Shown piece by piece: positions 1 to 64,000 of a stretch of DNA of 64,000 nt. Each line of letters starts with the position of its first letter. The stretch's first letter is position 1. The notes below the pieces were generated by a model. That model was not told the DNA's origin. It searched no databases and was given only the letters and a program-made list of their open reading frames with translations. Location: the NCBI GenBank assembly GCA_025450495.1, contig JANWHI010000070.1, forward strand, positions 1 through 64,000, written 5' to 3'. Position numbers and translations under genes: made by a program. The stretch is from Candidatus Dormiibacter sp. GTDB taxonomy: Bacteria > Chloroflexota > Dormibacteria > UBA8260.

Positions 1-122
1 ATGCTCGTGGCCAGCCAGATGACCGCGACCCAGGCGGCGGCAGCCAGCAGGAAGACGGCTGAGGCGTCCGGGGTGACGCGGACCCACGACGGCCGTTGAG
101 CGGGGGCGCCTACCCCTGCCAT
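1..122 (-). CDS. DUF2182-like membrane protein, N-terminus only (partial)
   Basis: An ATG at 122-120 (minus strand) opens a frame that runs off the window edge. The 40 visible residues are a short polar N-terminus ending in PSWVRV, then a hydrophobic stretch of about 20 residues (FLLAAAAWVAVIWLA), which looks like a first transmembrane helix. It begins inside the last codons of the DUF1326 gene (13-base overlap), so the two are probably translationally coupled. DUF1326 genes are often followed by a DUF2182 membrane protein, which is the basis for the name; with 40 residues the family cannot be confirmed. Confidence 0.5.
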   Translation of the reverse strand, partial: MAGVGAPAQRPSWVRVTPDASAVFLLAAAAWVAVIWLATS

Positions 123-718
123 GCGAAGGGTGCCGAGAACGCGCTGCGACCCTCGTTGTGGAATTCCATGCCGAAGGCGCTGATGCGCGAGCTGACCGGC
201 TTCGCGATGGTCAGGGTGGTGTTCGAGGGATGAAAGACCCCAACCAGTCGGGTCGGGGTATCTCCGCCGAGGCCCGGAGGCACGAAGTCCTCGATGTCGA
301 TGTGGACCTGGTCACCGATGCGCACCGAATGCCGCAGTCCCTGGTCGCTGTACGCCATGGCGGCACGCTCCACCCCGAGCACCTTGCCGACGAGCGGTGC
401 GAGGCCGGCCATCGGCCCGCCCTTCTGACCCGAGAAGACCCCGGACAGCCGGTCAGCCTGTTCCTCAGAGGCCTTGGCATCGACGATCAGGCCGAGGTTC
501 CAGTTGCCGTCGGTCATCTGGCGTGGTGTGTCCGCCACGACGGCAACCGTGAGGCCGCCGACGTCAGCGCCTTCGATCTCGCCCGTCGCGACGTGATACA
601 CGAGGACGAGCTGGCAGCGCTCCTGATTGGCCGGAGACACCAGGCTGGTCACGCTGCATGGGCAGACCCAGTCGCAGTTGCAGTTCTCAAAGTAGGTGCC
701 TTCAAGCTTCCATGCCAT
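110..718 (-). CDS. DUF1326 domain protein
   Basis: 202 residues matching the DUF1326 family, whose biochemical role is unknown. The N-terminus (MAWKLEGTYFENCNCDWVCPC) has the characteristic cysteine cluster with C13, C15, C19 and C21, plausible metal or thiol ligands. The ATG at 718-716 is chosen because family similarity starts there; much longer frames reading further upstream are antisense to the next gene. A weak purine-rich site (GGGGGA) lies upstream. It is followed by the overlapping membrane partner that leaves the window. Confidence 0.85.
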   Translation of the reverse strand: MAWKLEGTYFENCNCDWVCPCSVTSLVSPANQERCQLVLVYHVATGEIEGADVGGLTVAVVADTPRQMTDGNWNLGLIVDAKASEEQADRLSGVFSGQKGGPMAGLAPLVGKVLGVERAAMAYSDQGLRHSVRIGDQVHIDIEDFVPPGLGGDTPTRLVGVFHPSNTTLTIAKPVSSRISAFGMEFHNEGRSAFSAPFAWQG

Positions 719-829
719 GGCAGGTCCCCCATAAGCTGTATCCAGGCGATCGTTACGATAGCGCGGCGGCTCGCGAGGCGCCAGGCACCACCTCGGGGGC
801 CACGAACATATGTGCCTCGGGACGCGACA

Positions 830-1744
830 ATGGCGAGTGAGTGGCCGGCCCTCCCGTATGACGAGTGGCGTGCGACGCGAGACACGCTGCACATGTACAC
901 ACAGGTGATCGGCAAGCTGCGTCTGGCGCTCAGCCCGTTCGAACCGGAGTGGGCCCACGTGGCGCTCTATGTGACCGCACGCGGGCTGACCACATCGCCG
1001 ATGCCCGTCGGCCTGCGTTCGTTCGACGCTGAGCTCGACCTCATCGACCATGTGTTGGTGCTTCGCAGCAACGGTGGCGGCATCGAGCGCCGTCCGCTGG
1101 GAGGGGCCGTCGCCGATTTCTATGACGACGTGATGCGCGCACTGCAACGCCTGGACCTGAACGTGGCGATCTCCGTTCTGCCGTCGGAGGTTGCCAATCC
1201 CATCCCGTTTCCCGATGACCGCACCCATGCCACCTACGATGCCGGGCACGCATCGCGCTTTCATCGCGTGCTCTCGCTGATCGACCTCGTCGCCAAAGAG
1301 CACCACGCCGGCTTTCGTGGCCGCACCACGCCAGTGCAGTTCTTTTGGGGGGCGTTCGACCTTGCGCTCTTTCGATTCTCGGGCAAGCCGGCAGAACCAC
1401 CGCCCGGTGCCAGGACCATCGAGCGCTTTGGGGGCGATGCCGAGCAGATCTGCGCGGGGTGGTGGCCGGGCAACGACCTGTTCCAGTACCCGGCGTTCTA
1501 CGCGTACGCGTATCCGCCCACACCACGACTTGACGAGGTCCCGGTCCAACCCCAAGCAGCCGCCTGGAACACCAGCGCGGGCGAGTTCTTTCTGCCGTAC
1601 GACGCAATCCGCTCGGAGGCAGATCCCCGGCAGGCGATCCTCGATTTCTTCAGGAGCACGTACCAAGGCGCGGCCAGATTGCGGGGATGGGACCCGGAGC
1701 TCACGCAGATCAACACGCCGCACTCGTACGGGTCGATCGCATGA
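830..1744 (+). CDS. DUF5996 family protein
   Basis: 304 residues of a DUF5996-type protein of unknown function. The N-terminus WPALPYDEWRATRDTLHMYTQVIGKLRLA and the aromatic-rich C-terminal half (WWPGNDLFQYPAFYAYAYP and EFFLPYDAIR) are typical. The ATG at 830 is preferred over an in-frame extension to 158, because that extension lies antisense to the DUF1326 gene and shows no family similarity. It diverges from DUF1326 and converges on the MFS gene. No signal peptide or membrane segment is seen. The function is not known. Confidence 0.85.
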   Translation: MASEWPALPYDEWRATRDTLHMYTQVIGKLRLALSPFEPEWAHVALYVTARGLTTSPMPVGLRSFDAELDLIDHVLVLRSNGGGIERRPLGGAVADFYDDVMRALQRLDLNVAISVLPSEVANPIPFPDDRTHATYDAGHASRFHRVLSLIDLVAKEHHAGFRGRTTPVQFFWGAFDLALFRFSGKPAEPPPGARTIERFGGDAEQICAGWWPGNDLFQYPAFYAYAYPPTPRLDEVPVQPQAAAWNTSAGEFFLPYDAIRSEADPRQAILDFFRSTYQGAARLRGWDPELTQINTPHSYGSIA

Positions 1745-1752
1745 CTTGACAG

Positions 1753-3063
1753 CTATGTGGCTACCACCATGCGCTGAGCTCGCACCCGGAGAAGTCCGGC
1801 ACCGCCGGCCAGCATGAAGATCGTGGCGATGGCGAAGAGCACCTTGTAGCCGCCGGTCCCCGTGCGTGCGTTGACCACGTCGATCAGCGGGCCGAGCAGC
1901 AACGGTGCGGCGGCCTGCGCACCGGCGGTGGCGACGTTGGAGAAGCCGAGGAACTTGCCCGATCGCCCTGGCGGCGCGAGGTCGCACATGTACGCCCAGT
2001 CGACCGAGACCAACATGCCGAACGCGAGACCGATGAAAACGGCATCGAGCACCACCGCCGTCAGCGTTCCCGCGGCATAGAAGAGCATCGTCCCGATGGC
2101 CCCCGACGCCATGGCGGCGATGAGAATTGGACGGCGTCCGGTCCGCTCCGAGAGGCGAACCGCCGGGTACGTGGCCGCGAGCCCGAAGATGATCACCACG
2201 GCGAACAGGATGCCCGTCGCGGTCTGTGAGCCTCCCAGGTCGATGCCGAAGACGCGGTAGTCGTGGAAGCTGTCGCGCAGGTAGTTGGCTGCGAAGCGCT
2301 GGATGCATGCCAGCCCGGTGAGCCCGAGGAAGCGGCTCAACACCACCCAGCAGAAGTCGGGATAACGGCGGAACTCCGCCAGGTACTCACCGATAGCGCC
2401 GAGAGCATGGCGCCGGCTCCGGACCGAGGGGAGGTCGGTCAGCGCTGGAAGGGGCGGCTCCCGAACACCCACGACCGAGATGAGCGCCGTCACCCCCACC
2501 ACGGCCGCGATTGGGATCATGGCTGTGCGCGGTGCGAGCAAACCGCCGACGAGAACACCCACCACCTGTCCGCTCAGCGTGGCGACGCCCAACCAACCCG
2601 AGGCAGCGCCGCGCTGATGCCCGCCGACCACGTCAGGCATCAACCCCTGGTATCCGCCTTGACCGACATTCATCGAGAACTGAAGGACGCAGTACGCGCC
2701 GACCACCCACCAGAAGCTGTTCGCGCCGATCATCAGCACCAGGCTCACCACACCGCCGAATGCCCCGACGATGATCAGTGGGCGCCGCCGACCCCAACGC
2801 GTGCGCAGCCGGTCAGACCACGCGCCGGCCGCCGGCTGCACCACGATCGCGAGCACGAGGCCGATGCCCTCGAGGACCGCCAGCGCCGTGTTCTTCTCTG
2901 CGGCCGCGACGAGGGCGGGGTTGCCGGGGCCAGGATGCTCGGGCAGCAGGATGAAGGGCAGCACGACCGCCAGGAACGAGCCCCACAGGAAGGAGATGCC
3001 AAACCAGAAAGCTGAGAGGCTCAACTGCTGGCGCATTCGCAGCTTCGCGTCGACGGTAGTCAT
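1753..3063 (-). CDS. MFS transporter
   Basis: 436 residues with about twelve hydrophobic segments and the MFS loop 2-3 signature (SDRLRTRWGRRRPLIIVGAF), so a secondary transporter of the inner membrane. The pattern resembles the sugar/GPH-like branch, but the substrate cannot be read from sequence. The ATG at 3063 (MTTVDAKLRMRQQ) is chosen; in-frame starts at 3079 and 3096 are possible, and none has a clear ribosome binding site. It lies 58 bases after the RibD-like reductase on the same strand, so it may be transcribed from the ECF promoter upstream of that gene. Confidence 0.85.
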   Translation of the reverse strand: MTTVDAKLRMRQQLSLSAFWFGISFLWGSFLAVVLPFILLPEHPGPGNPALVAAAEKNTALAVLEGIGLVLAIVVQPAAGAWSDRLRTRWGRRRPLIIVGAFGGVVSLVLMIGANSFWWVVGAYCVLQFSMNVGQGGYQGLMPDVVGGHQRGAASGWLGVATLSGQVVGVLVGGLLAPRTAMIPIAAVVGVTALISVVGVREPPLPALTDLPSVRSRRHALGAIGEYLAEFRRYPDFCWVVLSRFLGLTGLACIQRFAANYLRDSFHDYRVFGIDLGGSQTATGILFAVVIIFGLAATYPAVRLSERTGRRPILIAAMASGAIGTMLFYAAGTLTAVVLDAVFIGLAFGMLVSVDWAYMCDLAPPGRSGKFLGFSNVATAGAQAAAPLLLGPLIDVVNARTGTGGYKVLFAIATIFMLAGGAGLLRVRAQRMVVAT

Positions 3064-3121
3064 GGCAAGTCTTTGCATGGCGCGGTCGCCCGCCAACTAT
3101 CGCCGCGCAGCCGGCGGAAAT

Positions 3122-3682
3122 CTAGTCGGACGGCGCCGGGGCGGGCTGATAGGTGTTGACGACGACGCCGGTGGGGAAGCTGACGGTGTCGACGAGCGTG
3201 AGGGTGCGCCTGGGGGCCCGGTCGAAGAGCCTCTTGGTGCCATTACCAAGAACGAATGGGTGGATCATCAGGCGGTATTCGTCGATCAGGTCGTGGCCGG
3301 TGAGAAGGTCGATCAGCTGGCCGCTGCCACTGATGAGGAGGTCGCCACCATCCTCCTGCTTGAGCGCGCGGACCGCGTCGGCGACGTCACCCTTGATGAT
3401 GGTGGCGTTCCACGTTGCGCTGTCCAGGGTGCGCGACGCCACGTGCTTGGGCATGCTGTTCATCTTCGCGCCGAACTGGCCGGCCTCGGCCTCCATCGTT
3501 GGCCAGGCGGCAGCGAAGCCCTCGTAGGTGAGGCGACCGAGCAGCAGCGCATCGCTGCCCTCCAACTCTCGCGCCTTGAAATTGGAGGCCTCCTCGGACC
3601 AGAACGGGAAGGACCACTGGCCGGGCTCGTCGATGAAGCCGTCGAGGGTGACGTACGTGCTGGCGACTACCTTTCTCGGCAT
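3122..3682 (-). CDS. Dihydrofolate reductase-like / RibD C-terminal domain protein
   Basis: 186 residues of the small RibD_C/DHFR-like family (MPRKVVASTYVTLDGFIDEPG; LLLGRLTYEGFAAAWP; LLISGSGQLIDLL; HPFVLGNGTKRLF). Members are predicted NAD(P)H-binding reductases, mostly of unknown substrate. The ATG at 3682 is well supported by AAGGAG ending 8 bases upstream. A GATGAGT-N16-GTC promoter ends about 65 bases before the start, matching the boxes in front of the ECF sigma gene and the VOC gene. Reductases of this kind commonly accompany ECF sigma factors in stress-type loci. Confidence 0.88.
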   Translation of the reverse strand: MPRKVVASTYVTLDGFIDEPGQWSFPFWSEEASNFKARELEGSDALLLGRLTYEGFAAAWPTMEAEAGQFGAKMNSMPKHVASRTLDSATWNATIIKGDVADAVRALKQEDGGDLLISGSGQLIDLLTGHDLIDEYRLMIHPFVLGNGTKRLFDRAPRRTLTLVDTVSFPTGVVVNTYQPAPAPSD

Positions 3683-3746
3683 CTGTTTGCTCCTTGACCG
3701 CATCGTGAGAAGAGGGGACCGTACAGCGCTCGTCCCATGCCCTTCC

Positions 3747-3773
3747 TGACGACGCCGGGCGCCAGAACTCATC
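3747..3773 (-). promoter_or_regulatory. ECF-type promoter of the RibD-like gene
   Basis: Minus strand: -35 GATGAGT at 3773-3767, 16-base spacer, GTC at 3750-3748 inside TCGTCA. The same arrangement occurs before the sigma gene (5190-5215) and the VOC gene (9662-9687). The surrounding ACCGATGAGTYC is also shared. Predicted leader about 58 nt. Confidence 0.6.
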
Positions 3774-3784
3774 GGTGCCGCTCC

Positions 3785-3810
3785 GATGAATTAGCGCGGC
3801 TGTGGTGGTC
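3785..3810 (+). promoter_or_regulatory. Probable ECF-type promoter of the STAS gene
   Basis: Plus strand: GATGAAT at 3785-3791, 16 bases, GTC at 3808-3810, 13 bases before the STAS start. The -35 box differs from the other three by one base (GAT-GAAT against GATGAGT). It forms an inverted pair (TCATCGG-N7-CCGATGA) with the -35 region of the RibD-like gene, giving back-to-back promoters. Confidence 0.45.
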
Positions 3811-3823
3811 TTAACAGGCAACC

Positions 3824-4117
3824 GTGAACATGCAGCGCACGCTCAGCTTTGCTGTCCGGGGCCCGATCGAACGTCCTGACCTCACCGGTCTCTGCGAGCG
3901 CGTCTGCGGCCTCCTCGAGGCAAGCAGGGCATCCGTTGCACTGTGCGACGTCTGCGACATCGCGTCCGATGCGGTGACCGTCGATGCGCTCGCTCGCCTC
4001 CAGCTCGCCGCCCAAAGGCACGGTTGTCAGGTCAGGCTGCAGGGAGCGTCCGACGAGCTCCGCGACCTGGTCGCCTTCATGGGACTGCAGGACGTCCTGC
4101 TGCTGGCTGAGGGCTGA
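3824..4117 (+). CDS. STAS domain protein (anti-anti-sigma-like)
   Basis: 97 residues forming a single STAS domain: LARLQLAAQRHGCQVRLQ and LRDLVAFMGLQDVLL match the last helices of anti-sigma-factor antagonists. It starts at GTG 3824 or ATG 3830. No transporter or kinase domain is attached. It converges on the ECF sigma gene with only 10 bases between the stop codons, and its probable promoter carries the same ECF box. A role in tuning the neighbouring sigma factor is a reasonable inference but is not shown by sequence. Confidence 0.8.
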   Translation: MNMQRTLSFAVRGPIERPDLTGLCERVCGLLEASRASVALCDVCDIASDAVTVDALARLQLAAQRHGCQVRLQGASDELRDLVAFMGLQDVLLLAEG

Positions 4118-4127
4118 CGCGGGCCGC

Positions 4128-5126
4128 CTACGAGTCGAGGCGCGGCGGCAGACCGAAGAACGGGAACAGCAACTCGGTGTCCAGGAAGAAGGTGAACTCG
4201 GCGATGCCGCCTTCGTTGAACTCGAGGACCTGCAAGGCCCATGGATCGAAGCCACTGCCCGATGCGCTCGGCTTGTACTGGCCGAACGCCACGGTGCCGT
4301 TCGTCGTCGAGGTCGGAACCAGCCGTGAGCCGCGACAGCCGGCGCCGGGGCCGAACCACCAGGTGAGGATGTCATCGCGACCGGAAAGCCACATGTCGTA
4401 GGGCGGCATCGACTGCCGTGCGTCAGTCTGGATCAGCGATGTGAGCGCGTCGAGGTCGTAGCGCTCGAAGGCCTCAACGTAGCGCGCAAGAAGCCGGCGC
4501 TGCGCCTCGTCTGTCGGGGGGGTGGTGTCGTCGGCGGTGAGACCGCTCGTCTCCAGCGTCGCGCGCGCCCGCTGCAGTGCGCTGTTCACCGAGGCGACGG
4601 TGGTGTCGAGGAGCTGCGCCACCTCGCTGGCCTGCCAGCGCAGCACTTCGCACAGGATCAGGACGGCGCGCTGGCGTGGTGGCAGATGCTGCAGCGCCGC
4701 AATGAACGCCAGCCTGATGGTCTCGCGGGCCACGGCCACGTCGGCCGGATCCGCGTCGGCGGCGAGCGCGCTGTCAGGGATTGGATGGATCCAGGTGACC
4801 TCAGGGCGCGTGTTCAGGTTGGCTTCGATGGGCTCCTGCGCGGGACCGAAGTCCATGGGCAGCGCGCGACGCTCACGCCCCTTGAGCATGTCGATGCACA
4901 CGTTGGTCGCGATCCGGTAGAGCCAGGAGCGGAACGCGGCACGGCCTTGGAAATGGTCGAAGCCCCGCCAGGCGCGCAGCAACGTTTCCTGGACCGCGTC
5001 TTCGGCTTCGAAGGGGGAACCGAGCATGCGGTAGCAGTAGCCGGTCAGGGGCTTGCGCTGCTGCTCGAGCTGGCGCTCGAGATCGCTCGGTGCGACGGCG
5101 AGGGAGGCCTCTTGCACGAGGGTCAT
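4128..5126 (-). CDS. ECF sigma factor with C-terminal SnoaL-like domain (SigX5/SigG-type)
   Basis: 332 residues. Sigma region 2 lies near residues 25-95 (GYCYRMLGSPFEAEDAVQET; FRSWLYRIATNVCIDML) and region 4 near 145-190 (LPPRQRAVLILCEVL; AQLLDTTVASVNSALQRAR). The C-terminal 120 residues form a SnoaL-like fold (YVEAFERYDLDALTSLIQTD), as in ECF factors that use this domain instead of a separate anti-sigma. A GATGAGT-N16-GTC box about 65 bases upstream suggests autoregulation. The same box precedes two other nearby genes. The ligand or signal of the SnoaL domain is unknown. Confidence 0.9.
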   Translation of the reverse strand: MTLVQEASLAVAPSDLERQLEQQRKPLTGYCYRMLGSPFEAEDAVQETLLRAWRGFDHFQGRAAFRSWLYRIATNVCIDMLKGRERRALPMDFGPAQEPIEANLNTRPEVTWIHPIPDSALAADADPADVAVARETIRLAFIAALQHLPPRQRAVLILCEVLRWQASEVAQLLDTTVASVNSALQRARATLETSGLTADDTTPPTDEAQRRLLARYVEAFERYDLDALTSLIQTDARQSMPPYDMWLSGRDDILTWWFGPGAGCRGSRLVPTSTTNGTVAFGQYKPSASGSGFDPWALQVLEFNEGGIAEFTFFLDTELLFPFFGLPPRLDS

Positions 5127-5189
5127 CGTACGACAGTCCCCATCTGGTCGATCTCCTCATCTCCGTCGCGGTGGCGACCTGCATGTATC

Positions 5190-5215
5190 GACTGCCGTGG
5201 GCGCCAGGACTCATC
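5190..5215 (-). promoter_or_regulatory. ECF-type promoter of the sigma gene
   Basis: Minus strand: GATGAGT at 5215-5209, 16-base spacer, GTC at 5192-5190. The flank ACCGATGAGTCCTGGCGCCC is nearly identical to that of the RibD-like gene. Predicted leader about 57 nt. An imperfect hairpin at 5216-5237 sits between this box and the end of ftsH. Confidence 0.6.
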
Positions 5216-5247
5216 GGTGGGAACGGGAGATCCCGCCGACCGCGCGA

Positions 5248-7239
5248 TCAGCTCGACGGCGCGACCAGCGCAGGCGCCTCGATCACAGGATCTTTGGGTG
5301 CCGCGAGGCCGGTGACGGTGAGGATCTCGTCCTCGTTCAAGGTGTCGTGTTCGAGCAGGGCGTGGACGAGGGCGTCGAGCTTCGCCCGGTTGGCGGTGAG
5401 CAGGTCGATCGCCTGTGCCAGGCATTCGTCGGAGATGCGCTTGACCTCCCCGTCGATCAGCGCCGCGGTCTCGTCGCTATAGGGGCGTGAGATCGCGAAA
5501 GGGGCCGCCGCACCATCACCCTCCTCCGCGTAGTTGAGCGCGCCGACCCTTGGGCTCATGCCCCAGCGCACGACCATCTGCCGCGCCAGCGCTGTCACCT
5601 GGCGCAGGTCATTCTCCGCGCCGGTGGTCACCAGGTTGTAGATGAGCCTTTCCGCGGCGCGGCCACCGAGGGCGCCGGTGATGCGGCCGCGGAGATAGTC
5701 CTCCCCGTAGTTGAAGCGATCGTCGACGGGTGTCTGGACGGTGACCCCGAGTGCCTGCCCGCGCGGGATGATCGAGACGCGGCGCACCGGGTCGGCGCCG
5801 GGGAGCAGGAGGCCCAGCAGCGCGTGTCCCGATTCGTGGTATGCGATTCGCTCGCGGTCCCGCGGCGTGAGCGTCAGCTTGCGCTCCGATCCAAGCTCGA
5901 TCTTCTCCAAGGCCGTTGAGAAATCAGCCATGGACACCTCGTTGCCATCGTGGCGCGCGGCGGCCAGGGCTGCCTCATTGGCGAGGTTGCGCAGGTCGGC
6001 GCCAACCATCCCGGCCGTGAGCGATGCGATCAGGTCGAGATCGACGTCGCGGGCCAGAGGCATGTTGCGCGTGTGGATGCGCAGGATCGCGGCGCGGCCC
6101 CGGCGATCGGGAGGCTGCACCACCACCCGACGGTCGAACCGCCCGGGGCGCAGCAGCGCCGGGTCGAGCACGTCGGCGCGGTTGGTGGCCGCGAGGACGA
6201 TCACCCCTTCGCGGGGGTCGAACCCATCCATCTCTGTGAGGATCTGGTTGAGCGTCTGCTCCTGCTCGTCGTTGCTGCCCACGCGCAGCGCGGCCGACCG
6301 GGAGCGGCCGACGGCGTCGAGCTCGTCGATGAAGATGATCGCGGGTGCCGCGGCGCGTCCCTTGTTGAAGAGGTCGCGCACCCGAGCGGCGCCGACTCCA
6401 ACGATGGCCTCGATGAACTCGGAGGCGGAGATCGAGAAGAACGGCACCTTCGCCTCACCGGCGACCGCGCGTGCCAGCAGCGTCTTGCCCGTCCCTGGAG
6501 CGCCGATCAGCAGAACGCCCTTGGGCACCGTGCCGCCGAGCCGCTGATAACGCTGCGGCTCCTTGAGAAAGTCGACCACCTCCATGAGCTCGGTCTTCAC
6601 CTCGTCGATGCCGGCGACGTCGGCAAAGGTGGTGCTGGGGCGCTCCGCGTCGTAGAGCCGCGCGCCGCTCTGCCCGAAACGGCCGAGAAGTCCCCCGGCC
6701 CCGCCGCCCATCGCGGCGGCGCTTCGCCGCATCAGGTAGAAGAAGCCGAACACCAGCAGCAGTGTCGGGCCAAAGCCGAGCAGCAGCGATTCCCACAACG
6801 GGGTGGCTGGGTTCGGGTTTTGCGCAAGGATGGTGACGTGGTGTGTGTTGAGCAGCGTCTCGAGGTTGTCGTTGGCAAACGATGGCCGCTGCGTGGAGAA
6901 GCTCGTGGCCGTGTCGGTGCCCGACGCAGCGGTCACTGCCTTCTTGGTAACGCCAGTGATCGAATCGGCGGTGGCGTTGATGCTGACGACGTTGTCCGCG
7001 GACACCTGCTCGACGAAGACGTTGTACGCGATGGTCACCGACTTCGGCTGACCCGAGCCCAGGAGCACGCTCGAGATGACGTAGTTGATCACCAGCAGGA
7101 CGACCAGGGTCAGCCAGAAGCGGCGCGACCGCATCGAGTTGAGGCCCGGCTGACCCGGCTGACCCGGCTGCCGCGGAGGAGGAGCACCCCAGGGGCGACC
7201 TGGCGGAGACGGTGGTGCGCCGCGGGGATCGGTCGCCAC
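5248..7239 (-). CDS. ftsH: ATP-dependent zinc metalloprotease FtsH
   Basis: 663 residues. A Pro/Gly-rich cytosolic N-terminus is followed by transmembrane helix 1 ([20 protein letters not shown]), an external domain and helix 2 ([18 protein letters not shown]). The AAA+ domain has Walker A GAPGTGKT near residue 246, Walker [12 protein letters not shown] and the second region of homology. The M41 protease domain has HESGH near residue 468. It degrades membrane and regulatory proteins at the inner membrane. The GTG at 7239 is chosen because TACTCT ends 6 bases upstream, a leaderless-type arrangement; longer frames overlap the ABC permease. Confidence 0.95.
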
Positions 7240-7283
7240 CGACCAAGAGTAGCCGGTCGCGTGGCCGTGTCTTCGGCCGCCCC

Positions 7284-8099
7284 TCAAGCGCGACGGTAGG
7301 CGCGCACCGCCAGCGGCGCGAAGACGATCAGGATCCCGGCGAGCCACCCCAGCGCCTCCCAGAGCCCGGGAAAGAGCGGGAGCTGCGGACCGCCGAGGGC
7401 CAACGAGCGCATCGCGTTGATGACCAGGGTCACCGGCTGGTTGTTGGCGAACGCCTGCATCCAGCCGGGCATGGTCGCGATCGGGACGAAAGCAGAGCTG
7501 ACGAACGTGAGCGGAAACAGCCAGATCAGGCCGAAGGCCTGCACTGACTCCTCGTCCCTGATGGCCAGGCCGATGAACGCCGACACGCAGCAGATGCTGA
7601 TCCCGAACAGCTCCGCGAGCAGGACCATGGCGATCGCACCAGCCACCCCGTTCTGGAATCGGAAACCCACCGCGTACCCGACGGCAACGATGACCAGGAT
7701 GGTGACCATCATGCGGATGCCATCGGCGATCAGCCTGCCGGCCAGCACTGCGGACCGAGCCATGGGCAGCGACCGCAAGCGGTCGATCACACCCTGCTTG
7801 GACTCCTGCGCCAGGGCGATCGCCGTGGCGAAGGTGGCGAAGGCCGCCGTCTGGCCGATGATCCCCGGCATCAGGAAGTTGACGTAGCCACCCTGGTTGG
7901 AGACCTGGATGGCGCCACCGAACACGTAGCGGAACAGCAGCACGAAGATCACCGGTTGGATGACGGTGAAGACGATGTATGCGGGCACGCGCAGCCAGAC
8001 CAGCAGGTTGCGCCTGGTCATCACCAGCGAATCGCTCACCGCCCAGCGGGCCAGCTGGGCGACGCTTGGGCTCGATTGCTCGGCTGTGGCAGTGGTCAT
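7284..8099 (-). CDS. ABC-2 type permease (DrrB-like)
   Basis: 271 residues with six hydrophobic segments and the ABC-2 membrane signature (GQTAAFATFATAIALAQESKQGVIDRLRSLPMARSAVLAGRL). It pairs with the ATPase that ends 5 bases upstream. DrrAB-type pairs export hydrophobic drugs or lipids; the substrate here is unknown. The ATG at 8099 is chosen; a frame reading further upstream is antisense shadow of the ATPase gene. Confidence 0.9.
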   Translation of the reverse strand: MTTATAEQSSPSVAQLARWAVSDSLVMTRRNLLVWLRVPAYIVFTVIQPVIFVLLFRYVFGGAIQVSNQGGYVNFLMPGIIGQTAAFATFATAIALAQESKQGVIDRLRSLPMARSAVLAGRLIADGIRMMVTILVIVAVGYAVGFRFQNGVAGAIAMVLLAELFGISICCVSAFIGLAIRDEESVQAFGLIWLFPLTFVSSAFVPIATMPGWMQAFANNQPVTLVINAMRSLALGGPQLPLFPGLWEALGWLAGILIVFAPLAVRAYRRA

Positions 8100-8104
8100 C
8101 TCAA

Positions 8105-9130
8105 TCAGTCCCCCACCTTTGGAGCGCTGGATTTGCGCCCGCGGCCTCGAGCAATGCCATCCTCGCTCTCGGTGGCGTGGCCGGTGACCGCGAGGAACAC
8201 GTCGTCGAGCGAAGGGCGGTGCAGGGCCAGCCCGTCGGTCTCGACGTGCGCGGCATCGAGTCGCCGCACCGCTTCGACCAGCGCCTGCGAGCCCCGCCCA
8301 CCGACCTGCAGCGCGACCCGCCGCGACTCTGGATCGACCCGCGGCTCGCTGTCGGTCAGCCCCGCCACGGCGGCGACGGCCACGTCGACCAACGCTCTGT
8401 CGACGACGGTGAACTCCAGCACGTCGCCGCCGACGCGGTCCTTGAGCTGGTCGGAGGTGCCCTCCGCGATCACCTGTCCGCGTTCGAAGACGATGATGTT
8501 GTCGGCCAGCTCGTCGGCCTCGTCGAGGTACTGGGTGGTGAGCAGGATCGTCTTGCCCTGGGCGGCGAGCCGCCGGATCACGTCCCACATGCCGAGCCGG
8601 CCGTGCGGATCAAGTCCCGTCGTTGGCTCGTCGAGAAACAGCACGGCCGGGTCGCCCATCAGGCTGGCGGCCAGGTCGAGCCGGCGCTTCATACCTCCCG
8701 AATAGTGCTTGGCCGGGCGGTCGGCGGCATCGACCAGCTCGAAGCGTTTCAGCAGCTCGGTGGTGCGACCGCCCACTGCCTTGCGATCGAGGTGGTGGAG
8801 CCGTCCCATGATGTCCAGGTTCTCCCGGCCGCTGAGCTCGACCTGGATGGCGGTCGCCTGGCCGGCCAGGGCGATCACGCGCCGGACGGCCGCCGCGTCC
8901 CGCACCACGTCGTGGCCCTCGATGAACGCGCTGCCGGAATCCGGCGGCAGCAGCGTGGTCAAGATGCGCACCGCCGTGGTCTTGCCCGCGCCATTGGGGC
9001 CGAGCACGCCGAGCACTGAGCCGCGCGGCACCACGAAGTCGATGCCGCGCAGCGCGTCGACCTTGCCGAAGGACTTGTGCAGTCCCTGAACTCGGATCGC
9101 GTACTCGCCGTCTGCCGTCGTGGTGCTCAT
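8105..9130 (-). CDS. ABC exporter ATP-binding protein (DrrA-like)
   Basis: 341 residues. Walker [10 protein letters not shown] near residue 44, signature [15 protein letters not shown], Walker [14 protein letters not shown] and H-loop [12 protein letters not shown], followed by the C-terminal DrrA extension ([16 protein letters not shown]). It energises the downstream permease. It starts at ATG 9130; no strong ribosome binding site is visible. Neighbouring genes give no hint of a drug or natural-product substrate. Confidence 0.93.
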
Positions 9131-9199
9131 GCGCGGGCCATCGTGCCAGCAAGCCCTCTGGCGTCCGCGCCTCCGCCCACGGGGGAGCTCTCCATCAAC

Positions 9200-9571
9200 C
9201 TAATTCGGCTGAAGCACGGATAGCACGTTGCCCGCGGGGTCGGTGAACCAGGCGATCAACGGACCTCCGGCCCGGTGGATGCCCTTCTCATCCTGCTCGA
9301 AACCGTCGTACCTCTCGAACTGAACGCCCCGGCTGGTCAGCTCCGCGACCGCCTTGTCGATGTCGTCGACGGGGAAGTTGAGGATCGTGTAGGTCGCCGG
9401 CATGTGGTTCGGCTTTGGGTAGACAATCACGTCGCGGTCGTCGGCGAGGTGCAGCGTCAACAGACCGTTCGCTTCCGATGTTTTCAAGCCGAGCGTCTCG
9501 CCGTAGAACTCACGCGCCCTGGGCACGTCATTCACGGAGAAACTGCTGAAGGCCTTGGTGTCGGCGAACAT
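9200..9571 (-). CDS. VOC (glyoxalase/dioxygenase-fold) family protein
   Basis: 123 residues of one VOC module ([65 protein letters not shown]). The activity is not predictable. The start at 9571 has a ribosome binding site of the AGGAGGGA type. A GATGAGT-N16-GTC promoter lies about 90 bases upstream, so this gene probably belongs to the regulon of the ECF sigma factor encoded at 4128-5126. Confidence 0.88.
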
Positions 9572-9661
9572 ATGTGTCCCTCCTTGTCAAGTCATGCGGA
9601 TCTGGGGCGGAGTGGATCCGATTCCAGGGTCGCAACCCTCCATCGCGAGCACACCCTCTCT

Positions 9662-9687
9662 GACGATGCACGGCCCCCGGACTCATC
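9662..9687 (-). promoter_or_regulatory. ECF-type promoter of the VOC gene
   Basis: Minus strand: GATGAGT at 9687-9681, 16 bases, GTC at 9664-9662 inside TCGTCA. The -35 region is half of the perfect palindrome TCATCGG-T-CCGATGA (9683-9697). The opposite arm (GATGATT) has no GTC 16 bases on, so it is probably not a promoter. Confidence 0.55.
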
Positions 9688-9697
9688 GGTCCGATGA

Positions 9698-9885
9698 TTC
9701 ACTCCCAGCGCTGCGGCGATCTCGCGGTTGGTGTACCCGTGGACGTTCGATCGCATGGAACCGACGTCACCTCAGCTGACCGGGTCGAGCGGGCCTCGCT
9801 GGCCATCCTGCTGCTCGCAGCGCCCCCCAGTGCCTTTCCCACCTCTGTATCATTTCATGATAGGAAGGGCATCAGGAGGTTCGGG
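9698..9885. other. Intergenic region upstream of the secreted hydrolase
   Basis: With the ECF promoter it makes up a 314-base gene-free stretch (9572-9885). It contains a perfect 6-3-6 inverted repeat, TATCAT-TTC-ATGATA, at 9848-9862 and a strong Shine-Dalgarno AGGAGG at 9874-9879. The frame that reads through it from 9694 has no family similarity before the signal peptide at 9886. Confidence 0.6.
9848..9862. promoter_or_regulatory. Inverted repeat before the secreted hydrolase gene
   Basis: TATCATTTCATGATA is an exact 6-3-6 palindrome placed 11 bases before AGGAGG. It is AT-rich in a very GC-rich setting, as expected for a repressor site or a short RNA hairpin in the leader. Confidence 0.4.
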
Positions 9886-12132
9886 ATGGGGCGACGAAAC
9901 GCGCTCATGGTGGCTGCGCTCATTGGTCTGTCGATACCCGCCGCCCTGCCTGTGTCTGCGGCACGGCAGGTTGCGGTGGTGCGCGGAGCCCACTACGGCT
10001 CACGCATCTTCCCCGACAACGCATTCAGCGTCGCCGACAGCAACCAGAAAACTGGTCGCCGGGTCAACCTCCGTGTTGGTGTCGACTACCCGGCCGTCAA
10101 CGGCGTGGTCCAGCCCGGTTGCACCAGCGCGGACTACTCGATCTGCGATGGCTTTGCTGAGCTGAACAAGCTCGACGGCTTCGATCTGCAACCACGCGTC
10201 ACGGTGCCATTCACCGGTGCCGTCAACCTGGCGTCGGTGAACGACCGCGACATCTTCATCAGCGACGACGCCGGCACCTTCGTCAGCGGCCTGCGCCAGC
10301 TCACATTCGACCCCGGTACCAACACGCTGGCCGGCATCAGTGACCGTTTCCTTCGTGAGGGCACGTCGTATCGAATCCATATCACCGGCGGCATCCTTGA
10401 CGGTGCGGGGAATCCCGTCAACGCCTGCCACGGCGCGTGCGTGGTGCGGTTCACCACCCGGACGGCCAGTGGTGAGCTGGTCCGCATCCGTCAGTCGATG
10501 GACCTTCCGCTCGCCGACCCGAGCAATGCCTACGTTCTCGCGGGCTTCCCGCGCGCCACCACGTCGACGGCCGGCCGCAAGCTGAGCTTCACCCAGGCCG
10601 GCAGCAACGACGTCTTCCTCGCTGCCAGCGTCGCGCCGTCGGTGGCCAACCCGCTCAACGGCATTGAACGAACCGACCAGGTGAAGGCGGACCCCCGTGC
10701 CCCCGGCGCCTTCCAATCAAGCGCCGTGCCCAACCTGATCGCACCGGGATCGGCCGGTTACTACGCGTTCGGCAGCTTCCTGTCACCGCGCTATCAGTAC
10801 GCGTCGGCGTCAGCTCATCAGGACAACCCCTACGGCACCGGCGACGGTCGCACCGACGGCGAGATCCCACCCGTGTCCACCACCCAGACGCCCAAGCCCT
10901 TCGCCGCCGATCGGCTCGGCGCCATCGTGGTGACGCCCAACCCGGAAGTGTTCGCGCCACCCTGGCCGGCGGCGATCTATGGACCGGGATTCACCCGCAG
11001 CAAGTACGACCTGTTGGTCACTGCCGATTACAACGCCTCCGAAGGCATCGTGACGCTGGCGACGGACCCTTCTGGCCACGGGTTCGGCCCACTGAGCACA
11101 ACGACGGTGACCAGCAACAACCAGCCCACCACGTTCCTCAGCTATGGACGCGGTCGCGACCTCGACGGCGACGGCCTCATCGGCAGCGGCCTCAACGATG
11201 GGGTTGGGCCGACTGGTCACTTCCACCCCGGCGGCAGCGAGTTGCCCTCGCGCAAGCCGCTGGATGGACTCGAGTCGGGACTCGTGCAGACCACGGTCGA
11301 CAACATGGCGCTCGGCCGCGCGCTGACGGCCGGCCTCGACATACCCGGGGTGGGCAGCAACCTCGTCAACACCTCGCGGATCATGTATTACGGGCTCAGC
11401 TTCGGCGGGATCTACGGGACCATGTTGATGGGCACCGACCCGCTCTTCCACCAGGGTCTGCTCAACGTGGCCGGTGGTCCGGTCGTCGACATCGCGCGGC
11501 TGTCCAGCTTCCGCGGTGACCTGGCCGCGCAGCTGGGCCGCTCGCGGCCGAGCTACCTCAACGGCGGTCCGGGCAACAACGGCTTCACCGAGGACCTGCC
11601 GCTGCGCAACGATCCATCGGTGGTCATCACTCATCCCGGAGCAGCCGCTCTGCAGGAGCTGTTCGGCAACTCCAACTGGTACGACCGCACCGGCAGCCCC
11701 GAGACATTTGCGCCGCGCATCCGTCTGCGACCCGATACCACGTGGGCGTCGAATCCCAAGAACGTTGCATTTCAGACCGCGTACGGCGACGGCACGACCA
11801 CGGATCCGACCGCGGCCACGCTGTACCGCGCCGGGGAGCTGTTCGACCGCGTCGTCTTCTACCGCAACGACAAGACGCCGACCTATGCGTCAGATCCGCA
11901 CGGCTGGCTGGCCGATCCCACCCTGGCCGGGCGAACGTCGGGAGAGCAGCAGCTCGCCGCCTTCCTGCTGACCGGGCAGCTGATCAACACCAATCCCGCC
12001 TGGCTCGAGGTGCCGATCGCCAACCCCAACAACCTCGAATGCCTCCACTACCCCGATCCGCAGACGGGCCAGCCTCAGACGCGCCAGCCCTACCCGGCGA
12101 GCGGCGACTGTCCGCCGCCCGCCTCGGGCTGA
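9886..12132 (+). CDS. Secreted alpha/beta-hydrolase-like protein
   Basis: 748 residues starting at ATG 9886, six bases after AGGAGG. The Sec signal peptide is MGRRNALMVAALIGLSIPAALPVSA. An Ig-like module follows (about 80-180: VTVPFTGAVNLASVNDRDIF; LREGTSYRIHITGGILD). The middle has a nucleophile elbow (YYGLSFGGIYGT, GxSxG). Several short Asp/Gly-rich loops (DLDGDGLIGSGLNDG) could bind calcium. It is probably an extracellular esterase, lipase or peptidase; the substrate is unknown. It has no operon partners. Confidence 0.75.
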   Translation: MGRRNALMVAALIGLSIPAALPVSAARQVAVVRGAHYGSRIFPDNAFSVADSNQKTGRRVNLRVGVDYPAVNGVVQPGCTSADYSICDGFAELNKLDGFDLQPRVTVPFTGAVNLASVNDRDIFISDDAGTFVSGLRQLTFDPGTNTLAGISDRFLREGTSYRIHITGGILDGAGNPVNACHGACVVRFTTRTASGELVRIRQSMDLPLADPSNAYVLAGFPRATTSTAGRKLSFTQAGSNDVFLAASVAPSVANPLNGIERTDQVKADPRAPGAFQSSAVPNLIAPGSAGYYAFGSFLSPRYQYASASAHQDNPYGTGDGRTDGEIPPVSTTQTPKPFAADRLGAIVVTPNPEVFAPPWPAAIYGPGFTRSKYDLLVTADYNASEGIVTLATDPSGHGFGPLSTTTVTSNNQPTTFLSYGRGRDLDGDGLIGSGLNDGVGPTGHFHPGGSELPSRKPLDGLESGLVQTTVDNMALGRALTAGLDIPGVGSNLVNTSRIMYYGLSFGGIYGTMLMGTDPLFHQGLLNVAGGPVVDIARLSSFRGDLAAQLGRSRPSYLNGGPGNNGFTEDLPLRNDPSVVITHPGAAALQELFGNSNWYDRTGSPETFAPRIRLRPDTTWASNPKNVAFQTAYGDGTTTDPTAATLYRAGELFDRVVFYRNDKTPTYASDPHGWLADPTLAGRTSGEQQLAAFLLTGQLINTNPAWLEVPIANPNNLECLHYPDPQTGQPQTRQPYPASGDCPPPASG

Positions 12133-12145
12133 ACCGCGAGCCTAC

Positions 12146-13513
12146 CTAGGCCGTTCCGACGGCCACCTTGGGCAGTTCAGCCAGCGCCGAATCGAGCCGG
12201 GCCTGGGGAAGCTCCACGTCCTCCAGCGTGCCGGCGAAATAGGCGTCGTAGGCGCCGAGGTCGAAGTGACCGTGGCCGGACAGGTTGAACAGGATGACCC
12301 GCGAATCCCCGGCCTCCCGCGCGGCCGCGGCCTCCTCGGCGACTGCGCGCAGTGCGTGCGAGGGCTCGGGTGCGGGCAGGATGCCCTCGGCGCGGGCAAA
12401 ACGCACCGCTTCAGCGAAGCACTCGTTCTGCATGTAGGCGCGGGCCTCGATGTCGCCGTGCTTGACGAGCAGGCACAGCGACGGCGCGTCACCGTGGTAG
12501 CGAAGCCCGCCGGCGTGAATCGTGTCGGGGATGAAGTTGTGGCCCAGCGTGTACATCGGCACCACCGGGCCCATGCCCGCGGTGTCGCCGAAATCGTACG
12601 CGTAGATTCCCCGCGTCAACGTTGGACACGCGGCCGGCTCCGCGGCGATGAAACGAGTCTTGGTCGTGCCCGCCAGCCGGTCGGCGAGAAACGGGTAGGC
12701 GAGGCCGGCGAAGTTGGAGCCCCCGCCCACACAGCCGATGACGACGTCGGGATACGCATCCGCCATCTCCATCTGCCTCTTGGCCTCGAGGCCGACCACG
12801 GTCTGATGGAGAAGCACGTGGTTGACCACGGATCCCAGCGAGTAGTGGCTGTCGTCCCGCGTCGCGGCGTCCTCGACGGCCTCGGAGATGGCGATCCCCA
12901 GGCTGCCCGGCGATTCCGGCTCCTGCGCGAGGACGCTGCGGCCGAACTCAGTGCGGTCGGTCGGGGACGGCAGCACCGTTGCGCCCCAGGTCTCCATCAG
13001 GGCTCTCCGGTACGGCTTCTGCTGGAACGACACCTTGACCATGTACACCATCACCTCGAGGCCGAACAGGCCGCCGGCGAACGCCAGGGCCGATCCCCAT
13101 TGCCCGGCGCCGGTCTCGGTGGTGAGGCGCTTGATCCCCTCTTCGGCGTTGTAGTAGGCCTGAGGCACCGCGGTGTTGGGCTTGTGCGAGCCGGCCGGCG
13201 AGGTCCCCTCGTACTTGAAGAAGATGCGAGCCGGCGTGTCGAGCGCCTTCTCGAGCCGCTTGGCGCGGTATAGCGGCGTGGGCCTCCACATCTTGTAGAT
13301 GTCGCGGACCCGGTCGGGGATCTCGATCCACCGCTCCGTCGACACCTCCTGGCCGATGATGGCCATGGGGAAGATGGGGGTGAGATCCGGGGGCGTCAGC
13401 GGCTCGAGCGTGCGCGGGCTCAGGAACGGCCCAAGCGGTTCAGGCACGTCGGCGAGGATGTTGTACCAGCGCTCCGGAAGCTCGTCTTCGCTCAGCAGGA
13501 ACTTGGTGGGCAT
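12146..13513 (-). CDS. TrpB2-type tryptophan synthase beta-like PLP enzyme
   Basis: 455 residues of the TrpB2 (long beta-chain) family. The PLP lysine is K111 in [13 protein letters not shown], and the phosphate-binding Gly loop is [15 protein letters not shown] near residue 260. Classical TrpB condenses indole and serine; TrpB2 proteins often act without TrpA, and some use O-phosphoserine. No trpA or other trp gene is nearby. The ATG at 13513 has GGAGG seven bases upstream. It is transcribed alone, converging on the hydrolase gene. Confidence 0.93.
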
Positions 13514-13599
13514 CCCTGGTCCTCCGTGTCGCCGATCTCGCCGCTGAAGCGGAGCATACGCGTGGCCGCGGGGGCTCAGCGAGGTGCCATGCTCGGCGG

Positions 13600-13971
13600 G
13601 TGCCCTATCACGTGTCCGCGGACGAGTTCGAGCGCATCGCCGACGCCGCGCTCGAAAGCATCCCGGCGCCACTGCGCGCTCGCATGGATGCCGACAACCT
13701 CATCATCACGGTGCAGCCGGCGGCCACCGACTATGACCGCGACAACGACATCGACGAGCACGTCCTCGGCTTCTACGAAGGCGGCGAGGACTCGGTGTTC
13801 AGCGCGTACTCGTACCCCAAGCGAATCGTCCTGCTCCAGGGCCACATCGAGCATTGGTGCGACACGCAGGCGGAGCTGGTGGACCAGGTGCAGGACACTG
13901 TTCTGCACGAGGTCGCGCACTACTTCGGCATGGACCACGACGACATCGGCGAGACCCGGCTGCGACACTGA
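13600..13971 (+). CDS. Small metallopeptidase (Zincin_1 family)
   Basis: 123 residues of the minimal zincin family. The motif [13 protein letters not shown] starts at residue 103 and supplies the zinc ligands His103, His107 and a downstream His/Asp. The start is GTG 13600. Proteins of this family are predicted cytosolic zinc hydrolases of unknown substrate. It diverges from TrpB2 and precedes a promoter for the truncated permease. Confidence 0.88.
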
Positions 13972-13992
13972 CCCTGAGCGCGCGCTTCAGGA

Positions 13993-14022
13993 TTGCCCAA
14001 GTTGGCCGATTGACGCTACAGT
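13993..14022 (+). promoter_or_regulatory. Sigma-70-type promoter before the truncated permease
   Basis: TTGCCC at 13993-13998, 18-base spacer, TACAGT at 14017-14022. A GGAGG follows at 14035-14039, so both promoter and ribosome binding site of the permease gene seem intact, although its first codons are missing. Confidence 0.4.
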
Positions 14023-14049
14023 GCCGCCCACGTCGGAGGTTGTTCCTAG

Positions 14050-15351
14050 GGCGGGGGGGCCATTGCCATCGGCGAGCTGGCCCGCCACATTCCCGCCGCC
14101 GGCAGCGTCGCGACCTACACCGCGCGGGGGCTTCACCCGGCGGTCGGTTTCCTGGTCGGCTGGGGATACCTGTTCATCGAGCTCCTGGTGCCTCCGCTGC
14201 TGTTCCTTCAGCTGGGCTTCACGGTCGCCGCCACGCTGAACTCGCAATGGCCGTCCATATCTCCCGACCTGTGGTGGCCCTGGGTCATCCTCGGTTCTCT
14301 CATCGTGCTCTTCGCCGGTTACCGCGGGATCAGGTTCTCGGCGAGGTTGGGGACTGTGCTGGGGACCTTCGAGATACTGGTCTTCGTGGTCCTCGCGTTC
14401 CTGTTCATCATCAATGCCGGGTCGCACAACGACCTCAGCGTGTTCGGCACCTCACACACTCCCGACGCGTACAAGGGGATCACCGGCGTCATCGCCGGGT
14501 CGATCTACACCGTCCTCGCCTTCGCAGGTTTCGAGGCGGCCGCGCCGCTCGCTGAGGAGACGGTCAACCCCAAGCGCAACATCCGCCTCGCGGTGGTCGG
14601 AGCCACCATCGGCATCGGCGTCATCTACATCTTCACCACGTACGCGGTGGACATCGCCTTCGGTCCCGGCAATTTCACCAACTTCGCGACGAACGCAGGA
14701 CCTGCCTCGTGGCAGGGCCTGGCCAAGGCCTCGTACGGCATCTTCTGGGTCTTCGTCTTCTTCGCGGTGGTGAACTCGACCATCGCCAACGCCAACGCCG
14801 GTTCCAACGTCTCCACCCGGATGGCATTTGCGCTCGGGCGCATCCGCCTGCTGCCTCACTTCCTCGCCACTCTCCATCCCCGCTACCGTTCGCCGTATGT
14901 GGCAGTCCTCATCCAGTGGGTTGTCGGCCTGGCGGCACCGCTCATCCTGGGGTTCGTCTACGGGCCGACCACCGCGTTCATCTTCGACGCGACGATCATC
15001 GTGCTGATCATCGTCGGGGTGTATATCCTGTGCGATCTGGCTTGCATCGGGTACTACCTCCGCCAGCGGCGTGAGGACTTCAACCCGTTGCTCCACGTGG
15101 TCGTGCCGATCCTCGGCGTCGCCGCGTTCGTGCCGGCGTTCTTCGCCGCCGCCGGTCTCCAGGTGTTCAGCTTCATCGCGCCGCTGACGTACCCCGCCTC
15201 AATCTCCGGCATCGTCGTGGGCGTGTGGCTGGTGATCGGTGTGCTCGTGCTTCTGTACTCGGCGACTCGACACCCCGCCCGGCTTGCCGAGATGTCGCGA
15301 GTGCACCTCGAGGCCGACCCGGTCGCCATCGAAGAGCCCGTGCGCGTGTGA
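14050..15351 (+). pseudogene. APC-family amino acid permease, 5'-truncated
   Basis: From 14059 the frame reads AIAIGELARHIPAAGSVATYTARG, which matches the APC region after transmembrane helix 2. The first roughly 60-70 residues (helices 1-2) are missing. A stop codon at 14047-14049 closes the frame, just before a G7 run. The first usable start inside is GTG 14188, which would remove still more of the conserved core. The rest (about ten helices, ending EEPVRV) is intact and overlaps the next gene by GTGA. A 5' deletion or an assembly collapse at the G run would explain this. Confidence 0.7.
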
Positions 15352-16370
15352 CCGATCCGCGCATCATCGCCTTCCAGCCTGAGGCGAGCCAGTTCGCGTG
15401 GACTTTCGGCGGGGCGGCACCGGTGATGCGGGTGCAGCCCGGCGCCGTCCTCGAGCTCTGGACGGAGGACTGCTTCGCCGGCCGGGTCCGTTCGCGCAAC
15501 GACCTCGTCTCGGTGGTGTGTGACTTTCCCTTCCTCAACCCGCAGACGGGTCCGTTCTACATCGAGGGCGCGCAGCCGGGAGACACTCTTGCGGTCCACT
15601 TCATCTCGATCGAGCCCAGCCGCGACTGGGCGGCGTCGACGACGGTGCCGCTTTTCGGTGCGCTCACCAGCACCCATCTGACCGCCACCTTGCAGCAGGC
15701 TCTGCCGGAGATCGTCTGGATATGGCAGCTCGACCGCGCCGCCCGGCTTTGTCACTTCGAGGCCGGCGAGAGCGATTTCACCGTCGACCTGCCGATGATG
15801 CCCATGCATGGAACGGTGGGAGTCGCTCCCGCCAACCTCGAGGTCAGGTCGGCGCTCGTTCCTGACGCCTATGGCGGCAACATGGACACTCCGGAGATGC
15901 AGGCCGGGGTCACCTGCTTTCTCGGCGTCAATGTCGAGGGGGCGCTGTTCTCGATCGGCGACGGCCACGCCCGCCAGGGCGAGGGCGAGACCTGCGGCGT
16001 GGCCATCGAGTGCGCCATGGACACCGTGGTCGCAATCGACCTCGTCAAGGGCTGTCACACTCCCTGGCCGCGCCTGGAGTCGGACACGCACATCATGTCG
16101 ACCGGGTCAGCGCGACCGCTGGAGGATGCGTTCCGCATCGCCCAGACCGACCTCATCAACTGGCTGGTATCCGATCACCAGCTTGCGGTCATGGATGCCT
16201 ACCAGCTGGTCAGCCAGGCGGTCGAGTCACCGCTGGCCAACGTCTGCGACATCAACTACACCTCGCTGGCCAAGATCCGCAAGGAATGGCTGCCACCGCG
16301 CCACGGCCCTCTCGCCGAGGTGCACCAGCGGCTGCGCGAGGTCGGCACGGGCTACCTGGCCGGGAGGTGA
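15348..16370 (+). CDS. Acetamidase/formamidase family protein
   Basis: 340 residues of the FmdA_AmdA family of zinc amidases that release ammonia from short amides. It shows LELWTEDCFAGRV, GPFYIEGAQPGDTLAVHF, MPMHGTVGVAP and CFLGVNVEGALFSIGDGHARQGEGETCGVAIECAM. The GTG at 15348 overlaps the permease stop (GTGA), so the two were one transcription unit. Many family members have no known substrate. Its 3' end overlaps the convergent aminotransferase gene by 19 bases. Confidence 0.9.
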   Translation: MTDPRIIAFQPEASQFAWTFGGAAPVMRVQPGAVLELWTEDCFAGRVRSRNDLVSVVCDFPFLNPQTGPFYIEGAQPGDTLAVHFISIEPSRDWAASTTVPLFGALTSTHLTATLQQALPEIVWIWQLDRAARLCHFEAGESDFTVDLPMMPMHGTVGVAPANLEVRSALVPDAYGGNMDTPEMQAGVTCFLGVNVEGALFSIGDGHARQGEGETCGVAIECAMDTVVAIDLVKGCHTPWPRLESDTHIMSTGSARPLEDAFRIAQTDLINWLVSDHQLAVMDAYQLVSQAVESPLANVCDINYTSLAKIRKEWLPPRHGPLAEVHQRLREVGTGYLAGR

Positions 16371-17659
16371 TCCGTCGCGTCGCGGAGCACCTCGTCGAGG
16401 ATTGCCACAGCCGACGCGAGCTGCTCCTGCTTGATCACCAGCGGCGGCTGGAGGCGCAGAACGTTGCCGAAGAACCCGCCGATGCCGATGATGAGACCGC
16501 GCTCGCGGCAGGCGGTTCGCACCCGGGTGGCGAGCGCTGCCGCGGGAGCCATCGTCTGCAGGTTGTCGACCAGCTCGACGCCAACCATCAGGCCCTTGCC
16601 GCGCACCTCGCCGATCGTCGGATGGCGTGTGGCCAGCTCCTCGAGCCTGCTGAGCAACCACTCGCCCAGGCGTGCGCTGTTCTCGCAGAGCCCTTCGTCT
16701 TCGATGACCCGCAGCGTGGCCAGTGCCGCGGCGCACGCCACCGGGTTGCCGCCGAACGTCGAGAGGTGCTCGCCGGGCTGAAACGAATCGGCGATCTCCG
16801 GCCGGGCGATGAACCCGCCGAGTGGGAATCCGCTGGCGATTCCCTTGGCCATGGTCATGATGTCGGGCTCCACCCCGAAGTGCTCAATCCCGAACATCCG
16901 GCCGGTACGACCGAATCCCGTCTGCACCTCATCGATGATCATCAGGATTCCGTGGCGGTCGAGGATCTCCTTGGCGCGAGCAAAGTATTCCGGGTGCGGC
17001 ACCACCATGCCCGCCTCACCGAGCACAGGCTCGGCGATGAAGGCCGCCACGTTGCCCGACGTCTGGTAGTTGATGACGTCCTCGAGGGCGTCAGCGCAAC
17101 GCAGGCTGCACAGTCCGTCGCAGATGCGACAGCGCGTCGGGTGCGGGGCCGGCGCGAAGGCGACGCCACCGAGGTAGGGGCCGCCGTGCTGCTTGCGCTT
17201 GCGGTTGCCGGTGACTGCCAGGGTCGCGTTGGTGCGGCCGTGGAAACCGGTCTCCAGGGCGATGAACTCGCTCCTCCCGGTGAAGGCCCGCGCCAGGCGC
17301 AGAGCGCCCTCGACCGCCTCGGCACCGCTGTTGGAGAAGAACGTCTTCTCCAGTCGGCCCGGGGTCACCTCGGCAAGGCGGGCTGCCAATTCCCCGACCA
17401 CGGGCACCTGGTAGAGGTAGGTGCCGCAGTGGATGAACCGCTCCATCTGCTCGTGCGCCGCCTCGACGACGCGGGGGTGGGAGTGCCCGGTGCTGACCAC
17501 CGCGATTCCCGCGAAGCAGTCGAGATAGCACCGTCCGTCGACGTCCCACAACTCGGCCCCGCTGCCGCGGGCGACGGTGATCGGCTCCACGCCGGCCACA
17601 GCGCTGAGGTTGACGTAGCGCAGGAAGTTCACGTCCGAGGTGGTTGTGATCGCCGTCAT
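16352..17659 (-). CDS. Class III aminotransferase (GABA/ornithine-type)
   Basis: 435 residues. The PLP lysine is near K272 (MTMAKGIASGFPLGG); other motifs are SNSGAEAVEGALRLARAFTGR, IIDEVQTGFGRTGRMF and HLSTFGGNPVACAAAL. It catalyses omega-amino to 2-oxo acid transamination; the substrate could be 4-aminobutyrate, alanine-glyoxylate type or another omega-amino acid. An insert with several cysteines (CRICDGLCSLRCAD) near residue 185 is typical of one subgroup. It starts at ATG 17659, divergent from pntAA. Confidence 0.9.
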   Translation of the reverse strand: MTAITTTSDVNFLRYVNLSAVAGVEPITVARGSGAELWDVDGRCYLDCFAGIAVVSTGHSHPRVVEAAHEQMERFIHCGTYLYQVPVVGELAARLAEVTPGRLEKTFFSNSGAEAVEGALRLARAFTGRSEFIALETGFHGRTNATLAVTGNRKRKQHGGPYLGGVAFAPAPHPTRCRICDGLCSLRCADALEDVINYQTSGNVAAFIAEPVLGEAGMVVPHPEYFARAKEILDRHGILMIIDEVQTGFGRTGRMFGIEHFGVEPDIMTMAKGIASGFPLGGFIARPEIADSFQPGEHLSTFGGNPVACAAALATLRVIEDEGLCENSARLGEWLLSRLEELATRHPTIGEVRGKGLMVGVELVDNLQTMAPAAALATRVRTACRERGLIIGIGGFFGNVLRLQPPLVIKQEQLASAVAILDEVLRDATDHLPAR

Positions 17660-17720
17660 CGGGCAGGGACGATACGCCGGTCGCCGCCGTCCCTGCGGGA
17701 ATTTCTCCGATACTGCGGGG

Positions 17721-18929
17721 GTGACAGGTGACGCGGACCCTCCGGAGAACACGGCATCGCCACCTGTCACGGTGGCGGTGCTCAAGGAGGCCGACCCCTC
17801 GGAGCGGCGCGTGGCCCTCGTCCCCGGCGATGTCGCGCGCCTGAGCGCAGCCGGGCTGCGCGTCGTGGTCGAGGAGACGGCCGGCGTCGCTGCCTGGTTC
17901 CCCGACGCCGACTACGCCAAGGCGGGTGCAGCGGTGGTCTCGCGGGCCGACCTGCTTGCTGACGCTGACGTGATCCTCATGGTTGGCACGGTTCCGCCGG
18001 ACGTGGTCGCGGCAGCGCACCAGGGACAGACCATGGTGGGGACTCTCCAGCCTCTCCTGGCCCCACAGCTCGCCGCGGAATTGGCCCAGCTCGGCGTCAC
18101 CGCGGTGAGCATGGACAGCCTGCCGCGCACCCTCAGCCGCGCGCAGTCGATGGACTCGCTGACCTCGCAGGCCAGCATCGCGGGCTACAAGGCCGCGTTG
18201 ATCGCGGCCAACGAGTTCGGCCGCTACGTGCCCATGCTCATGACCGCGGCGGGAACCACGCCGCCGGCGTCAGTTCTCGTGCTTGGCGTGGGCGTGGCCG
18301 GGCTGCAGGCGATCGGCACAGCGCGACGTCTCGGCGCGGTGGTCAGCGCCTATGACGTCCGCCCGGAGACGCGTGAGCAGGTGCTCTCGCTCGGCGCGCG
18401 GTTCGTCGATATGCGGTCGGTCGCAACGGCTGCCGGCGAGGGTGGCTACGCGCGTGCTCTCAGTGCCGAGGAGCAGCTGGCGCTCCAGACCGAGCTGGAC
18501 GGCCACATCGCCGCCCACGACATCGTGATCACCACCGCCCAGGTCCCGGGTCATCGCCCGCCGCGGCTGGTCAGCGCCGCGGCTGTCGCCCGGATGCGTC
18601 CCGGCTCGGTGATCGTGGACATGGCGGCGAGCGCGCTCGGTGGCAACGTCGAGCTGTCGCAGCCAGGGCGCACAACGGTCACCGCCAACGGCGTCACCAT
18701 CGTCGCTCCCGTCAACCTGCCGGCGACGATGGCCACCGGGGCGTCGATGGCGTACTCACACAACATCGTGCGACTGCTGCTCAGCATGGTGAAGGCCGGT
18801 CGGGTGGCCATCGAGCTCGAGGATGAGATCCAGTCTGCGGTGGTGATCACCCATGGGGGCCGGGTCGTCCAGGCGGCGGTCAGCGCGCTGCTCGCGACCC
18901 CGTCCGAGCCGGTGGCGACGCAGCGATGA
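17721..18929 (+). CDS. pntAA: NAD(P) transhydrogenase subunit alpha part 1
   Basis: 402 residues: NAD-binding domain I of proton-translocating transhydrogenase. It shows VLKEADPSERRVALVPGDVARL, RAQSMDSLTSQASIAGYKAAL and the Rossmann loop LVLGVGVAGLQAIGTARRLGAVVSAYDVR. The GTG at 17721 is preferred to the longer frame, which runs into the aminotransferase gene. It overlaps pntAB by ATGA. The three-gene split is the layout seen in Rhodospirillum and many Gram-positive bacteria. Confidence 0.95.
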   Translation: MTGDADPPENTASPPVTVAVLKEADPSERRVALVPGDVARLSAAGLRVVVEETAGVAAWFPDADYAKAGAAVVSRADLLADADVILMVGTVPPDVVAAAHQGQTMVGTLQPLLAPQLAAELAQLGVTAVSMDSLPRTLSRAQSMDSLTSQASIAGYKAALIAANEFGRYVPMLMTAAGTTPPASVLVLGVGVAGLQAIGTARRLGAVVSAYDVRPETREQVLSLGARFVDMRSVATAAGEGGYARALSAEEQLALQTELDGHIAAHDIVITTAQVPGHRPPRLVSAAAVARMRPGSVIVDMAASALGGNVELSQPGRTTVTANGVTIVAPVNLPATMATGASMAYSHNIVRLLLSMVKAGRVAIELEDEIQSAVVITHGGRVVQAAVSALLATPSEPVATQR

Positions 18930-19251
18930 GCGCCACGTTGCTCGCCAATCTCACCGTCTTCTTCCTGAGCCTGCTGGTGGGCTTCGAGGTGATCAGCAAG
19001 GTGCCATCGATGCTGCACACGCCGCTGATGTCTGCGGCCAACTCGATCCACGGCATCGTCATCGTTGGCGCGATGTTGATCGCTGCGCAGGCGCACAGCC
19101 CGGCAGCGTACGCACTCGCCTTCGTGGCGGCCGTGTTCGGCTCCATGAACGTCATCGGCGGCTACGTGGTGACGGATCGCATGCTGCAGATGTTCCGCAA
19201 GCGCCCCGTTGTCGTCACCGCGCCGGATGGCGACGAGAAGGCGGACGGCTC

Positions 19252-19255
<4 letters not shown>
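18926..19255 (+). CDS. pntAB: NAD(P) transhydrogenase subunit alpha part 2
   Basis: 109 residues: the small membrane part of the alpha subunit with three to four helices (LLANLTVFFLSLLVGFEVISKV; HGIVIVGAMLIAAQA; FGSMNVIGGYVVTDRMLQMF). It forms the proton channel with PntB. It overlaps both neighbours by ATGA. Confidence 0.95.
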
Positions 19256-20676
<1,421 letters not shown>

Positions 20677-20678
20677 GT

Positions 20679-20704
20679 CGAGGGGAAAACAGGTTCCCCC
20701 CTCG
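20679..20704. terminator. Stem-loop after pntB (ACAGG-loop hairpin 1)
   Basis: CGAGGGG pairs with CCCCTCG, with two extra Cs and an AA/TT extension around the loop AACAGG. It lies three bases after the pntB stop. There is no U tract. The loop and the C-rich 3' side recur at 20756-20784. Confidence 0.5.
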
Positions 20705-20733
20705 CGCACTCCCCAATGGGCGGTGTCAGCTCC

Positions 20734-20750
20734 GGCGACATGAAGTCGCC
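20734..20750. repeat. Perfect inverted repeat GGCGAC-N5-GTCGCC
   Basis: A 6-bp stem with a 5-base loop lies between two related hairpins in the 105-base region where the pnt and kor operons converge. Confidence 0.45.
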
Positions 20751-20755
20751 TGCAC

Positions 20756-20784
20756 TGACGGGGGAACAGGCTCCCCCCTTGTCA
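20756..20784. terminator. Stem-loop at the korB stop (ACAGG-loop hairpin 2)
   Basis: TGAC-GGGGGA, loop ACAGGC, TCCCCC-C-TT-GTCA. The distal arm contains the korB stop codon (20784-20782, minus strand). It closely resembles hairpin 1, including the following CGCGC.ACTCC-like sequence. Confidence 0.5.
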
Positions 20785-21831
20785 GCGCGCTCCGAAACTG
20801 GCCAGCGCCTCGGACCCCGGGCAGAGCTGCGAGAAGGGGATGTCGCGCAGCGGCTGGCTGACGGTTCCGTGCATCTCATGGAGATCGGCAGACGACTCGT
20901 CGATGTAGAGCAGACCGGTGACGACATCACCGGCGGCGCGGGCCTGACGGAGATGCTCGGCCACCGCCTCGCGATCCGTCGGGTCGTAGTCACTGGGGAC
21001 CGATCGAACGCGCAGGACGCTGCCGTCGTGCATGGTCACGCTGACCACTCCCTCGGGCGGGATCGAGGCCACGATCTCAGGCTGGCGCGGTACGAAGTCT
21101 GCCTCCGTCGCGGTGGCGTCGTGCCGGCGCGTGAACAGGTAGCTCTTGGTAGATCCCTCGTGGTCATTGAAGGTCACACAGGGGGAGATGACGTCGATGA
21201 TGGCCAGGCCACGGTGGGCGGCAGCGGCCTTGATGATCGGCACCAGCTGTTGCTTGTCACCGGAGAACCCGCGGGCGAGGAACGTGGCACCAAGGCTCAG
21301 CCCGAGGCCCATCGGGTCGATCGGCGGCATGTTGTTGGGGTCGCCACGCTTGGTCGTCGAGCCGATGTCGGCGGACGGCGAGAACTGGCCCTTGGTCAGG
21401 CCGTACACGCCGTTGTTCTCGATGATGTACACCATCCGCACGTTGCGGCGGATCAGGTGGGCGAGGTGACCCAGCCCGATCGACAGGGAATCACCGTCGC
21501 CGGAGATGCCGACATAGAGCAGGTCGCGATTGGCCGCGGCAGCACCGGTGGCGATGGTCGCCATCCTGCCATGCGCGGTGTTGAAGCCATGGGCGCCGCG
21601 CGCGAAGTACGCCGTCGTCTTGGCCGAACAACCGATGCCGCTGAGCTTGGCGATCAGGTGCGGCGGGGTCGCCATCTCCCAGAGAGCATGGACGATGGCG
21701 GCGGTCACCGAGTCATGGCCGCAGCCGGCGCACAGCGTCGACATCGAGCCCTCGTAGTCACGGACGGTGAGCCCGAGGCTGTTGCGCTGGGTTCCCGGGT
21801 GCTGGACGGACGGCTTGTCGATGGACGGCAC
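20782..21831 (-). CDS. korB: 2-oxoacid:ferredoxin oxidoreductase subunit beta
   Basis: 349 residues. The TPP site is SGDGDSLSIGLGHLAHLIRRN...IENNGVYG, and the Fe-S ligands are CAGCGH near residue 35 plus GIGCSAK. It oxidatively decarboxylates 2-oxoglutarate or pyruvate to the acyl-CoA with ferredoxin reduction; the 2-oxoglutarate type is the closer match. The GTG at 21831 lies two bases after the korA stop, so translation is coupled. Confidence 0.93.
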   Translation of the reverse strand: MPSIDKPSVQHPGTQRNSLGLTVRDYEGSMSTLCAGCGHDSVTAAIVHALWEMATPPHLIAKLSGIGCSAKTTAYFARGAHGFNTAHGRMATIATGAAAANRDLLYVGISGDGDSLSIGLGHLAHLIRRNVRMVYIIENNGVYGLTKGQFSPSADIGSTTKRGDPNNMPPIDPMGLGLSLGATFLARGFSGDKQQLVPIIKAAAAHRGLAIIDVISPCVTFNDHEGSTKSYLFTRRHDATATEADFVPRQPEIVASIPPEGVVSVTMHDGSVLRVRSVPSDYDPTDREAVAEHLRQARAAGDVVTGLLYIDESSADLHEMHGTVSQPLRDIPFSQLCPGSEALASFGAR

Positions 21832-21833
21832 GG

Positions 21834-23666
21834 TCAGGTCTCCAGCTGCGCACGGACGCTGTCGACAACCTCGGCAGCGCTGAGCGGGAATCCACCGTAG
21901 GCAAGCACCGATCGCAGCCGATCCTTGGGAACTGTGGTCTCCAGCACCAGCAGCGAGCGGAGCTGGGCGTCGCGATTCTGCTCGACGACGAAGACACTGT
22001 CGTGGTCGTCAAGGAAGTCCTGGATGGCCGGTGCGAACGGGAAGCCGCGGACGCGCAGGTAATCAAGCGGCAGCCCCTGCGCGGCGAGCAGGTCGATGGC
22101 CTCGCGGACCGCCGGGTCGCACCCTCCCACGGTGACCAGCGCTGTGCGCGATCCGCGCCGCTCGATCTGCGGTTGCGGCACGTGCATCGCCGCCGCGGCA
22201 TGCGTGCGCGCCAGCCGATCGACCACCGCCTGGTACTCCTCGGGCGTCTCGGTGTACCCGCCGAGGTCGTTGTGCCCTGAGCCGCGGGCAAAGTACGCGC
22301 CTCTCTCACTGACGCCGGGAAGCGTCCGCGCGGCCACGTGCTCGCTGTTCGGGTTGGCGTACCTGTGGTAGGCCTCGATCCGGCTTTCGAGCTCCGTCGC
22401 GTTCAGGATGCGCCCGCGATCGGGCACCCGGGAGTCGTCCCACGACAGCCGGGGGATGACCCAGTCGTTCATGCCGATGTCGACGTCGGACAGCATCATC
22501 ACCGGCGCCTGGAAGCGCTCGGCGAGGTCGAAGCTGAGCGCCGCGAAGTCGAAGCACTCGCCCGGGTTGCCGGGAAAGAGAAGGATGTGCTTGGTGTCGG
22601 CGTGCGACGGGTAGGCGCAGGTCAGGATGTCACCCTGCTGCGTGCGCGTCGGCATGCCCGTCGACGGCCCTGCCCGCTGCACGTCGATGAGCACCACCGG
22701 CGTCTCGGTGTAATACGCGAGGCCGATCAGCTCGCTCATCAGCGAGATCCCCGGACCGGACGTCGAGGTGACGGCCCGCGCTCCGTTCCAACTGGCCCCG
22801 ATGACGATCCCGATGGCCGCCAGCTCGTCCTCCGCCTGGATGATCAGGTAGTTGTTGCGCCCGGTCGCCGGGTCGCGGCGATAGCGCCGGCAGAGCTGCG
22901 CGAACGCATCCATGAGGGACGTCGACGGGGTGATCGGATACCAGGCTGCGACCGTGGCGCCTGCGTAGAGACAGCCGAGCGCCGCAGCGGTGTTGCCGTC
23001 GATGAGGATCGAGCCGGCGGTGCCGTCCATGATCTCGACGTGGCAGGGCAGGGGGCAGTCGAAGTGCTCGCGCGCGTAGTCGTACCCCAGCATCAGCGCG
23101 CGCCGGTTGGACTCGCGCAGCCTGTCCTTGCCGGCGTACTTCTCGGCGAGCAGGGTGGATACGGTGTCGAGATCGATGTTCAGCAGGGCGACGAGAGCAC
23201 CGGCAGCGACGATGTTCTGCATCAGGGTGCGCTCGCGCGGGCTGCGGAAGCTCTGGTTGCACGTCCGGGCCACGGGGACCCCGAGGTAGGAGACGTCGGC
23301 GCGCACCAGCGCCGGGTCGAGCGGCCAGGTTGCGTCCCAGACCACGAAGCCACCGGGGCGCACCTCAGCGATGTCCTGCGCGTGGGTGGCGGTGTTCATC
23401 GCCACCATCAGGTCGTAGTCGCGGGCCCGGGCGGTGTAGCCTGAGCCGTTGACCCTGATCTCGTACCAGGTGGGCAACCCCTGGATGTTGGAGGGGAACA
23501 GGTTCTTCCCAGACACGGGGATGCCCATGCGGAAGAACGCCTGCATCAACAGGTTGTTGGCGCTCGACGAGCCGCTGCCGTTGACGTTGGCGAGCTTGAT
23601 GGCGAGGTCATTGACGCGGTTGCTGCCCTGGCTCGCAGCGCCGGGTGCGACCCGTTCCAGGACCAT
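21834..23666 (-). CDS. korA: 2-oxoacid:ferredoxin oxidoreductase subunit alpha (gamma-alpha fusion)
   Basis: 610 residues. The gamma domain comes first (about 15-190: VNGSGSSSANNLLMQAFFRMGIPVSGKNLFPSNIQGLP), then the alpha pyrimidine-binding domain (GNTAAALGCLYAGATVAAWYPITPSTSLMDAF; GPGISLMSELIGLAYYTETPVVLIDVQRAGPSTGMPTR) and the C-terminal transketolase-like domain. The ATG at 23666 shares one base with the upstream stop (TGATG). The order alpha then beta and the close coupling indicate one complex. Confidence 0.94.
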   Translation of the reverse strand: MVLERVAPGAASQGSNRVNDLAIKLANVNGSGSSSANNLLMQAFFRMGIPVSGKNLFPSNIQGLPTWYEIRVNGSGYTARARDYDLMVAMNTATHAQDIAEVRPGGFVVWDATWPLDPALVRADVSYLGVPVARTCNQSFRSPRERTLMQNIVAAGALVALLNIDLDTVSTLLAEKYAGKDRLRESNRRALMLGYDYAREHFDCPLPCHVEIMDGTAGSILIDGNTAAALGCLYAGATVAAWYPITPSTSLMDAFAQLCRRYRRDPATGRNNYLIIQAEDELAAIGIVIGASWNGARAVTSTSGPGISLMSELIGLAYYTETPVVLIDVQRAGPSTGMPTRTQQGDILTCAYPSHADTKHILLFPGNPGECFDFAALSFDLAERFQAPVMMLSDVDIGMNDWVIPRLSWDDSRVPDRGRILNATELESRIEAYHRYANPNSEHVAARTLPGVSERGAYFARGSGHNDLGGYTETPEEYQAVVDRLARTHAAAAMHVPQPQIERRGSRTALVTVGGCDPAVREAIDLLAAQGLPLDYLRVRGFPFAPAIQDFLDDHDSVFVVEQNRDAQLRSLLVLETTVPKDRLRSVLAYGGFPLSAAEVVDSVRAQLET

Positions 23667-25537
23667 CAGCGCGCCCCGGCGGGGACGGGAGCACCGGCGG
23701 CAGGTAGGAGGAGAGTGAACTTCTCCATGTCCCAGGCAGCCGTCGGGCAGCGCTCGGCGCAGAGGCCGCAGTGCACGCACAGATCCTCGTCCTTGATCAT
23801 CAGCCGGGCGGTCTGTGGCAGCGCGGCTGACGCGAAGAGCGCCTGCGCGGGGTTGACGGCGGCCGTCGACAGGCGCGTACGAACGGTGGCCTCGTCAGCG
23901 TCCGGCGTGATCGTGAGGCATTGCACCGGGCACACGTCGATGCACGCGTCGCATTCGATGCAGAGCGGCGCGGAGAACACCGTCTGGATGTCACAGTTGA
24001 GGCAGCGCTGCACCTCACGCGCGGTCTGCTCGGCCGAGAAGCCGAGCTCCACCTCGATGTCGAGCTGCTCAAACCTCCGGGTGAGCTCGACATGGGTCAT
24101 CTTCTGCCGGTTCGCCGGGTTGTAGTCGTTGTGGTAGCTCCACTGGCCCAGCCCCATCATCTGGCTCATCAGGTTCATCGTCACCGGCGGTCGCTCGCTA
24201 ACGACGCCGCCGTCGCAGAGCTTGTGGATGGAGATGGCCGCCTGGTGTGCGTGCTCGACGGCCCAGATGATGTTCTTCGGCCCGAAGGCGGAGTCACCAC
24301 CAAAGAACACGCCCGGCAGCGTCGACTCCATGGTCGTCGCGTCGATGACGGGCACGTCCCCGTCGAACTCCATGCCCAGGTCACGCTCGATCCACGGGAA
24401 CGCGTTGTCCTGGCCGATGGCGAGGATGACGTCGTCGCAGGGCAGAAAGACGGTATCGAGAACGGTCGAGCTGCGCGCGCCGGCGTCCCACTCCAGCCGG
24501 TCGAACTCCATCCCCACCAGCCGGCCGTCCTCGACGACGAAGCGTTTGGGTGCGTGATTCACCATGATCTCGACACCCTCCTCCTCGGCGTCCTCCAGCT
24601 CCCAGCTCGACGCCTTGAAAAAGGGCCGCGGACGGCGTGCCATCACGCGGATGTCCGTGCCGCCCAGCCGGAGCGACGAGCGGCAGCAGTCCATGGCGGT
24701 GTTCCCGACCCCGATGATGAGCACCCGCTCGCCGATCGAGTCGACGTGCCCGAACGCGATGGACTGCAACCAGTCGATGCCGATGTGGATGCGGTCGGTG
24801 TCGTGGCGCCCAGGCAGCTCGAGCTCCTTGCCCCGGGGCGCGCCGCTGCCGACGAACACCGCGTCGTAGCCCTCCTCGAGGAGAGCGCGCATGCTGCTGA
24901 CCGGGGACGCGTAGCGGACGTCGACACCCATGCCGAGGATGACGTCCACCTCCTCGTCGAGAACCTGCGCAGGCAGGCGGAATGAGGGGATGTTGGTGCG
25001 CATCAACCCACCCGGTTTGGCGAGCTGCTCGAGCATCACCACCTCGTAGCCGAGCGGAAGCAGGTCATTGGCGACCGTGAGCGAGGCCGGCCCGGCGCCG
25101 ATGCAGGCGACCCGCCTGCCATTCTTCGCGCTCGGAATCACCGGCAGGCGCTCGCTGATGTCGCCGCGGAGGTCGGCCGCCACTCGCTTGAGCCGGCAGA
25201 TTGCCACCGGGGTGCCGTCGACCCTCTCCCGGCGGCAGGCCGGCTCGCAGGGACGATCGCACGTCCGCCCGAGGATGGCGGGAAACACGTTGGACTCACG
25301 GTTGACCATGTACGCGTCCGCAAATCTGCCCATGGCGATCAGCCGGATGTACTCGGGCACATCGGTATGGGCGGGACAGGCCCACTGGCAGTCCACGACG
25401 CGATGGAAGTATTCCGGGTCGCCTGTGTCGGTCGCCTTCATGCCTTGGCTGGATCGGCCCCCGTTGGTCGGTACGCGCTGGACGGCGCCGGTGACGCCCG
25501 GCTGCCCAATCATGGCCGTGTCACGGCTGATGCGCAT
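23666..25537 (-). CDS. GltD-like FAD/NAD(P) oxidoreductase with two 4Fe-4S motifs
   Basis: 623 residues. An N-terminal Fe-S helical domain like glutamate synthase small subunit (CQWACPAHTDVPEYI; CDRPCEPACRR) leads into two Rossmann domains (CIGAGPASLTVANDLLPLGYEV; LIIGVGNTAMDCCRSSLRLG). The C-terminal ferredoxin-like part has CIECDACIDVCPVQC and CVHCGLCAERCPTAAW. It probably moves electrons between the KorAB-reduced clusters or ferredoxin and NAD(P). The start at 25537 is uncertain; similarity begins near an alternative ATG at 25440. Confidence 0.85.
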   Translation of the reverse strand: MRISRDTAMIGQPGVTGAVQRVPTNGGRSSQGMKATDTGDPEYFHRVVDCQWACPAHTDVPEYIRLIAMGRFADAYMVNRESNVFPAILGRTCDRPCEPACRRERVDGTPVAICRLKRVAADLRGDISERLPVIPSAKNGRRVACIGAGPASLTVANDLLPLGYEVVMLEQLAKPGGLMRTNIPSFRLPAQVLDEEVDVILGMGVDVRYASPVSSMRALLEEGYDAVFVGSGAPRGKELELPGRHDTDRIHIGIDWLQSIAFGHVDSIGERVLIIGVGNTAMDCCRSSLRLGGTDIRVMARRPRPFFKASSWELEDAEEEGVEIMVNHAPKRFVVEDGRLVGMEFDRLEWDAGARSSTVLDTVFLPCDDVILAIGQDNAFPWIERDLGMEFDGDVPVIDATTMESTLPGVFFGGDSAFGPKNIIWAVEHAHQAAISIHKLCDGGVVSERPPVTMNLMSQMMGLGQWSYHNDYNPANRQKMTHVELTRRFEQLDIEVELGFSAEQTAREVQRCLNCDIQTVFSAPLCIECDACIDVCPVQCLTITPDADEATVRTRLSTAAVNPAQALFASAALPQTARLMIKDEDLCVHCGLCAERCPTAAWDMEKFTLLLPAAGAPVPAGAR

Positions 25538-25540
25538 GAT

Positions 25541-25556
25541 TGCAGCATCCGCTGCA
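25541..25556. promoter_or_regulatory. Inverted repeat before the kor operon
   Basis: TGCAGC-ATCC-GCTGCA, a perfect 6-4-6 palindrome, lies three bases upstream of the ATG at 25537. It could be an operator, or a leader hairpin if the true start is 25440. Confidence 0.35.
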
Positions 25557-25594
25557 AGAGCGTCCTCCGGAGGTGCCGGTGGGGCATTGGTGGC

Positions 25595-25613
25595 GAGGCC
25601 GGACGCCGGCCTC
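25595..25613. terminator. Strong stem-loop GAGGCCGG-ACG-CCGGCCTC
   Basis: A perfect 8-bp stem with a 3-base loop. It lies between the end of the paaX operon and the start of the kor operon (both minus strand), so it may stop read-through from paaX. There is no U tract. Confidence 0.45.
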
Positions 25614-25625
25614 TAGCCCGATCGT

Positions 25626-25654
25626 TTGACGTCTTTGGCGCGCTCGTATAGAGT
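25626..25654 (+). promoter_or_regulatory. Sigma-70-like promoter facing an intergenic region
   Basis: TTGACG at 25626-25631, exactly 17 bases, TAGAGT at 25649-25654, plus strand. The predicted start is near 25661. No recognisable gene lies downstream on this strand before the convergent paaX 3' end. Confidence 0.5.
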
Positions 25655-25660
25655 TTGGCT

Positions 25661-25832
25661 CAATCGGGCTGGAGGAGCCGATGCAGCAAGGGGGACCAGG
25701 ACAGCGGTGGTGTCGCGACCTGGGGGGAAGGGGGCTTCACACCAACCCGTAGCGAGACCCTGCCGTCCACTCCGCTGGGGTGGACGGCGGGTCCCGCGCC
25801 AGCGGCGTCAAGGCGCGGTGAACAGGTTCACC
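25661..25832 (+). ncRNA. Candidate structured small RNA
   Basis: The region between the promoter at 25626-25654 and the palindrome at 25817-25832 carries a GGCT-GGAGG-AGCC hairpin (25667-25679), a perfect 9-bp hairpin GCCGTCCAC-N9-GTGGACGGC (25762-25788) and the terminal GGTGAAC-AG-GTTCACC. No known RNA family is recognised. It would end antisense to the paaX stop. A 23-codon ORF (ATG 25681 to TAG 25752) follows the GGAGG loop, so a short leader-type peptide is an alternative. Confidence 0.35.
25817..25832. terminator. Palindrome GGTGAAC-AG-GTTCACC at the paaX stop (ACAGG-loop hairpin 3)
   Basis: A perfect 7-2-7 palindrome; as RNA it would be a 5-bp stem with loop ACAGGT. It spans the paaX stop codon. 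It shares the ACAGG loop with the two hairpins at the korB/pntB junction. Confidence 0.45.
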
Positions 25833-26685
25833 CGTCCGCTTGCTCAGCCACCAGGGCGGTCACGTGCGCCGACGCCCGGGGCGCAAGGGTGGCGTGCAGC
25901 TGGGCAAAGAGCGAGCGTGCCCGCTCCCCGTTCCACCGTCGTGGCAGGAGTTCGGCCGGCAGGCCGGGGTCGAGGTAGGCCAACCGCCGCCACCCCGCCA
26001 GCACCCGCATGTAGTCGACAAATCCACTGAGGTTGCCGCGCACCGCCGGTGCATTCCACGCCGTCGCGGTCCGTCGATGAATGACGATGAACTGCCGGTA
26101 CGCGGCGTCGAGCGCGGGCAGGTCCCAGGCGCGCGCCACCAGGCCGCGAAGGTCGGCGAATCCCTCGTACTCGGCGGCGAAGAGGCTGACGTACTGGGCG
26201 AGCTCGGCACGGGCGAGCAGACGCCGGGCCTCAGCCTTCATCCGCGCCGGTGCGATCCACACACCCGGGGTGAGCTGCCCGAAGCCCAGGCGGACGAGGA
26301 GCGCGCGCAGCCGGTGACGTCGCTCGCGCGTCTGCTCCGGGACGGAGAAGACGGCCACCACCCACCCTTCTGCCAGCGTGGTCGGCATCGACGACGCAAA
26401 GATCCGCGCGTCCCCGTCGCGCAGGATCTCAAGGGCTGGTTCGGTCAGAGCGTAGCCCGCGACCCTGTGCCGCGTCTGCGACGAGAGCAGCGCCGCTCTC
26501 TTCATGCGTGCCACCGCGGCCCGCACTGCGCGTTCGTCGTGGCCGATGTCGGCCATGAGCGCGACCAGGTTGGCAACCGCCAGCCATCCGCCGAGGCCGC
26601 GCACCTCCGCTCCGTAGATGTCGAGGATGAGCGACTTCGGGCTGGGCTGGGCCGCCGAGGCGTCCGCTGCGGTGCCGACAGTCAA
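25828..26685 (-). CDS. paaX: PaaX family transcriptional regulator
   Basis: 285 residues. An N-terminal winged helix (SPKSLILDIYGAEVRGLGGWLAVANLVALM; AVRAAVARMKRAALL) and the central PaaX domain (EGWVVAVFSVPEQTRERRHRLRALLVRLGFGQLTPGVWIAP) are clear. PaaX proteins repress phenylacetate-type catabolic genes until an aryl-CoA binds. It is the last gene of the aromatic-CoA operon; the TTG start at 26685 overlaps the preceding stop (TTGA). Its likely ligand is 2-aminobenzoyl-CoA or salicylyl-CoA (inference). Confidence 0.9.
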   Translation of the reverse strand: MTVGTAADASAAQPSPKSLILDIYGAEVRGLGGWLAVANLVALMADIGHDERAVRAAVARMKRAALLSSQTRHRVAGYALTEPALEILRDGDARIFASSMPTTLAEGWVVAVFSVPEQTRERRHRLRALLVRLGFGQLTPGVWIAPARMKAEARRLLARAELAQYVSLFAAEYEGFADLRGLVARAWDLPALDAAYRQFIVIHRRTATAWNAPAVRGNLSGFVDYMRVLAGWRRLAYLDPGLPAELLPRRWNGERARSLFAQLHATLAPRASAHVTALVAEQADG

Positions 26686-27824
26686 CCCGGCGCCCGAGAC
26701 GAACGCAGGCGACGCGCGATGATGGTCAGTTGCAGCTCGGTCGCCCCTTCGTAGATGCGCGGCGCGCGGACCGCGCGGTAGAGGTGCTCGAGCTGATGTC
26801 CGTGCTGCAGCGCCACGGCCCCATGAATCTGCACCGCCGCGTCCACGACGTCCTGGGCGGCCTCGGTGGCAAACAGCTTGGCCATCGACGAGCGCATGGT
26901 GATGTCCGGTGCCCCGGCATCGTACGCACGCGCAGCGTCCTGCACCATCAACCGGGCGGCGTGCACCTGCACAGCCATGCCGGCGAGGCGATGAGCGACA
27001 GACTGCAGGTCGAAGAGCACACCGCCGAACGCGCGTCGTGAGCCGGCGTGGTCAAGAGCAGCATCGAGCGCGGCCTGCGCCATCCCGACGGCGGACGCCC
27101 CGACGCTCGGCCGGAACAGGTCAAGCGTCTGCATGGCAACCGCAAAGCCCTCGCCCACCTCGCCGAGCACGCACTCGCTGGCCACGGGAACGGCCTCGAA
27201 CTCGACCATGCCGATGGGATGCCCGGAGATCATCTCGATCGGGGTACCGCGAAGTCCGGGGGCGTGGCCGTCGACTGCGAACGCCGTCACCCCACCGGCC
27301 CCGGCGCCGTCGGTGGTGCGGGCGAACACGGTGTACACATCGACGTCGGGGGCGTTGGAGATCCAGGTCTTGGTGCCGGTCAGCAGGTACCCGCCACCGC
27401 CCGGCTCGGCGCGCAGTTCCAGCGCAGCGGCGTCGGAGCCCGCGCCCGGTTCGCTCAGCGCGAACGCCGCCACCAGCTCGCCACGACAGACACCGGGCAC
27501 CCAGCGCTGGATGGTCGCTGCCGTGCCCGACCGGAGGATGGGGTATGCACCAAGGGCCTGCATCGCCAGTGCTGCCTCGGCCTCGACACAATCATGAGCC
27601 AGCGCCTCTCTGAGCGCGCACAGCTCGAACGCCGAGACCGATCCGGGCTGTGCGCCCCCCACGGATTCGGGGAATACCCGGGCCAGCAGACCGGTGTCGC
27701 TCAGAGCGCGGACGAGCTCGCGGTTGACCCGCCCGGGAGGGCTGTGATCGGCGATCGGTGCCAGCGTGTCACGGGCGATCCGGCTGACCTCGTCGAGGCT
27801 GGAGCGTCGATCGCTGATGGTCAT
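26682..27824 (-). CDS. Acyl-CoA dehydrogenase of the aromatic operon
   Basis: 380 residues. FAD and substrate motifs are VAAFALSEPGAGSDAAA and LTGTKTWISNA. The base Glu lies in RIYEGATELQLTI near the C-terminus. It probably oxidises an alicyclic or ring-opened acyl-CoA intermediate in the pathway of this operon. The ATG at 27824 overlaps the monooxygenase stop (ATGA). Confidence 0.92.
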   Translation of the reverse strand: MTISDRRSSLDEVSRIARDTLAPIADHSPPGRVNRELVRALSDTGLLARVFPESVGGAQPGSVSAFELCALREALAHDCVEAEAALAMQALGAYPILRSGTAATIQRWVPGVCRGELVAAFALSEPGAGSDAAALELRAEPGGGGYLLTGTKTWISNAPDVDVYTVFARTTDGAGAGGVTAFAVDGHAPGLRGTPIEMISGHPIGMVEFEAVPVASECVLGEVGEGFAVAMQTLDLFRPSVGASAVGMAQAALDAALDHAGSRRAFGGVLFDLQSVAHRLAGMAVQVHAARLMVQDAARAYDAGAPDITMRSSMAKLFATEAAQDVVDAAVQIHGAVALQHGHQLEHLYRAVRAPRIYEGATELQLTIIARRLRSSRAPG

Positions 27825-30145
27825 CGCACATCCCGCTCGCGTGCGGCGACGGCGGTCTGTTCGCGGCGTCGCGCCGTCTGTCCCTTGAGGTACTGCACCG
27901 GCCACGCGTGCCCCCGGTATTGCAGGTCGATCGCTGCGTTGAGCGTCCAGTACGGATCGACGAGGTGCGGGCGTGCCAGCGCCACCAGGTCAGCGCGGCC
28001 GGCGAGCAGGATCGTGTTGACGTCGTCCACGCTGGCGATGCCGCCAACGGCGATGGTGGGGATGCCCGCCTCCTGGCGGATGCGGTCGCTGAAGGGCGTC
28101 TGCCAGAGCCGGCCGTGCCGGGGCTCCTCGGCGGGGTCCACCTGGCCGGTGGAGACATCGATGATGTCGCAGCCATGCGTGCGCAGCGTCGACGCCAGCC
28201 GGCATGCGTCGTCCGCGCTGAAGCCGCCCACCATCCAGTCGGTCGCGGAGATGCGCACGGAGATGGGGCGGTCCGCCGGCCAGACGGTGCGGACCGCGTC
28301 GAAGACCTGGAGCGGAAATCGCATCCGCGCGTCGACGGACCCGCCGTACTCGTCGCGGCGACGGTTGGTGATCGGCGACAGGAACGACGACAGCAGGTAG
28401 CCGTGCCCACAGTGCAGCTCGAGGAGGTCGAACCCGGCGGCTGCGCCGTGCTGCGCCGACGCCGCGAACTGCTCGCACACCGCCGCCATGTCCGAGGGCG
28501 TCATCTCCCGCGGCACCTGGAGCCCGGGACGGTAGGCGATCGGCGACGGTGCCATCACCTCCCAGTTGCCGGAATCCAACGGAATGTCGTCACCATCCCA
28601 AAGTGGCTTGGTCGACCCTTTGCGGCCCGAATGGCCAAGCTGAAGCCCGATGCGCGCGGCGCTGTGCGCATGCACGAAGGCGACCACGCGTTGCCATGCC
28701 CGCTGCTGCGCGTCATTCCACAGACCGGTGCACCCAGGCGTGATCCTTCCCACTGCAGAGACGCATGTCATCTCGGTCATCACCAGCCCGGCGCCTCCGA
28801 TCGCACGGCTGCCGAGGTGCACCAGGTGCCAGTCGTCGGGCATGCCGTCCACCGCTGAGTACTGGGCCATCGCGGACACCACCACGCGATTGCGCAGCCG
28901 CATCGAACGCAGTTGGAACGGGTAGAAGAGGGGAGGAGTTGCCGGATCGTCAGGCCGGACAGGCTGTGGCGTCGTTCGCCAGAAGGAGTCGAGGCTGCGG
29001 CCCACGAATGCCGCATCGCGCAGGCGCAGGTTGTCGTACGTGACGCGCTGCGAGCGGGTCATCAATTGGAAGGCGAAGCTCTCCGGTTTCAGCGGCACGT
29101 AGCGGCGCACGCCCTCGAACCACTCCTGGCTGGTGCGCGCGGCCCGCTGCGTGCTCTCGACGGCAGGGCGCCGTTCCGCCTCGTAGGCGGCCAGTGCCTC
29201 GTTCAGTGACGTGTGCTCCTGGAGCGCAGTCGCCAGCGCGATCGCATCCTCCATGGCGAGCTTGGTGCCCGAGCCCACGGAGAAGTGCGCGGTGTGCGCC
29301 GCGTCACCGACCAGCACCACGTTGCCGCTCCGCCACGTGCGGTTGGTCACGGTGGTGAAGCGCAGCCACCGGGAGTTGTTGCCGACGACGGAGTGACCGG
29401 CGAGGTCGGGCGCGAAGACGCGCTCGGCGAATGCGAGCGCCCCCGGATCACTGTCACCGGGCGCAAGCGGTGTGGCCCCATCGTCAGGGAGACCGGTGCG
29501 GCGCCACGTCGCCTCCTCCATCTCCACGATGAACGACACCATGCTGTCGCTGTACGGGTACGCATGCGCCTGGACGACGCCGGCCTCGGTGTCGCGGAAG
29601 ATGAACGTGAATCGGTCGAAGGGCCGGGTTGTGGCCAGCCACACGTAGCGAGCGCTGCCCTGCTCCAGGGCCGGCCCGAAGGCGGTGGCGGCCGCGGTCC
29701 TGATCTGGCTGTTGACCCCATCGGCGGCGACGACGATGTCGTGCTGAACGATCAATGCCTCCATCGAGGGTGCAGGCATCGAGTACCTGATGTCGACACC
29801 GACCTCGAGCGCCCGCTCGGCGAGGATGGCGAGCAACCTCCGCCGCGCCAGCGCAGCGAAGCCGTGTCCTCCAGACCGCAGATTGCGGTCGCGAAGACGG
29901 ATGTCGATCTCCGTCCAGTAGCGCATCTCGGACTCGATGCGTGCAAAGGTGATCGGCTCTGCGCTGCGAAGATTGGCAAGGGTTTCGTCGGAGAACACGA
30001 CTCCGAAGCCGAACGGGTCGTCGGCACGGTTGCGTTCGAGCACGGTAACCGTGTGGTTGCCGTCGCCAAGCCGGGCGAGGATCGCGAACAGCAGGCCGCC
30101 AGGACCACCCCCCACGCAGACGATGTTCACCTCGTCACCGTGCAC
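27821..30145 (-). CDS. 2-aminobenzoyl-CoA monooxygenase/reductase (salicylyl-CoA 5-hydroxylase type)
   Basis: 774 residues with two domains. Residues 1-390 are a flavoprotein monooxygenase (VCVGGGPGGLLFAIL; GNVVLVGDAAHTAHFSVGSGTKLAMEDAIALA). Residues 400-750 are an Old Yellow Enzyme-like NADH:flavin reductase (LRNRVVVSAMAQYSAVDG; LLELHCGHGYLLSSFLSPITNRRRDEYGG). This fusion is the hallmark enzyme of aerobic anthranilate degradation via CoA, where it hydroxylates and reduces the ring. Salicylyl-CoA is the alternative substrate. It starts at GTG 30145, or GTG 30130 (MNIVCVGGG). Confidence 0.92.
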   Translation of the reverse strand: MHGDEVNIVCVGGGPGGLLFAILARLGDGNHTVTVLERNRADDPFGFGVVFSDETLANLRSAEPITFARIESEMRYWTEIDIRLRDRNLRSGGHGFAALARRRLLAILAERALEVGVDIRYSMPAPSMEALIVQHDIVVAADGVNSQIRTAAATAFGPALEQGSARYVWLATTRPFDRFTFIFRDTEAGVVQAHAYPYSDSMVSFIVEMEEATWRRTGLPDDGATPLAPGDSDPGALAFAERVFAPDLAGHSVVGNNSRWLRFTTVTNRTWRSGNVVLVGDAAHTAHFSVGSGTKLAMEDAIALATALQEHTSLNEALAAYEAERRPAVESTQRAARTSQEWFEGVRRYVPLKPESFAFQLMTRSQRVTYDNLRLRDAAFVGRSLDSFWRTTPQPVRPDDPATPPLFYPFQLRSMRLRNRVVVSAMAQYSAVDGMPDDWHLVHLGSRAIGGAGLVMTEMTCVSAVGRITPGCTGLWNDAQQRAWQRVVAFVHAHSAARIGLQLGHSGRKGSTKPLWDGDDIPLDSGNWEVMAPSPIAYRPGLQVPREMTPSDMAAVCEQFAASAQHGAAAGFDLLELHCGHGYLLSSFLSPITNRRRDEYGGSVDARMRFPLQVFDAVRTVWPADRPISVRISATDWMVGGFSADDACRLASTLRTHGCDIIDVSTGQVDPAEEPRHGRLWQTPFSDRIRQEAGIPTIAVGGIASVDDVNTILLAGRADLVALARPHLVDPYWTLNAAIDLQYRGHAWPVQYLKGQTARRREQTAVAARERDVR

Positions 30146-30566
30146 GGTCAGCAGTGGCGTCGGGGATCACCGCGATGGCGCTGATCTCGATCACCGCTGC
30201 GGGGTCGGCCAGGTCGGTGACGCCGACCAGCGTCATCGCCGGATAGTGGCGCCCGAAATGCGCCCTGTAGACGGTGCCGATGGGTGCGCGCGCGGCACGA
30301 TACGCCGCCATCTCGGTGGTGAACAGGGTCAGCGCCACGACGGTCTCCGGATCACCGCCAGCAGCGGCCAACGCGGTGACGACGCGTCCGAGGGCCATGT
30401 CGAGCTGATTCACGATGCCGCCGGCCACGATGGTTCCCGTCGCGTCGCAGCCGACCTGGCCCGCGAGGTACAGGGTGCATCCGGTCGCCGCCTGGACAAC
30501 ATGGCTGAACCCGGACGCCGGACCAAGCTCCTCGGGGTTGAGCAGGGCATGCTCGGAGTCGCTCAC
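30135..30566 (-). CDS. RidA family protein
   Basis: 143 residues of the RidA/YjgF family (LYLAGQVGCDATGTIV; QLDMALGRVVTALAAAGGDPETVVALTLFTTEM; AHFGRHYPAMTLVGVTDLADPAAVIEISAIAV). RidA proteins hydrolyse enamines or imines. In this operon it could release the ring amino group as ammonia (inference). The GTG at 30566 overlaps the preceding stop (GTGA); an ATG at 30578 is possible. Confidence 0.88.
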   Translation of the reverse strand: MSDSEHALLNPEELGPASGFSHVVQAATGCTLYLAGQVGCDATGTIVAGGIVNQLDMALGRVVTALAAAGGDPETVVALTLFTTEMAAYRAARAPIGTVYRAHFGRHYPAMTLVGVTDLADPAAVIEISAIAVIPDATADRAR

Positions 30567-31384
30567 CGGCCTGCCCATCGCGGCGGTCGCCGCGTGGCGA
30601 ACGCCGCGTAGAACTCGCGGTGATCATCGGTGTCCATCAGCAGTGCCTGGCTCGTCGCCTCGTGCTCGATGGCGCTGCCAAGGTCCATGTCCTGCTCGGC
30701 GGTCAGCATCATCTTGGTCGCCGAGTAGGCGGCCGTCGGGCCGGTGGCGATGCGCTGCGCGAGGGCTGCCGTCTCCGCCTCCAGGTCCTCGGCACCGACG
30801 ACGCGATGCACCAGCCCGATTTCGTGGGCGCGCTGCGCATCGATCGCGTCGCCGAACATGAGGATCTCGGTGGCGCGGGCGAGCCCGACCGCGCGCGGCA
30901 GCAGGTACGCCGCACCCATGTCGCCGCCCGCCAGACCGACCTGGGTGAACAGGAAACGAAACGTCGCGGCCGGCACCATGAGACGGAAGTCGGCGGCAAG
31001 GGCGAGCACCGCCCCGGCACCGGCGGCGATCCCATTGATCGCGGCGATGACCGGCTGGGGGCAGCGCCGCATGTTCTCGACCACCGCGCCGGTCATCCGG
31101 GTGAACTCCAATCGCCTGGGCGCGTCGGCCTCGAGCAGCGGGCGGATGATCTCGTCGACATCGCCACCTGAGCAGAAGCCGCGGCCCCTGCCGGTCAGCG
31201 TCACCACCGCCACGTCGCCGCGGTGCGGCAGCTCCGCGAACAGGTCGCGAAGATCGGCGTACACGGCGAACGTCAGTGCGTTGAGGCGCTCAGGGCGGTC
31301 GAGCGTGATCGCCGCCACCGACCCGGCGATGTCCAGGCTGAAGTGATTCCACTCGCGTCGGCCGGGGCCGGCTCGGCGACTCAC
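30563..31384 (-). CDS. Enoyl-CoA hydratase/isomerase
   Basis: 273 residues of the crotonase fold. The oxyanion-hole segments are GRGFCSGGDVDEII and AAINGIAAGAGAVLALAADFRLM, and the C-terminal part carries LARATEILMFGDAIDAQRAHEIGLVHRVV. It should hydrate or open a cyclic unsaturated acyl-CoA in the aromatic pathway. The GTG at 31384 overlaps the SDR stop (GTGA); the longer frame upstream is antisense shadow. Confidence 0.92.
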   Translation of the reverse strand: MSRRAGPGRREWNHFSLDIAGSVAAITLDRPERLNALTFAVYADLRDLFAELPHRGDVAVVTLTGRGRGFCSGGDVDEIIRPLLEADAPRRLEFTRMTGAVVENMRRCPQPVIAAINGIAAGAGAVLALAADFRLMVPAATFRFLFTQVGLAGGDMGAAYLLPRAVGLARATEILMFGDAIDAQRAHEIGLVHRVVGAEDLEAETAALAQRIATGPTAAYSATKMMLTAEQDMDLGSAIEHEATSQALLMDTDDHREFYAAFATRRPPRWAGR

Positions 31385-32145
31385 CTCAGCCCTCCGCCGT
31401 CGATGACGATCGACTGCCCGTTGACTGCCGCAGCGGCCGGTGAGACGAGATAGGCGACGGCGGCCGCCACCTCCTCGGGCTCGACCAACCGCCCCAGCGC
31501 CATCATCGCCACCAGCATCGCCTCCCCCTCGGTCGCTGTGCCCCCGGTTCGCTTGGCGAGCCCAGCGACGGTGCGCTCGGTCATCGGCGTCCTCACATAC
31601 GACGGGCACACGGCGTTGGCGGTGATCCCGGTGGCCCGCACCTCCGCGGCAACAACACGCATCAGGCCGATCGCCGCGTGCTTCGATGCCGCGTAGGCCG
31701 CGACGTACGGTGCACCGGCCAGTCCGGCGACCGACGCCACGGTGACGATCCGTCCCCAGCCTCGTGCGCGCATCCCGCGAAGGGCTGCGCGCGTGCACAG
31801 GAATGGGCCGGTGGCGTTGACGCGCATCGTCTCCTCCCACTCCACCAGCGAGACCCGGTGGACGGGGTTCGACGTCGCCGCGCCGGCGTTGTTGACGAGG
31901 ATGTCCACCGGGCCGATCCGCGCGAACACGTCCGACACCGCGGCCTCGTCGCCAACGTCACATCGCATCACCTGCACATCGCCCGCCACGTCGCGGACCA
32001 GTGCGTCAAGCGCTGCGTGGTCCCTGCCCAGGCCGATGACCCTGTGACCAGCGGCGGCGAGCTCGCGGGTGACGGCGCTGCCGATGCCACGCGATGCGCC
32101 GGTGACCACGGCGGTGCGCACCTCAGCGTTGGACGCGCTTGCCAC
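31381..32145 (-). CDS. SDR family oxidoreductase
   Basis: 254 residues. NAD(P) motif VVTGASRGIGSAVTREL, DILVNNAGAAT, catalytic Ser and YAASK (VASVAGLAGAPYVAAYAASKHA). The C-terminus is VNGQSIVIDGGGLR. It is probably the 3-hydroxyacyl-CoA dehydrogenase step of the operon. The GTG at 32145 lies four bases after the ligase stop. Confidence 0.9.
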   Translation of the reverse strand: MASASNAEVRTAVVTGASRGIGSAVTRELAAAGHRVIGLGRDHAALDALVRDVAGDVQVMRCDVGDEAAVSDVFARIGPVDILVNNAGAATSNPVHRVSLVEWEETMRVNATGPFLCTRAALRGMRARGWGRIVTVASVAGLAGAPYVAAYAASKHAAIGLMRVVAAEVRATGITANAVCPSYVRTPMTERTVAGLAKRTGGTATEGEAMLVAMMALGRLVEPEEVAAAVAYLVSPAAAAVNGQSIVIDGGGLR

Positions 32146-32149
32146 CGCT

Positions 32150-33745
32150 TCAGCCCTGCTCGCGCAGACGAAAGCGCTGCAGCTTGCCGGTGGACGTCCG
32201 GGGCAGCGCGTCGACGAACTCGATGACTCTCGGGTACTTGTAGGGCGCGATCTGCTGCTTGACGAAGTCCTGGAGAGCGCGGGCACTATCGTCAGTCACG
32301 GCAACCCCCTGCGCCAGCACCACATACGCTTTGACCAGGGTTCCGCGGCTCTCGTCGGGGACGCCGACAACAGCCGCCTCGGCGACGTCATCGTGACGCA
32401 GCAGCGCCCCCTCGACCTCAGGGCCGGCGATGTTGTAACCCGACGAGATGATCATGTCGTCGGTGCGTGCCTGGTACCAGAAGTAACCGTCGGCGTCGCG
32501 CAAGTACGAGTCGCCGGTCACGTTCCAACCATCGTGCACGTACTGGAGCTGGCGGTCGTCGGCCAGGTAGCGGCAGCCCACCGGTCCCTGCACCTGCAGA
32601 CGACCGACGACGTCGTCGGGCGCGGGTTGGCCGTCGTCATCGACGACACGTGCGCGGAAGCCCGGCACCGGACGCCCCGTGGAGCCGGGTCGGATCTCGT
32701 CGCCAGCGGCAGAGATGAAGATGTGCAACATCTCGGTGGCCCCGATGCCGTCGATGATGCGCAGCCCGGTCGCCTCCCGCCATGCCTCCCACGTGGACGA
32801 GGGCAGGTGCTCACCGGCCGAGACGCAGTGTTCGAGAGAGTTGAGCCGGATCTCCGGCAGCCGCAGCATCGCCCGGTACGCCGTGGGTGCGGTGAAGAGC
32901 GCCGTGGCACCGTGTCGCGCGATCGCCTGGGCAAGCAGCGGCGGCGCTGTCTTCTCGATGAGCAGGCTGGCCGCGCCGCAGCGCAGCGGGAACACCACCA
33001 TGCCTCCGAGCCCGTACGTGAACGCCATCGGCGGGCTGGCCACGAAGAGGCTGTCCTGGTGAGGATGCAGCACCCGGGCCGAGAACGTGTCGGCGATCGC
33101 CAGGACGTCGCGATGGAAGTGCATGCACCCCTTGGGCCGGCCGGTGGTTCCCGACGTGAACGCGATCAGCGCCACGTCGTCGGCGGCGGTTGCGACGGCT
33201 GCGTATCTGTCCGGCTTGGTGCGCGACCTGGCCACGAGGTCGTCGGCTCCGGAACCGCCGACGATGACGATTGCCATGCCCCCAGTCGCGCCGAGCTCAT
33301 CCGCCAGGCCTGCGTCGCAGATTGCCACCGACGGCGAGGACGCGTCGATGACCGGGCGCAGCTCGCCGGCCCGCAGCAGTGGCATGGTGCTGACCACCAC
33401 CCCGCCCGCCTTGAGGACGGCAAGCCAGCTCGCCACCTGCCACGGGTTGTTGGTGCCGCGCAGCAGCACGCGATTGCCGGCAACCAGGCCGAGGTCATCG
33501 ACGAGCACGTGAGCGATCTGGTTGGTGTGACGGATGAGGTCGGCGTACGTCCAGGTAGCCTCGTCGGTGACCAGGCAGCGGCGATTGCTGCCGATCCGCG
33601 CCGCGGTGGCATCGAGCAGCTCATGCGCACAGTTGAGTTGTTCGGGATACGTCAACTCCGGGAGGTCGAAGATCAGCTCCGGCCACTGCTCGCGTCGCGG
33701 CAGGTGATCTCTGGCGAAGGTGTCGACGTGAGCGGAGTGTGGGAT
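32150..33745 (-). CDS. 2-aminobenzoate-CoA ligase / benzoate-CoA ligase family
   Basis: ANL-superfamily ligase: P-loop FTSGTTGRPKGCMHFHRD, GIGATEMLHIF, adenylate-binding WNVTGDSYLRDADGYFWYQARTDDMI and the C-terminal lysine in RTSTGKLQRF. It activates 2-aminobenzoate or a related aryl acid with ATP and CoA. Family similarity (HVDTFARDHLPRREQWPELI) extends about 30 codons upstream of the first usual start codon, TTG 33655. No ATG, GTG or TTG occurs between the upstream stop and that region. ATC 33745, nine bases after AAGGAG, is the best candidate start (531 residues). Confidence 0.88.
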   Translation of the reverse strand: MPHSAHVDTFARDHLPRREQWPELIFDLPELTYPEQLNCAHELLDATAARIGSNRRCLVTDEATWTYADLIRHTNQIAHVLVDDLGLVAGNRVLLRGTNNPWQVASWLAVLKAGGVVVSTMPLLRAGELRPVIDASSPSVAICDAGLADELGATGGMAIVIVGGSGADDLVARSRTKPDRYAAVATAADDVALIAFTSGTTGRPKGCMHFHRDVLAIADTFSARVLHPHQDSLFVASPPMAFTYGLGGMVVFPLRCGAASLLIEKTAPPLLAQAIARHGATALFTAPTAYRAMLRLPEIRLNSLEHCVSAGEHLPSSTWEAWREATGLRIIDGIGATEMLHIFISAAGDEIRPGSTGRPVPGFRARVVDDDGQPAPDDVVGRLQVQGPVGCRYLADDRQLQYVHDGWNVTGDSYLRDADGYFWYQARTDDMIISSGYNIAGPEVEGALLRHDDVAEAAVVGVPDESRGTLVKAYVVLAQGVAVTDDSARALQDFVKQQIAPYKYPRVIEFVDALPRTSTGKLQRFRLREQG

Positions 33746-33767
33746 CTGGGTGGTCTCCTTGCCGCCG

Positions 33768-33797
33768 ACGCTACCACGCGCTTGTGACGGTCGTCAA
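33768..33797 (-). promoter_or_regulatory. Promoter and operator candidate of the aromatic-CoA operon
   Basis: Minus strand: TTGACG at 33797-33792, 18 bases, TAGCGT at 33773-33768, followed by AAGGAG at 33760-33755. The -35 box is embedded in TGAC-N4-GTCA (33785-33796), a short inverted repeat suited to a repressor such as the operon's own PaaX. Confidence 0.5.
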
Positions 33798-33813
33798 TAA
33801 CCCGTCATAGCAC

Positions 33814-34617
33814 TCAAGCGGTCTCGCCGATGCTGACGGCGTCGCTGGCCACGCGCTGGGCGATGTACACGGGGATCGCCGAAATCAGGATGACGCCGAA
33901 CGCCACTGCGTTGACGATCGGCAGCTGGTTGGGACGCGAGAGGTTGGCAAAGATCCAGATCGGCAGCGTCTCGCTCGATCCCGCCGTGAAGGTGGTCACC
34001 ACGATCTCGTCGAACGAGAGTGCGAAGGCGAGCAGCGCACCGGCCAGCAGGGCTGAGCGGATCACCGGGAACGTGACATGGCGGAACGTCTGCCACGGGT
34101 CGGCGCCGAGGTCGGCTGACGCTTCGACGAGTGACCCCGAGGTGCGGCGCAGCCTGGCGATGACGTTGTTGTAGACGACGACCACACAGAAGGTCGCGTG
34201 GCCGATCACCAGCGTCAGCAGGCTGAGGCCACCGAACAATGTCCGGAAGGTGGCGTTCAACGCAATCCCGGTGACGATCCCCGGCAGTGCGATGGGCAGG
34301 ATCACCAGGAACGAAACGGCGTTGCGGCCGAAGAAACGGTAGCGGTGGACCGCGGCCGCGAGCAGGCTGCCGAGCATCAGTGCGATCGCGGTGGCGACCA
34401 GGCCGACCTCAACCGACAGGACGATGGCATCACGGGCGCCGGAATTGGCGATGGCGTCCGTGATCCAGTGCATCGTGAAGCCGGGGATCGGCCAGGTCTG
34501 ACTGCGCGATGGGTTGAAGGCGTACAGGACGACGAGAAGCAGCGGAATGTAGATGACCAGGAGGAGGCACCCGGTCGCACCTCCCAGCAGGTGGCGCAGC
34601 CGCGGCGACACGTACAC
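33814..34617 (-). CDS. potC: Spermidine/putrescine ABC transporter permease (PotC-like)
   Basis: 267 residues with six helices and the EAA loop (SLVEASADLGADPWQTFRHVTFPVI). It starts at GTG 34617, two bases after the potB stop. It is the second permease of the uptake system and the last gene of the operon. Confidence 0.92.
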   Translation of the reverse strand: MYVSPRLRHLLGGATGCLLLVIYIPLLLVVLYAFNPSRSQTWPIPGFTMHWITDAIANSGARDAIVLSVEVGLVATAIALMLGSLLAAAVHRYRFFGRNAVSFLVILPIALPGIVTGIALNATFRTLFGGLSLLTLVIGHATFCVVVVYNNVIARLRRTSGSLVEASADLGADPWQTFRHVTFPVIRSALLAGALLAFALSFDEIVVTTFTAGSSETLPIWIFANLSRPNQLPIVNAVAFGVILISAIPVYIAQRVASDAVSIGETA

Positions 34618-34619
34618 GC

Positions 34620-35519
34620 CTACAGCGCCGCGAACGCGCCGGCCCGGCGGGCCAGGGCGAGGTAGATGAGCATCACCACGACCGGTACCGTGGCAAAGGC
34701 AGCCGCGAGCGGAAGGTCGCCACTGACACCCTGGTTGCTGTACACGACGCTACCGATGAACTGGGTGCTCGACACCTGGCTGACCGCGATGTAGTCACCG
34801 AGCGTCAGCGAGAAGGTGAAGATCGACCCGGCGACCAGCGCGGGGAGCACCAGCGGGATGACCACGTGACGGAACGTGGCCCACGTCCGCGCACCGAGAT
34901 CCGTCGACGCCTCGAGCAGGGTTGTCGGCAGCCGCTCGAACCCGGCGGCGAGCGGCAGGATCATGTAGGGAAGCCAGATGTACGACAGCACCAGGTACAC
35001 GGCGACGTCCCCAAAGCCCGGCCCGGAGAGGTGAAGGGGTTGCAGCAGCCAGTTGAGCACGCCTCCTTCGGAGAGCAGGAGGCGCCATGCGAGGATCTTC
35101 ACCAGGTAGCTCGTCCACAGCGGCATGAGCACAGCCATGCCAAGCACGGCCTTCATCCGCCGGCCGGCGAGCTTGCCCATGACGAACGCGATCGGCAGAG
35201 CCAGGATCGCATCGGTGACGGTGACCAGGAATGCGATCAGGATGGTCCGTCCGGCGATGCTCCGGTACACGGGGTCGGCGAGCAGCTGCCCGAAGTTCTC
35301 GAGCGTGAACGTCTTGGTGACGCTGAACGTGATGTCGCTGTCGTAGTGCCAGAAGGCCGCGGCGAGGAGGAGGCCGAGTGAACCGAGGTACAGCACACCC
35401 AGCCAGCCCAGGGGTGGGGTGAGCAGACCCGCCAGGCGGAGCCTCGGGTGCCGCTCGAGACTCCGCGCGATACGACGGAGGGATCCGCCTCCGACCAGGG
35501 GTCGGACGTGGTCGCTCAT
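34620..35519 (-). CDS. potB: Spermidine/putrescine ABC transporter permease (PotB-like)
   Basis: 299 residues with six helices and the EAA loop (TLLEASTDLGARTWATFRHVVIPLV). It pairs with PotC in the membrane. It lies 41 bases after potD on the same strand. Confidence 0.92.
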   Translation of the reverse strand: MSDHVRPLVGGGSLRRIARSLERHPRLRLAGLLTPPLGWLGVLYLGSLGLLLAAAFWHYDSDITFSVTKTFTLENFGQLLADPVYRSIAGRTILIAFLVTVTDAILALPIAFVMGKLAGRRMKAVLGMAVLMPLWTSYLVKILAWRLLLSEGGVLNWLLQPLHLSGPGFGDVAVYLVLSYIWLPYMILPLAAGFERLPTTLLEASTDLGARTWATFRHVVIPLVLPALVAGSIFTFSLTLGDYIAVSQVSSTQFIGSVVYSNQGVSGDLPLAAAFATVPVVVMLIYLALARRAGAFAAL

Positions 35520-35560
35520 CGCTGGTGGGTCACACTTGCTGCTGCTTCACACCCGACGCG

Positions 35561-36751
35561 CTAGCCCTTGATGTCCGTCCAGGCCTGCAGCCAGTCCTGG
35601 TAGCCCTTGCAGACCTTGCCGCGGCTGTCACCGCAGTCAGTCAGCGGCACCTTCCACAGCGACAGGCCGTGCAGGTAGGCGGTGTCGGACACATGGTAGG
35701 TCTGGCAGAAGTTGGCGTCGGTCTTGGCGATGACCGGACATGCCTTGAGGTTGGCGGGAGCCTCACCGAACCATTGCGCAACCTGCGACTGCACCGCCGG
35801 CGTGGTGATCCAGTTCATCCACATGTACATGCAGTTGGGATGCTTGGCTTGCGACGACACCATCCACGTGTCGGACCAACCCGTGGAGCCCTCCTTGGGG
35901 ACGATCGCGGCCACCGGCGTCGGGCTCTTGGGGTCGCCAAGAAGCAGGTTGGTGATCACCTGCCACGTCGTGCCGATGAGTGTGTCCCCGTTGGCGAACG
36001 CGGACTGGGCCTTGGTGTAGTCGGACCAGTACTGCCCGATCACGGTGCGTTGCTGCTTGAGCAGCGCGACCGTCGCCTGGAACTGAGCACTGTCCAACTC
36101 GTAGGGATCGGTGATCTGGAGGTCGGGACGCGTTGACTTCAGGTACAGCGCTGCGTCGGCGATGTAGATGGGATCGTCGTACGCCGTGACGTGGCCCTTG
36201 TACGGCGAGTTCGGATCGAAGACAGCTCCCCAGGAGTCCGGTGCCGGCTGCACCTTGTCGGTGCGGTACATGAGCAGGTTTGCGCCCCAGCCGTGGGGCA
36301 CTCCGTAGTGGACGCCCTGGTATGTGTTGTACGGCTGATCCTTGAGCGACGCGTTGATGTCGGGGTAGTTGGTGAGCAGGTTGGTATTGACCGGCGCTGC
36401 AGCACCGCCGACCATGAGGCGCAGTGTCGCGTTACCCGAGGCAGACACCCCGTCGAACTGCCCGGTCTGCATCAGCGACACCATCTCGTCCGAGGTTCCG
36501 GCGATCGTGGCGTTGGTGATGCACCCGGTCTGCTGCTGGAACGGCGTCACCCAATCGACCGTCTTGTCGTTGGAGCCATTCTCGGCATACCCCGCCCACA
36601 CGATGATGTTGAGGGCGCCCTCGCCCTTGCCGATGCTGGCGGGACCGGTGTTCGCCGGCGCGCTGCCGCCACCGCCGCCGCTCCCGCAGGCGGCCGTGAT
36701 CAGCGCCAGGCAGAGCGCGGCGATCAGGGCTGGGCCGGTTCTTCTGGTCAT
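35561..36751 (-). CDS. potD: Polyamine-binding lipoprotein (PotD-like)
   Basis: 396 residues. A lipoprotein signal (ALIAALCLALITAACGSGGGG) with lipobox Cys near residue 22 is followed by a group 1 extracellular solute-binding protein (LNIIVWAGYAENGS; VTPFQQQTGCITNATIAGTSDEMVSLMQTGQFDGVSASG). It captures polyamines or related cations outside the membrane and delivers them to PotBC. It overlaps potA by four bases. Confidence 0.92.
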   Translation of the reverse strand: MTRRTGPALIAALCLALITAACGSGGGGGSAPANTGPASIGKGEGALNIIVWAGYAENGSNDKTVDWVTPFQQQTGCITNATIAGTSDEMVSLMQTGQFDGVSASGNATLRLMVGGAAAPVNTNLLTNYPDINASLKDQPYNTYQGVHYGVPHGWGANLLMYRTDKVQPAPDSWGAVFDPNSPYKGHVTAYDDPIYIADAALYLKSTRPDLQITDPYELDSAQFQATVALLKQQRTVIGQYWSDYTKAQSAFANGDTLIGTTWQVITNLLLGDPKSPTPVAAIVPKEGSTGWSDTWMVSSQAKHPNCMYMWMNWITTPAVQSQVAQWFGEAPANLKACPVIAKTDANFCQTYHVSDTAYLHGLSLWKVPLTDCGDSRGKVCKGYQDWLQAWTDIKG

Positions 36752-37827
36752 GCAGGTGCCTCCCCCGGGATGTGATCGGATGAGCGTTGGATCAGATGCA
36801 GCGTGCTGTCGCGTGCCCAGGCGAGGCGAACCTCTCGCCCGATCCTGGAGCGGACGTCGGTCGAGGAGGTGGCGAGGTTCTGCTGGACCACGGTCATGTG
36901 GGCAGCGCCCTCGACGTCGACGATGTACCGCGTCTCAGCACCGAGGTAGATGACGTCGCGAACCACGCCGCCGACGCTGTAGTCATCGGGCTGCGCGTCG
37001 TCGCCCGGATCGAGCATCCGGATCTGCTCGGGTCGCACGGTGTAACGCTGCGGGTCGCCAATCACGGCGCGCGCCAAATCTCCCTCGAGGATGTTGGAGG
37101 TGCCGACGAAGCCCGCGACGAACGGCGTTGCCGGCGCCTCGTAGATCTCGCCGGGCGTGCCCACCTGCTCGACGACTCCGGCATTGAAAACGGCGATGCG
37201 GTTGCTCATGGCCAGCGCTTCGTGCTGGTCGTGGGTGACGAAGATGAACGTGATGCCCACCAGACGTTGGATGTCCTTGAGTTCGACCTGCATGTCCTCG
37301 CGCAACTTGAGGTCCAGCGCGCCGAGCGGTTCATCGAGCAGCAGGACGCGGGGTCGATTGACCAGAGCCCGTGCCAGTGCGACCCGCTGCCTCTGGCCGC
37401 CGCTGAGCTGCGAGGGCTTGCGGACGTCGTAGCCGTCGAGTCGAACCGTGTGCAACGCCTCGGCAACTCGCCACGCCTGCTCGCGCCTGGGGACGTGGCG
37501 CACCATCAGCCCGTAACCCACGTTCTCTGCAACTGTCATGTGGGGGAACAGCGCGTAGTCCTGGAAAACCGTGTTGACGTCGCGATCGAATGCGGGCACA
37601 TCGGTGACGTCCTGCCCGTAGAGCCGGATTCGGCCTCGGGTGGGACGCTCGAAGCCCGCGATCAGCCGCAGCGTCGTGGTCTTGCCCGAGCCGGAGGGAC
37701 CGAGGAGGCAGAAGAACTCGCCGTCGACGATGTCCAGAGAGATGCCGGCCACGGCCGCAACGCCGCCGAAGCTCTTCTCGACCCCCTCGAGGCGGACGGC
37801 TACTCGACCCTGAGCGGCCACCGCCAT
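36748..37827 (-). CDS. potA: Polyamine ABC transporter ATP-binding protein (PotA-like)
   Basis: About 359 residues. Walker A GPSGSGKTT, Q-loop FQDYALFPHM, signature QLSGGQRQRVALARAL, Walker B VLLLDEPLGALD and a C-terminal TOBE domain (GVVRDVIYLGAETRYIVDVEG). It energises PotBCD. The ATG at 37827 is chosen; an in-frame TTG at 37857 is possible. The predicted -10 box TAGGGT is at 37903-37898. Confidence 0.92.
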   Translation of the reverse strand: MAVAAQGRVAVRLEGVEKSFGGVAAVAGISLDIVDGEFFCLLGPSGSGKTTTLRLIAGFERPTRGRIRLYGQDVTDVPAFDRDVNTVFQDYALFPHMTVAENVGYGLMVRHVPRREQAWRVAEALHTVRLDGYDVRKPSQLSGGQRQRVALARALVNRPRVLLLDEPLGALDLKLREDMQVELKDIQRLVGITFIFVTHDQHEALAMSNRIAVFNAGVVEQVGTPGEIYEAPATPFVAGFVGTSNILEGDLARAVIGDPQRYTVRPEQIRMLDPGDDAQPDDYSVGGVVRDVIYLGAETRYIVDVEGAAHMTVVQQNLATSSTDVRSRIGREVRLAWARDSTLHLIQRSSDHIPGEAPA

Positions 37828-37931
37828 CTGCGCGTCGTCGATCCCGGCCACGGCCAAAATCCGGTCCCTCTCGCAACCCGCCGGAGACGTCGATCGGACC
37901 CTACCACTCGGCGCGGGCGTGTGCGGCGATG

Positions 37932-37950
37932 CTTGCGAATGTTCTGCAAG
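37932..37950. promoter_or_regulatory. Operator candidate upstream of the pot operon
   Basis: CTTGC-N9-GCAAG, about 30 bases upstream of the TAGGGT -10 box of potA. The inner bases (GAA/TTC) also nearly pair. The arrangement resembles binding sites of small helix-turn-helix regulators. Confidence 0.35.
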
Positions 37951-37965
37951 GACTCGCCCCCTCCC

Positions 37966-38982
37966 TCAGCCCTCCTCGACCTTGCGCGCCCGGCTCGGCG
38001 CCACCCGCGGTGGCTCGCCGGGCATCTTGGGATACTGCGGCGGCCAGGGTGCGTCGACAAGTCCCGCCGCAGTGTCGCGCTCATGGAGCGCGAGCAGTGC
38101 GTCCAACGGTTGCGGCGCGGCCGCCATGGCAGCCCAGGGATCGCCGCGCTTGGCGACACGCTCGGGCACCGTGGCGATGGTCAGCGCGTCCGGCACGATG
38201 GTGTCGAGCTCGTCCCACGCGAAGGGGGTCGACACCTGCCCGCCGGGTCGGGCCCGCACCGACCATGCCCCGAAGATCGTCTTGTGCGGGGCGTTCTGGT
38301 TGAAGTCGACGAACACCCTGCGGCCGCGTTCCTCCTTCCACCACGCCGCGGTGATCAGGTCGGGGCGGCGTCGCTCGAGCTCGCGGGCAACCGCGACCGC
38401 CGCGGCGCGGACGTCGTACGAGGTCCAGCGCGGTTGCAGTCGAACGTAGACGTGGATGCCGCGGTTGCCCGTGGTCTTGGGCATTGCCGCGACCCCCAGC
38501 TCGTCGAGCAGCGCGCGCACCTCGTGGGCAGCCTCCTGCACCATCGCGAATGTCACCCCCGGCGTTGGGTCGAGGTCGATGCGGAGCTCGTCGGCATGCT
38601 CGGGATCGGCAGCCTTCGCGGGCCACACATGGAAACCGAGACAGCCGAGATTCACCGCCCACAACACGTGGGCGAGGTCGGCGGCCACGAGCGCGCGCGA
38701 CGTGGTGCCGTTGGGGGTGCTCACAATCGTGGTCTGCAGCCAGTCCGGGTGTGAGTCGGGCACCCTCTTCTGGAAGAATGACGAGCCACCGGCACCGTTC
38801 GGGAATCTCTGGAGCAGCACCGGCCGGCCTCCCATGGCGCGCATCAGGGGTTCCTCGACCGACTGGTAGAAGCGGACCAGGTCGAGCTTGGTGTCGCCCC
38901 GCTCGGCGAAGAACACCTTGCCCGGGCTGGTGATCGGGACCTCGTGCCCGGATGCCTCGACAATCGTCGCGTCGTCGTCCAT
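37966..38982 (-). CDS. LigD-type DNA primase/polymerase domain protein
   Basis: 338 residues matching the polymerase domain of bacterial NHEJ ligase D as a separate gene. Motifs are VLLQRFPNG, KRVPDSHPDW, ELRIDLDPTPGVTFAMVQEAA (metal-binding Asp pair), KTTGNRGIHVYVRLQP and RVFVDFNQNAPHKTIFGAWSVRARPGGQVSTP. It adds nucleotides during end joining. No Ku, ligase or phosphoesterase gene is beside it. TATGGT lies 8 bases before the ATG at 38982, a leaderless-type start. Confidence 0.92.
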   Translation of the reverse strand: MDDDATIVEASGHEVPITSPGKVFFAERGDTKLDLVRFYQSVEEPLMRAMGGRPVLLQRFPNGAGGSSFFQKRVPDSHPDWLQTTIVSTPNGTTSRALVAADLAHVLWAVNLGCLGFHVWPAKAADPEHADELRIDLDPTPGVTFAMVQEAAHEVRALLDELGVAAMPKTTGNRGIHVYVRLQPRWTSYDVRAAAVAVARELERRRPDLITAAWWKEERGRRVFVDFNQNAPHKTIFGAWSVRARPGGQVSTPFAWDELDTIVPDALTIATVPERVAKRGDPWAAMAAAPQPLDALLALHERDTAAGLVDAPWPPQYPKMPGEPPRVAPSRARKVEEG

Positions 38983-39049
38983 CAGCAGCGACCATAGCCG
39001 CGCTCACACCGCGACGGGGAAATGGCCCGACCTGCCCTGAGCCGTGCCC

Positions 39050-40303
39050 TCAGCCTGAGGGCTCGATCTCAGCCTTGAGCAGCGCCCAGGCGCGCCGGAG
39101 CACCGCCTCTGCCGCCGCGGCGTCGCGCGTGTGGGCCACCACGAAGCCGAGGTAGCGGTCGCCCTCCGGGAGCGCTTCGACCTCCTGCCCCACCGGGATG
39201 GTCAGCTCCACGCTGGTCACCCCCGGCAGCGCGGCCGCCTCACCGGTGCCCGCCACGCTGCGCAGCACCCCCGACGCCGGCACCGGCAGCATCAGCACCC
39301 CGGCGCCTCCGGGAACCAGTTGTGGTCGGACCAGAGGCATCGCGCAGGCGTGGCGCAGGATCAGCTCTTCGAGGGACAATTCGCTGTCGCCGTCGCGGAG
39401 CCGCAACGCCGACGAGCAGCGGCCGCCGATCGATCGCGCCGCCACCTCGATGAGGACGGGACCCCCGGCGGCGAGGCGCAGCTCGGCGTGGATCGGGCCC
39501 TCGGTCAGACCGATCGCATCGATGGCGCGGGCGGTGACCGCGACGGCCTGCGCGACCTCCTGGGGGTCGTGGCGCGACGGCGTGACGTAGAGCGTCTCGG
39601 TGAAGAATGGCCCGTCCAGCGGATCCGGCTTGTCGAGCACGGCGATCACCGTCAGAGCACCGCGGTCGAGCAGGCCTTCGATGACGATCTCGGCGCCTGC
39701 CGCGAAGCCCTCGACGAGCAGCGGCGGATCGCCGCGCGGGCCGCACAGCTGGGGGCGGCGGAGCAGCGCATCGACACGGCCGATTGCCGCAGCCAGCTCG
39801 GCGACGCTGTCAGCCCGGATCACCCCGCGGCTGGCCGCGAGGTCGACTGGTTTGACCACCGCGGGCAGGCCGACCACGCGCGCGGCGGTGGCCGCCGCCG
39901 ACCCCGCCGCGTCACCGCGCACCTCCAGCCACGGTGGCTGGGGCACCCCAGCTGCCGCGAGGAGGGCTCGCAGGCGGCGCTTGTCGCGGGTCGCGGCCAC
40001 CGCCGCCACGTGGTTGTGGACAAGGCCGAGCGCCGCGGCGATGTGCGCCGCGCTGACCACGGCGGTCTCGTCGACACCCACCACGGCGTCGATCGGCCAT
40101 CGCTGAGCAAACGCCAGCGCCTTGGCGGCCGCCTCGTCCGGCAGGCCGAGGTCGAGGGCAAGCACTCGCCCCGTCATCAGCGGGGCGAGCGTCGGCACCT
40201 CGTCAGACGCGATCACGCAATCGACCCCGAGGGCATCCACGGCGCGCAGGAAGGCGCTCGCTCGGTAGGTTGCGGTGGGCAGCACGAGCATGACCCGGGG
40301 CAT
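39050..40303 (-). CDS. ATP-grasp domain protein
   Basis: 417 residues. An N-terminal preATP-grasp domain (MPRVMLVLPTATYRASAFLRAVDALGVDCVIAS) is followed by the ATP-grasp core (ATRDKRRLRALLAAAGVP; LPAVVKPVDLAASRGVI; GPIHAELRLAAGGPVLIEVAARSIGG). It probably forms an amide or peptide-like bond; the substrate is unknown. TAGTGT lies 6 bases before the ATG at 40303 (leaderless-type). It diverges from the NfuA-like gene with 18 bases between. Confidence 0.88.
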   Translation of the reverse strand: MPRVMLVLPTATYRASAFLRAVDALGVDCVIASDEVPTLAPLMTGRVLALDLGLPDEAAAKALAFAQRWPIDAVVGVDETAVVSAAHIAAALGLVHNHVAAVAATRDKRRLRALLAAAGVPQPPWLEVRGDAAGSAAATAARVVGLPAVVKPVDLAASRGVIRADSVAELAAAIGRVDALLRRPQLCGPRGDPPLLVEGFAAGAEIVIEGLLDRGALTVIAVLDKPDPLDGPFFTETLYVTPSRHDPQEVAQAVAVTARAIDAIGLTEGPIHAELRLAAGGPVLIEVAARSIGGRCSSALRLRDGDSELSLEELILRHACAMPLVRPQLVPGGAGVLMLPVPASGVLRSVAGTGEAAALPGVTSVELTIPVGQEVEALPEGDRYLGFVVAHTRDAAAAEAVLRRAWALLKAEIEPSG

Positions 40304-40321
40304 TTGGCCACACTACTGGTA

Positions 40322-40906
40322 ATGAAGGAACCTCGGATCGAGGCCACGCCGGCGGCGGTCATCCGCATCGGCGAGGTGCGCGCCAGTCGCAAGCAGCCAG
40401 ATGCAGGTCTGCGCATTGCCATCACCGGCCGCGAGAACGGTGCGTTCGTGTACGACATGCAACTGGTGACCCCGGGCGAGGAGCGACAGGGCGACCTGGT
40501 CATCTCCGGCCCGTCAGGCATCCAGGTTCACATCCCGCTGGCGTCGGCGCCGTACCTCGACGGGATCACCCTCGACGCCCAGCTTCCTGGCGGCGCGGTG
40601 CGGGTGGAGAACCCCAACCCACTGTGGCTCGATCCGCTCGCCGAGGCTGTCCAGCGCCTCCTCGACGACGAGATCAATCCCTCGGTGGCGGGGCACGGTG
40701 GCCACATCGATCTCCTCGACGTGGCCGACGGGGTTGCGTACATCCACATGGGCGGAGGCTGCCAGGGCTGCGGCATGGCGGCGGTCACCCTGGGGCAGGG
40801 CGTGCGCGTCGCCATCCTGGACAGCTTTCCCGACATCCGCGAAGTTCGCGACACCACTGACCATGCCCAGGGAGCGAACCCCTACTACCAGGCCGCGAAG
40901 AAGTAG
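40322..40906 (+). CDS. NfuA-like Fe-S cluster carrier
   Basis: 194 residues. The N-terminal half is an A-type-carrier-like domain without any cysteine (RIEATPAAVIRIGEVRAS...VHIPLASAPYLDGITLDAQL). The C-terminal half is a NifU domain with the cluster ligands in HMGGGCQGCGMA. That degenerate A-type plus NifU layout is the NfuA layout. It delivers 4Fe-4S clusters to client enzymes; KorAB and its Fe-S partner would be clients (inference). It starts at ATG 40322. Confidence 0.9.
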   Translation: MKEPRIEATPAAVIRIGEVRASRKQPDAGLRIAITGRENGAFVYDMQLVTPGEERQGDLVISGPSGIQVHIPLASAPYLDGITLDAQLPGGAVRVENPNPLWLDPLAEAVQRLLDDEINPSVAGHGGHIDLLDVADGVAYIHMGGGCQGCGMAAVTLGQGVRVAILDSFPDIREVRDTTDHAQGANPYYQAAKK

Positions 40907-41067
40907 GCGCCGGGACGGGGGCCTCGCTCCCTTTCCGTAGCTGAGGTCGGCCAGTCGTTACGGTTTCTTTGCCAGGAAGTCGCCTGCCAAAGCCCCTGAG
41001 GCTCCCCAATTGACGCGTTCCCTCGTCAGCTGCCCTCACGGTGGTCGTCCCTGTGCTTCCTACCCCG

Positions 41068-44000
41068 ATGCCGTTTGTGCGCCGTTCGCTGCGTGTGCTC
41101 GCCGTGGCCGCGTCCCTAGCGTCGCTGGTCGGGGTCGTGGCGCCGCTGGGTGGTTCGGCCGCCGGCGCGCCGGCCAGCGCTGCAGGCATGCGGGACTTCC
41201 GGATCGCCGGCGTTCCCGCCAACCTGCCGGCCGACGTGGGCAGCGGCAGCGGTTTCTGTGGATCGGTGTCAGGCACCTACAGCGGGAGAACGGTGTACGG
41301 CTACAACCTCGGGCCGTCATACCTCAACGTGTTCGCCTGCGGTCCCACTCTGAACCAAGGGTGGAACAACGACCCCTTTGAGTCGGACTTCCAGTGCGTC
41401 GAGTACAGCACCCGCTTCATGTGGGAGGCGTACGGTCTTCGCGCCGCGCCAGGCAATGGGGGCGTGTTCGTGGCCAACAACCACACCCGCTTCCCCTCGA
41501 TCGTGGTGGGCACTCCGTCGCCCGGGAACATCCCGGCCCCCGGTGACGTGGTCAGCCTGTCGGGTGGCGCAGCCAACCCCAACGCGGCTTCGGCGGGGCA
41601 TACCGCGGTGGTCAGCGACGTCTCGCACGTGAACATGGCCACCGGGAACGGCTACATCACCATCGTCGAGGAGAACGACGGCGGTGCTGGAACCGGCCGC
41701 ATCAACGTCTCCAACTGGAGCGAGTCGATGGGCAACCCGCAGTACGCCAACGGGCTGTACTGGTACCCCACGGTCTCCTGGCTAGAGCTTGCGGGAAGCG
41801 CCTCGACGGCCCCCGGCGCGGCCAGCGAGACGAGGGTCTGCGCGACCTGCGCGCCACCTCTGCTGCACCACGGCGGCCCGGTGATGGGAACCGCGACCCT
41901 GGCCTCGATCTACTGGTCGACAGGTCCGGCCGTCACCCCCGGATACCGGAGCATCATCGACGGCTACCTGACCAACGTGTCCTTGAGCGACCCCAACAGC
42001 AACGTGTTCGGCAGCAACCCACTCTACGGTGGCAGTCCGCCGACCACGCCTCCATTCACATTCGCCGGCGGGTTGTCCGACGCATCCCCGCTGCCAGCCG
42101 GTGGATGCGCTCCGGACCCGGGCTATACGACGTGCCTGAGCCGCCCGCAGGTCGAGAATGAGGTCAACCACGTCATCTACTCGCAGGGGTCGGCGCCTGC
42201 GCTGGATCTCGCCCACGTCTATGTTCTGTTCCTGCCCCCGGGCGTCGAGAGCTGCGCGGGCCCGGGCTCGTGCTCGGCGTCCTCGTTCTGCGGTTACCAC
42301 AGCAGCTACACGTACGCGGGGGGCACGGTCCTGTACGCCGTGGTGGCTTATCCGACCGCGAGCACGTGCACCACGGGCCAGTCTCCCAACGGCGACCCGA
42401 TCGCCGACGGTGCCGTCGACACGGTCAGCCACCAGATCAGCGAGACCATCACCGATCCGCTCGGCACTGCCTGGACCGACACCGCCGGCAACGAGATCGG
42501 CGACGAGTGCGCCAATGTGTACGGCGCACCAGTGGGGTCCACCGACGCCACCAAGCCGAAGACCAGCGAGTTCAACCAGCTGATCGGCTCGGGGGCGTAC
42601 TACACGCAGGAGGAGTTCAGCAACTCGGCGTACTTCGCCACCGGCAACGGTTGCATCCAGAGCCCCAGCCAACAGGTACCAGGCGCAGGCAACGGTGTCA
42701 GCGCGACGGGAAGTCCGGCGCAGGTCCCCAACGACGGCTTAAGCACGTCGACCGTCACCGCCACAGTGCGGTCTGTCCAGCAGCAGCCGGTCAGCGGCGA
42801 CCGGGTTCATTTCACAACCTTCACCCGGTCGGGCACCTGCGGCACGGTGAACCCGACCGACGTCACCACCGACGCCTCCGGCCATGCGGCCACGACGTAC
42901 ACGGCGTCGACCGCGGACGCGACCTGCAGCGTCGTCGCCACCGAGGCGACGACGGGTAGCAACGGTCGGGCTGTGATCACCCAGGGCGTCGCCGGCGTGT
43001 ACCACGCGCTGACACCCGTCCGCGTCGCTGATACCCGTTCTGGGTCGGGGCTGCCCCTGGCCGGTCAGTCTCTCAGCAGCGGCCAGAGCGACAAGCTGCC
43101 GGTCGCCGGAAGCAACGGCGTTCCTGCCGACGCGACCACGGCGGTGCTCAATGTCACCGTCACCAACCCGACATCGCCCTCCTATCTCACCGTCTATCCC
43201 GGTGGCACGGCCGCCCCCCTGGCCTCCAACCTCAACTTCGCCGCCGGCCAGACCGTGGCCAACCTGGTCACCGTTCCCATCGGTGGCGACGGCACCGTCA
43301 GGTTCTTCAACCATGCCGGCACCACCGACGTCGTGGTTGACCTCGAGGGATACATGCAGCGCGGAGCCGGACCGGCTGGGCTCTACCACCCGGCGGTGCC
43401 CAGCCGCATCACCGACACGAGGCCCGGCTCCGGTCAGGCCAACGCCGGCGCCTCGCTCGGCAAAAGCGCCACGCTGATGGTCCAGGTCGCCGGTGCCGGC
43501 GGCGTACCCGCCAGCGGTGTGTCGGCCGTGGTCCTCAACCTGACCGCCGTCGGCGCCAGCGCCCCCAGCTTCCTGACCGCCTTCCCGTCGGACGCGGTCA
43601 TGCCGCTGGCGTCGAACCTGAACTTTCTGCCCGGCCAGGTCGTGCCCAACCGGGTCATCGTCCCGCTCGGGGCGGACGGCCGGGTGGCCGTCTACAACCA
43701 TCTCGGTGGCGTCGACGTGGTGGTCGACGTCGCCGGCTGGTTCACCAGCGGCAGCGACCCGCAGGCCACCGGGTTCCGCTTCACGCCGATCGCCCCCACC
43801 CGCGTCGTCGACACCCGCGCGCTGTCCGGTCAGCCGCTGGCCGGCGCGACCCTCAGCACCGGTGGGTTCGACTCCACGTCCGTCGCTTCGACGGCGAGCC
43901 TTCCCGCCAACGCCGCCGGTTTCGCCGCCAACGTCACCGTTGCCGGCACCACCGGGGCAAGCTACCTCACGGTCTACCCGGCCGGCGCCGCGATGCCCAC

Positions 44001-44142
44001 GAGCTCGGACCTCAACTGGGTCGCGGGCCAGATCGCGTCAAACATGCTAGTCAGCGGTCTCGGCACGGGCGGGTCGATCACCCTGTACAACCACTGGGGA
44101 CAGAGCGACGTGATCGTCGACCTCTGCGGCTTCTGGTCCTGA
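41068..44142 (+). CDS. Secreted multidomain protein: CHAP, zincin-like, Big_1 and three C-terminal repeats
   Basis: 1,024 residues from ATG 41068 (GTG 41041 also possible). Signal peptide to about residue 38. CHAP amidase domain about 55-245 with Cys110 (FQCVEYSTRFMW), His178 (AGHTAVVSDV) and Glu201 (ITIVEEND). A PHI-1/EXORDIUM-like or zincin-like domain at 270-534 has SHQISETITDPLG and GNEIGDEC. A bacterial Ig (Big_1) domain lies at 536-636. Three repeats of about 129 residues follow from 644, 772 and 902 (R(V/I).DTR.. G; LTVYP; ASNLN; V.NLV.V; VDVVVDVAGW). It is probably a cell-wall hydrolase or adhesin exposed outside the cell. No operon partners. Confidence 0.8.
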   Translation: MPFVRRSLRVLAVAASLASLVGVVAPLGGSAAGAPASAAGMRDFRIAGVPANLPADVGSGSGFCGSVSGTYSGRTVYGYNLGPSYLNVFACGPTLNQGWNNDPFESDFQCVEYSTRFMWEAYGLRAAPGNGGVFVANNHTRFPSIVVGTPSPGNIPAPGDVVSLSGGAANPNAASAGHTAVVSDVSHVNMATGNGYITIVEENDGGAGTGRINVSNWSESMGNPQYANGLYWYPTVSWLELAGSASTAPGAASETRVCATCAPPLLHHGGPVMGTATLASIYWSTGPAVTPGYRSIIDGYLTNVSLSDPNSNVFGSNPLYGGSPPTTPPFTFAGGLSDASPLPAGGCAPDPGYTTCLSRPQVENEVNHVIYSQGSAPALDLAHVYVLFLPPGVESCAGPGSCSASSFCGYHSSYTYAGGTVLYAVVAYPTASTCTTGQSPNGDPIADGAVDTVSHQISETITDPLGTAWTDTAGNEIGDECANVYGAPVGSTDATKPKTSEFNQLIGSGAYYTQEEFSNSAYFATGNGCIQSPSQQVPGAGNGVSATGSPAQVPNDGLSTSTVTATVRSVQQQPVSGDRVHFTTFTRSGTCGTVNPTDVTTDASGHAATTYTASTADATCSVVATEATTGSNGRAVITQGVAGVYHALTPVRVADTRSGSGLPLAGQSLSSGQSDKLPVAGSNGVPADATTAVLNVTVTNPTSPSYLTVYPGGTAAPLASNLNFAAGQTVANLVTVPIGGDGTVRFFNHAGTTDVVVDLEGYMQRGAGPAGLYHPAVPSRITDTRPGSGQANAGASLGKSATLMVQVAGAGGVPASGVSAVVLNLTAVGASAPSFLTAFPSDAVMPLASNLNFLPGQVVPNRVIVPLGADGRVAVYNHLGGVDVVVDVAGWFTSGSDPQATGFRFTPIAPTRVVDTRALSGQPLAGATLSTGGFDSTSVASTASLPANAAGFAANVTVAGTTGASYLTVYPAGAAMPTSSDLNWVAGQIASNMLVSGLGTGGSITLYNHWGQSDVIVDLCGFWS

Positions 44143-44146
44143 TCGC

Positions 44147-44572
44147 CTAGACGCGACCGGCGGCGCTGCCCTTCAAGTCCTCGAGCAGTTCCCTGACTCG
44201 AGCGTGGATGTCATCGCGGATGCGCCGCACCGCAGCCAGCGAGTGCCCCGCGGGATCGTCGACCTCCCAGTCAAGGTAGCGCTTGCCCCGGTGGATGGGA
44301 CACGCATCACCGCAGCCCATGGTGATGACCACGTCTGCCGAATCGACGGCTTCGCCGGTGAGCGGTTTGGGCAACTCTTTGGAGATGTCGATGCCCAACT
44401 CCGCCATCGCTGCAACCACTGCCGGGTTGAGGCGGTCGGCGGGTTCCGATCCGGCCGACCGAACGCTCACCGATCCGCCGGCGTGGCGCTCGAGCAGGGC
44501 GGCGGCCATCTGTGACCGCCCCGCGTTGTGCACGCAGACGAAGAGAACGGTCGGTGCGGATGTCGTGTTCAC
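44147..44572 (-). CDS. arsC: Arsenate reductase ArsC (LMW-PTP type)
   Basis: 141 residues of the low-molecular-weight phosphatase-like ArsC family. The P-loop is C13-VHNAG-R19, and a second redox Cys pair lies in TMGCGDACPIHRGKRYLDWEVDDP. It reduces As(V) to As(III). The GTG at 44572 overlaps the aquaporin stop (GTGA). It is the last gene of the arsenic operon. Confidence 0.93.
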   Translation of the reverse strand: MNTTSAPTVLFVCVHNAGRSQMAAALLERHAGGSVSVRSAGSEPADRLNPAVVAAMAELGIDISKELPKPLTGEAVDSADVVITMGCGDACPIHRGKRYLDWEVDDPAGHSLAAVRRIRDDIHARVRELLEDLKGSAAGRV

Positions 44573-45303
44573 TTCGACGGGCCGCCGGATGCCTGGTGTG
44601 GGACGAGCACCTCGCCCGCGCGAGAGCGCGCATCCACAAAAAGTGTGCGGATCAGCAGCCACGCCAGCGCGCCGCCAGCAAGCTGTGCGCCGATGAACGG
44701 CGCGACCGACCCGGGGGCGATGCCGGCGAACGTGTCGGACAGCATGCGACCGACCGTCACTGCGGGGTTGGCGAAACTCGTCGACGACGTGAAGAAGTAG
44801 GCCGCGCTGATGTACGCACCAACAGCCAGCGGCGCGGTGGCGGCCGACCCCCGGCGGCTGATGCCGAAGATGACCATCAGCAATCCGAGGGTGGCCACCA
44901 CCTCGCCGAGCCCGATGCCACCGTTCCACCGATCATGGGTTGAGATGGTGACCGCGGTCAGCGAGAACATCAGGTTGGCAACGATGACTCCGCAGATGGC
45001 GCCCAGCACCTGGGCCACCACATAGGCAGGCACGTCCCGCCAGCGCAGTCCGCCGAACGCAGCGTCGACCACTGACACAACAGGGTTGAGGTGGGCACCG
45101 GACACGGACCCGACGGCGAGGATGATCGCCGTCAGCGCCGCGCCTGTCGCCACCGCATTTTCGAGCAGCGCCAGGCCCCGATCGCCGGGGCTGAGTCGTT
45201 GTGCTGCGATCCCCGACCCGACCACCGCGATGAGCAGGAACGCTGTGCCGATCAGCTCAGCCGCGGCCCGCCGAAGCACATGCGCAGCGGTCAGCTCGCG
45301 CAA
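44569..45303 (-). CDS. Aquaglyceroporin (MIP family), probable arsenite channel
   Basis: 244 residues with six helices and both pore motifs, NPVVSV (NPA variant) and NPAVTV. In ars operons such channels let As(III) made by ArsC leave down its gradient, replacing an ArsB/Acr3 pump, as in rhizobial aqpS-arsC. No arsB or acr3 is seen here. It starts at TTG 45303 (13-base overlap with arsI) or GTG 45279. Confidence 0.9.
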   Translation of the reverse strand: MRELTAAHVLRRAAAELIGTAFLLIAVVGSGIAAQRLSPGDRGLALLENAVATGAALTAIILAVGSVSGAHLNPVVSVVDAAFGGLRWRDVPAYVVAQVLGAICGVIVANLMFSLTAVTISTHDRWNGGIGLGEVVATLGLLMVIFGISRRGSAATAPLAVGAYISAAYFFTSSTSFANPAVTVGRMLSDTFAGIAPGSVAPFIGAQLAGGALAWLLIRTLFVDARSRAGEVLVPHQASGGPSK

Positions 45304-45728
45304 CAGGCTTGCTGCCGCGCCGCGGCTTCCCCGGCCGCATCGCCCGAGAAGTCACACGACGCGGTGGGCGCATCGGCCAGCACGGTGTACACCTCCCATC
45401 GCGTGTCCGCGCCGCTCACCCACACCTTGTCCTGCAAGGCGTGACAGCACGCGACGCCGTTCTCGACGTCAGCGTCGAGGCCCTGCGCGGCCAGCCGCCG
45501 GGTCGCCGCCACCACATCCTCGGTCGAGTCGACCTCGACACCGAGATGGTTGAGGCTGCCGGCGTGAGCGGGGTTCTCGAACAGCACGAGCTTGAGCGGG
45601 GGCTCCGCGACGATGAAATTGGCGTATCCGGGCCGCCGTTTCGCCGCCGCCACGGCGAACAGCTTCTCGTAGAAGAGCACGGCTTCGTCGATGTCGCTCA
45701 CGTTCAGCGCCAGCTGGACTCGGGACAT
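45291..45728 (-). CDS. arsI: ArsI/CadI-type VOC metalloenzyme
   Basis: 145 residues of the ArsI/CadI family. Expected metal ligands are present as Gln5, His61 and Glu112, and the vicinal thiols of organoarsenical lyases as Cys94-Cys95 (NGVACCHAL). ArsI cleaves the C-As bond of trivalent methylarsenicals; the closely related CadI is cadmium-induced. The C-terminus carries more cysteines (CDFSG; QQACCAS). The ATG at 45728 lies one base after the stop of the Cys-rich micro-ORF (TGA-G-ATG), so translation is probably coupled to it. Confidence 0.88.
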   Translation of the reverse strand: MSRVQLALNVSDIDEAVLFYEKLFAVAAAKRRPGYANFIVAEPPLKLVLFENPAHAGSLNHLGVEVDSTEDVVAATRRLAAQGLDADVENGVACCHALQDKVWVSGADTRWEVYTVLADAPTASCDFSGDAAGEAAARQQACCAS

Positions 45729-45729
45729 C

Positions 45730-45780
45730 TCAACAGCCGCATCCGCAGGGGCACGTTCCACACGGGCAGTCACATGGCAT
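45730..45780 (-). CDS. Cys-rich 16-residue peptide, metallothionein-like
   Basis: The ATG at 45780 opens a 17-codon frame reading MPCDCPCGTCPCGCGC, with seven cysteines at 3, 5, 7, 10, 12, 14 and 16. A full-length Shine-Dalgarno (AGGAGGTGA, 45792-45784) stands six bases from the ATG, the best in the window. The stop lies one base before the arsI ATG. It is the first frame of the arsenic operon. CxC/CxxC spacing is that of metal- or arsenite-binding peptides. I know of no described family. It could instead be only a leader whose translation opens arsI. Confidence 0.6.
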   Translation of the reverse strand: MPCDCPCGTCPCGCGC

Positions 45781-45792
45781 GAGTCACCTCCT

Positions 45793-45808
45793 ATCGACGG
45801 ACGTCGAT
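45793..45808. promoter_or_regulatory. Operator candidate of the ars operon
   Basis: ATCGAC-GGAC-GTCGAT is a perfect 6-4-6 inverted repeat directly adjoining the Shine-Dalgarno of the Cys-rich ORF and about +7 to +22 from the predicted start of transcription. This is a typical place for ArsR binding. Confidence 0.5.
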
Positions 45809-45820
45809 CTATCGGGGGAG

Positions 45821-45850
45821 ATCCTAGCGCGGTCCATCGAAGTATGTCAA
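45821..45850 (-). promoter_or_regulatory. Promoter of the ars operon
   Basis: Minus strand: consensus TTGACA at 45850-45845, 18 bases, TAGGAT at 45826-45821. Transcription should start near 45814 and give a 34-base leader before the Cys-rich ORF. Confidence 0.65.
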
Positions 45851-45854
45851 TGGG

Positions 45855-45860
45855 TATACT
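45855..45860 (+). promoter_or_regulatory. -10 box of arsR (leaderless-type)
   Basis: TATACT ends 7 bases before ATG 45868, so the arsR message probably begins at or next to its start codon. No good -35 box is present. The box lies beside the -35 of the opposite ars promoter, so one bound repressor could affect both. Confidence 0.5.
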
Positions 45861-45867
45861 CACGTGC

Positions 45868-46284
45868 ATGGACCTGGCCCCCGGCCCGGCAACCGCGGTC
45901 GACATCGAGCCGAGCAAACATGACCCCACCGCAGTGCGTCTGACCACGCTGACCAGCGTCCCGGAGCGGGTCAAGGGCTGCTGCCAGGCCGTGGCGCCGC
46001 CGCTCCCCGACGGGCGCGCCATCGAGCTGGCCGGCGTGCACAGGGCGCTTGCCGACCCCACCCGCGTCCAGATGGTGCACATCCTGGCTGCCGCTCCCGA
46101 GCCCGTCTGTGTGTGCGACTTCACCGCCGCCTTCGACCTCGGCCAGCCGACCATCAGCCATCATCTCGCCAAGCTCAGAGATGCCGGATTGGTGATCAGC
46201 TTCAAACGCGGGATCTGGGCTTTCTACCAGCTCAACCCGGAGATGTCCGAGCCGGCGCGGAGCGCCGTCTCGCTGATCCGATAG
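45868..46284 (+). CDS. arsR: ArsR family metalloregulator
   Basis: 138 residues. The winged-helix core is LAGVHRALADPTRVQMVHILAAAPEPVCVCDFTAAFDLGQPTISHHLAKLRDAGLV. The CVCDF box in the DNA-binding helix region and an extra N-terminal Cys pair (VKGCCQAV) are likely As(III)/Sb(III) ligands. It should repress the divergent ars operon until arsenite binds. It starts at ATG 45868; ATGs at 45844 and 45850 would lie inside the promoter. Confidence 0.92.
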   Translation: MDLAPGPATAVDIEPSKHDPTAVRLTTLTSVPERVKGCCQAVAPPLPDGRAIELAGVHRALADPTRVQMVHILAAAPEPVCVCDFTAAFDLGQPTISHHLAKLRDAGLVISFKRGIWAFYQLNPEMSEPARSAVSLIR

Positions 46285-46345
46285 GGATCCGGAACACCCG
46301 CCTTCGGTATTGTCTGAGCCCGACAGCTCAGGAGGAGGAGAGCCC

Positions 46346-48000
46346 GTGAGCACTGATACGCAGACACCGGCTCGGGTTGATTCGCCGGCTCCCTGGCGGG
46401 CGGCGGCGGAGGACGATATCGCGGCGCTGGCGGCCAGCAAAGACACCTGGGCGCGCATGCCGATCGCCGGCAGGATCGAGCTGCTGCGAACGCTTGCGTC
46501 CAACACCTCTTGCCACGCTGAGCGCTGGGTGCGTGCCGCCTGCGGCGCCAAGGGCTTGGAGCTGACCTCGACTCTGGCCGGTGAGGAGTGGACGTCGGGC
46601 CGTGGGCGCTTCTGTTCAGTATCAACCGGCTGATCGAGACGTTGACCGCCGTCGCCGAGAGCGCACACCGCGTCTGCCGAGCAGGCGCGTGCATTCGCGC
46701 CCCGATGGCCAGGTCGTTGTTGACGTCTTCCCGCAGAGCACCTGGGACAGGCTGCTGCTCAACGGCGTCAGCGCGCAGGTCTGGATGCAGCACGGGGTCA
46801 CCGCGCGCAACCTCGCCGACACCATGGCGGTGTTCTACAAGCAGCGCCGACCCCAGGGGAGCGGTGGTGCTTGTGCTTGGAGCTGGGAACATCGCCGGCA
46901 TCGCTCCGCTCGACGTGCTCTACAAGCTGTTCGCAGAGGGACTGGTGTGTCTACTCAAGATGAACCCTGTCAATGAATATCTCGGCCCGATCTTCGAGGA
47001 CATCTTCGCCGACCTGGTCTCCGCGGGATTCGTCCGCTTTGCGTACGGCGGCGCCGAGGCCGGCGAGCGCCTCACCAGGCACGTGGGCATCGACGAGATT
47101 CACGTCACCGGTAGCAGCCGCACCCACGCCGCCATCGTCTTCGGCACGGGTGACGAGGGTGCGGCGCGCAAGGCGCGCACCGAACCGATCAGCACCAAGC
47201 CGATGAGCAGCGAGCTCGGCAACGTGAGCCCGACCATCATCGTGCCCGGACCGTGGTCGCAGCGCGATCTCCGTTTCCAGGCAGCCCATATCGCCACCCA
47301 GAAGCTGCACAACGCCGGCTTCAACTGCATCGCCGCCCACGTGGTGATCACCAAGCAGGGCTGGTCGCTCGGCGAGCCGTTGCTGCGCGAGGTCGCCCGG
47401 GTGATGTCGGCAACGGCCATGCGGCCGGCCTATTACCCCGGTGCGGCTCAGCGTCAGCAGTCGTTGGCGCAGGCCCATCCGCGAGCAGAGACACTCGGCG
47501 GTGACGACGATGCGCCGACAACGCTGATCACCGGGCTGGACAGCAACGATGCGGCTGAGGTGTGTTTTCGCAGCGCGTTCGCGGCGGTTCTGTGCGCCAC
47601 CAGCCTCAGCGCCGGGGACGTCGACGACTACCTCGAGCGCGCCGTGGATTTCTGCAACGAGTCGCTGTGGGGTACGCTGGGGGCCAATATCATCATCCAC
47701 CCCACCACGGCGCGGTTGCATGCGGCCGCGCTCGATCGCGCCATCGCACGACTTCGCTACGGCTGCATCGGGGTCAACGCATGGACAGGCGTCGGCTTCC
47801 TGCTCACCCAGGCGAGCTGGGGTGCGTTCCCCGGCTACCCACGCAGCCTTGCTCACGGTCGGCCGACGCTGCTGCCCACCCCGCCGTGGTTCGTGACCCA
47901 TCGCCGCGCGCACCTGGTCGGTGAACAACTCACCCGTTTCGAGGCCGATCACGCCATCAGGCGCGTCCCCGGCATCTTCGCGGCGGCGCTTCGCAGTTGA
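46346..48000 (+). pseudogene. Aldehyde dehydrogenase family protein, three frameshifts
   Basis: Starts at GTG 46346 after AGGAGGAG. Similarity runs in one frame to about 46590 (LAGEEWTSG), a second frame for PWALLFSINRLIETL, a third for about 46690-46855 (DGQVVVDVFPQSTWDRLL; VWMQHGVTARNLADTM), then back to the second to the stop at 48000 (VVLVLGAGNIAGIAPLDVL; GNVSPTIIVPGPWS; catalytic Cys in HNAGFNCIAA). Together this makes a complete protein of about 550 residues. Either the gene is recently inactivated or this 270-base stretch has base-call errors. Confidence 0.8.
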
Positions 48001-48010
48001 ACCATCGCCG

Positions 48011-48523
48011 ATGAGCGAGGAGATGACCCCCGGCGATCGCTTCCACGATCCGCGGGCCTGGGGCGCCAGCGACCTCACCGGTCCGCACGTGTGGCGCACG
48101 CTCGACTACCGGCGCACCGACTGGCAGCCGGGCTCCACGACCATCGAGTGGCAGGCAACAGCCGACTACTGCTTTCCGACCGCCGGCGGGCCGGTCGTGC
48201 ACGGCGGGCTGGTCACCGCGCTGCTCGACTCGGCGATGGGCGGCGCCTGCTGGACGCTGCTCGACAACGACCAGGTGTTCCTGACCGCGGACCTGAGCGT
48301 TGAATTCCTCCGAGTGTCCAGGCCGGAGCTTCTGCGGGCTGTGGGCACGGTCATCCGTCGCACCCGGCGGGTGATGTTCTGCTCGGCGGAGATGCGCAGC
48401 GCCGATGATCGCCTGCTCGCCACGAGCCGGTGCACGCAGCTGGTGCTTCCCGATTCGGGTCCCTTCGGTCGGCACGCGGCGCCCGATGCCACTGGCGCGC
48501 CACCGCAGGACGCGCGTGGCTGA
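48011..48523 (+). CDS. PaaI family thioesterase
   Basis: 170 residues of the hotdog fold (GGPVVHGGLVTALLDSAMGGACWTLLDNDQVFLTADLSVEFLR). It hydrolyses acyl-CoA thioesters. It sits between the aldehyde dehydrogenase remnant and an acyl-CoA synthetase that it overlaps by eight bases. ATG 48011 follows the previous stop by ten bases. Confidence 0.9.
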   Translation: MSEEMTPGDRFHDPRAWGASDLTGPHVWRTLDYRRTDWQPGSTTIEWQATADYCFPTAGGPVVHGGLVTALLDSAMGGACWTLLDNDQVFLTADLSVEFLRVSRPELLRAVGTVIRRTRRVMFCSAEMRSADDRLLATSRCTQLVLPDSGPFGRHAAPDATGAPPQDARG

Positions 48524-50063
48524 GGCGCACAACCTCGCGGTGCTGGCGGAGAGCACGCAGGAGCGCCTCGGTGACCACGACGCGCTGGTGTTCGAGGGAC
48601 GGACATTCCGATCAGGTGAACTGGCCGAACGGAGCCGGCGCGCGGCGGGTGGGCTCGCCGATCTCGGGGTAGGGCTGGGCGATCGCGTCGTCGTGCTGAT
48701 GGCCAACTGCCCCGAGGTGGTGATCACGTACAACGCGGTATGGCGCGCCGGCGCGGTGGTCACCCCGGTCGTGTTCCTGGTGACCGCGGATGAGCTGCGC
48801 CACATCCTGGTTGACTCTGGCGCGGTCATCGTGGTGACCTCCGGGGAGCTGCTCGCCACCGTCCTGGCCGCAACCGATGGTGTCGCCACAGTGCGCCACG
48901 TTGTCGTGGCCGGTGCCTACGCGGCCCCGCCGGGCACAGCAGCAGGTCCGCGTCCGCTCGACTTCGGCGACCTCGAGAGTGGCGATGAACGACGTCTGGT
49001 CGACCGCGACGACGGGAAGCTGGCGGCGCTGATGTACACGGGCGGCACCACCGGCCGTGCCAAGGGCGTCGCCCTGAGTCACGGCAATCTCTGGTCGTGC
49101 GCCAAGAGCCTGTGGGAGACGACCTACGTTCCCGGTTTGACCCGGGTGCTGGTGCCACTGCCCCTGTCGCACGCGTACGGCATGATCGTCACCGTTGTCG
49201 GCATGCACGCTGTCGAGCCGGGCCTGGCGGTCATCCAGCGCTGGTTCAATCCCGGCGAATGGGTGTCGCTGGCACAGCAGTGGCATGCCCAACGATCCGC
49301 GCTGGTGCCGGCGATGGTGCAGATGCTGCTCGGCGAGCCCCTGGAGGACGCGGATCTCAGCTCACTCCGCTACGTCGGCAGCGGCGCGGCGCCGCTGTCG
49401 ATGGACGTGCTCGCCGAGTTCGAGCGCCGCGTGCCATCCGCGGAGATCCTCGAGGGATACGGCTGCACCGAGACGTCCGCGGTGATCTCGTCCACCCCGC
49501 CGGGGCGGCGGCGACTCGGCAGCGTCGGACTGCCGATCGCCGGGTGCACGGTGCAGATCCTGGCCGACGACGACTCGCCGCTCCCAGTTGGCGATGACGG
49601 TGAGATCTGTGTGCGCAGTCCGTTTGTCATGGCCGGTTACTGGAACGCTGAGGAGGAGACCGCCACTGCGCTTCGCGGCGACTGGCTGCACACCGGCGAC
49701 ATCGGTCACCTCGATTCGGATGGCTACCTGTACGTCGTCGATCGCAAGAAGGACCTGATCCTTCGGGGTGGGTTCAACGTCTTCCCGCGCGACGTCGAGG
49801 ACGTGATGCTGTCTCACCCGCAGGTCGCCATGGCCGGCGTTGTGGGCAGACCCGACCAACGGCTTGGCGAGGAGGTGGTGGCCTTCATCAGCCTGCGCCC
49901 CGGCGCAACCGTGGATGTCGACGACCTGATCGCGTACGCCCGCGCCAAACTGGCGCCCACCAAGTACCCGCGCGAGATACGTCTGCTCGACAGCGTGCCG
50001 CTGACCAGTGTCGGCAAGCTCGACCGCAAGGCACTGCGCCGACTGGTCACCATTCCCACCTGA
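48516..50063 (+). CDS. AMP-dependent acyl-CoA synthetase
   Basis: 515 residues. P-loop MYTGGTTGRAKGVALSHGN, EILEGYGCTETSAV, GDWLHTGDIGHLDSDGYLYVVDRKKDLIL and the C-terminal Lys (TSVGKLDRKAL). It activates a carboxylic acid for the acyl-CoA dehydrogenases that follow; chain type is unknown. The GTG at 48516 overlaps the thioesterase stop; the longer frame is shadow. Confidence 0.92.
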   Translation: MAEAHNLAVLAESTQERLGDHDALVFEGRTFRSGELAERSRRAAGGLADLGVGLGDRVVVLMANCPEVVITYNAVWRAGAVVTPVVFLVTADELRHILVDSGAVIVVTSGELLATVLAATDGVATVRHVVVAGAYAAPPGTAAGPRPLDFGDLESGDERRLVDRDDGKLAALMYTGGTTGRAKGVALSHGNLWSCAKSLWETTYVPGLTRVLVPLPLSHAYGMIVTVVGMHAVEPGLAVIQRWFNPGEWVSLAQQWHAQRSALVPAMVQMLLGEPLEDADLSSLRYVGSGAAPLSMDVLAEFERRVPSAEILEGYGCTETSAVISSTPPGRRRLGSVGLPIAGCTVQILADDDSPLPVGDDGEICVRSPFVMAGYWNAEEETATALRGDWLHTGDIGHLDSDGYLYVVDRKKDLILRGGFNVFPRDVEDVMLSHPQVAMAGVVGRPDQRLGEEVVAFISLRPGATVDVDDLIAYARAKLAPTKYPREIRLLDSVPLTSVGKLDRKALRRLVTIPT

Positions 50064-50097
50064 GTCGCCAACCGGCCATGAGGTACGCTGCGGCGCC

Positions 50098-51231
50098 GTG
50101 GACTTGAGCCTGACGCCCGCCGAGCTCGCATTCCGCGACGAGCTTCGCGAGTGGCTCGTCGCGCACCATCCCGGGCCGGATCCCGCGGACACCGAAGGGT
50201 CGATCGACCACCGCCTTGGTTGGCAGAGAACCCTCTTCGACGCGGGGTACTCGGGGATCTCATGGCCGCGCGAGCATGGCGGGCGGGGAGCGACACTGAT
50301 GGAGCAGGCGATCTTCAACGAGGAGCTGGTCCGCGCCCGGGCTCCGTCGCCCGCAAATGTCATCGGGCTAGTGATGGGCGGCCCGGTGATCATCACCCAC
50401 GGAACCGACGATCAGCGCGCGCGCTTCCTGGCGCCGATCCTCAGAGGTGAGGAGATCTGGTGCCAGGGTTTCAGCGAACCGAACGCCGGCAGCGACCTGG
50501 CAGCTTTGACCACCCAGGCGGTGCGCGACGACAACGGATGGAGGATCAACGGTCAGAAGGTGTGGACATCCTTTGCGCACCGAGCCACGTGGTGCATGTT
50601 GCTCGCCAAGACCGGGGGCGGCGACCGTCATCGCAATCTCACCTTCTTCATCTGCAATATGAAGCAGCCCGGCGTCGAGGTGCGGCCACTCCGCCAGGCC
50701 ACCGGTGACTCCGAGTTCAACGAGATCTTCTTCAACGACGCTCGTGTCCCGGACGAGAACGTGGTCGGTGCTGTCGGTGACGGCTGGAAGGTCGCAATCA
50801 CAACTCTCATGTTCGAGCGCGCCGGGCTCAGCGCGGCGTCAGCTCTGGCAATTCAGCTCAAGCTCGACGAGCTCGCCGAGCTGATCCGCGCCCGAGGGCG
50901 ACAGCACGACGTCACCCTGAGCCGGCGGCTCAGCGCCCTGGTGGTGGCCACCGAGACGATGCGCCTCAACGGCTACCGTGGACTGTCTCGGGTCATCGAG
51001 CACGGCGTCCCCGGACCCGAGGGTTCGCTGGCCAAGATCCAGTGGGCGGACATCAACCAGCGCATCGGCGAGCTGGCCATGGACGTTCTCGGCGGCGAGG
51101 CTCTGGTCACCGACCCGGTGTGGACGCGCTGGATGCTGCGCGCCCGCGCCAACTCGATCGAGGGGGGCACATCCGAGATCCAGCGAAACATCCTCGCCGA
51201 ACGCGTTCTCAACCTTCCGCGGATGCGCTGA
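50098..51231 (+). CDS. Acyl-CoA dehydrogenase, catalytic subunit of a pair
   Basis: 377 residues. Motifs are WCQGFSEPNAGSDLAAL, INGQKVWTSFAH and, near the C-terminus, SIEGGTSEIQRNILAERVL, where the catalytic Glu is expected. With the next gene it resembles two-gene alpha2-beta2 enzymes such as FadE26-FadE27 of sterol side-chain oxidation. The start is GTG 50098, with TACGCT 8 bases upstream (leaderless-type). Confidence 0.9.
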   Translation: MDLSLTPAELAFRDELREWLVAHHPGPDPADTEGSIDHRLGWQRTLFDAGYSGISWPREHGGRGATLMEQAIFNEELVRARAPSPANVIGLVMGGPVIITHGTDDQRARFLAPILRGEEIWCQGFSEPNAGSDLAALTTQAVRDDNGWRINGQKVWTSFAHRATWCMLLAKTGGGDRHRNLTFFICNMKQPGVEVRPLRQATGDSEFNEIFFNDARVPDENVVGAVGDGWKVAITTLMFERAGLSAASALAIQLKLDELAELIRARGRQHDVTLSRRLSALVVATETMRLNGYRGLSRVIEHGVPGPEGSLAKIQWADINQRIGELAMDVLGGEALVTDPVWTRWMLRARANSIEGGTSEIQRNILAERVLNLPRMR

Positions 51232-51240
51232 GAACGGCTG

Positions 51241-52251
51241 ATGAGGTTCGATCTCACCGACGACCAGCGCGCGGTCCGCGACGCCATCGACGAGCTCTGC
51301 CGGACGCGCTACAGCTCCGTGAGCGCCCGCGGCTATGGCTGCGGCGAGGATGATGGTTCGGCCCTGTGGCACGAGCTGGTCGCATCCGGGTGGACGGGTG
51401 TGGCGGTCTCCGAGGAGCACGGCGGTCAGGGGCTGGGCACCGTCGAGCTGACACTGGTGTGCGAGGGCCTTGGTCGCGCGCTGGCGCCGGCAACGTTCTT
51501 CGGCAACGCCGCTGCCGCGATGCTGGTCGCCGCTGCTGGAGACGAGGCGCAGCAGAAGCGCTGGCTTCGCGGGTTCGCCAGCGGCGAGGCGCGCGGGGCG
51601 CTGGGCAGTCTGCAGGCGGACGGCAGCGCCCTCGCCTACGACGCCGAAGGAGCCGCGGCGCTCGTGCTGGTGGCGCCGGGTCGGGCGGCGATCGCGGCCG
51701 CCGACGCCTGCACCTTCGAGAAGACGGATGGCGTCGACATCACGCGCAGGCTGACCCGGGTGAGGCTCGGCGCCGTGGACGATCTGCGCGGCGACGTCGA
51801 CGCCGCTGTCGACCGCGTCGAGGTTGCACTCAGCGCGGAGCTGGTCGGCGTCGCCAACCGGGCGATGGATCTCGCCGTCGAGCATGCGCGCACCCGCCAG
51901 CAGTTCGGCCAGCCGATCGGCGTCCACCAGGCCGTGTCGCACCGCTGCGCCGACATGCTGCTCGACGTCGAGAGCGCACGCTCAGCCGTTCTCTGCGCCG
52001 CCTGGACCGCGGACAACCACCCCCAAGCTCTGCCGTTCGCTGCATCCGTCGCCAAGGTGGCCGCGGCGCAGAGCGCGTGGCGAACCACGACGGGCTCTCT
52101 GCAGGTCCACGGCGGCATCGGCTTCACGTGGGAGCACGACTGTCACCTTCTTCTGCGACGCGCAGTCGCGTCAGGACACCTCCTCGGCAGCGCTGAATGG
52201 CACCTCGACCGGGTCGCCGCCCAGCGCGGGCTCGGTCCCGCCGCAGCCTAG
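51241..52251 (+). CDS. Acyl-CoA dehydrogenase, partner subunit
   Basis: 336 residues of the same superfamily (MRFDLTDDQRAVRDAIDELCR; VGVANRAMDLAVEHARTRQQFGQPIGVHQAVSHRCADML; LQVHGGIGFTWEHDCHLLLRRA). It lacks the EGTSEIQ-type segment found in its neighbour, as expected for the FAD-sharing, non-catalytic half of a heteromer. It lies nine bases after the first subunit. Its 3' end overlaps the convergent histidine kinase gene by four bases. Confidence 0.9.
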   Translation: MRFDLTDDQRAVRDAIDELCRTRYSSVSARGYGCGEDDGSALWHELVASGWTGVAVSEEHGGQGLGTVELTLVCEGLGRALAPATFFGNAAAAMLVAAAGDEAQQKRWLRGFASGEARGALGSLQADGSALAYDAEGAAALVLVAPGRAAIAAADACTFEKTDGVDITRRLTRVRLGAVDDLRGDVDAAVDRVEVALSAELVGVANRAMDLAVEHARTRQQFGQPIGVHQAVSHRCADMLLDVESARSAVLCAAWTADNHPQALPFAASVAKVAAAQSAWRTTTGSLQVHGGIGFTWEHDCHLLLRRAVASGHLLGSAEWHLDRVAAQRGLGPAAA

Positions 52252-53372
52252 GGCGAGGGAATCGTCAGCGTCACCTCGGTGCCGCCACCTGATGGGCTCG
52301 CCGCCGCCACCGCGCCGCCGTGAGCCTCGACGATGTCGCGCACGATCGACAGCCCCAGCCCCGACCCAGCCGAGTCGGCGCCCTTGACGAAGCGGTCGAA
52401 CACGCGGGGCAGCAGCTCCGGGTTGATGCCGCTGCCGCTATCGCTGACGGTGATCCGCACATCCGGTCCCGCTCTGGTTGCGGAGATATGCACGATTCCG
52501 CCGGCGGGCGTGTGGCGCAGAGCGTTGCCGACGAGGTTGGCGAGAACGCTGCGCAATCGAACCGAGTCCGCATCGATGGTGAGGCCGGCAGGGTCGATCA
52601 CAGCGGCGAGCTCGACGCGCGCAACGGCCGCAGCCTCCCGGAACGCGGCGAAGGTGTCGTCGACGAGGATCCCGACGTCGATCTGTTCTCTGCGCAGCTG
52701 CAGGGCGCCGGCTTCGGCCAGCGCCAGGATGCGAAGGTCGTCGACAAGCACCTCGAGCGTGCGCGCCGCCGCGAGCACCGGCCGGAGGTGCTCGGCGTCC
52801 GCAGCATAGACGCCGTCGACGATCCCCTCCGCCTGGCCGCGGATCACGGTGATCGGCGTGCGCAGCTCGTGGGCGACGTCGGCGAGCACCGATCGGCGGC
52901 GCGCCTCGTCGGCCTCGAGGCGGCTGCTCATGGCGTTGAACGCGCGAGCCACCGATCGCAGCTCGCTGGGGCCACGCACCGGAACGCGAGCAGAGTAGTC
53001 ACCGGACTCGATGCGCTGCGCGGCCTCGACGATGCGCGTCGCAGGCGCGGTCAGCCGGCGCAGACCCGCCGCGGCCACCAACACTGCGCCGATGCCCAAC
53101 ACAAGCACCACCCCGGAGATGGTCCGCGCAAACGGTGCCGAGCCCACCGCTCCGGTGACGCTGAGCAGCAGCCACACCAGGGCAGTACCGGTGCCCGCGA
53201 GGACGAGCAGCAGGGCCAGCACGGCACAGCCGACGCGGCGCGCCGCGTGTCTGCCGTGCCGTCGCCAATCCTCACCGCGCTGCGGTGGCCAGGGGCGATC
53301 GTCCGGCCACCACGGCGGCCGGGCGCGGCCCGAGCCATACCACTCCCTTCGGTCGCCACGACGCGGGCTCAC
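52248..53372 (-). CDS. Sensor histidine kinase
   Basis: 374 residues. Two helices (VGCAVLALLLVLAGTGTALVWLLL and about residues 85-100) flank a very short external loop. A HAMP segment (LTAPATRIVEAAQRIESGDYSARV), the phosphorylated His in DVAHELRTPITVIRGQAEG, and N, G1 and G2 boxes (NLVGNALRHTP; VSDSGSGI; GSGLGLSIVRDIVEAHGG) follow. The small sensor region suggests intramembrane sensing. It overlaps the response regulator gene by four bases. Confidence 0.93.
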   Translation of the reverse strand: MSPRRGDRREWYGSGRARPPWWPDDRPWPPQRGEDWRRHGRHAARRVGCAVLALLLVLAGTGTALVWLLLSVTGAVGSAPFARTISGVVLVLGIGAVLVAAAGLRRLTAPATRIVEAAQRIESGDYSARVPVRGPSELRSVARAFNAMSSRLEADEARRRSVLADVAHELRTPITVIRGQAEGIVDGVYAADAEHLRPVLAAARTLEVLVDDLRILALAEAGALQLRREQIDVGILVDDTFAAFREAAAVARVELAAVIDPAGLTIDADSVRLRSVLANLVGNALRHTPAGGIVHISATRAGPDVRITVSDSGSGINPELLPRVFDRFVKGADSAGSGLGLSIVRDIVEAHGGAVAAASPSGGGTEVTLTIPSP

Positions 53373-54058
53373 CCCACTCTGTCCGCCAGCCGGTAGCCGA
53401 CACCGAAGACCGTCTGGAGATGCTGCGGCGCATGCGGGTCAGTTTCGATCTTGCGGCGGATGTTCTTGACATGGGCGTCGATGGCCCGTTCGTAGGACTC
53501 AACCGCCACACCGCGGACAGCGTCGAGCAGCTGCGCGCGGGTGAAGACCCGGCCCGGCTGACGCGCCATGTGGAGCAGCAGGGCAAACTCCGTCGCGGTC
53601 AGCTCGACGCGACGTCCGTCAACCACCGTCTCCATGCGCGGGACGTCCAGCTCGATGCTGTCGCCCACCTTGACCACGTCACCCTGCACCTGCCTCGCGT
53701 CGGTGCGGCGCAGCACGGCACGCACCCGGGCCACGACCTCGCGCGGGCTGAAGGGCTTGGTGACGTAGTCGTCAGCACCGAGCTCCAATCCCGAGACCCT
53801 GTCCGCCTCCTCGGTGCGCGCGGTCAGCATGATGATCGGCACCTCACCCTCGCGCCGCAGGGCGCGGGCCACGTCGAGGCCGTCCAGCCTGGGCAGCGTG
53901 AGGTCGAGGATGATCAGGTCGGGTCTGTGCCGCCGTGCCGTCACCACGGCGGTGGCGCCATCGGCGGCCGTGAGCACCGCGAACCCGGCGCGCTCCAGGT
54001 AGTCGCGAAGGATCCGCACGATCTCGGGTTCGTCATCGACGACGAGCACGCTCCTCAC
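53369..54058 (-). CDS. OmpR-type response regulator
   Basis: 229 residues. Receiver domain with the phospho-Asp in LIILDLTLPRLDG and the Lys in DDYVTKPFSPREVV. The C-terminal winged helix (LTATEFALLLHMARQPGRVFTRAQLLDAV; AIDAHVKNIRRKIE) binds DNA. It is cognate to the downstream kinase. The GTG at 54058 has TAGGAT 8 bases upstream, a leaderless-type start. Targets are unknown; the small membrane protein upstream is a candidate. Confidence 0.94.
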   Translation of the reverse strand: MRSVLVVDDEPEIVRILRDYLERAGFAVLTAADGATAVVTARRHRPDLIILDLTLPRLDGLDVARALRREGEVPIIMLTARTEEADRVSGLELGADDYVTKPFSPREVVARVRAVLRRTDARQVQGDVVKVGDSIELDVPRMETVVDGRRVELTATEFALLLHMARQPGRVFTRAQLLDAVRGVAVESYERAIDAHVKNIRRKIETDPHAPQHLQTVFGVGYRLADRVG

Positions 54059-54125
54059 TGGCGACCATCCTAGGGCTGCGCCACAGGTCGAGCCGGGACC
54101 GTGACGTGGTCCCAGCCCGGCGGGG

Positions 54126-54437
54126 TCAGGCGCTGGCCGGCCGGCTCGCGGCGGACGGGTCGATCGGGATGTCGCCGTGAGCCTGGGTGTGCCAGGAGTC
54201 CAGCCGCTGCTCGAAACGGTCCCGCATGTGCGCGCGACCGCCGGGGTCGCGGTGCCCACCGGCGCCGCAGCTGAAACCACGGCGATGACGGCCACCGATG
54301 CCGAGGATGCGCGGCACGACCAGTGCGCCGACGAAGGTCAGCGCGGTGAATCCCGCGTCGTGGGTGGTGACCCCGACGGCGGTTGCCGCGGCGATGGCGA
54401 CGAGCCCGAAGAGGCCACGAAGTTGACGGTTCTGCAT
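54126..54437 (-). CDS. Small membrane protein of unknown function
   Basis: 103 residues. Two hydrophobic stretches (LFGLVAIAAATAVGVTT; GFTALTFVGALVVPRILGIGG) are followed by a basic, Gly/His-rich tail (GGRHRRGFSCGAGGHRDPGG) and DRFEQRLDSWHTQAHGD. GGGAGAA lies upstream of ATG 54437. It is not recognised; position suggests a link to the adjacent two-component system. Confidence 0.65.
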   Translation of the reverse strand: MQNRQLRGLFGLVAIAAATAVGVTTHDAGFTALTFVGALVVPRILGIGGRHRRGFSCGAGGHRDPGGRAHMRDRFEQRLDSWHTQAHGDIPIDPSAASRPASA

Positions 54438-54542
54438 GACGTTTCTCCCTCGAGAGTACGGGTTGACCTGTCCAGCAGCATGGCCGTGGCGTGTGCGCAG
54501 GATGTGAACGCCGCGCGGAGGTGTGTCGACCGTCGGGCCGCC

Positions 54543-55874
54543 TCAGCCGAGCAGGTCGCGAGCCACGGCGTCGTACAGCTCCACGGTGAGCCGCAACGAC
54601 TCCTGGTCGACGCGCTCGTCGTTGCCGTGGAACATCGAGCTGTACTGCGCCAGCGTCATCGCGCGGCTGTACAGGGCCATGCCGTAGGCGGGGACCCCGA
54701 GCGCACGAAAGAAGCGCGCGTCGGTGCCGCCGGTGGTCAGTGAGGGGATGCAGGTGGCCTTCGGGTACACCGCGACGGCGGCACGGTTGATGGTTGCCCA
54801 GAGCGGCGTGTCGATCGGCGATTCACTGGGCTCGTCACGCTGGATGATCTCGACGTCGACATCGCCGCGCAGCGACCCCATCGCCGCATCGAGCATCTCG
54901 AGCACGTCCTCGTCGTGCTGGCCGGGCACCTTGCGGACGTCGACCTCGAGGTCGACCCGTCCCGGGATGACGTTGGTCTTGCTGCCCCCCTGGATGACGT
55001 TGGGGCTGACGGTGAGGTGGGTCAGCGCGTGAGCGGTGGGGGCAAGCTCGCGGGGCAGCTGCTCGATGCCCTCCCAGATGCGGGAGGGATCGACCAGCGC
55101 CGCCGCGACGGGCTGGTCGAAGCCCATCCCCGCCACCCAGCGGCGCCACGCGTCGGTGATGTGCGCGGTGGGACGGTGCGCGGCGAGCCGGGTGACCACC
55201 TCGGCCGCCTTGACCAGCGCGTTGTCGGCATGGAGCGGTCGCGAGCCGTGCCCCGGCGTGCCGTGCACGCGCAGGGACAGCCAGCAGATGCCCTTCTCGC
55301 CGACGCTGATGCCGATCCGCTCGCCGGCTGGGGTATGTTGCAGCACTCCGCCGTTCTCGGTGATCACGTAGTCACAGCGCACTGCTGCGCGCGCGTGCTC
55401 GACCAACCAGCCAGCCCCAAGGCCGCCGCCGGCCTCCTCGTCGGCGACAGCGAGGAAGAGCAGGCTACCCTGCAGGCGACGGCCTGACGCCGCCAGCCGG
55501 CGCGTGGCCACGGCCATCGAGGCGGTGAGGTTGAGCATGTCGATGGCGCCGCGACCCCACACCACCCCGTCGACCAGCTCGCCGCCCAGGGGATCGCGCT
55601 GCCAGCCCTCCGGCGCGAACGGAACGACGTCGGTGTGCCCCATCAGCATCAGCGTCGGCGCCGAGGGATCGGTTCCCGCGACGCGAGCCAGCAGCGAGGC
55701 GCGTCCCGGGTGCGATTCGAAGGTCGTCAACTCCACACCGGATCCGCGCACGTGGTCCGCGAGCAGGTCCGCGTTGCGCAGCTCCTGCCCCGAGTCGCGC
55801 GTACCGTCGTTGACGCAACCGTTGCGGATCAGTCGCTGGAGCAGGTCGGTCACCTCGGCGACGATCTCAGACAT
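54543..55874 (-). CDS. M20 family metallohydrolase
   Basis: 443 residues. Zinc sites are MLMGHTDVVPF, WGRGAIDM and AVADEEAGGGLGAGWL, with a dimerisation domain in the middle (VHGTPGHGSRPLHADNALVKA) and a final SMFHGNDERVD. It is an aminoacylase or carboxypeptidase-type amidohydrolase of the ArgE/DapE clan; substrate unknown. The ATG at 55874 has TAGCAT 8 bases upstream (leaderless-type). It is divergent from typA. Confidence 0.92.
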   Translation of the reverse strand: MSEIVAEVTDLLQRLIRNGCVNDGTRDSGQELRNADLLADHVRGSGVELTTFESHPGRASLLARVAGTDPSAPTLMLMGHTDVVPFAPEGWQRDPLGGELVDGVVWGRGAIDMLNLTASMAVATRRLAASGRRLQGSLLFLAVADEEAGGGLGAGWLVEHARAAVRCDYVITENGGVLQHTPAGERIGISVGEKGICWLSLRVHGTPGHGSRPLHADNALVKAAEVVTRLAAHRPTAHITDAWRRWVAGMGFDQPVAAALVDPSRIWEGIEQLPRELAPTAHALTHLTVSPNVIQGGSKTNVIPGRVDLEVDVRKVPGQHDEDVLEMLDAAMGSLRGDVDVEIIQRDEPSESPIDTPLWATINRAAVAVYPKATCIPSLTTGGTDARFFRALGVPAYGMALYSRAMTLAQYSSMFHGNDERVDQESLRLTVELYDAVARDLLG

Positions 55875-55960
55875 CTCGACCGATGCTAGCGAAGAGAGGC
55901 CAGGACGTCGGCAACACCGAGTGGGCCACCATAGCCCTCGTGCCAGCCCCTGTGGACCCC

Positions 55961-57814
<1,854 letters not shown>

Positions 57815-58056
57815 CACCAGTACCAGCCTTCGTCCGGCTCGAACGACTGGATCACGGGGTGAGTGGTGGCGCGGAAATGCTTGGTGGCGTGGGTCCCCGG
57901 CGACGAGTCGCAGCAGCCGATGTGGCCACAGACGGTGCACCGTCGCAGGTGGACCCATCTCTGGCCGGCAGCGAGGCACTCGACACAGCCCGTGCCACTG
58001 GGTGGCGCATCGGTGATGGTGTCGAGATGGCTGCAGGACTCGGCCATCCTCAGAGC

Positions 58057-59307
58057 CTACCGGACGGACGCCGGCCGAGGCCTGCGGCGGCGAAAGGTGG
58101 CACCCCCGGGATGGTTGGGCCGCTGGCCCTGGCGTCGCTCGGCGACGCCCATCGGCGGTGCGGCGATCCACCTGATGTCGCCGGTGTTGAGCAGATGGTC
58201 GGTGTCGGCCCCGGGCAGCTCAGGCGCACCGAGGCGGCGCAGCTTGCGCCACTTCTCGGCATCCTCGCGGGTCAGGAACGTGAACGCACGCCCGGCAGCC
58301 CCATTGCGCGCAGTCCGGCCGACGCGGTGGGTCAGCCATTGCGGGGTCTCGGGAAGCTCGTAGTTGACGACCACGGCGACGCCGCTGATGTCGAGGCCGC
58401 GGGCCGCCACGTTGGTGGCGACCAGCACGTCGGCCTGACCGCTGCGAAACATCGCGACCGCACGGTCGCGCGCGTTCTGCGAGAGGTTGCCCTGCAGCTC
58501 GACACTGCGATGTCCTCGTGCATTGAGGTCGCGCGCCAGGCCCTTGGCACCGTGCTTGGTGCGGTGGAACACCAGTGCCGATCCGTGGTGGCGGCGGAGC
58601 AGTCGCGACAGGGTGTCGACCTTGTTGGCCCGCTCCATGTGCAGGATGGCGTGCTCCAGGGTCGGCTCGCCCTGCATCGACACCCTGATGATCGCCGGCT
58701 CGGTCAGGTGGCGGTCGATCATGCGCTGCACCCACGACGGCATCGTCGCGGAGGTGAGCACGGTCTGGCGCCGGCTGGGGCCATCGCCGCGCGTCATCGC
58801 GATGATCCGCTCCACGTCAGGCGCGAAGCCCTGGTCGAGCATCTCGTCGGCCTCGTCAAGAACCAGGTACTCGACCGCGGCGAGATTGGCCTTCCCCTGG
58901 CTGGCCAGGTCGAGGATTCGACCCGGGCAGCCGATCACCACGTCCGGGCTGTAGCGAAGCGCGTTGAGCTGGCCGCCGTAGCCGACGCCTCCGTAGAGCA
59001 TGGCCACGCGGAGCCCCTTGTCGATGCCGCGCAGCACGGCTCCGATCTGGTTGGCGAGCTCGCGCGAAGGCGCCACCACCAGCGCGCGCGCTCCGCAGTC
59101 GCGGCGGTGGCCGGCGAGGCGCTCGACCATGGGAATGAGAAAAGCGAGTGTCTTGCCTGACCCGGTCGGGGCTTCGGCGACCACGTCGCGACCGGTGAGC
59201 AGCAGCGGGATCGCTTCCGCCTGGACGGGCAGCGGCGTGGTGATGTGAGCCTCTTGCAGGGCCTGAAGTGTGCGCGGACGCACACCCATGTCAGCGAACG
59301 ATGTCAT
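58057..59307 (-). CDS. DEAD-box RNA helicase
   Basis: 416 residues. Q motif (FADMGVRPRTLQALQEAHITTPLPVQAEAIP), motif I APTGSGKT, Ia PSRELANQ, II VLDEADEML, III TSATMP, V ARGLDI and VI HRVGRTAR are complete. A short Arg-rich tail follows. It unwinds RNA duplexes in ribosome assembly or mRNA turnover. AGGAG lies 4 bases before ATG 59307, right after a GAGCCG-TGA-CGGCTC hairpin. Confidence 0.94.
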   Translation of the reverse strand: MTSFADMGVRPRTLQALQEAHITTPLPVQAEAIPLLLTGRDVVAEAPTGSGKTLAFLIPMVERLAGHRRDCGARALVVAPSRELANQIGAVLRGIDKGLRVAMLYGGVGYGGQLNALRYSPDVVIGCPGRILDLASQGKANLAAVEYLVLDEADEMLDQGFAPDVERIIAMTRGDGPSRRQTVLTSATMPSWVQRMIDRHLTEPAIIRVSMQGEPTLEHAILHMERANKVDTLSRLLRRHHGSALVFHRTKHGAKGLARDLNARGHRSVELQGNLSQNARDRAVAMFRSGQADVLVATNVAARGLDISGVAVVVNYELPETPQWLTHRVGRTARNGAAGRAFTFLTREDAEKWRKLRRLGAPELPGADTDHLLNTGDIRWIAAPPMGVAERRQGQRPNHPGGATFRRRRPRPASVR

Positions 59308-59625
59308 GGATCTCCTGAGCCGTCACGGCTCTGCGCTTCCCCTCGAAGCTCTGGTCGGTTGCCTGGCTTGGGGAACCCGTGGCACACGGGGAGAGGAACC
59401 GCAAGAAGGGCAGCGGCGCAAGAAATGAGACGCCGCAGTCAATTGACACCCTACCACGTGGCGGTGACTTGGCGGCGAAACGCGAGTGTCGCAAAGGCAC
59501 GCGGCTGGCCGAGCCCTTGGTCACGCAGCAGACGGAGGCCTCGCGGCCCTACTGTCACGCTGAGCCGTCGGCTCACCCGATTTCATGGTGCCGTTTGACG
59601 TCAACGGGGATCTCTGAGGGACGGC
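59308..59625. other. 318-base intergenic region (helicase leader and acyltransferase upstream region)
   Basis: It holds the leader of the helicase (minus strand) with two perfect stem-loops: GAGCCG-N3-CGGCTC at 59317-59331, touching the Shine-Dalgarno, and CCCGTG-N3-CACGGG at 59376-59390. TTGACG at 59595-59600 could be a -35 for the acyltransferase, but no matching -10 is clear. A short frame on the minus strand (59291-59524) looks random. Confidence 0.6.
59317..59331 (-). promoter_or_regulatory. Hairpin abutting the helicase ribosome binding site
   Basis: GAGCCG-TGA-CGGCTC (minus strand), 6-bp stem, immediately followed by AGGAG. It could hide or present the ribosome binding site and so make translation depend on structure. 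Confidence 0.45.
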
Positions 59626-60849
59626 GTGAGGAAGTACTGGGCGTACCGGGTTGCCGAGGCTCTTGCCAACATGATGCCCCTGGCAGTCGCATACGCGCTG
59701 GCCGTCGCGGTCGTTCACGTGATGCTGATGTTGTCACCGGGGCGGTTCCTCGGCCTCAGCTCAAACCTGATGCACGTCGTCGGGGATCTCCCGCCGCGCC
59801 AGCTGCGCGCGCTGGTACGCGCCAACGCGCGCAACCTGGGCAGGTCGTGGATCGATGTGCTCCGAATGTCGCGCCCGAGCTCCTGCGCGCGCTGCCTCGA
59901 CATCGAAGGTCTGGACCATCTCAACGCGGCGCTGGCGGGCGGCCGCGGTGTGGTCATGGTGGCCAGCCATCTCGGCCCATGGGACGCCGGGCTGGTCGCC
60001 TTCAATGCCGGTACGGGCAGGATCGCAGTGCTCGCCGAGGTCGTGCACCCACGCCGGCTGTTCGACCACCTGCGCCGCGGCCGCGCCCGGCTCGGGGTCA
60101 GCGTGATCCCCATCGACGTGGCCGCGATGCGTGCAGCCGACGCCGATGTTGCCCGGCGCATCGGTGCGGGCGCGTTGCGCCAGGTGTTCGGCGAGCTCCG
60201 CGGCAATGGCACGGTGGCGATCGCCATGGACCGCGACCTCACCGGCGCGGGCGTGCCGCTGCAGTTCTTCGGCGAGCCCACCCCGATCCCTCTTGGGGTT
60301 GTCGACATCGCAATCCGTTGCAACGCCGCGCTCGTCCCGGCATGGTCGCTGCGCCACGGCGGCAGGCTCTGCCTGTCCGCGATGCCGCCGATCCCGTACG
60401 ACGTCGACGCACCGCGCGAAGCGGAGGTTCAGCGGGTGGCGCGCACCGTCCTTGCCGCCTTCGAGCCGGTGATCAAGCAGAACGCCGACCAGTGGCACGT
60501 GCTCGATCCCATCTGGCCGCAGCCTGCACCCGTGCGCACGCGATTCGCCGCGCTCCATCACGCACCTCTGCTGATCGCACTCTTCTGCGCCGCGCTGACG
60601 GCTGCGGGCCTGAGCGGCTGGGGACTCGGCCTGACCTCGTTCACGCGGACTCCCGATTGGTGGGTCAGGCCGGCTGTCGGGTCCGGGCTCGCTGCGATCG
60701 CGCTTGTGGCACTGCCGGGGGTGCTGCTCTGGGCACGCGTCAACCGCATCCGGTTCCTCGCCGCCGTGGGGCGTGCGGCGATGACCCTCACCACCGCGGC
60801 GCTGGTGACCGGTCTGAGCGGCGTGCTTGTCGGAGCACTGCGCAACTGA
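59626..60849 (+). CDS. HtrB/LpxL-like lysophospholipid acyltransferase with C-terminal membrane domain
   Basis: 407 residues. The N-terminal 300 residues match the HtrB/PatA acyltransferase family: VVMVASHLGPWDAG (HX4D), AIAMDRDLTGAGVPLQFFGEPTPIPLGVVDIAI, then FEPVIKQNADQWHVLDPIWP. An added C-terminal part of about 100 residues has three to four helices. In Actinobacteria this family acylates phosphatidylinositol mannosides; the acceptor here is unknown. GTG 59626. Confidence 0.85.
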   Translation: MRKYWAYRVAEALANMMPLAVAYALAVAVVHVMLMLSPGRFLGLSSNLMHVVGDLPPRQLRALVRANARNLGRSWIDVLRMSRPSSCARCLDIEGLDHLNAALAGGRGVVMVASHLGPWDAGLVAFNAGTGRIAVLAEVVHPRRLFDHLRRGRARLGVSVIPIDVAAMRAADADVARRIGAGALRQVFGELRGNGTVAIAMDRDLTGAGVPLQFFGEPTPIPLGVVDIAIRCNAALVPAWSLRHGGRLCLSAMPPIPYDVDAPREAEVQRVARTVLAAFEPVIKQNADQWHVLDPIWPQPAPVRTRFAALHHAPLLIALFCAALTAAGLSGWGLGLTSFTRTPDWWVRPAVGSGLAAIALVALPGVLLWARVNRIRFLAAVGRAAMTLTTAALVTGLSGVLVGALRN

Positions 60850-60935
60850 TCAGCTGAGGGCCGGCCACAGCGTCGGTCCGTCCTGCGGGGCGAGGCAGAT
60901 CCTCGCCCTGGCACAGCCGTAGCAGAGTCCCACGG

Positions 60936-61781
60936 ATGGCTGCACTCCTGGCGCTCGTCTCCTCTGTCGGGTACGGGATCAGCGATTTCAGCGGCGGGCT
61001 CGCCTCGCGGCGGGCACCCGCGATAGCCGTCGTGCAGGTGAGCAACGCGCTCACGCTGGTGCTCGCGCTGCTGGCCGTGACGCTGCTGCCGGGGTCGGCC
61101 TACCGCGTGGCCGATGTCGCCTGGGGACTCGCTGCCGGAACGGTCGGTCTGATCGGGGTGGTGCTGCTCTACCGCGGACTGGCGATCGGGCCGATGTCGG
61201 TGGTGGCGCCGCTGACCGCGGTGCTCAGCGCCATCGTGCCCGTGCTCGTCGGCCTCCTCCGGGGCGAGCGACCGGGCCTGCTCTCGCTTGCCGGCGTGGG
61301 GCTTGCCGTGCCCGCGATAGCCCTGATCGGACGGCAATCGGAAGGGCGGCTCGGACAACCGGTCAGCAGGGGCGCGGTGCTGTCGGCGCTCGCTGCCGGG
61401 GTCAGCTTCGGCGGCTTCTACGTCCTGCTGGCCCAGACCGGCTCGAATGGCGGCGCCTGGCCGCTGGTTGGCCAGCGCGCTGCCTCGGTGGGCATCCTCC
61501 TCGGCCTCACCGCGCTCGCCGTGCGACGGGGCACGCCGGCGCTGCCGCACGGTCGCTCTCTGCTGCTGGCCATCCTCGCCGGCGTCACCGACTTCGTCGC
61601 CAACCTGACCTACGTGCTCGCCACCCATCGTGGCCTGCTCGCCCTGGTCGCCGTGCTCAGCTCCCTGTATCCGGCGACGACGCTGCTGCTGGCCCGGACC
61701 ATGCTGCGCGAGCGTCTTGCCCGCGAGCAGGTGGGCGGCCTGCTCCTGGCCGCTGTGGCGGTCGCGCTCATCGCCTCCTGA
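60936..61781 (+). CDS. EamA/DMT family transporter
   Basis: 281 residues, ten predicted helices in two EamA halves (ALLALVSSVGYGISDFSGGLASRR; LLYRGLAIGPMSVVAPLTAVLSAIVPVL; GVTDFVANLTYVLATHRGLLALVAVLSSLYPATTLLLARTMLRERL). It is an inner-membrane drug/metabolite exporter of unknown substrate. ATG 60936. Confidence 0.9.
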   Translation: MAALLALVSSVGYGISDFSGGLASRRAPAIAVVQVSNALTLVLALLAVTLLPGSAYRVADVAWGLAAGTVGLIGVVLLYRGLAIGPMSVVAPLTAVLSAIVPVLVGLLRGERPGLLSLAGVGLAVPAIALIGRQSEGRLGQPVSRGAVLSALAAGVSFGGFYVLLAQTGSNGGAWPLVGQRAASVGILLGLTALAVRRGTPALPHGRSLLLAILAGVTDFVANLTYVLATHRGLLALVAVLSSLYPATTLLLARTMLRERLAREQVGGLLLAAVAVALIAS

Positions 61782-61787
61782 CCGAGG

Positions 61788-62210
61788 TCAGCGGGCGTGC
61801 GCGTAGTCTCCGATCGGGATCCCGGCGATGTCGTCGCTGTCTTCGGAGCGGGCTCTGGGGCCACGGCTGAGCGGAGACCGCCCGGCGATCAGGTCAGCCA
61901 TCTCCTCGCACCAGAAGGCGAGGCCGCAGAACTGGTAGGTGAAGAAGCCCTTCGACAGCGCCGGGCTGTTCTTCTCGAAGACCTTGTGGCCGATGACCTG
62001 CAGGGTCCAGCCTGCCAGGAACAGGGGTACGCCGAGGCGTGGTCGGGCGACCATGAGTGGCATCGACGCGGTGACCGCGGGGATCCCCACCAGGTGGGTG
62101 GCGCGAACTCCCACGGTGGTGTGCTGGGAACGGTAGTACGCCATCTTCTCTTCGAAGGGCGCGCTCCGCGGCGGCACCTCGGTGTCGGCGGCGATCGGTG
62201 TCATCTCCAT
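61788..62210 (-). CDS. DUF962 (Mpo1-like) membrane protein
   Basis: 140 residues. YYRSQHTTVGVRATHLVGIPAV and LQVIGHKVFEKNSPALSKGFFTYQF match the DUF962 family, which includes yeast Mpo1, a 2-hydroxy fatty acid dioxygenase; the spaced His residues are the likely metal ligands. Two to three membrane segments. The bacterial role is unknown. ATG 62210, or GTG 62213. Confidence 0.8.
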   Translation of the reverse strand: MEMTPIAADTEVPPRSAPFEEKMAYYRSQHTTVGVRATHLVGIPAVTASMPLMVARPRLGVPLFLAGWTLQVIGHKVFEKNSPALSKGFFTYQFCGLAFWCEEMADLIAGRSPLSRGPRARSEDSDDIAGIPIGDYAHAR

Positions 62211-62368
62211 CACGATGAGGGTTCTCCCTGGTCCGCGACGGCGGCGTGGACGGGGCATGTCGGGGCGCTCCAACGGTGAAACGCCAATGCCCTGCGTAAT
62301 TGTGGCGCACCGCGCCCGGCGAGGTTCGAGCAGTCGGGCGCAGCGCCGGCGTGCCATCATGCCCGGCC

Positions 62369-63334
62369 ATGCGCGTCCAGCGGATTGAATCGCTCGACGG
62401 TCCCGACGGGCTTCGCCCAGCAGACATCCCTGAACCTGACGGCGACGGCCAGGTGGTCATCGCCGTGGCGGCGGCCGGCGTCAGCTTCCCCGACGTGCTG
62501 ATGAGCCGCGGCCTCTACCAGACCAAGCCGCCGCTGCCCTTCGTTCCCGGGATCGAGGTTGCCGGCACGGTGAGAAGCGCGCCCGACGGCAGCGGCTTCG
62601 CCGCGGGCGATCGTGTCATGGCGGTGACCATGGTCGGCGGCTTTGCCGAGATCGCCACAGCGCCATCAGCCCTCACCTGCCCGCTGCCCCGGCAGCTCAG
62701 CATGGAGCAGGGGGCGGGACTGATCCTCAACTACCACACCGCCCACTTCGCGTTGACCCGACGCGCCGGCCTCACCGCCGGCGAGACGGTCGTCGTCCAC
62801 GGCGCGGCGGGCGGGGTGGGCACGGCCGTGATCCAGGTCGCCAGGGCGCTTGGCGCGACCGTGGCGGCGGTCACAAGCAGCGCGGCCAAGGCGGACATGG
62901 CCCGCAGCGCCGGCGCGGACAGCGTCATCGACAGCGGCGAGGACTGGCCGGCCCTGGTGCGAACCCTCAACGCGGGTCGCGGTGCTGACGTGATCGTCGA
63001 CCCGGTCGGTGGCGATCGCTTCGACGAAAGCCTCCGCTGCCTCGCCCCCGGTGGCAGGCTCGTGGTCGTCGGCTTCACGGAAGGCAGGATCCCGACCGTT
63101 GCTGCCAACCGTTTGCTGCTGCGCAACATCGCCGTCGTCGGCGCGGCATGGGGCGCCTGGTTGGGCGGAGATCCAGAGCTGTTTGTGGCGACGGTCGCTG
63201 CGCTGCACCCGATGATCGAGGCCGGCCAGGTGGCTCCGGCGCTCGGCGCCACCTACCCTCTGGGCGACGCTGCGGACGCGCTGCGGCTCATCGAGGGCAG
63301 ACGCGCGATCGGCAAGGTTGTGCTCACGGTCTGA
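62369..63334 (+). CDS. Zinc-independent MDR oxidoreductase (NADPH:quinone reductase-like)
   Basis: 321 residues of the quinone oxidoreductase branch of medium-chain dehydrogenases. N-terminal GroES-like part (AAAGVSFPDVLMSRGLYQTKPPLPFVPGIEVAGTV) and Rossmann part with VVVHGAAGGVGTAVIQVARALGA. No structural-zinc Cys cluster. ATG 62369 (MRVQRIESL). Confidence 0.9.
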   Translation: MRVQRIESLDGPDGLRPADIPEPDGDGQVVIAVAAAGVSFPDVLMSRGLYQTKPPLPFVPGIEVAGTVRSAPDGSGFAAGDRVMAVTMVGGFAEIATAPSALTCPLPRQLSMEQGAGLILNYHTAHFALTRRAGLTAGETVVVHGAAGGVGTAVIQVARALGATVAAVTSSAAKADMARSAGADSVIDSGEDWPALVRTLNAGRGADVIVDPVGGDRFDESLRCLAPGGRLVVVGFTEGRIPTVAANRLLLRNIAVVGAAWGAWLGGDPELFVATVAALHPMIEAGQVAPALGATYPLGDAADALRLIEGRRAIGKVVLTV

Positions 63335-63409
63335 GCTACGACCCAAGCTTCCGACGGTGGGTCCGAAAACCGCCAGCCACGCCGCCGTGCCAGCGGCCAT
63401 GCTTGGGTC

Positions 63410-64000
63410 ATGCACGACGACTTCGACGCCTGCTACCGGGCAATCCTCAGCCGCGATGCGCGCTTCGACGGCCGCTTCTTCACCGCGGTCACGAGCACGG
63501 GCATCTACTGCCGGCCCATCTGCCCGGCGCAGACGCCCAAGCGGGCCAACGTGCGTTTCTACCCCAGCGCCGCCGCAGCCCAGGCAGCGGGTTTCCGCGC
63601 CTGCCTGCGCTGCCGGCCGGACCTTGCCCCGGGGCCCGTCCAGACCCCCGCCGGCGACCGCGTCGTCGACCGGGCGCTCCGCCTGATCGCCGCCGGCGCC
63701 GCCGACGGAGGGGCGGGGGTCGCCGCCCTTGCCCGCCGGCTCGAGGTCAGCGAGCGCCACCTCCATCGAGTCCTGTCCGCCGCCGTCGGAGCCGGCCCGT
63801 CGACGCTGGCCCGCATGCGTCGCCTCCAGACCGCCCGCACGTTGATCGAGCAGACGGCCATGCCCATCACCGATGTTGCGTTCAGCGCCGGCTACTCGTC
63901 TCTGCGCCAGTTCAACAGCGAGATCCGCGCCGGGACCGGCCGCCCACCCACCGAGCTCCGTCGCCGCGGTTCTGCCGGCCACGACGGGGAGGGTGCGATC
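63410..64000 (+). CDS. Ada-type methylphosphotriester repair / AraC domain protein, N-terminal part
   Basis: 197 residues to the window edge with no stop. An Ada zinc domain has ligands Cys34, Cys38, Cys65 and Cys68 (TGIYCRPICPA; GFRACLRCRPD); Cys34 is the methyl acceptor in Ada. An AraC helix-turn-helix follows (ALARRLEVSERHLHRVLSAAVGAGPSTLARMRRLQTARTL; ITDVAFSAGYSSLRQFNSEIRA). Proteins with this start usually continue into an AlkA glycosylase domain. ATG 63410. Confidence 0.9.
   Translation, partial: MHDDFDACYRAILSRDARFDGRFFTAVTSTGIYCRPICPAQTPKRANVRFYPSAAAAQAAGFRACLRCRPDLAPGPVQTPAGDRVVDRALRLIAAGAADGGAGVAALARRLEVSERHLHRVLSAAVGAGPSTLARMRRLQTARTLIEQTAMPITDVAFSAGYSSLRQFNSEIRAGTGRPPTELRRRGSAGHDGEGAI

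Follow-up and report, generated by a model that had tools for sequence, protein, structure and literature searches.

The window, that is, the whole 64-kb stretch of DNA analysed, carries an arsenic resistance operon on its minus strand whose first frame encodes a 16-residue peptide, MPCDCPCGTCPCGCGC, with Cys at 7 of the 16 positions (Table 1). An earlier, sequence-only reading had pointed out this frame, and its particulars were recovered on re-derivation from the sequence: the Cys content, an AGGAGG Shine-Dalgarno (SD) sequence at 6-base spacing, and a stop codon separated from the arsI ATG by a single G. It is the sole SD-preceded ORF of 6-45 codons in the window that has 4 or more Cys amounting to at least 22% of its residues; when the SD requirement is dropped (at least 25% Cys), one additional Cys-rich ORF is obtained, at 35641-35694. 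The downstream order of ArsI, an aquaporin and ArsC proposed in the same reading holds as well, with the arsI product well above the cutoff of the ArsI/CadI family model (NF041414, 174.9 bits, cutoff 116) and the aquaporin-like and arsC-like products matching below their curated cutoffs. The presence of arsI together with arsR and arsC (the latter by its below-cutoff matches) is that of an ArsI-type ars operon. The five nearest matches of ArsI, with 67-78% identity over the best segment, are all from Candidatus Dormiibacterota MAGs.

Table 1. Features of the ars locus, numbered from the first letter of the window
Feature	Position	Strand	Details
Operator-like repeat 1, TTGACATACTTCGAT	45836..45850	-	overlaps -35 hexamer; predicted ArsR binding
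Sigma-70-type promoter, TTGACA-18 bp-TAGGAT	45821..45850	-	1 found, shuffle mean 0.1
Operator-like repeat 2, ATCGACGTCCGTCGAT	45793..45808	-	between promoter and SD; probable ArsR box
Shine-Dalgarno AGGAGG	45787..45792	-	6 bases 5' of peptide ATG
Cys-rich 16-aa peptide gene, MPCDCPCGTCPCGCGC	45730..45780	-	ATG 45778-45780, TGA 45730-45732
arsI, ArsI/CadI family, 145 aa	45291..45728	-	ATG at 45728
Aquaporin-like (MIP family) gene	44569..45303	-	candidate arsenite channel; TIGR00861, 86.7 bits, below cutoff 171
arsC-like arsenate reductase gene	44147..44566	-	TIGR02689 and NF010053, both below cutoff
Divergent arsR, ArsR/SmtB family	45868..46284	+	NF033788 above cutoff; CC near N-terminus, VCVCDF

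The promoter in Table 1 is the only sigma-70-like site within 44.0-46.4 kb and is 40 bases away from the peptide ATG. Together with the operator-like repeats it lies beside arsR in the window sequence. When the operator region was compared over 19 usable rows (row L082, mis-oriented, was left out), ATCGA was found 28-34 bases 5' of the start in 17 of them, with a variant in L167 and none in L210. The SD of the relatives is partly a matter of selection, because the scan that found most of them demanded one. On either side of the locus, the plus strand holds two further items. The gene beside arsR (46310-48000) is split into overlapping ORFs at 46310-46633 and 46588-48000, with 10 stops when one frame is read through, i.e. 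a frameshift, a decayed gene or an assembly error, and the gene adjoining arsC (41041-44142) encodes a 1033-aa protein with a secretion-signal-like N-terminus and repeated stretches.

Related genomes were grouped under labels assigned in the analysis, namely Dormibacteria for the class of genome G005, Chloroflexota for its phylum and Acidimicrobiia for the class of G457. The Dormibacteria sample (110 genomes of the nearest relatives' class, with MAGs among the relatives) contains arsI in 12 genomes. Searching directly upstream of arsI in relatives, a check put forward in the sequence-only reading, bore the peptide out in large part: 10 of the 12 have a frame containing 4 or more Cys, while G001 keeps the frame with 2 Cys only and the peptide is absent upstream of arsI in G406. 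Additional peptides, MACDCGCDCDGTCDCDCDC and MGCDCGCDCDCTCDGDCDCDC, are encoded at a separate arsR locus in G001 and in G002, the latter with 5 Cys at arsI. A DNA-pattern search over the 110 genomes matched 8 genomes, vs 4 matches for the reversed control pattern; seven of the eight are at ars loci and the remaining one (L116) looks like chance.

A broader count was made around arsR, for which the 110 Dormibacteria genomes gave matches at 88 places, spread over 83 genomes. The set examined comprises 72 loci (467 kb), made up of 71 of the 88 ArsR places, mostly the best, and the arsI locus L209. At a strict setting, which required an SD, a length of 8-40 codons, 5 Cys or more and a Cys share of 28% or more, 15 Cys-rich ORFs were obtained vs 0 in each of five first-order Markov resamples; relaxed settings gave 17 (resamples 0, 1, 1, 4, 2) and 19 (resamples 0, 1, 2, 2, 0). 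All but one of the 15 strict ORFs are centred no more than 200 nt away from a match to arsR, arsI, arsM or arsN; the zone so defined makes up 7.6% of the sequence and contains 122 of the 1260 SD-led short ORFs overall. The remaining ORF, in L157, has its start 215 bases away from an arsN-like match. This clustering is peculiar to Cys and is absent for Arg (3 of 62 in the same zone), Ser (3 of 48), Ala (4 of 28) and Pro (0 of 12), the counts for rarer residues being 1 of 4 for Gly, 0 of 3 for Thr, 1 of 2 for Asp, and 0 of 2 each for Val and Leu. Peptides were accepted at 18 of the 72 loci under a relaxed setting, a nineteenth (L172) being chance-looking, and the majority of the arsR-arsM loci of Dormibacteria are without one.

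The 18 accepted copies differ in their placement: nine precede arsI, four precede arsM (L153, L154, L155, L169), one follows arsM, and four stand alone opposite arsR. The copies before arsI lie mostly 1 base from it, as in the window, with distances of 2 bases in L158 and L171 and 7 in L209. In L210 the peptide gene comes after arsM and closes the operon, with a terminator-like hairpin behind it (1 found, 0.2 expected). The stand-alone copies (L151, L157, L168, L190) have no ars gene behind them; among the neighbours listed, the next nameable genes in L151 and L157 are a convergent hydrolase and arsB, while the L168 copy ends 12 bases short of a convergent exonuclease-family gene and the L190 copy is followed by 309 bases to the next gene picked on the same strand. 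A possible arsM start shares bases with the peptide stop in L153 and L155 (ATGGCTGA), which hints at coupled translation there.

Codon substitution patterns were compared over 13 codons in seven close peptides (the window, L160, L167, L209, L210, L153 and L154; L158 was omitted as less alike). Pooled, they give pS of 0.67 and pN of 0.07, i.e. a pN/pS of 0.11, vs 3.7 and 4.9 in the other frames, values that serve as descriptions and not as p-values, given the small number of synonymous sites (about 8 per pair), the saturation of some pairs and the non-independence of the pairs. The mostly synonymous change, seen in a check of the kind (dN/dS) proposed in the sequence-only reading, indicates that purifying selection is acting on the peptide frame. 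The residues between the Cys (D, P, G, T) are kept in this comparison just as the Cys are; one Cys is replaced by Arg in L209. Peptides of the DCGCDCD type likewise show pS of 0.37 and pN of 0.09 (three ungapped of five).

The same comparison bears on where ArsI begins, an upstream N-terminus from GTG 45774 in the +1 frame having been named as an outcome that would refute the peptide gene. This start is not supported: in the four arsI-linked copies pN/pS is 0.11 in the peptide frame vs 2.5 in the arsI (+1) frame and 4.9 in the third, and the +1 value is the 3.7 given above in the seven-peptide set. A frameshift fusion of peptide and ArsI was also discarded, the frame relation being +1 in most loci and +2 in L158 and L171. 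The peptide gene of L001 ends in CTTTGAC, which we take to resemble the prfB site.

Taken together, these comparisons suggest genuine genes that are under selection and have come to lie in arsenic operons repeatedly, most likely for arsenic binding. The sequence-only reading had left the function between a chelator and a leader peptide; a real gene is strongly supported and the chelator is favoured, whereas a general leader role is contradicted by the stand-alone and operon-last copies. As a leader, the peptide would let ribosomes stall on its Cys codons, either at low cysteine or through an arsenic-bound nascent chain, and so attenuate arsI or couple its expression. Its position at the head of the transcript, immediately before arsI in the window and in most arsI-linked copies, is consistent with this, as is the lack of an SD for arsI on inspection of the window, where the placement fits translational coupling. 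In the window, however, no terminator-like site is found within 44.0-46.4 kb, and the leader RNA folds no better than its shuffles (z 0.16; 113 of 200 shuffles as good). Conservation extends to the residues that separate the Cys (D, P, G and T), which also speaks against a leader. An attenuator lies upstream of the gene it regulates, which is the case in the window and in the copies leading arsI or arsM but not in L151, L157, L168, L190 and L210, and the peptides after arsM or arsI in L249, L310, L312, L317 and L351 precede no ars gene either, although a holB-like frame begins 28 bases downstream of the peptide in L249. A general leader role was rejected because the five stand-alone or last-gene copies are unexplained by it and because the window shows neither a terminator nor a special fold, and we regard the leader as an unlikely account of the peptide. 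Poly-cysteine leaderless short ORFs of mycobacteria, reportedly subject to attenuation-type control (Canestrari et al., 2020), resemble the window peptide in being short, rich in Cys codons and at the head of an operon. The present genes differ in that they have an SD, alternate Cys with conserved D, P and G, show no attenuator structure in the window and are in some copies alone or last in the operon.

The peptide could also be a micro-metallothionein whose main ligand is a metal other than arsenic (Cd, Zn or Cu), or a general thiol buffer, produced from the ars operon on account of a common stress. Cys-rich peptides bind many thiophilic metals, and the family model matched by the enzyme is itself named ArsI/CadI. 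Against this, the family-named neighbours are arsenic genes (ArsM above cutoff, ArsN1-like and ArsB-like below), next to genes that are unrelated, and the 20 proteins scanned from among the neighbours include no Cd, Cu or Zn transporter. We consider another main ligand improbable. That the frame is a chance ORF or a non-coding element is very unlikely: it is indeed very short and has no convincing copy at 74 arsI loci outside Dormibacteria, but the codon test and the Cys-specific clustering, with no such ORF in any strict resample, disfavour this strongly. A precursor of a modified, RiPP-like metallophore, to which a short Cys-rich peptide might belong, is barely credible, as no modifying enzyme is present among the named neighbours and no division into leader and core is apparent.

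Our preferred reading, which we consider probable, is that the frame is a genuine gene whose product is a micro-metallothionein inducible by arsenic, its translation, induction and arsenic binding being predicted from its features. Trivalent arsenic would inactivate ArsR and thereby release the divergent promoter, assuming that ArsR controls it, and the peptide would then be made from its strong SD. Its closely spaced Cys (CxC and CxxC, and CC in relatives) could hold As(III) or methylarsenite, the substrate of ArsI, as thiolates, and the peptide would in this way buffer free arsenic and might present it to ArsI, ArsM, the aquaporin or ArsB. With a single base between the peptide stop and the arsI ATG, translation of arsI is probably coupled to that of the peptide, so that peptide levels would not fall below those of the enzyme.

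In its small size and very high Cys content with CxC, CxxC and CC spacing, and in the gene for an ArsR/SmtB-family sensor adjoining it, the peptide resembles metallothioneins, including bacterial SmtA-type proteins (PMC10612145) and the 26-residue metallothionein of Neurospora crassa (PMC4755600). Most Dormibacteria copies are shorter than the N. crassa protein, with 13-21 residues; they also differ from metallothioneins in being arsenic-operon genes with predicted binding and, among nine relatives of 20-44 aa searched against Pfam (the window peptide is below the 20-aa limit), with no meaningful match, the one hit having an E-value of 0.15. Six relatives of 26-44 aa had no match in NCBIfam, and a PDB sequence search with the 21-aa peptide of L151 returned none; the 44-aa L322 peptide gave a match to a single unnamed protein cluster, with 100% identity. 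An Rfam scan at its E-value setting gave two weak matches, both away from the peptide. Phytochelatins and synthetic (Glu-Cys)n peptides alternate an acidic residue with Cys, and so do the peptides of L151, L152, L157 and L161. Unlike phytochelatins, which act on cadmium and As(III) (PMC9917255), they are encoded by ordinary codons beside arsR and have no synthase. No description of such peptides was found in the titles and abstract openings covered by a literature search, most subscription journals lying outside it.

Outside Dormibacteria, Cys-rich peptides were found at 5 of 32 arsR loci in the rest of the phylum, plus one that is chance-looking (resamples 0, 1, 0, 0, 1). In a second class of the phylum, that of G168, where 30 of 62 arsR places were examined as loci, they are present at 9 of the 30, with 0 in five resamples; four of these nine come from genomes already counted among the five above. 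Six of the nine belong to a CC family (e.g. MSAANEPCCPEPCCPDPECCPPGEEPCC; pooled pN/pS 0.33), whose members lie before arsM, after arsM or after arsR. L257 holds a Cys-rich peptide in a further class, and a convincing one is present at 1 of 6 arsM loci from the class that includes G022. Convincing peptides were absent from 12 further arsR loci (L294-L305), from the positions upstream of arsI at the 74 loci outside Dormibacteria (4 chance-looking ORFs) and from 30 Actinomycetota arsM loci (1 chance-looking ORF; 0 in five resamples). In Acidimicrobiia, 30 loci gave two candidates, MSDAYDPCCDDEGCCTDDSCC directly after arsI (L351:2318-2383, plus strand) and VRIHRQGSGCCDGGSGCCCC opposite arsR (L362:1845-1907, plus strand). 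Their number is not clearly above chance and, since the resamples gave 0, 0, 0, 0 and 2, it is only their placement that favours them; the main reading is independent of this evidence. Separate origins are likely for some peptide types because these differ so much from one another.

On this wider material, we lean towards the view that Dormibacteria and at least one further class of the phylum, and perhaps some Actinomycetota, encode in their arsenic operons a hidden, repeatedly acquired class of ribosomally made micro-metallothioneins that are 13 to about 45 residues long and specialised for trivalent arsenic. Such peptides would be an encoded counterpart of phytochelatins, buffering arsenite or methylarsenite and handing it to ArsI, ArsM or efflux. 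Routine gene annotation does not look for genes this short, and its length limits would have caused the class to be missed. Bacterial arsenic resistance is usually described in terms of a sensor, a reductase, a methylase, a lyase and pumps. A thiol peptide encoded in the operon as one of its regular components would bring chelation into this scheme and, more speculatively, might explain how arsenic is presented to ArsM or ArsI in glutathione-free bacteria. To our knowledge, the class would include the shortest metallothionein-like genes. The peptides also illustrate that genes as short as about 16 codons can be detected and then examined by codon statistics, and they offer compact peptides for arsenic sensors and sorbents.

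The ArsI proteins of several loci (L156, L149, L150, L160, L167, L171, L209, L351) themselves end in C-terminal tails with varied Cys motifs, and L156 has such a tail yet no peptide. The tails share CC motifs with the peptides of the same operons; the peptide is a separate gene, and a tail-like action in trans would be speculation. In a second kind of ars locus of Dormibacteria (L151 and L157, also L149, L152 and L161), the genes opposite the peptide are arsR and one for an ArsN1-like acetyltransferase; a tyrosine-phosphatase-family gene and arsB are often close by. L149 in addition encodes a CoA-disulfide-reductase-like flavoprotein, to which tblastn matches were obtained in L210, L214 and L204.
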